Source: a virus. Taken from it: a stretch of 21,873 nt of DNA. Within the stretch, counting starts at the first letter, position 1. The number at the start of each line of letters is the position of its first letter. The notes beneath the pieces were generated by a model. It worked only from the letters and a program-made list of their open reading frames with translations, was not told the DNA's origin and did no database searches. The translations under genes were made by a program, and so were the position numbers. The DNA lies in IMG/VR virus record IMGVR_UViG_3300021600_000032, positions 1 to 21,873 of that record. One strand, given 5' to 3'. Below, piece after piece: positions 1 to 21,873 of this stretch.

Positions 1-2724
1 GTATATGTTAACAGTTTTATCTTGTGAAATCCTGTAATTTCTATCTTCAGCCTGTTGATGGTTTGATGGGACAAAATCTATATCGTGGAATATTGTTGTA
101 TCTGAGGCTGTTAATGTTATAGCAGAACCCGCTGAAATAATATTACCAATAAAAACTCTTTTGTTTGGGTTGGTTTGAAATTCATCTATGGATTTTTGTT
201 TTTCTTTTTCATTCATTTCACCGTTATGACAAACAGCAATATCACCCAACTCACCTTTTAATTTTTTTAGTGACTCAGTAAATACGGTAAAAATAATAAT
301 CTTTCTATCTTCAGATTGTTCTAAAAAGTTATTAACCATATCTAACGTTAAAGGTACTTTTTGTTCTGAAATAAATTTACGTAAAATTACCATCTCAGTC
401 ATTTGTCTAGCTGGACCTAATTTTCTACCCTCAAGTTTTAACCATTCAACATATTCATTAAATGCGTTATCATAACCCTTTCTATCATCTAATTCTAAAT
501 AAAATGGTGAGATAATTTTTGGCGGTAAATCTAAATGGTCTTCTTTTTTTCTACGTAGGATATAATTCTTAGTTTTAATATGTAATTCTTCTAAATTTGA
601 TGCCCCATCAGTTAACCAAATTCTTTTAACCTTTCCTGACGCTAATTTCTTATTAAACGATTTAGCCGCACAATATCTATAAGCGAAGTGTTGAAAGTTA
701 TCTGTTACAGGAACTCTACAAACCTTAAGTAGGTTATAGTAGTCCATTGGTCTATTAGATATAGGTGTACCAGTTAACAACCAAATACTTTTAACATTTT
801 CAGAAATCTGAGGTACAATCTTACCCCTGATTGAAGATTTATTCTTAATCATATGGGCCTCATCTACAATTATTAAATCAAACCCTTCTTCATTTATAAA
901 ACTTTTAGCTTCTTCTTTTTTTCTCTTATCTTCTATCTCATGAAATCTATTTAAAATATCATAATTAATAATAGTAAAAAATTTAGGTTGCCAAAATCCT
1001 GACTTAACTATTGTTACATATTCTTCATCAATATATTCGGTTATTTCTCGGAACCAATTAATTTTAGCATTTGCTGGGCAAATAACCAATATTTTTTCCG
1101 CTCCTGACAATAAAGCTGCAGCTATTGCTGACTTTGTATTATGTGTAACTACATATTCATCCATAACATATAAGTGATCTTCAGCGTCTACTGATATACA
1201 TTGGGCTTCAAAACTTCTTGAAAATTCTATATTTTTTATACCCCTAGAAGGGTTGTATTTTTTAGATTTTGTCATGTTTTTTATTTTACGTGATAATCTA
1301 AAAGGTATTATGTTTTCAGGTAAGTTTATTGTTAAAATATGTGATTTTTTACACTCAATAAAAACACCATTTTTTTTATAACCGCCATTTTTAATTCTCT
1401 CTCTTGTCACACCCCCTAATGATTGGACTAGTTGTTTAACGTCTTTAGATAATTGTTCAGATGTTGTGTAATATTGTATTGTGCCTTTTTTTGAACAATA
1501 CCCATCAGTATCTAATAAACCTTGTAAAACAGATAACCTAACCTCTTTAGAGTTATATATATAATCTTTAGGTATGAATTTAGTATCTGACTTAGTGTTC
1601 ATTAACTCATAATGTCTTAACCATTTAGTTATTTCATTATCATGACCCTTCTGTTTATCTGGTATTTCACAAGTAATTAAATAATCACAATTAATTATAT
1701 GTTTTAAAAAATGATTTTTAGGTAGATCATCAGTCAACTCTTTTATTAATTCATCATCTACAGTTGAAAACCTAATAGATGTTTTTGATAACCCCCCATC
1801 ACCTAGTAATAAACCTAAAATATAAGGGTTAATACCGACAAATTTAGTGTCAAACTCCACTGGTTTAACTATAGGTATATACCATTTTAAATTACCCTTA
1901 GTACCGTAAGTTAAATCACCAATTAAATCTTTCAATTGTTTAACAACATAACCACCACTTCTTTTTTTATGGTTAGTGGTTTGCACCGCCCATAAATGTT
2001 CATCACAAGTCTCAACCACCGTACCATCAGTAAATGTCACCTTATATAAATCCTTTTTACCCTGTGGAAATACACCATTAACTTTTGTGGGTTTTCCGTT
2101 AGAACCTATTACATAATCACCTATTTTTATTTCACCCATTTTAATCCAACCATTAGGTGTTAATAAATTACTATCTATAGCAGCTGCTTTTCCCAATCCC
2201 ATATCGTCAGATAGGATAGACCTGTTTTTCTTTAGTAAGAATTTAACGGCAGTTTCTTGGTGTGGGAATAAACTACGTCCTTTTTTATTTATTTTATTAA
2301 CGGAATCAAAATTAACTTCCAAATCTTCGAAAGGTTCGTAAAACATATCTGTTAATATTTGTGTTTTAGGTATGTGAAATAAAACAGATTGTTTTTGATT
2401 TTTATAAAGTTTACCTTTTACATGGTAAGATTTATCACCGTCGGCTAATAATAATTCAACAAAAACACGTTCTGGGTTGTTTTTCAAACCGTAGTTTTCT
2501 TTTAATTGTTCCCCTAAATAAGGTGTAATATCCACAACCTTATTTATTTCCATAGGTTCTCTTTCAAAATTTTCTTCGATATAAGATATTTGACTAGTGG
2601 TGAGCACAAAAAAACCTTCATTATCTAACTTTTTTTTCATTTTTAGAATATGATCGTTTGTTCCCGTATAATTACGTATTTTTTCTAAAGTAGTTTTGTT
2701 CTTTAATTTAGTTAAATCTACCAT
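1..2724 (-). CDS. SNF2-family DNA helicase/translocase with intein, 3' end outside window
   Basis: Reading down from the ATG at 2724 gives 908 codons with no stop before the window edge, so the C-terminus is missing. The N-terminal part (residues 1-179) ends in a helicase Q-like segment (LFPHQETAVKFLL) and Walker A (DDMGLGK). The motif is interrupted after its Lys and resumes with Thr at residue 530. Motif II is DEAH (621-624), motif III is LLTGTPIS, and motif VI is QAEDRNYRISQ (891-901), close to the QAxDRxxRIGQ of SNF2 proteins such as SMARCAL1. The family comprises ATP-dependent duplex translocases or annealing helicases acting at forks and in repair. In this phage it probably serves replication or recombination, the role UvsW plays in T4. 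The gene is divergent from the homing endonuclease at 2813 and has two tandem ATATTTAT promoter-like copies upstream. Family call is firm; exact role is inferred. Confidence 0.93.
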   Translation of the reverse strand, partial: MVDLTKLKNKTTLEKIRNYTGTNDHILKMKKKLDNEGFFVLTTSQISYIEENFEREPMEINKVVDITPYLGEQLKENYGLKNNPERVFVELLLADGDKSYHVKGKLYKNQKQSVLFHIPKTQILTDMFYEPFEDLEVNFDSVNKINKKGRSLFPHQETAVKFLLKKNRSILSDDMGLGKAAAIDSNLLTPNGWIKMGEIKIGDYVIGSNGKPTKVNGVFPQGKKDLYKVTFTDGTVVETCDEHLWAVQTTNHKKRSGGYVVKQLKDLIGDLTYGTKGNLKWYIPIVKPVEFDTKFVGINPYILGLLLGDGGLSKTSIRFSTVDDELIKELTDDLPKNHFLKHIINCDYLITCEIPDKQKGHDNEITKWLRHYELMNTKSDTKFIPKDYIYNSKEVRLSVLQGLLDTDGYCSKKGTIQYYTTSEQLSKDVKQLVQSLGGVTRERIKNGGYKKNGVFIECKKSHILTINLPENIIPFRLSRKIKNMTKSKKYNPSRGIKNIEFSRSFEAQCISVDAEDHLYVMDEYVVTHNTKSAIAAALLSGAEKILVICPANAKINWFREITEYIDEEYVTIVKSGFWQPKFFTIINYDILNRFHEIEDKRKKEEAKSFINEEGFDLIIVDEAHMIKNKSSIRGKIVPQISENVKSIWLLTGTPISNRPMDYYNLLKVCRVPVTDNFQHFAYRYCAAKSFNKKLASGKVKRIWLTDGASNLEELHIKTKNYILRRKKEDHLDLPPKIISPFYLELDDRKGYDNAFNEYVEWLKLEGRKLGPARQMTEMVILRKFISEQKVPLTLDMVNNFLEQSEDRKIIIFTVFTESLKKLKGELGDIAVCHNGEMNEKEKQKSIDEFQTNPNKRVFIGNIISAGSAITLTASDTTIFHDIDFVPSNHQQAEDRNYRISQDKTVNIY
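1138..2187 (-). mobile_element. Intein with LAGLIDADG endonuclease, inserted in the helicase Walker A motif
   Basis: A 350-residue in-frame insertion splits the P-loop between GK and T. It starts AAAIDSNLLTPNGW and ends VVTHN, followed by the extein Thr. Its first residue is Ala, not Cys or Ser. Intein residue 66 is Trp in block B (DEHLW), residue 330 is Cys in block F (AQCISVD) and residue 348 is Thr in block G (VTHN). These match the W-C-T signature of class 3 inteins, of which the mycobacterial DnaB intein is the example I recall. Two LAGLIDADG-type motifs, YILGLLLGDG (122-131) and LQGLLDTDG (221-229), mark a homing endonuclease domain with both acidic residues kept. Splicing should restore MGLGKT. 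The reading frame, the terminal His-Asn and the endonuclease motifs are intact, so it is probably active. Confidence 0.92.
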
Positions 2725-2729
2725 ATGGT

Positions 2730-2768
2730 AAAATAAATATAAGGTATATCTGTGGAAAATAAATATAA
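2730..2768 (-). promoter_or_regulatory. Tandem ATATTTAT promoter-like repeats upstream of helicase
   Basis: On the minus strand the 13-mer TTATATTTATTTT occurs twice, at 2756-2768 and 2730-2742, exactly 26 bp apart. Each copy contains the ATATTTAT octamer seen before most transcription units here. The proximal octamer (2733-2740) ends 8 nt before the helicase ATG. The promoter role is inferred from recurrence and position. Confidence 0.55.
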
Positions 2769-2782
2769 TAGAGAAATCTGAA

Positions 2783-2790
2783 ATATTTAT
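2783..2790 (+). promoter_or_regulatory. ATATTTAT promoter-like element for the homing endonuclease/neck unit
   Basis: ATATTTAT sits 22 nt before the ATG at 2813, followed by an A-rich leader. It faces away from the helicase elements, so the 76-bp gap would hold divergent promoters. Inferred from the recurring motif. Confidence 0.5.
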
Positions 2791-2812
2791 TAAAATAAAA
2801 GTGTATATATTA

Positions 2813-3502
2813 ATGAAAAGCGGGATTTATAAAATAAGAAATATTATTAACGATAAAGTTTATATTGGTTCAGCTTTTAATATCAAACAAAGGTGGAATA
2901 GACACTTAAATGAGTTAAAACAAAATAAACACCATTCACCTAAACTACAGAGATCTTTTAACAAATACGGATTTGATAATTTTATATTTGAAATTATTGA
3001 GTTATGTGAAAAAGAATTGTTAATTGAAAGGGAACAGTATTGGGTAGATTTTCTATCCTCATATAATAATGGGTATAATTCAACACCAAACGTTATAAAA
3101 CCTATGTTAGGTAGAAAACATACTGAAATCACTAAAAAATTAATGAGTGAAAAGCATTTAGGTAAAAAAGTTTCTAGTAAAACAAAGGAAAAACTTAGCC
3201 TTATTAATAAAGGTAAAAAATATGATATCTACACTAAAGAAAGAAATCTTAAAATTAGTAATGCCTTAAAAGGTGAAAAAAACTATATGTTTGGAAAACA
3301 TATGTCTGAGGGTGTAAAGAAAAAACTTATAGAAAAAAATAATAAAAAAATAAGACAGTTTACTAAAGACGGTATATTCATAAGAAAATGGGATAGTATT
3401 TCAGAATGTGCTAAATATTTGGGTGTAGATAATAGTAGTATTACTAAAGTCTGTAAGGGTAAGTTAATAACAACTAAAAACTTTAAATTTTCATATGAGT
3501 AA
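2813..3502 (+). CDS. GIY-YIG homing endonuclease with NUMOD-type DNA-binding repeats
   Basis: Residues 1-90 form a GIY-YIG nuclease domain: SGIYKIRN, then DKVYIGSA, an Arg in QRWNRH, and a later catalytic-type Glu in EREQYW. The middle part carries repeated LGRKHTEITKKLMSEKHLGKKVS-like units that resemble NUMOD3. The end (RKWDSISECAKYLGVDNSSI) is a helix-turn-helix of the NUMOD1/IENR1 type. The architecture matches free-standing Seg-like endonucleases that spread into phage genomes. Start: an in-frame GTG lies at 2801, but the ATG at 2813 gives the usual MKSGIYKI opening and is preferred. The last 8 nt overlap the next gene's start. It sits between helicase and structural genes rather than inside an intron. 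Confidence 0.9.
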   Translation: MKSGIYKIRNIINDKVYIGSAFNIKQRWNRHLNELKQNKHHSPKLQRSFNKYGFDNFIFEIIELCEKELLIEREQYWVDFLSSYNNGYNSTPNVIKPMLGRKHTEITKKLMSEKHLGKKVSSKTKEKLSLINKGKKYDIYTKERNLKISNALKGEKNYMFGKHMSEGVKKKLIEKNNKKIRQFTKDGIFIRKWDSISECAKYLGVDNSSITKVCKGKLITTKNFKFSYE

Positions 3503-4016
3503 TAATAAAAAAAGGCCAATAAATAGAATGGGGCGTTTCTATGACGAGATTGATTTTAGTCTTGAAAATGAAATGGCTCGTGAACACCTAGAGGGCGATT
3601 TAAATTTTGTGGTGGTGTTATTCCAAGTTGATAGGAAAGAAACTGCTGTTGATGACGTATACGGTGAGGCAAAATCTAACGAAATTAGATTTAAGGCACC
3701 TAAAGAATTACGCGTTAAATTGGCTTTAGAGGCTGCAGAAAATAAATCTTATTCTGGTGGTATGAATAGAATATTAGAATATGGTAATCTTACTTTCCAT
3801 GTTTTCCAAGAACAACTGAATGAATTAGGATGTGATATATCTTACGGTGATTATATCGGTTATGCCGATAGAGAAGATAATATAGTTTATTTCACTGTTA
3901 GTAATGACGGTAAAATATATTCTGAAAATTCGCATACAAGATTAGGTTATAAAGCTTATTACAGAACAATAACATGTGTGAAAGCAGACCAAAACGAGTT
4001 TAACCCAAATTACTAA
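3495..4016 (+). CDS. Probable virion structural protein (neck/connector region)
   Basis: This 173-aa soluble protein overlaps the endonuclease stop by 8 nt and is followed 3 nt later by the next structural gene, so the two are co-transcribed. It has no signal peptide or membrane segment. The C-terminal half is beta-rich and aromatic (DISYGDYIGYADRED, then YKAYYRTITC). I do not recognise a family with certainty. Its place just before a probable tail-completion protein and the fibre and sheath genes suggests a neck or head-completion protein, the position occupied by gp13/gp14 in T4. That assignment rests on context only. Confidence 0.6.
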   Translation: MSNNKKRPINRMGRFYDEIDFSLENEMAREHLEGDLNFVVVLFQVDRKETAVDDVYGEAKSNEIRFKAPKELRVKLALEAAENKSYSGGMNRILEYGNLTFHVFQEQLNELGCDISYGDYIGYADREDNIVYFTVSNDGKIYSENSHTRLGYKAYYRTITCVKADQNEFNPNY

Positions 4017-4019
4017 AAA

Positions 4020-5060
4020 ATGGCTCTACCTAAAAAATTAAAAAAACAATTAGACTTACCAATGGTTGACCCACAAGGTGGACCTAAACAATATATTGCC
4101 AATTATTTAAAAGATAATAAGAATAATCTACCAAGAGGTATAGACCACGCTGATTTAGATAATGGTTTTGTTGAATGGGTTAATAAAGATTTGGGTGTTG
4201 TTGTTGACGGTGAAAAAATACCTGTTTCGTTTTTGACCGCACAAAGATGGACAGAATTTACAAGAAATTGGCAAAATTCTGATAAATATAAAAACATCAA
4301 AATACCTTTTATTTCTGTGGTTAGAAATCCTGATGCACAACCTGGTACTAACCCAGCTGATTTTAAAATACCTGTTAGAAAAGATTTTCCTTATATGACA
4401 ATACAAACATGGGATGGTAATAAAAAGGGGGCAAATGTTTATACAATGCCACAACCTGTTGGTATTGATTTGACTTATAATGTCAGGTTTTTTACTTACA
4501 GAATGAATGAATTGAATGTTCTAAATCAAAAAGTTTTAACAACTTTTGCTTCAGCTCAAGCTTATGTTAACATAAAAGGCCATTATTTTCCTATAATGTT
4601 GGAAACAATAGGCGATGAATCAACTATTGATGATATTGATGGTAAGAGATATTATGTTCAAACATATGAGTTAAGAATGATGGCTTATTTGTTGAATGAA
4701 GAGGAGTTTAAAATTAAACCAGCTTTAGAAAGGGCAATAATGTCCTACGAAGTTCAAGATAAAGCACCTAAGGTTGTAACCAAAATTATTAAAGACCAAA
4801 GTCAAAATGACAAAACAATAAATTTGGTTATTCAGTTTTTACCTGGATCACCAACAACCGTGACTTTTCAGGCGGATACACTTGCTAACTTTACGTCAAT
4901 CCAAACTTCTAATGTTTCTGATGTAACAATTTATGTTAACGGTATTGCAGTTACTTTACCATTTTATCTTATGATAAACGATGTTATAGGCATATCTATT
5001 GTTAGAACAGATGCAACAAAATTATCTGAAATAATACTAAGAGGAACAATACCACTATGA
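4020..5060 (+). CDS. Probable neck/tail-completion structural protein
   Basis: This is a 346-aa protein. The central segment (about 145-235) is the most family-like: it runs from DLTYNVRFFTYRMNELN through a QAYVNIKGHYFP stretch to RRYYVQTYEL-like text (here KRYYVQTYELRMMAYLL) and an acidic EEEFK. I associate this pattern with neck or tail-terminator proteins of large T4-like phages, the gp15 role of capping the tail tube and sheath, but I cannot verify homology. The last 95 residues (about 250-346) look like a separate beta-domain. The gene starts 3 nt after its upstream partner's stop, and its own stop overlaps the next ATG by 4 nt (ATGA), indicating translational coupling. Confidence 0.6.
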   Translation: MALPKKLKKQLDLPMVDPQGGPKQYIANYLKDNKNNLPRGIDHADLDNGFVEWVNKDLGVVVDGEKIPVSFLTAQRWTEFTRNWQNSDKYKNIKIPFISVVRNPDAQPGTNPADFKIPVRKDFPYMTIQTWDGNKKGANVYTMPQPVGIDLTYNVRFFTYRMNELNVLNQKVLTTFASAQAYVNIKGHYFPIMLETIGDESTIDDIDGKRYYVQTYELRMMAYLLNEEEFKIKPALERAIMSYEVQDKAPKVVTKIIKDQSQNDKTINLVIQFLPGSPTTVTFQADTLANFTSIQTSNVSDVTIYVNGIAVTLPFYLMINDVIGISIVRTDATKLSEIILRGTIPL

Positions 5061-5497
5061 TACCAGTAATGTCTAGCTTTTGCGGAAATGGTGATGTCAC
5101 CAAACTTTATGTAATCGAACCTATAGAAAATAGCGTTGTCGGTAACCTTACTGCTTCTACTATAACAGTAACAGATATCACTGTAGAAGGCAATTTATAT
5201 AATTGTGAAAGTGGGTCAACCGCTTTTTTTAATACTGTTTCAGCTTGTACAGATAACACAATAAACGTTGGTTCTGATTTAACACCAGTAAATGATGCAT
5301 CTGTAGATGTTGGTACACCTTTTAGAAGATATAGAGAAGTAAATACTGTAAATGGTATGAGTTCTATATGGGCTTCTACCGTCAGAGTTGTTACACCTGA
5401 AGTAACATTAGGGTATGACAGTAATGGTGAATTAAGGATATTGACGGCAAACAGTTCAATTTTACAAAATGATGTAATAAACGGAGGTTCTTACTAA
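5057..5497 (+). CDS. Short fibre-like structural protein
   Basis: This 146-aa protein is rich in Thr, Val, Ser and Asn. Its centre carries INVGSDLTPVND, then VGTPFRRYREVNTVNGMSSIW, and near the end TLGYDSNGELRIL. Such short beta-structured stretches occur in phage fibre stems and tips. It ends DVINGGSY, echoed by DILDGGVY at the end of the next protein, so the two may share a terminal interaction motif. The ATG overlaps the upstream stop (ATGA), coupling it to the neck-region genes. A fibre or fibre-attachment role is inferred from composition and position. Confidence 0.6.
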   Translation: MIPVMSSFCGNGDVTKLYVIEPIENSVVGNLTASTITVTDITVEGNLYNCESGSTAFFNTVSACTDNTINVGSDLTPVNDASVDVGTPFRRYREVNTVNGMSSIWASTVRVVTPEVTLGYDSNGELRILTANSSILQNDVINGGSY

Positions 5498-5503
5498 TAA
5501 AGG

Positions 5504-5511
5504 ATATTTAT
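5504..5511 (+). promoter_or_regulatory. ATATTTAT promoter-like element
   Basis: The octamer lies in a 27-bp gap, 13 nt before the ATG of the 393-aa fibre gene, and is followed by AAAAACAAATTAA, an A-rich leader without Shine-Dalgarno sequence. Confidence 0.5.
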
Positions 5512-5524
5512 AAAAACAAATTAA

Positions 5525-6706
5525 ATGGCAAATAGAAACGCAATACATATATTAAAAAACACACTATTCCCAAGTCAGGTTTTACCTGCTAGTGCATACT
5601 ATGGTGAACCATTGGTTAACCTTGGTGATGGTATTGTTTTTTTCTCTGGTAGTACAGATGGTTCACCTACATGGGTACCAAGTAACAATAACGCTGGTTA
5701 TTTCGAAGTTGGTTCTAATCTTTATAACTTAAAGATAAGAAATAAAATCACACATTACAACAATTTAACCAATTTAGCTGGTAAATTTCTTTCAGGTACT
5801 ACTACAGGATTTGTTTTAGCTGATATAACAAACATTCAAGGTGTTGACAATTACGTAACTGGTGGTACATATTCAAATGGTACCCTAACCTTAAATAGAC
5901 AAAACGGTTCTGTAACAGTAAATGGTTTATTATCTGCGGATACTTATGTAACTGGTTTTACGTATTCTAACAACAATTTAACAATATTACAAAACCAAGG
6001 TCAATCACCTTTAACTGTTAATATTTCAACAATGACTGGTTTAACAGTCAACGGAACTTTATCAGCATCAACATATTATGGTGATGGTTCACATTTAACA
6101 GGTTTAATCACAACAGATACATATACAACTGGTTTTACATATGATAACAGTAACGTATTAACTATAAAGAGAAACGAAGGTTTACCTGATTTAAACACTA
6201 AAATTGAAAATATTGTTTTAACCGCTTTAACAGTAAACAATACACAAAGTAATGTTGTAACAATAGGTCAAGGTGGTATGGTTATCGGTAGTGGTGGATC
6301 ATCTGCTTCACATGGTATTGGTGACTTAACAGTACACGGAAGTTTAATTGTTTACGGTACTGGTACCACAATTGAAACAAGTGAGTTATATATTGAAGAC
6401 CCTAATATTACTATAAACTACAACCCAAGTGGTAGTAGTACGTCAACTTCAGTTGGTTCTGGTTTTATTATTCAAGATGGTTCGGGAGTTGCTAACTCTA
6501 ATTCAAACTTTTTAATTGGCCAACTTTATTTAAACCCTAACATTAATTCAAACACTGAATATACTTCAGCAAATGGAAATGCAAATAGAGGTTTTTTCAC
6601 ACAATTAAATGATATTATTATTAGAAATACTAATTATAATTCTGGAGCACCTAACGGTAAAAGGGTATTAACTGAAGACGATATTTTAGATGGGGGGGTT
6701 TATTGA
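5525..6706 (+). CDS. Tail fibre-like protein with repeated YVTGxTY units
   Basis: This 393-aa protein is rich in Gly, Thr, Ser and Asn, as is usual for trimeric fibres. The N-terminus (HILKNTLFPSQVLPASAYYGEPLVNLGDG) resembles fibre attachment domains. Three units of the pattern D-x-Y-x-T-G-x-T-Y-x-N-x-x-x-L-T start at residues 108, 139 and 198. Residues 108-184 recur almost unchanged in the neighbouring 259-aa fibre. The region 240-330 contains VHGSLIVYGTGTTIETSELYIEDPNI, a beta-strand pattern seen in fibre shafts. The C-terminus is DILDGGVY, encoded across a run of seven G residues. Probably a structural or receptor-binding fibre; the receptor is unknown. Confidence 0.75.
   Translation: MANRNAIHILKNTLFPSQVLPASAYYGEPLVNLGDGIVFFSGSTDGSPTWVPSNNNAGYFEVGSNLYNLKIRNKITHYNNLTNLAGKFLSGTTTGFVLADITNIQGVDNYVTGGTYSNGTLTLNRQNGSVTVNGLLSADTYVTGFTYSNNNLTILQNQGQSPLTVNISTMTGLTVNGTLSASTYYGDGSHLTGLITTDTYTTGFTYDNSNVLTIKRNEGLPDLNTKIENIVLTALTVNNTQSNVVTIGQGGMVIGSGGSSASHGIGDLTVHGSLIVYGTGTTIETSELYIEDPNITINYNPSGSSTSTSVGSGFIIQDGSGVANSNSNFLIGQLYLNPNINSNTEYTSANGNANRGFFTQLNDIIIRNTNYNSGAPNGKRVLTEDDILDGGVY
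5846..6076 (+). repeat. Fibre module duplicate, copy 1
   Basis: This encodes 77 residues, 73 of which are identical to those encoded at 6993-7223. By my reading the two copies differ at about 26 synonymous codons but at only 4 amino acids. Confidence 0.9.
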
Positions 6707-6740
6707 CGGTGGTTAGTAGTAACATTTCCCTATAACCCTA

Positions 6741-6748
6741 ATATTTAT
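6741..6748 (+). promoter_or_regulatory. ATATTTAT promoter-like element
   Basis: The octamer lies in the 103-bp gap before the 259-aa fibre gene, 61 nt from the ATG, the longest spacing in the window. The 14-mer ACCCTAATATTTAT (6735-6748) is repeated exactly at 13906-13919 before the PQ-loop gene. Confidence 0.45.
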
Positions 6749-6754
6749 TTTTAG

Positions 6755-6791
6755 AGGTTATATAACCTAATAATTATTACCCTATATAGGG
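6755..6791. repeat. Two perfect palindromes in the 5' region of a fibre gene
   Basis: AGGTTATATAACCT (6755-6768) and CCCTATATAGGG (6780-6791) are perfect 14- and 12-bp palindromes. They lie between the promoter-like octamer and the start codon at 6810. They could be protein-binding sites or small leader hairpins; the role is unknown. Confidence 0.6.
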
Positions 6792-6809
6792 ATTTATTTA
6801 GTCATAGAT

Positions 6810-7589
6810 ATGGCAACACGTAACAATACATTCATATTAAAGCGCTCTAATGTTGTTGGTAAAATACCTTCATTATCAGGTTTAACATTAGGTGAATTAG
6901 CTTTAAACACTGCTGACGCTAAATTATATACCCTTTATACCGCTGGTTCAAGTGGAGCCACAGAAGTTAGACAAGTTGGTTGGGATAGTCCAGACAATTA
7001 TGTTACTGGTGGTACATATTCTAACGGAACTTTAACCTTAAACAGACAAAACGGTTCTGTAACAGTAAATGGTTTATTATCTGCAGACACATATGTCACT
7101 GGTTTCACATATTCAAACAACAATTTAACAATACAACAAAACCAAGGACAGTCACCGTTATCAGTCAATATCTCAACAATGACTGGTTTAACAGTTAATG
7201 GTACCGTATCTGCGACAACATATGCTGGTGAAACAACAAACTTTGGGTTATCACTTGATGGACAGAGTGGTATTATTTCAACAGGTCAAAAGGGATATAC
7301 AATCATTCCTTATAATATGACCATAACTGGGTGGAACATTGTTGCAAGTCCAAGTGGTTCCTGTCAATTTGATGTTTGGAAAATCGCATCTGGAAGTGCA
7401 TTGCCAACCGTTTCAAATACAATAACAGGTTCACAAAAGCCAATTCTTTCAAACGGATATATAGCAACAAGTACAAGTGTCAGTGGATGGACAACAACTG
7501 TAACGACAGGAGATATAATAGGATATAACGTAGATAGTGCGAGTGGTATTACCAAGGTAACACTATCAATAAATGGAACAAAACGATAA
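6810..7589 (+). CDS. Tail fibre protein with common attachment domain and beta C-terminal domain
   Basis: This 259-aa protein opens with an N-terminal segment (FILKRSNVVGKIPSLSGL, then LGELALNTADAKLY) that is the standard start of many tail fibres and is thought to attach them to the virion. Residues 62-138 duplicate residues 108-184 of the upstream fibre. From about residue 145 a different domain follows (MTITGWNIVASPSGSCQFDVW, then TVTTGDIIGYNVDSASGITKVTL). I recognise it as a recurring C-terminal module of phage fibre and decoration proteins. Codon use shifts near this junction, with more GGA, AGT and CTT than upstream, suggesting module exchange. The next gene begins 3 nt after the stop, so this heads a four-gene adhesin operon. 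Confidence 0.8.
   Translation: MATRNNTFILKRSNVVGKIPSLSGLTLGELALNTADAKLYTLYTAGSSGATEVRQVGWDSPDNYVTGGTYSNGTLTLNRQNGSVTVNGLLSADTYVTGFTYSNNNLTIQQNQGQSPLSVNISTMTGLTVNGTVSATTYAGETTNFGLSLDGQSGIISTGQKGYTIIPYNMTITGWNIVASPSGSCQFDVWKIASGSALPTVSNTITGSQKPILSNGYIATSTSVSGWTTTVTTGDIIGYNVDSASGITKVTLSINGTKR
6993..7223 (+). repeat. Fibre module duplicate, copy 2
   Basis: Partner of the segment at 5846-6076. An identical run of roughly 40 bp covers the codons from RQNGSV to LLSA. Confidence 0.9.
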
Positions 7590-7592
7590 ATT

Positions 7593-7787
7593 ATGGCAAC
7601 ATTTATAGAAAACAACAGAAGAGACCAAGTGACAACAATAATAAATGTCACTTATACACTATCAGATGGAAGTCAAGTAACACTTGATGTTCCAATCTTT
7701 ATGCCTCAATCAGAGGATGATATTCAATTGGGGTTAACTAATAGAGGAATAACCGAAGAAATTAAATTAAATCCTCCACAGGAATAA
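7593..7787 (+). CDS. Small conserved-looking phage protein within the fibre operon
   Basis: This 64-aa acidic protein (MATFIENNRRDQ, then YTLSDGSQVTLDVPIF, then NRGITEEI) has no membrane segment or cysteines. Its spacing is tight, 3 nt after the fibre stop and 5 nt before the next gene, which supports real translation. I recognise no family. Its place between fibre genes suggests a small structural component or fibre-assembly helper; that is inference. Confidence 0.65.
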   Translation: MATFIENNRRDQVTTIINVTYTLSDGSQVTLDVPIFMPQSEDDIQLGLTNRGITEEIKLNPPQE

Positions 7788-7792
7788 GTTAA

Positions 7793-9043
7793 ATGCCAAA
7801 TTTATATTTTAGAAATACAGGTAATGTTAACTATAACGTTACAACCAATTGGTCGTTGACTGATGGTGGAGCGTCTGCTGGTGTTATACCAACATCTGCT
7901 GATACCGTTTATTTCACAAGCAATAGTGGTAATGCAACAATTAATGTTGGTGTAGTAGCTGGTAGTATTGATTTTACAACTTATTTAAACACACTTTCAG
8001 TCGCATCAAATTATAACCTGTATGGCTCAAGCTTAATACTCGGAAGTGGTATGACACTTTCTGGTGCTTTTAATGTTGTAGCCAATAACCCTAATGTGAC
8101 ACTTAAATCAAATGGAAAGACTTGCAACGTTACTCTTGTTTTTAGTAATGCTGTAACTGGAGGTACAATAACCTTCTCTGATGCTTGGACATCAAGTGCC
8201 ACACTTCTATTTGCCGTTGGTGCCAATTCAACAGTTAATATTACTTCAACCCTAAAATCCACATCATTATTGCAACCACAAGGTGTTGCTTTGTTTTTTA
8301 GTGGGGGAACCATTAATTTAAGTGGTGGATTTACGCTCGGAGCTGGAACAAGTCCTGTTGGAACAACCGTTATTAATGTGACTGGAACAACAACAGTAAA
8401 TGGTACTGGTGGTGCATATCTTGGAACTCCATTTGTTATAAATGCTGGTGCTGGAATTGTAACATTTCCAAACGCTGGTATATTTGGTTATGCCTCAACT
8501 ACAAATACATTCACATATACAAGTGGTGTGGTGGTTACATCTGGAAATACACTTTATTTAGGTACTTCAACCCTAAATACAAATGGTATAAATTGGGATG
8601 CAATAATAGCAAGTTATACGGGTGGTGCAACAATAAATTTAACTTCACCATTAAACGCAAATTCGTTACTTCTTAGTTTTGGACCTTATACATTTGGTGG
8701 GACATCTGGTTTTAACATTAAAAACCTTTCAACAACAGGAACAATAGGTGTTGGTAGTACCACTCATACACTTGCAGCTGGTGTTACATATGCCATAACA
8801 AGTGCATTTACATCAACCAACGGAACAAGTACAAATAGAGAGGCATTCAAGTCATCAGTTTCTGGAACTACAGCAATACTAACACTTACTAACGGAGCAA
8901 CTTGTGATTTGGGATTTGTTAATGCAACAGATATTGATAGTTCAAGAGGAGCAACAATTTGGACATATAAGGGTGTGTTAAGTAACACAAATAATTGGAA
9001 TTTATTACCAACAAATAATGTAACAGTAGGAGGTTTATTTTAA
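7793..9043 (+). CDS. Beta-rich adhesin/fibre-like protein, paralogue A
   Basis: This 416-aa protein is almost entirely Gly, Thr, Ser, Asn and Val, in short strand-turn repeats, suggesting a beta-helix or beta-solenoid. It has an N-terminal module (TNWSLTDGGASAGVIPTSAD, then YFTSNSG) and a C-terminal module (DIDSSRGATIWTYKGVLSNT, then NNWNLL). Both recur in the next protein, so the two are tandem paralogues with a variable middle. There is no signal peptide, consistent with a virion protein rather than a secreted one. It probably forms a receptor-binding tip or a decoration fibre. A cargo or enzymatic role cannot be excluded, but no catalytic motif is visible. Confidence 0.7.
   Translation: MPNLYFRNTGNVNYNVTTNWSLTDGGASAGVIPTSADTVYFTSNSGNATINVGVVAGSIDFTTYLNTLSVASNYNLYGSSLILGSGMTLSGAFNVVANNPNVTLKSNGKTCNVTLVFSNAVTGGTITFSDAWTSSATLLFAVGANSTVNITSTLKSTSLLQPQGVALFFSGGTINLSGGFTLGAGTSPVGTTVINVTGTTTVNGTGGAYLGTPFVINAGAGIVTFPNAGIFGYASTTNTFTYTSGVVVTSGNTLYLGTSTLNTNGINWDAIIASYTGGATINLTSPLNANSLLLSFGPYTFGGTSGFNIKNLSTTGTIGVGSTTHTLAAGVTYAITSAFTSTNGTSTNREAFKSSVSGTTAILTLTNGATCDLGFVNATDIDSSRGATIWTYKGVLSNTNNWNLLPTNNVTVGGLF
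7889..7930 (+). repeat. Paralogue identity block A
   Basis: This 42-bp segment differs from 9140-9181 at 2 positions. It encodes PTSADxxYFTSNSG in both adhesin paralogues, indicating recent duplication or gene conversion. Confidence 0.85.
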
Positions 9044-9046
9044 GAT

Positions 9047-10762
9047 ATGGCATTAAGATATTTTTTAAATAACGGAACAGCTTGGAATTCAAATACCAAT
9101 TGGTCAACAACAGATGGTGGTGTAAGTGGTGCAACATATCCAACATCTGCTGATACAGCTTATTTCACAAGCAATAGTGGTCCTTGTACAATTACAGGAG
9201 TAAACGCTGCTGTTGGTAGTCTTTATTTTAGCGGAGCGACAGCTTATAATAAAACATTTAATGTTATAAGTTTTGGTGTTAATTTATATGGTATTGGTGG
9301 TAATGCTGTGTTATTTCTAAGTCCTAATATGACGGTAACAGGCTCAACAACAGGTTGTAATACACAACCAAGTGTAACAGCTTGCACCATAACATCTAAT
9401 GGAACTCCTTGGAATGGATATTTTCAATTTCTTAGTGGTATAAGTACTGTGACATATACAGATGCGATGGTATTTAATGGTCCAAATGTTTATTATCAAA
9501 ATGGAGGTACATCATCAATTGCTTCAACATTAACGTTTAATAATGGTTTTCAAGTGAATACAAGTGGCCAGATTGGTACATTTAATGGTGGAACTGTTTA
9601 TATAAAAGGTGGAACTTGGCAAGGAAATGGCAGTATAAACGGTACATCAAATTTTATTGTGAATAATACTACAATAAGTACTTTTGGTCCAAGTTTTGCA
9701 AATAACTTAACATTTGCTGGTACAGGTACAACAACATTTGCCAATAATTTTAATATATATACACCTTGTACACTTACATATACAAGTGGTAATATTATAA
9801 CAACAGGTGGTGTACTTAATATAGTTGGTTCAACAACGCTTCAAACAAGTGGAATGAGTTGGAATAATGTTTCATTTAATAACGCACCTAACATTACTCT
9901 TCTATCAAACTTAAATGTTTATAACACACTCACAATTAATGGAACTGCTGGAACAACATTTACAGGTGGAACGGGACTATTAAATTTCACATCTGGAGGT
10001 ACTGTCACAGGTTCTTTAACACTTAGCCCAACATCTGGTGTTGGTGCTGTATTACCAAATGATTGTAATGTATTGGATTTAACCATTACCTGTGGTAGTT
10101 CATCTGCTTCTATTACTGTTAATAATATAAACGTTTATAGGAATTTTACGTGTAATGGCTCACAGGTATTTAGTTCTCCATATTCAGCACCGTTCAACGT
10201 TAATATGGTTGGTACTGGAAATGTGACAACGACTGCTGCTGCTGGCATAGATTTTTGGGTTAATATCAATACCACAGGTACTACAACATTCACATCTGGT
10301 AGTACATTTGCTATGAGAGGATATCCAGCTGGTGGTTTCAGACAAAGTGGTTTTAAGTATTCTGCTGGTACAGTTGTTGTACAAAGTGGTCATATATTTT
10401 CAGTACCAACTGCTGGAACAGTAAACTTAAATATTGATAGTGGTCCAATTATTTGGTCTAACTTTAACTTAAGTGCTGGTATATCAATACCAACAAATGG
10501 TACTGTTAATATTGGAAATTCCTTCACAACACTTGCTGGTATAAGTACAGCAGCTGCTCATATTTCAATAACTGGTACTACGGGTTCTAAACTTAATCTA
10601 CTTCCTGGAGCAACACAAAACCTTGAATATCTTAATGGAACGAATATAGATAGTTCTGGTGGTCAAACAATTCTTACTTATAAGGGTGTAATTAGTGGAA
10701 CAAATAATTGGGCTTTATTATCCACACAACCAGCAACTGTTGTATCAACATTTATAAGGTAG
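9047..10762 (+). CDS. Beta-rich adhesin/fibre-like protein, paralogue B
   Basis: This 571-aa protein starts 3 nt after its paralogue. The N-terminal (TNWSTTDGGVSGATYPTSAD) and C-terminal (NIDSSGGQTILTYKGVISGT) modules match those of paralogue A, while the central repeats are longer and divergent. The composition is Gly/Thr/Ser/Asn-rich with few charged residues, again suggesting a beta-solenoid. Leu is often encoded CTT and Gly GGA, unlike the TTA/GGT bias of the sheath and upstream genes, so the pair may have entered as a block. It ends convergently 2 bp from the stop of the minus-strand RHH gene. Probable receptor-binding or capsule-interacting virion protein. Confidence 0.7.
   Translation: MALRYFLNNGTAWNSNTNWSTTDGGVSGATYPTSADTAYFTSNSGPCTITGVNAAVGSLYFSGATAYNKTFNVISFGVNLYGIGGNAVLFLSPNMTVTGSTTGCNTQPSVTACTITSNGTPWNGYFQFLSGISTVTYTDAMVFNGPNVYYQNGGTSSIASTLTFNNGFQVNTSGQIGTFNGGTVYIKGGTWQGNGSINGTSNFIVNNTTISTFGPSFANNLTFAGTGTTTFANNFNIYTPCTLTYTSGNIITTGGVLNIVGSTTLQTSGMSWNNVSFNNAPNITLLSNLNVYNTLTINGTAGTTFTGGTGLLNFTSGGTVTGSLTLSPTSGVGAVLPNDCNVLDLTITCGSSSASITVNNINVYRNFTCNGSQVFSSPYSAPFNVNMVGTGNVTTTAAAGIDFWVNINTTGTTTFTSGSTFAMRGYPAGGFRQSGFKYSAGTVVVQSGHIFSVPTAGTVNLNIDSGPIIWSNFNLSAGISIPTNGTVNIGNSFTTLAGISTAAAHISITGTTGSKLNLLPGATQNLEYLNGTNIDSSGGQTILTYKGVISGTNNWALLSTQPATVVSTFIR
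9140..9181 (+). repeat. Paralogue identity block B
   Basis: Partner of 7889-7930, with 40 of 42 bases identical. Confidence 0.85.
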
Positions 10763-10764
10763 AA

Positions 10765-10917
10765 TTAATCCTCACCGTATAAATCTTTTTTGGGTGTACA
10801 CTTTTCACGAATAATCTTCTCCACGTATGCAAACATTTTTAAACCATTCTCTTCACAATACTTCTTTAAAAGTTCATGTGTCTTAGGTGTTATTTTTATG
10901 TTTTTATCCCTTTTCAT
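10765..10917 (-). CDS. Small ribbon-helix-helix-like DNA-binding protein
   Basis: The minus strand encodes 50 aa from the ATG at 10917: MKRDKNIKITPKTHELLKKY, then CEENGLKMFAYVEKIIRE, ending YGED. The layout, a short strand (KNIKIT) followed by an amphipathic helix, a Gly turn and a second helix, is that of Arc/CopG-type ribbon-helix-helix regulators. Length is right for the family. The gene lies between two plus-strand genes and is divergent from the sheath gene. Three phased direct repeats lie just upstream (10933-10973), as expected for an autoregulated repressor. A larger plus-strand ORF overlaps it but has an implausible composition, so the minus frame is the real gene. Confidence 0.78.
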   Translation of the reverse strand: MKRDKNIKITPKTHELLKKYCEENGLKMFAYVEKIIREKCTPKKDLYGED

Positions 10918-10932
10918 TAGTGCTTTTTTTAT

Positions 10933-10973
10933 AAGTATCACAAAATATCAAAAAAGTAATACAAAAGTATCAC
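10933..10973. promoter_or_regulatory. Phased direct repeats upstream of the RHH gene, possible operator
   Basis: On the plus strand AAGTATCAC occurs at 10933-10941 and 10965-10973, with the variant AAGTAATAC at 10954-10962. The spacings of 21 and 11 bp are near whole helical turns. On the minus strand TACTTTTG (10962-10969) matches the Bacteroidota -7 consensus TAnnTTTG and overlaps a repeat, though no good -33 element is seen. An operator role is inferred. Confidence 0.5.
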
Positions 10974-11033
10974 TAAAATCATACTATTTAAATTATATAT
11001 TAAGCTTTACTATCGCTTTTGAAAAAAACGATA

Positions 11034-11041
11034 ATATTTAT
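11034..11041 (+). promoter_or_regulatory. ATATTTAT promoter-like element for the tail sheath
   Basis: The octamer lies 34 nt before the sheath ATG. The leader between is almost pure A with a few T, a Bacteroidota-style translation start region without Shine-Dalgarno sequence. Confidence 0.55.
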
Positions 11042-11075
11042 TATTAAAATAACTTAAACAAAAAAAATAAATTAA

Positions 11076-13853
11076 ATGGCTTCACAAAAAACATATCTAT
11101 CACCAGGTGTATTTACATCTGAAAAAGATCTAACCTTTATTGCACAACAAGTGGGTGTAACAACCTTAGGGTTAGCTGGTGAAACAGTTAAAGGACCAGC
11201 TTTTCAACCAATATTCATCACAAATTACGATGAGTATTTAACCATTTTTGGTGGTTTAAATCCTGCGAAATTCAGTAACAACGTACCGAAATATGAGCTT
11301 TCTTATATTGCGAAAAGTTACTTAACACAATCAAATCAATTATTTGTATCCAGAGTCTTGGGTTTAACAGGTTATGATGCGGGTTATGGTTGGGCAATTA
11401 CTTCAGTAGCTAATTATGACCCATCAACTATAGTAACAAATACGCCAACAACTTTTACAGCACATTTTACTGGTGCAACCTATGGTAATTTTAGTCATGT
11501 TAATGCAGAATATCTATATACATTAGGTTTATACCCTAACGGTACTACAACAACTTCAGCTATTATACCAGGTACGACAACAACATATCCTGAAGGTATT
11601 GTGTTTACAAGTATTGGTGGTTCAGCTTTTAGTGGTGTATCAGTAACAATCGATAATGTACTTCAGGTATCAGCCACAACAGGTTCTATTACAGGTACAG
11701 TTACAACTTATTCAGCTTCTACTTATACAGAATATGATGGAGTTGTATTAGCGTTATTAAGATCAAGAGCAACTTATTCTTCAGACATTCTTACTTGGAG
11801 TACCCAAAAAGTTGATAGTGGTGTAACTGTTAATATGGGATCAGCAACATCTAACCCATTAGCTGAGTTTACATTAACTGCAAATGGAAGTGCAGGTAGT
11901 TCAGACTATGTAGTATCACTTGATAGTACAGATGTAAATTATATTACAGGTGTATTAGGTGTTGATTGTCAAGACAGAAAAACAAAAATATATGTTGAGG
12001 AAATGTACCCAACTATGTTAAGTCATATGATTAGTAACAACTATATCTTAGGTTTAAATAGTACTTTAGTTCCTATTGATAATATTGACAACTATAAACA
12101 ACAATATCAAACCCCTGAAACTCCTTGGGTTGTATCTGAACTTCGTGGTAACAAAGTTAGTAAGATGTTTAAATTCATCTCTATATCTGATGGGACTGCA
12201 GCAAATACAGAAATTAAAATTTCAATTCAAAACATTAAACTTGATACAAAAGAGTTTGACGTTATAGTTAGACAGTGGAATGATACCGATGCAAGACCTT
12301 CAATTCTTGAAACTTTCAGTAAATGTGTTATGGATCCAACATCTAATAACTACATTGCCAACAGAATTGGTACTGCAGATGGTCAATTTACATTGAACAG
12401 TCAATTTATTATGGTGGTTATGAATGATACCGCTCCAATTGATAGTTTCCCAGCAGGTTTTGATGGTTATGTTGTTAGAGATTACGCAACAGCAAAAGCA
12501 CCTTTCATTGATTATAAAACAACTTATCATCCAGAAAGTGAAAGAATTAGAAAAGTTTATTTAGGTCTATCTGACACTGTTGGTATCGACCAAGATATGT
12601 TCTATTGGAAAGGTTTAACACAACAAGATGCGTTTGGACCAAACACAGGATATTCTTATTGGACAGCAACTACTAAAGGTTTCCATATGGATAGTGGAGC
12701 TACAATAGCAGGTGATTTCTCTGTAGGTGCAGCTGAATTCAGAAGTGACCTTGGTGTGGCAAACAATATTTATTCAAATGTAACAGCAAGAAAATTCACA
12801 TTCGTACCTTATTTTGGTTTTGATGGATGGGATTGTTATAGAACATCAAGAACAAATACTGATACATATAGAGTAGGTAAAGCTGGATGGATAACTGGTG
12901 TTAACCAAGGCCAATTTATTCAATTAGGACCTCAAGACGGAACTTCAGACTTATACGCTTACTTAAATTGTATTAACACATTTGCAAACCCTGAAACTGT
13001 TAATATTAACGTATTAGCAACCCCTGGTATTGATTACAGTATGAATAACTATCTTGTTCAAGAAACAATCGATATGATTGAAAATCAAAGAGCAGATTCC
13101 GTTTATATTGTAAACTCACCTGACGATGTTACTTATGATACTACAGATCCTACACTTGGTTTTGGATTTAATGCAAATCAAATAAATACAGCCGATGATT
13201 TAATTGGTTTATTAGGTGCAGCTGACATTGATTCCAACTATACAGCCACATACTGGCCATGGATACAAGAAAGAGATACTGAAAACACTGTAAACGTTTG
13301 GTTATCACCAACTCTTGAAGTTGTTACTAACATTGCGTTAACAGATAATATCGCTTTCCCATGGTACGCGGTAGCTGGTTACAACAGAGGTTTAACAAAC
13401 GCATTACAGGCAAGGGTTAAACTTACTGAAACAGATAGAGATACACTTTACAGTGGACGTGTAAATCCAATGGCAACTTTCTCTGATGTTGGTGTTGTAA
13501 TTTGGGGTAATAAAAACTTACAAGTTAAGGAATCCGTTCTTGATAGACTTAACATTAGAAGGTTGTTATTACAAGCTCGTAAATTGATTACAGCAGTTGG
13601 TGTTAGATTACTATTCGAACCAAATGACCAAATCGTAAGAAATCAATTCTTAAACTTAGTTAATCCAATCTTGGATAACATTAGAAAAGAAAGAGGTTTG
13701 GCTGATTTTAGAGTTCAATTATCTAACGACCCAGAAGAAATCGATAGAAATGAAATGAATGGCACTATATGGTTAAAACCGTTACCAGCCTTAGAATTCA
13801 TCATCATCGAATTTAACGTAACTCCAACAGGAGCATCATTTACTAACGTTTAA
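11076..13853 (+). CDS. Contractile tail sheath protein (gp18-like)
   Basis: This 925-aa protein is the sheath subunit that polymerises round the tail tube and contracts at infection. The N-terminus (YLSPGVFTSEKDLT, then GLAGETVKGPAFQP, then DEYLTIFGG) and the C-terminal domain (VVIWGNKNLQ, RLNIRRLLL, LLFEPND, RKERGLADF) are hallmarks of phage sheath proteins. The protein is clearly longer than T4 gp18 (659 aa as I recall). The extra length lies in the N-terminal to middle part, where residues about 110-300 are Thr/Ser/Gly-rich, probably a surface-exposed insertion domain. It has its own promoter-like octamer and is closed by a strong terminator hairpin. Confident call. Confidence 0.95.
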   Translation: MASQKTYLSPGVFTSEKDLTFIAQQVGVTTLGLAGETVKGPAFQPIFITNYDEYLTIFGGLNPAKFSNNVPKYELSYIAKSYLTQSNQLFVSRVLGLTGYDAGYGWAITSVANYDPSTIVTNTPTTFTAHFTGATYGNFSHVNAEYLYTLGLYPNGTTTTSAIIPGTTTTYPEGIVFTSIGGSAFSGVSVTIDNVLQVSATTGSITGTVTTYSASTYTEYDGVVLALLRSRATYSSDILTWSTQKVDSGVTVNMGSATSNPLAEFTLTANGSAGSSDYVVSLDSTDVNYITGVLGVDCQDRKTKIYVEEMYPTMLSHMISNNYILGLNSTLVPIDNIDNYKQQYQTPETPWVVSELRGNKVSKMFKFISISDGTAANTEIKISIQNIKLDTKEFDVIVRQWNDTDARPSILETFSKCVMDPTSNNYIANRIGTADGQFTLNSQFIMVVMNDTAPIDSFPAGFDGYVVRDYATAKAPFIDYKTTYHPESERIRKVYLGLSDTVGIDQDMFYWKGLTQQDAFGPNTGYSYWTATTKGFHMDSGATIAGDFSVGAAEFRSDLGVANNIYSNVTARKFTFVPYFGFDGWDCYRTSRTNTDTYRVGKAGWITGVNQGQFIQLGPQDGTSDLYAYLNCINTFANPETVNINVLATPGIDYSMNNYLVQETIDMIENQRADSVYIVNSPDDVTYDTTDPTLGFGFNANQINTADDLIGLLGAADIDSNYTATYWPWIQERDTENTVNVWLSPTLEVVTNIALTDNIAFPWYAVAGYNRGLTNALQARVKLTETDRDTLYSGRVNPMATFSDVGVVIWGNKNLQVKESVLDRLNIRRLLLQARKLITAVGVRLLFEPNDQIVRNQFLNLVNPILDNIRKERGLADFRVQLSNDPEEIDRNEMNGTIWLKPLPALEFIIIEFNVTPTGASFTNV

Positions 13854-13870
13854 TACTAAACAATTAAAAT

Positions 13871-13902
13871 AAAAAAAGGGTAGAAATTTCTACCCTTTTT
13901 TT
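13871..13902 (+). terminator. Intrinsic terminator after the tail sheath
   Basis: A perfect 32-bp palindrome with core GGGTAGAAATTTCTACCC is flanked by seven A on the left and eight T on the right. Because of the symmetry it could also stop minus-strand transcription. Confidence 0.9.
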
Positions 13903-13911
13903 TATACCCTA

Positions 13912-13919
13912 ATATTTAT
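13912..13919 (+). promoter_or_regulatory. ATATTTAT promoter-like element for the PQ-loop gene
   Basis: The octamer ends only 4 nt before the ATG at 13924. If it is a -10 element, the transcript would be leaderless or nearly so. It lies right after the sheath terminator and is part of the 14-mer shared with 6735-6748. Confidence 0.55.
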
Positions 13920-13923
13920 AAGT

Positions 13924-14574
13924 ATGCAATCATTGAATGAAGAAATTGTAAGAATTAAAAAGTTGATGAATATCAATGAAGATTATAAAAAATCTTTGAT
14001 ATCAGCAGCTATGGTTTGTTCACTTATAGGCGGTGTTGTTTCATGTAAAGGTAAAGACACAAAAACTGAATATGCTGTAAACGGTATTGATTTAGGTAAG
14101 AGTGTTCAAAAATTATCTGATAACGGTATACAAAAAGATACAGTTTTAACTGATATATTGGCAGAAATTAAAGCAAACCTTACAAGTAATAACCCATCAA
14201 AATTAATTAGTTTAAATAATAAACTAATGTCTTATGTACAATCAAAAGGTGTTAAAATAGAAAATAAAGAAGTAAACTTAGACGAGTCTGGTATTAAAGG
14301 TATGGGAATTACCGAGATATTTGGTTGGTTAGGTTCTTTATTATTAGCATTGTGTGGGGTACCACAGGCAATACAATCATATAAGGATAAACATTCAGAT
14401 GGTATTTCTTGGGGGTTCTTATTGTTGTGGGCATTTGGTGAATTATTTGCTATGGTATATGTTGGTGAAAAAGTTGACTTACCATTATTATTAAATTACG
14501 CAACTAATATTTTAATTGTTGGTGTGATGTTATACTACAAAGTTTATCCTAAAAGAGAAATCGATAAAATTTAA
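13924..14574 (+). CDS. PQ-loop (SemiSWEET-like) membrane protein with lipoprotein-like N-terminus
   Basis: This 216-aa protein has four parts. Residues 1-20 (SLNEEIVRIKKLMNINED) form a helical tag also found at the end of the 781-aa protein. Residues 21-41 look like a lipoprotein signal peptide: two Lys, a hydrophobic stretch and VVSC, with Cys41. Residues 42-125 are a polar linker. Residues 130-207 hold three hydrophobic helices with GVPQAIQSYKDKHSDGISWG after the first, the PQ-loop signature of the SWEET/SemiSWEET and PQ-loop transporter superfamily. SemiSWEETs are single three-helix units that dimerise to move sugars. No transport activity can be claimed here. Lying between sheath and tube genes, it may be a virion or host-membrane protein. 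The combination is unusual. Confidence 0.8.
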   Translation: MQSLNEEIVRIKKLMNINEDYKKSLISAAMVCSLIGGVVSCKGKDTKTEYAVNGIDLGKSVQKLSDNGIQKDTVLTDILAEIKANLTSNNPSKLISLNNKLMSYVQSKGVKIENKEVNLDESGIKGMGITEIFGWLGSLLLALCGVPQAIQSYKDKHSDGISWGFLLLWAFGELFAMVYVGEKVDLPLLLNYATNILIVGVMLYYKVYPKREIDKI

Positions 14575-14605
14575 TTAGTAAAAAAAACAATTTTTTACTA
14601 ATTAA
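14571..14605. terminator. AT-rich hairpin overlapping the PQ-loop stop codon
   Basis: TTAATTAGTAAAAAA (14571-14585) pairs with TTTTTTACTAATTAA (14591-14605) around a 5-nt loop. The TAA stop is inside the left arm. The stem has only one G-C pair and no clean terminal U-tract, so it may be a weak terminator or an RNA-processing structure. Confidence 0.45.
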
Positions 14606-14609
14606 ATGC

Positions 14610-14617
14610 ATATTTAT
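14610..14617 (+). promoter_or_regulatory. ATATTTAT promoter-like element
   Basis: The octamer lies 15 nt before the ATG of the 70-aa gene, immediately after the AT-rich hairpin, with an all A/G/T purine-rich leader. Confidence 0.5.
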
Positions 14618-14632
14618 TAAAAAAAAGAAATT

Positions 14633-14845
14633 ATGTCAAAAATAGTTAAAAAAGCAGACCTTGATGTACTTATCGAAAGTACTTTAAAACAAGCTGGTAT
14701 CGTAAAAGAAAGTACTGAACCTAAAAAAGAGGTTATAGTTGAGACTAAAATAGTAACTGAGCCTAAAAAAGAAGTTATCAGTGAAGATTTAAAAAGAGAG
14801 TTGGCAAACTTTAATAAACTAACAAATTACTCATATAAAAAATAA
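14633..14845 (+). CDS. Small charged helical protein, probable virion-associated
   Basis: This 70-aa protein has an N-terminal helix (KKADLDVLIESTLKQAGI) followed by two copies of a Glu/Lys segment (ESTEPKKEVIVE and VTEPKKEVISE) and a basic, aromatic tail (YSYKK). The leading helix resembles those of the neighbouring 201-aa and 216-aa proteins. No enzyme motif is present. It is followed after 3 nt by the 201-aa gene. A head-internal or assembly-related role is guessed from neighbours and from the shared helix; no family was recognised. Confidence 0.6.
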   Translation: MSKIVKKADLDVLIESTLKQAGIVKESTEPKKEVIVETKIVTEPKKEVISEDLKRELANFNKLTNYSYKK

Positions 14846-14848
14846 AAT

Positions 14849-15454
14849 ATGGCAACAAGATATAAATTAAGCAAAGACCAACTTGAAAGAATAGTTGAAA
14901 ACTTCGTAATGGAAGCTGCTTCTATTGAAAGCAAAAAATCTCCAGTTAAAAACATGATACCTAAACAAGGTGCTGAAGCAAAAAAACATGTTAAGAATAA
15001 AATGTCAGGTGACATGGTTGACCAAAGTGAAGGGATGCCATCAGTAACTCCTATGAAGAAAAAACTTTCTCAGGCACCAGAATCTAAAAAACATATGTCA
15101 AAAGCTAAAGCGTCTCACAACAACAAAGCTAAAGTTGTTAAAGAAGGTGAATTGGAAGAAGGATCTATTAAAAATGCGATTAGCAAGGTAGGTCAAAAAA
15201 TTGGTGCTACTGACGCCCCAAGAGACATTGTTAAGAATAAACAAGCTATAATGGATAAATTAAATTCTATGAAAAATGTAGAACATTACGTACTTGATAA
15301 AGAGAAAGTAAGTAAAGAAGAGTTCATGGATGCTATGAAAAAAAATAAATATTCAGGAAGTTTGGTTGAAATCCCAAGTCAAAAAGCGGTTACTTATAAA
15401 AAAGGACGTTATGGATTTGAGAGATTATCACCTGGTATTACTCCAGCTGGATAA
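14849..15454 (+). CDS. Lys/Glu-rich protein with N-terminal RIV-type helix, probable virion-associated
   Basis: This 201-aa protein opens with YKLSKDQLERIVENFVMEAA, an amphipathic helix of the pattern LxxxxLxRIVxxxVxxA that I associate with many small proteins of Bacteroidota phages. A strongly basic, disordered middle follows (residues about 30-100, many KK and SK pairs), then a more folded C-terminal domain (from about 105: GSIKNAISKVGQKIGA, then VEHYVLDKEKVSKEEFMDAM). A VVKEGELEEG stretch separates the parts and could be a protease-sensitive linker. It is the last gene before a strong bidirectional terminator. The function is unknown; a DNA-interacting internal virion protein is possible. 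Confidence 0.6.
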   Translation: MATRYKLSKDQLERIVENFVMEAASIESKKSPVKNMIPKQGAEAKKHVKNKMSGDMVDQSEGMPSVTPMKKKLSQAPESKKHMSKAKASHNNKAKVVKEGELEEGSIKNAISKVGQKIGATDAPRDIVKNKQAIMDKLNSMKNVEHYVLDKEKVSKEEFMDAMKKNKYSGSLVEIPSQKAVTYKKGRYGFERLSPGITPAG

Positions 15455-15474
15455 TTTTTAGAATAAACCATATA

Positions 15475-15508
15475 AAAAAACCTTAATGATTACTCATTAA
15501 GGTTTTTT
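15475..15508. terminator. Bidirectional terminator between convergent genes
   Basis: CCTTAATGA (15481-15489) pairs with TCATTAAGG (15494-15502) around a TTAC loop, flanked by A and T runs that extend the stem. The stop codon of the minus-strand zincin gene (15497-15499) lies in the right arm, so one hairpin serves both directions. Confidence 0.88.
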
Positions 15509-15874
15509 ATTTTTCACTATATCGAAGTCATCTTTACTTGGTGTTAATATGTGTATTGATAGTAAAGTATAAGCCAACATAACCATATATGTAATGGTAA
15601 AACCTAAAAAGAAAGGTATTAACCAAAGGAAGATACCCAAAAATGGTGCCATACATATTAATATTTCAGAAAATCTGTTACGAGGAACAAATACAACTGC
15701 AATTTCAACAGCACTGTTGTTATCATAATCTTTGTCATAAGCAACTTCAATACCTTTATATTCAGAACCAGTTATCTTAACAAAAATAAAATGTAAGAAT
15801 TCGTGAAGAATAAGTGCTGGAGTTAAAAACTCATTGTATATTTTACGTAGTGATATTTTTTTCTTGTTTTTCAT
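15497..15874 (-). CDS. Small membrane zincin-like protein (DUF3267-type)
   Basis: This 125-aa protein begins with a basic N-terminus (KNKKKISLRK) and has HEFLH at residues 24-28, the HExxH zinc-protease motif, within a hydrophobic helix (LTPALILHEFLHFIFVKITG). Two further hydrophobic segments follow (about 69-88 and 90-110). The C-terminal HILTPSKDDFDIV offers Asp115 or Asp116 as a third zinc ligand. The arrangement matches short integral-membrane zincins of the DUF3267 family, related to site-2 proteases. If active it would cut membrane or membrane-proximal proteins. It is transcribed alone from a host-type promoter and is opposite in direction to the flanking structural genes. A phage-encoded version in this place is unusual; the substrate is unknown. 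Confidence 0.72.
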   Translation of the reverse strand: MKNKKKISLRKIYNEFLTPALILHEFLHFIFVKITGSEYKGIEVAYDKDYDNNSAVEIAVVFVPRNRFSEILICMAPFLGIFLWLIPFFLGFTITYMVMLAYTLLSIHILTPSKDDFDIVKNKKP

Positions 15875-15878
15875 ATAA

Positions 15879-15910
15879 CAAATATATCACTTAAAAACTT
15901 ATGGGCAAAA
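15879..15910 (-). promoter_or_regulatory. Host-type (Bacteroidota sigma) promoter for the zincin gene
   Basis: On the minus strand TTTTG (15906-15910), 19 nt and TATATTTG (15879-15886) exactly match the Bacteroidota consensus TTTG, 19-21 nt, TAnnTTTG. Only 4 nt separate the -7 element from the ATG, so the mRNA would be leaderless or nearly so. Confidence 0.7.
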
Positions 15911-15911
15911 T

Positions 15912-15936
15912 AAATCCCCAAAAATATTGGGGATTT
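15912..15936 (-). terminator. Terminator downstream of the coiled-coil gene
   Basis: AAATCCCCAA (15912-15921) pairs with TTGGGGATTT (15927-15936) across a 5-nt loop, 6 nt beyond the stop of the 152-aa minus-strand gene. It overlaps the -33 region of the zincin promoter. Confidence 0.8.
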
Positions 15937-15942
15937 TATTTG

Positions 15943-16401
15943 TTAGTTAGACAAAATCTTTGTGATTTGTTTAGCCTTATCAAAATCATCAATACCCAAT
16001 ACTTTCAATACTTGGTAAGCTTTGAAAGCCTCTTCATCAAAACTATCAATATTCATCGTAATCATGAATTCCTTCTTAATTTCAAGGGCTTTAATTTCTT
16101 CCCCTTTTTTGGTGATTTCTTCTTTTAAGATATTAATATCACTATCAATATCTTCTATTGTATTTGTTACTTCTTTAAGTTCATACTCATAATACCAATT
16201 ACCTGTTATGTTTTTTTTAACACCATCTTGCTCTAACAACATAGTTAGAAAGGTATTTGCAAATGCTGGATTATCACCAGTTACTTTAACCTTAACTTTA
16301 TTTTTTAAAGTTGCATAATTTGTACCAACACCGCCTGAAGTTAGTAATCCTTTGGGTGTTACAACTACCCAATACTCTTTTCCAATAACTATTTTACTCA
16401 T
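15943..16401 (-). CDS. Coiled-coil protein downstream of clpP, unknown function
   Basis: From the ATG at 16401 this is a 152-aa protein. It opens with a beta-like half (KIVIGKEYWVVVTPKG, then KVKVKVTGDNPAF, then WYYEYELKEV). A heptad-rich acidic coiled coil follows (about 95-120: IEDIDSDINILKEEITKKGEEI), then a short helical end (VLGIDDFDKAKQI). An upstream ATG at 16443 would add 14 Lys/Leu-only residues from AT-rich spacer, so the start at 16401 is preferred. It lies 43 nt after the clpP stop on the same strand and shares its transcript. I recognise no family. A partner, adaptor or substrate of the peptidase is possible from linkage only. Confidence 0.65.
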   Translation of the reverse strand: MSKIVIGKEYWVVVTPKGLLTSGGVGTNYATLKNKVKVKVTGDNPAFANTFLTMLLEQDGVKKNITGNWYYEYELKEVTNTIEDIDSDINILKEEITKKGEEIKALEIKKEFMITMNIDSFDEEAFKAYQVLKVLGIDDFDKAKQITKILSN

Positions 16402-16444
16402 TTTTAATTTTCTTTTTAATTTTATTAATAATTTATTTAACATT

Positions 16445-17143
16445 TTATTTTTTTAAAGTTTTTTGTTGTGGTTTTATTACCTCATCAATAATACCATAAG
16501 CCAATGCTTCATCAGCTGATAACCACAAATCACGTTGTGCATCCTCAGTTACCTGTTTAGCATCTTTACCACAATATTCACCAAGAAGTTCGAATAAAAT
16601 TTCATTTGTTTTTTCCCATTCTTTCATTGTGATACGAGCATCTTGGATATTACCCATAGCTCCACCACTCGATTGGTGTAACATTGTTTTGGAAAATCTA
16701 AGTGAAGATCTCATACCCTTAGTTCCTGCTCCTAATAGGACTGAACCCATTGATGCTGCCATACCTGTGTTGATTGTGGCAATTGGTGATTTTATGTAAG
16801 ACATTACATCTACCATTGATAGACCTGATTTTACCGAACCACCTGGACTATCAATATGCATGGTAATTGTTTTCTTACTGTCTTGTTGATCCAAGAATAA
16901 AAGTTGTGCTTGAACTATTGTAGACATTCTGTCATTAACAGGCCCAGCTACCCAAAGTAGTCTGTCCATCATGAGACGATCGAATACTGACATTACTGCC
17001 ACATTCATTTGTCTTTCTTCAATTACTGCAGGCGTCATACTACCTTGTATCATAGGTATAGTTGACATAAAATTTTGATACGCGTGTAAAGTGTTAGAAC
17101 CAATACCCTGGTCTTTAATTGCAAATTTTTCGAATTCGTTCAT
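16445..17143 (-). CDS. clpP: ClpP-like serine peptidase
   Basis: This 232-aa protein aligns by eye with E. coli ClpP over its whole core: IDSPGGSVKSGLSM, then TGMAASMGSVLLGAG, then MLHQSSGG, then RDLWLSADEALAYGIIDEVI. The catalytic triad Ser131, His156 and Asp205 is complete. It has about 30 more N-terminal residues than a mature ClpP, which could be a propeptide. ClpP forms 14-mers that degrade proteins fed by ClpX or ClpA. Some phage families use ClpP-like enzymes as prohead proteases, but T4-like phages use another type, so a head-maturation role is only an option. Redirecting host ClpX is the alternative. It has a host-type promoter and is followed by the coiled-coil gene. Confident family call. 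Confidence 0.93.
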   Translation of the reverse strand: MNEFEKFAIKDQGIGSNTLHAYQNFMSTIPMIQGSMTPAVIEERQMNVAVMSVFDRLMMDRLLWVAGPVNDRMSTIVQAQLLFLDQQDSKKTITMHIDSPGGSVKSGLSMVDVMSYIKSPIATINTGMAASMGSVLLGAGTKGMRSSLRFSKTMLHQSSGGAMGNIQDARITMKEWEKTNEILFELLGEYCGKDAKQVTEDAQRDLWLSADEALAYGIIDEVIKPQQKTLKK

Positions 17144-17165
17144 TTTTATATAAGTTTTGTTTAGT

Positions 17166-17197
17166 TAAAGATATTTATAATAAAATTAATAGTCAAA
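17166..17197 (-). promoter_or_regulatory. Host-type promoter for clpP
   Basis: On the minus strand TTTG (17194-17197), 20 nt and TATCTTTA (17166-17173) match the Bacteroidota consensus with one mismatch in the -7 element. The ATG is 22 nt downstream. The -7 element overlaps the opposing ATATTTAT element at 17171-17178. Confidence 0.55.
17171..17178 (+). promoter_or_regulatory. ATATTTAT promoter-like element for the 781-aa gene
   Basis: The octamer lies 31 nt before the ATG at 17210, with an A-rich leader. It shares bases with the divergent clpP promoter. Confidence 0.5.
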
Positions 17198-17209
17198 AAA
17201 ATTATAAAA

Positions 17210-19555
17210 ATGATGTCAAGAGAAAACCTTATAAACAACACTGTAGAAAAAGATATTGAATTAACTATAAACTATTTAATAGAACACTCTAATTCTATAT
17301 TAAAAAACAATAAATTATTGTTTGAAAATAAAATAGATAAGGTTGAATTTGATAAAATAAACGAAGGATTATGGGAAAAAATCAAATATGGTCTTTCCAA
17401 ATTAGGTCGTTACAAGGCTGGTGGTAAAATTTTAGGAAAAAATAAAATAGACCAAGAAACTGCTGATAAGATACAAACTATTTTAGATAAAAAAGGTAAT
17501 GAGGTTATTAAAAATTTACACTCTAATATACAACAATCTAATCCAGAATTTCCAAACAATGAAAAAGGTGAACAATTCTTAAAAACTGTTTTAGAAATCG
17601 CCACTGTTTATGATTCCATTGTTGAAGCAACCAAAAAAGACCCTAAAGAAGAAGGTTATTTACCTATAGATGCCGCAAATACGGTTATAGAAGATTTAGC
17701 TTCATATGCTAAAAAATATCTTGATGTTGATTTAACCGCAGCCTATTCTGTTATGGATTCCGAAGAAGAGAAAGTAGATACAGATGATGAGGAAGGTGAT
17801 GATACTGAAAAAGGGGAAGAAGAACTTTTAACCGATGATGTTAAAGATATTAATGAAGATGAGGCATCAGATGTTAGAAAAAAGTTACAATCTAAAAAAG
17901 GTGAGGACGGTGTTAATAGGGACAGTGAAAGGATGAAGACCTTAAAATCTAATAAACTTCCTCTTATGTTGGTTGGTGTTGGAGCATCGATGGGTGCTTT
18001 TTCTTGGTTAGCCAATACAGAATGGTTTAAACATTTATTTGAATCCACTTACCATTATACAGATACGGAAAAAATAAAAAGTGTCATCCAAGTAAAAACA
18101 CAAGTTCTTAATGATATCAAACCTGGTGAGGGTGTTTATAAATTATTGGGTAGGGTTACAGAACATCCTTTGGATAGTAACTCATCACCTGAAGAATTTA
18201 TGAACGCATTAAAACAAATAGGTGGTGGGGATGCAAATAAAGGTGTTGATTTATTATGTCAAAAAGGTGGTGTAATGATGAAACCTGAATTTGCGGCAAA
18301 AGGTCTTCACGATTTTGTAAATAACCCAGATAAGTTTAAAAATATGGGTGAACTATTTAAAGGAACCGCTTCAGGTACTGGTAAATTAGTTGAGCCAGGT
18401 ACAGGTCTAAATACAACATCTTACGGTACAATAGCTGGTAAAAGTTTAACTTCTATTTTGGTTAAAAATTTACCTACAATAATTACTAAGGTTGTTATTA
18501 AAACTGGGGTTAAAGTTGGTAGTGGTTATGCTGTAGCTAAAGGATTTGGAGCTGTCTTAGGTCCAATAGGTGTTGCAGTAGTTTCCGCAGGTTTATTAGT
18601 TAAAGCTATGAGAATTAAGGGTCAAAAACAATCAAGAGCTAAAACTTTAAACGATTTATATCAATCTATACAACCAATTAAAGGGGATAAACAAAACATG
18701 TCAGTTTTACCATCACGTGAGGAAGACAAAGATGCTAAACCTACATCAACACCACAAGATGAAGTAACACCTACATCAACACCAGCGCCAAAAGACTTTC
18801 TTAAAGGTAATAGAAATATGCAATTAGCTTACTTAGCAGAATTGTTTTTACCTCAAGGTAGTGGTTTGTGGGATAGGTTAGGGATTAAAAAAGGTACCGT
18901 AATACCTAGTAATTTCTTAGATGCGGCATTAGGACAAGGTAAAGTTGATTCTGAAAAATATTTAAAAGCTTATTATAACCATTTAAAGAAAGAAAATTCT
19001 TTTACAAAAGATCCAGGTAACTCTGGTGCTTGGATTGCTAAAATTAGAAGTAATCAGACATTAGATTTGGTTAAATGGATAAGAAACACAAGAAAAAATA
19101 TAGGAGCTTTCTTAAAGGCATTAAATAAAGAATTCCCTGACATGGAGATAGGTCAAAGAGCAAAGGCAACAACAGTAAAACCAGGTAAAAGGGGTGAATC
19201 AATGGGTACGTCTGGCATACAAGATTCCATACAAAGAATAAATAATATTTTATCGGAATCCATTAATTTAGGTAATACAGCTTTAAAAGCTGGTTTTGAC
19301 AGTAATCTGTTTATGAAAAATTTACCACAGTTTATGGAGATGATAAGTTCTATGTATTACAGTATTAAAGGTGATAAGTTACCATATAATAAAGATGGTG
19401 TATTAAATATTTGTAAAAAATATGGTTGTAAATATGGTAAATCATCTGGTTATCAAAAAACAAAATCAGCTGATTATAAGTTACAAAGTGAAGCTAAAAC
19501 TTTAAATAAAAATTTAAATGAAGAAATAATTAGAATAAAAAATTTGATGAAATAA
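17210..19555 (+). CDS. Large virion-associated protein with hydrophobic segments, unknown family
   Basis: This 781-aa protein has a Lys/Glu-rich helical N-terminus (NEGLWEKIKYGLSKLGRYKA at about 52-71), then a very acidic linker (about 184-220: EEEKVDTDDEEGDD and similar). A hydrophobic segment follows (about 250-268, LPLMLVGVGASMGAFSWLA), then a Gly/Ala-rich hydrophobic region (about 425-470, containing KGFGAVLGPIGVAVVSAGLL). There is a Thr/Pro linker (PTSTPQDEVTPTSTPAP) and a C-terminal helical domain ending LNEEIIRIKNLMK. That ending matches the N-terminal tag of the PQ-loop protein. It is not a tape measure by position or composition. A head-internal protein ejected with DNA, or a membrane-active protein, fits the hydrophobic segments; this is inference. 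The start could also be the second ATG at 17213. Confidence 0.65.
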   Translation: MMSRENLINNTVEKDIELTINYLIEHSNSILKNNKLLFENKIDKVEFDKINEGLWEKIKYGLSKLGRYKAGGKILGKNKIDQETADKIQTILDKKGNEVIKNLHSNIQQSNPEFPNNEKGEQFLKTVLEIATVYDSIVEATKKDPKEEGYLPIDAANTVIEDLASYAKKYLDVDLTAAYSVMDSEEEKVDTDDEEGDDTEKGEEELLTDDVKDINEDEASDVRKKLQSKKGEDGVNRDSERMKTLKSNKLPLMLVGVGASMGAFSWLANTEWFKHLFESTYHYTDTEKIKSVIQVKTQVLNDIKPGEGVYKLLGRVTEHPLDSNSSPEEFMNALKQIGGGDANKGVDLLCQKGGVMMKPEFAAKGLHDFVNNPDKFKNMGELFKGTASGTGKLVEPGTGLNTTSYGTIAGKSLTSILVKNLPTIITKVVIKTGVKVGSGYAVAKGFGAVLGPIGVAVVSAGLLVKAMRIKGQKQSRAKTLNDLYQSIQPIKGDKQNMSVLPSREEDKDAKPTSTPQDEVTPTSTPAPKDFLKGNRNMQLAYLAELFLPQGSGLWDRLGIKKGTVIPSNFLDAALGQGKVDSEKYLKAYYNHLKKENSFTKDPGNSGAWIAKIRSNQTLDLVKWIRNTRKNIGAFLKALNKEFPDMEIGQRAKATTVKPGKRGESMGTSGIQDSIQRINNILSESINLGNTALKAGFDSNLFMKNLPQFMEMISSMYYSIKGDKLPYNKDGVLNICKKYGCKYGKSSGYQKTKSADYKLQSEAKTLNKNLNEEIIRIKNLMK

Positions 19556-19572
19556 AAAAATAAAATTTCAGC

Positions 19573-19580
19573 ATATTTAT
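19573..19580 (+). promoter_or_regulatory. ATATTTAT promoter-like element for the tail tube
   Basis: The octamer lies 37 nt before the tube ATG, with a leader that is nearly all A. It gives the tube its own promoter, separate from the sheath. Confidence 0.55.
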
Positions 19581-19617
19581 ATTAAAAAGATAACAACTTA
19601 AAAAAAAACAAAATATT

Positions 19618-20106
19618 ATGGCAGATTTATTAATGAGGATGCCCGTTCCTTATGAACCAAAAAAACAGAATAGATTTATTCTTAGATTTCCATCACCTTT
19701 AGGCATACAGGAATGGTTTGTAAAATCATCATCAAGACCTAAAATAACTCAGGAGGAAGTCGAAATTCAATTTCTTAACACATCTACATGGGTTATTGGT
19801 CGTTTTACTTGGGATAGTATTGATGTAACATTCCGTGATCCTATTGGCCCTTCTGCAGCACAAGCTTTAATGGAGTGGGTTCGTTTACATTCGGAATCAG
19901 TAACAGGCCGTCAAGGTTACGCCGCTGGATATAAGAAAGATATTGAACTTGAACTTCTTGATCCAACAGGTGTGGTTATTGAAAAATGGATACTTCAAGG
20001 TACTATGTTGACAAATGTTGACTTTGGTAGTTTAGATTACTCATCTTCAGATATTGCTGAGATTACTGGTACTTTACGCTTCGATAGAGCAATTCACGTA
20101 TTCTAA
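19618..20106 (+). CDS. Tail tube protein (gp19-like)
   Basis: This 162-aa protein is almost the length of T4 gp19 (163 aa as I recall). Typical features are an N-terminal FILRFPSPLGIQEWFVKSSS segment, then TWDSIDVTFRDPIG, ALMEWVRLHSE, IELELLDPTGVVIEKW and a closing FGSLDYSSSDIAEI stretch before TLRFDRA. This beta-barrel fold forms stacked hexameric rings that make the inner tail tube. In T4 gene 19 directly follows the sheath gene; here about 5.8 kb of other genes intervene. No terminator is visible after it. The next gene has its own promoter-like octamer. Confidence 0.93.
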   Translation: MADLLMRMPVPYEPKKQNRFILRFPSPLGIQEWFVKSSSRPKITQEEVEIQFLNTSTWVIGRFTWDSIDVTFRDPIGPSAAQALMEWVRLHSESVTGRQGYAAGYKKDIELELLDPTGVVIEKWILQGTMLTNVDFGSLDYSSSDIAEITGTLRFDRAIHVF

Positions 20107-20146
20107 AATACAGTATCAAATACTTGACATCCTAAAGAAGTTCCGT

Positions 20147-20154
20147 ATATTTAT
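20147..20154 (+). promoter_or_regulatory. ATATTTAT promoter-like element for the second endonuclease
   Basis: The octamer ends 4 nt before the ATG at 20159. This position supports that start rather than an upstream in-frame ATG inside the tube gene. Confidence 0.5.
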
Positions 20155-20158
20155 TTAT

Positions 20159-21739
20159 ATGGAACTTTCTTTTTTTACAACAAATAATAAATCTGGTTAT
20201 AAAACCAAAGAACGGTGGTTCTTCAAAAACTATCCCGAAGAATATCGGACAATATTAACATATTGTTATAATAAAATCCCTTCATCATCTTTCAAAGAAA
20301 AAATATGGTTCTATTTTAATAATCTAACACAAAAACCAAAATGTGAGTCTTGTGGTGGTGAAATAACATTTTCAGAACGATTTGACCGTGGGTATAACTC
20401 TTTCTGTTCACTGAAATGTGCTAATGATAGTGGGTTGTTATTAAAAAAATCTAAAGAATCTATGTTGAAAAAGCATGGTGTAGAATTTTACCCTCAACAC
20501 TCTAGCTTTGTTAAAAAACAAAAAGACACCAAGAAAAATAAATATGGTGATGAAAATTACAACAATAACAAGAAATCTAAAAACACAAAGATGGAACGTT
20601 ATGGTGATGAGAATTATGTTAATGTTGAAAAGGCTAAGGAAACCTCATTACTAAAATATGGTACAAATAATTATTCTAAATCAAATTCTTTTAAATTACA
20701 AATAGAAAATAACTATAGAAACTTATATAAAGAATTAGATATAATTAATGTAGGTAAAAATATTATTAAAATAAAATGTAATGGGTGTAACTGTGAGTAT
20801 GATATAAACAAACAATTACTATATGAAAGGAAGAAACATAAATATGTTTTATGTACTGAATGTAATCCTATAGGGTTTTCTTCCATTAGTCAATACGAAC
20901 AACAGATATCTGATTTTATAACATCATTAGGTATAGATAACACACAATCAAATAGAGTTCTATTAAATAATAAAGAAATTGATATACTAGTACCTAAACA
21001 TAATTTAGGTATTGAATTTGATGGGTTATATTGGCATTCAGAACACTTTATGGATAGTGACTACCATTTAAATAAAACAAAAGAATGTGAGAAATTAGGT
21101 ATTAATTTAATACACATATTTGAGGATGAGTGGTTATATAATAGACCGATTGTGGAATCTATTATAAAAAATAAATTGAACTTGATTTCCAATAAGGTTT
21201 ACGCAAGAAGATGTGAATTAAAAGAGGTTAACGATTCTGTTTCAAAAAAGTTTTTAAATGAAAACCATATTCAAGGTGGTGAATGTAAAAACTCTGTTAG
21301 ATTAGGTTTATATTATGAAGAAGTGTTGGTTTCATTAATGACATTCTCAAGGGGAAGAATATCACTTGGTGGTAGTGTTGATGAATGGGAATTGGTTAGG
21401 TTCTGTAATAAAATAAACTATAATGTTGTTGGTGGGGCCTCAAAATTGTTTAGTTATTTTTTAAAAACACAAAAACCTAATAAAATTATTTCATATTCTG
21501 ATATAAGAATTTTTGACGGTAAACTATATAACACATTAGGTTTTAATAAAATCCATGAATCAAAACCTAATTATTGGTACGTTTTGGAAAATAAGAGGTA
21601 TCATAGATTTGCTTATAGAAAAAACGTTTTGGTTAAACAGGGTTTTGATAAAGATAAGACTGAAAAACAAATCATGTTTGATCGTGGGTATTATCGTATA
21701 TATGACTGTGGCCATATAAGATGGGAGTATAATAATTAA
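20159..21739 (+). CDS. Free-standing homing endonuclease, Vsr-like core with Mom/GNAT-like C-terminus
   Basis: This is a 526-aa protein from the ATG at 20159; the frame extends upstream into the tube gene, but that start is unlikely. In order: a Cys4 zinc motif (C62, C65, C83, C87); four repeats of the type KxYGxENY (about 104-173), common in phage endonucleases; a zinc ribbon (C207, C210, C232, C235); a nuclease core with EIDILVPK (273-280), IEFDGLYWHSE (285-295) and FEDEW (321-325), resembling the Vsr-like PD-(D/E)xK or EDxHD fold; and a C-terminal domain (about 348-490) with SLMTFSRGR, WELVRFCN and YNTLGFNKIHESKPNYWYV, which recalls Mom/GNAT-fold proteins. Probably a selfish homing enzyme beside the conserved tube gene; its target was not determined. 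Confidence 0.82.
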   Translation: MELSFFTTNNKSGYKTKERWFFKNYPEEYRTILTYCYNKIPSSSFKEKIWFYFNNLTQKPKCESCGGEITFSERFDRGYNSFCSLKCANDSGLLLKKSKESMLKKHGVEFYPQHSSFVKKQKDTKKNKYGDENYNNNKKSKNTKMERYGDENYVNVEKAKETSLLKYGTNNYSKSNSFKLQIENNYRNLYKELDIINVGKNIIKIKCNGCNCEYDINKQLLYERKKHKYVLCTECNPIGFSSISQYEQQISDFITSLGIDNTQSNRVLLNNKEIDILVPKHNLGIEFDGLYWHSEHFMDSDYHLNKTKECEKLGINLIHIFEDEWLYNRPIVESIIKNKLNLISNKVYARRCELKEVNDSVSKKFLNENHIQGGECKNSVRLGLYYEEVLVSLMTFSRGRISLGGSVDEWELVRFCNKINYNVVGGASKLFSYFLKTQKPNKIISYSDIRIFDGKLYNTLGFNKIHESKPNYWYVLENKRYHRFAYRKNVLVKQGFDKDKTEKQIMFDRGYYRIYDCGHIRWEYNN

Positions 21740-21741
21740 TT

Positions 21742-21770
21742 AAAATCCTCACCTTATGGTGGGGATTTTT
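21742..21770 (+). terminator. Intrinsic terminator after the second endonuclease
   Basis: AAAATCCTCACC (21742-21753) pairs with GGTGGGGATTTT (21758-21769), with one T-G wobble and a TTAT loop, and ends in a T run. It starts 3 nt after the stop codon. Confidence 0.85.
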
Positions 21771-21783
21771 TATGCCTTATTTG

Positions 21784-21791
21784 ATATTTAT
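21784..21791 (+). promoter_or_regulatory. ATATTTAT promoter-like element
   Basis: The octamer lies between the terminator and the last ATG, with only 6 nt to the start codon. Confidence 0.5.
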
Positions 21792-21797
21792 AATAAA

Positions 21798-21873
21798 ATG
21801 AACATTAAAAAAATCATAAAGGAAGAAGTTTTAAATTATGAAATAATTAACGAAAGTTTTTTTAAGAAATCTA
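21798..21873 (+). CDS. Start of an unidentified gene, cut by the window edge
   Basis: Twenty-five codons are visible: MNIKKIIKEEVLNYEIINES, then FFKKS, open at the edge. A terminator and a promoter-like octamer directly precede it, supporting a true start. The opening is a Lys/Ile/Glu helix with an INES motif, similar in style to the N-terminal helices of the proteins at 13924, 14633 and 14849. Product unknown. Confidence 0.6.
   Translation, partial: MNIKKIIKEEVLNYEIINESFFKKS

Follow-up and report, generated by a model that had tools for sequence, protein, structure and literature searches.

A predicted class 3 intein with a LAGLIDADG endonuclease splits the Walker A motif of a phage SNF2-family helicase

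The Snf2 intein of Deinococcus radiodurans was among the first inteins proven to belong to class 3 (Brace et al. 2010, as related in PMC3196547 and PMC4031507), and these accounts describe biochemical proof that it uses its block F Cys. A survey published in 2020 counted 1701 class 3 inteins, 82.5% of which have LAGLIDADG motifs (PMC7891396). The junction between the GK and T residues of the P-loop (GK/T) is a classic insertion point, and class 3 inteins are present in mycobacteriophages (PMC5050341). Mycobacterial class 3 DnaB inteins with solved structures (e.g., 6bs8 and 6rix) carry the triplet of Trp, Cys and Thr (WCT), a THN end and a Walker A insertion, as does the intein described here, but they are mini-inteins without an endonuclease, are hosted by DnaB, and have Ser at the +1 position. 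The nearest class 1 relative in the PDB is the phage intein gp41-1 (6qaz), which shares the THN end but belongs to class 1 because it has Cys1 and an Asp at position F:4. Class 3 inteins are frequent among phages. In the phage collection, 777 records contain a relative of the present intein, and SNF2 helicases with WCT inteins at GK/T were found in Pseudomonas phage PhiPA3 (gp233, L009), Brevundimonas phage Papperlapapp (L010) and an uncultured phage (LR756508, L008). The inteins of these three phages are about 345 aa long with LAGLIDADG motifs, are 37-44% identical to the one reported here, and are not called inteins in their annotation. An earlier note on this DNA had proposed that a phage SNF2 host would widen the list of class 3 inteins; since the D. 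radiodurans Snf2 intein, PhiPA3 gp233 and others were already known, this claim to novelty was dismissed after a literature and database search. Like the intein reported here, the D. radiodurans element is a class 3 intein in an Snf2 helicase, but its host is bacterial, and the two are likened by the published description rather than by sequence or site. Hence, the intein type, the insertion site and the kind of host protein are all already known, and the locus adds a cleanly preserved example.

The window, meaning the whole stretch of DNA analysed, comprises 21,873 nt (positions 1 to 21,873 of IMG/VR virus record IMGVR_UViG_3300021600_000032). A single ORF on the minus strand (1..2724) encodes an SNF2-family helicase and is truncated at its 3' end at window position 1, shortly past motif VI. 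Pfam places SNF2-rel_dom (3e-26) on either side of an insert, Helicase_C (1.2e-10) downstream of it and LAGLIDADG_3 within it, and the product contains the helicase motifs GLGK/T, VDEAH, TGTP and QAEDRNYRIS, identifying the host as an SNF2 helicase. The insert (1138..2187, minus strand) spans 350 aa, Ala1 to Asn350, corresponds to residues 180-529 of the ORF product, and splits Walker A between the Lys of GK and the Thr. The N-extein (179 aa; 2188..2724, minus strand) ends in the Walker A residues ...DDMGLGK, and the C-extein (1..1137, minus strand) opens with TKSAIAAALLSG right after Asn350, so that its first residue is the Walker A Thr. Across the two junctions the minus-strand translation reads ...SILSDDMGLGK/AAAIDSNLLTPNGW...ETCDEHLW...QCISVDAEDHLYVMDEYVVTHN/TKSAIAAALLSG, and the frame is unbroken through the entire intein and helicase, from 2724 to the window edge. 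The general intein models TIGR01445 and TIGR01443 gave no match in the window and so say nothing about the class.

Based on its residues, Pfam matches, alignment, phylogeny and structure model, we consider it about 95% probable that the insert is an intein of class 3 that includes a LAGLIDADG homing endonuclease and separates Lys from Thr within Walker A of a phage SNF2 helicase. The first residue, Ala1 (2185..2187; all features of the intein are on the minus strand), is not a nucleophile, and the Cys or Ser that would otherwise initiate splicing from this position is lacking. The WCT triplet consists of Trp66 at B:12 (1990..1992), Cys330 at F:4 (1198..1200), the predicted initiating nucleophile, and Thr348 at G:5 (1144..1146). 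These are accompanied by His64 at B:10 (1996..1998), the C-terminal cyclisation residues His349-Asn350 (1138..1143), and Thr+1 (1135..1137), the putative C-extein nucleophile. Both LAGLIDADG motifs are intact with their catalytic acidic residues, motif 1 being ILGLLLGDG within YILGLLLGDGG (1795..1821; D130) and motif 2 being LQGLLDTDG (1501..1527; D228; LAGLIDADG_3 at 2.7e-13). The earlier note had placed an intein at 1138-2187 in the P-loop of an SNF2 helicase, between the GK and T of Walker A, and had pointed to its Ala first residue, its Trp/Cys/Thr signature and its two intact LAGLIDADG motifs. The translation bears out each of these points, and the placement is further supported by Pfam, by alignment and by alleles that lack the insert.

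Following the splicing steps described for class 3 inteins (PMC4031507, PMC7664689, PMC5222942), Cys330 would be activated together with His64 and Thr348, with Trp66 packing against it, and would attack the Lys-Ala1 peptide bond, giving a thioester branch at block F. Transfer of the N-extein to Thr+1 would follow, cyclisation of Asn350, aided by His349, would release the intein, and an acyl shift would link GLGK to T and restore the P-loop. Both splicing and this order of steps are presumed by analogy with the class. It is reasonable to suppose that the helicase would be inactive until splicing, because the intein splits its P-loop. At the DNA level, the endonuclease, whose activity is predicted from its sequence, would cut intein-free alleles and thereby allow the element to spread.

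A search for intein-free alleles, which had been proposed earlier, was performed on viral contigs with the joined (intein-removed) host protein, and it recovered 29 such helicases (L097-L124 and L126) that align without gaps at 79-84% identity over 557-558 residues. In DNA these alleles are continuous where the window reads GGAAAA-intein-ACA (nine inspected), which is an exact empty site with the junction precisely between the AAA and ACA codons. The divergent neighbouring genes at 3495-4016 and 4020-5060 are kept beside the helicase in most of the intein-free relatives, which are therefore true orthologues. One of these relatives (L121) belongs to a contig of 318 kb, suggesting that the window represents part of the genome of a very large tailed phage; the window's genes for sheath, tube and head protease are consistent with a tailed phage.

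The distribution of the intein is patchy, with helicases as much as 84% identical to that of the window lacking it, while the nearest inteins (52-61% identical) are in helicases only about 47-58% identical. These nearest inteins, from IMG/VR (L002, L018, L019 and L020), share both the helicase gene and the insertion site with the window intein, and three of them (L002, L019 and L020) have neighbouring genes as in the window. Unlike the window intein, those of L018-L020 begin with Val, and in the nearest relative (L002:3001-4191) LAGLIDADG motif 2 reads LLDTNG, the catalytic Asp having been lost. The L002 helicase frame is also disrupted soon after its intein. The patchy pattern suggests homing of the intein, with its loss in many lineages as the alternative. 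A different possibility is that the class 3 intein splices conditionally and controls the phage helicase like a switch, in which case it would be more than a purely selfish insert. Its location in the ATP-binding loop would suit such a role, and mycobacterial DnaB inteins are sensitive to oxidants and to zinc (PMC6195587, PMC7360933). We nevertheless regard regulated splicing as unlikely, given that the sequence allows no condition to be inferred, that 29 close relatives manage without the intein, and that the patchy distribution matches selfish homing.

To place the intein in a class, a panel of 113 sequences was assembled from the window intein and relatives picked by similarity to it; a search of genome contigs with a closer alignment gave three loci only. 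His64, Cys330 and Thr348 are present in all 113 members, and the Cys and Thr tallies are unbiased by the collection scan, whose peptide patterns contained HLW of block B and nothing from blocks F or G. Trp66 is found in 112 of the 113, a tally partly biased by the HLW pattern, and His349 and Asn350 are found in every member, counts that are partly fixed by construction as intein ends were placed at a HN pair. The +1 residue is Thr in 102 members, Ser in nine and Cys in two, whereas position 1 varies freely among eleven residue types (Ala in 76/113). The 22 class 1 controls, taken from Actinomycetota genomes with the family model TIGR01445, all have Cys at position 1 and Asp at F:4, with F, L or I at B:12 and V, S, N or A at G:5. 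The WCT residues are thus found in 112-113 of 113 family members versus 0/22 controls. Given the gap-free intein-free orthologues and the conservation of W, C and T relative to the controls, the insert and its signature are far beyond chance.

The same division is recovered by phylogeny. An IQ-TREE tree of 99 rows (77 family members and the 22 class 1 inteins; 125 columns after removal of the catalytic motif columns) separates all family rows from all class 1 rows with branch support of 100/99. The family side includes L233, which matches the class 3 structure 6rix at 1.1e-46, so that a near relative of a solved class 3 intein falls inside the clade, although the class 3 DnaB structures entered the tree via such close relatives rather than as rows themselves. 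The window intein forms a clade with L002, L018 and L020 (100/98), and each of these inteins is hosted by the same SNF2 gene. Likewise, in a sequence search of solved structures the nearest matches are the class 3 DnaB inteins 6bs8 and 6rix (2.8e-11 to 1.2e-10) and 6riy from Mycobacterium, with class 1 gp41-1 (6qaz) ranking behind them at 1.9e-8. A profile of 73 relatives scores an engineered gp41-1 bearing the WCT residues (C1A, F65W, D107C; 6riz) 12 bits over the wild type (6qaz). The AlphaFold2 model of the intein has a mean pLDDT of 95.2, and its top Foldseek matches are PI-SceI and other VMA inteins of class 1, which lead overall because they are solved inteins carrying an endonuclease domain; among inteins without this domain, the class 3 DnaB structures 6riy and 6bs8 come first. 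The modelled insert is a complete intein, made up of HINT and LAGLIDADG parts.

These data also bear on two other readings of the missing first nucleophile. Ala1 would abolish splicing in a class 1 intein, and a class 3-like pseudogene intein that is inactive has been described (Arsp-FB24 Arth_1007; PMC3196547), so that the element could be conceived of as a class 1 intein that can no longer splice for want of its first nucleophile and sits in the helicase as a dead, blocking insert. We consider this very improbable, as Cys occupies F:4 where class 1 has Asp, the Trp and Thr of the triplet are there, the reading frame stays open across intein and helicase, all catalytic residues are retained together with both LAGLIDADG aspartates, and WCT is kept in relatives having ten other first residues. 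A class 2 intein, in which the +1 residue attacks the N-terminal bond directly, would share the absence of a first-residue nucleophile, but class 2 is known only from KlbA genes and without the WCT triplet (PMC3196547), whereas here the host is an SNF2 helicase and F:4 is Cys, making this reading exceedingly improbable.

Several members of the panel depart from the usual pattern. Three WCT inteins in SNF2 hosts (L048, L057 and L072) start with Cys and so have class 1 and class 3 nucleophiles together, and eight further members start with Ser. In related inteins at L094:2812-5298 and G003:C247:19032-20076, the endonuclease part contains an in-frame stop or is frameshifted, reflecting either decay or sequencing error.

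Clustering of the exteins of the 113 panel members gave 39 SNF2-type, 28 DnaB-like, 14 PhoH and many other hosts; these counts, and those of host changes, are rough, as panel members were selected for their resemblance to the window intein and the tree has 125 columns. Pfam assigns the extein representatives to SNF2, DnaB_C, PhoH, AAA_5, AAA_24, UvrD, DEAD/Helicase_C helicase and Terminase_6N, and 96 of the 113 inteins are inserted at GK/T or GK/S. We give roughly even odds to a scenario in which a single phage-centred class 3 lineage, specialised in the Walker A coding site, has moved repeatedly among unrelated phage ATPases (SNF2, DnaB, PhoH, UvrD-like, AAA, terminase and others), its endonucleases recognising conserved P-loop DNA and not one gene. 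A single origin of the SNF2-hosted inteins was rejected (AU test, p about 1e-4), and the tree implies 13 switches to or from an SNF2 host. Some intein-bearing proteins of the phage collection (H13/H14, H25 and H36) are the same or similar, yet their annotations differ, reading terminase, DarB-like antirestriction protein or helicase. The intein sequence appears to mislead automatic annotation, because hits to PHROG families of terminase and primase fall on the intein itself.

Other genes in the window also merit description. A GIY-YIG homing endonuclease gene with NUMOD motifs (2801-3502, plus strand) is divergent from the helicase start. In close relatives (e.g., L097, L106 and L119) the two genes that flank it are present with no such gene between them; the window therefore has two distinct endonuclease insertions in a span of about 2 kb. 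A second free-standing homing endonuclease-like gene (20153-21736, plus strand; PHROG 3339, 3.5e-122) lies immediately after the tail tube gene, and its ORF start at 20054, which overlaps the tube gene, is probably too early. The product of 13924-14574 (plus strand) matches a PHROG of unknown function weakly (8.7e-4), and by eye its C-terminal half resembles a SemiSWEET/PQ-loop sugar transporter, which is unusual in a phage. Its N-terminus shares the motif LNEEI[IV]RIK[KN]LM with the C-terminus of the 17210-19555 (plus strand) product. This motif is possibly a targeting tag, and it was not found in the other fetched loci.

The window intein leaves the understanding of intein mechanism unchanged. 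The combination of an intact intein with ready intein-free alleles of the same gene is useful for tests of homing and of class 3 splicing outside DnaB, and the panel shows class 3 inteins to be widely placed in phage P-loop ATPases.
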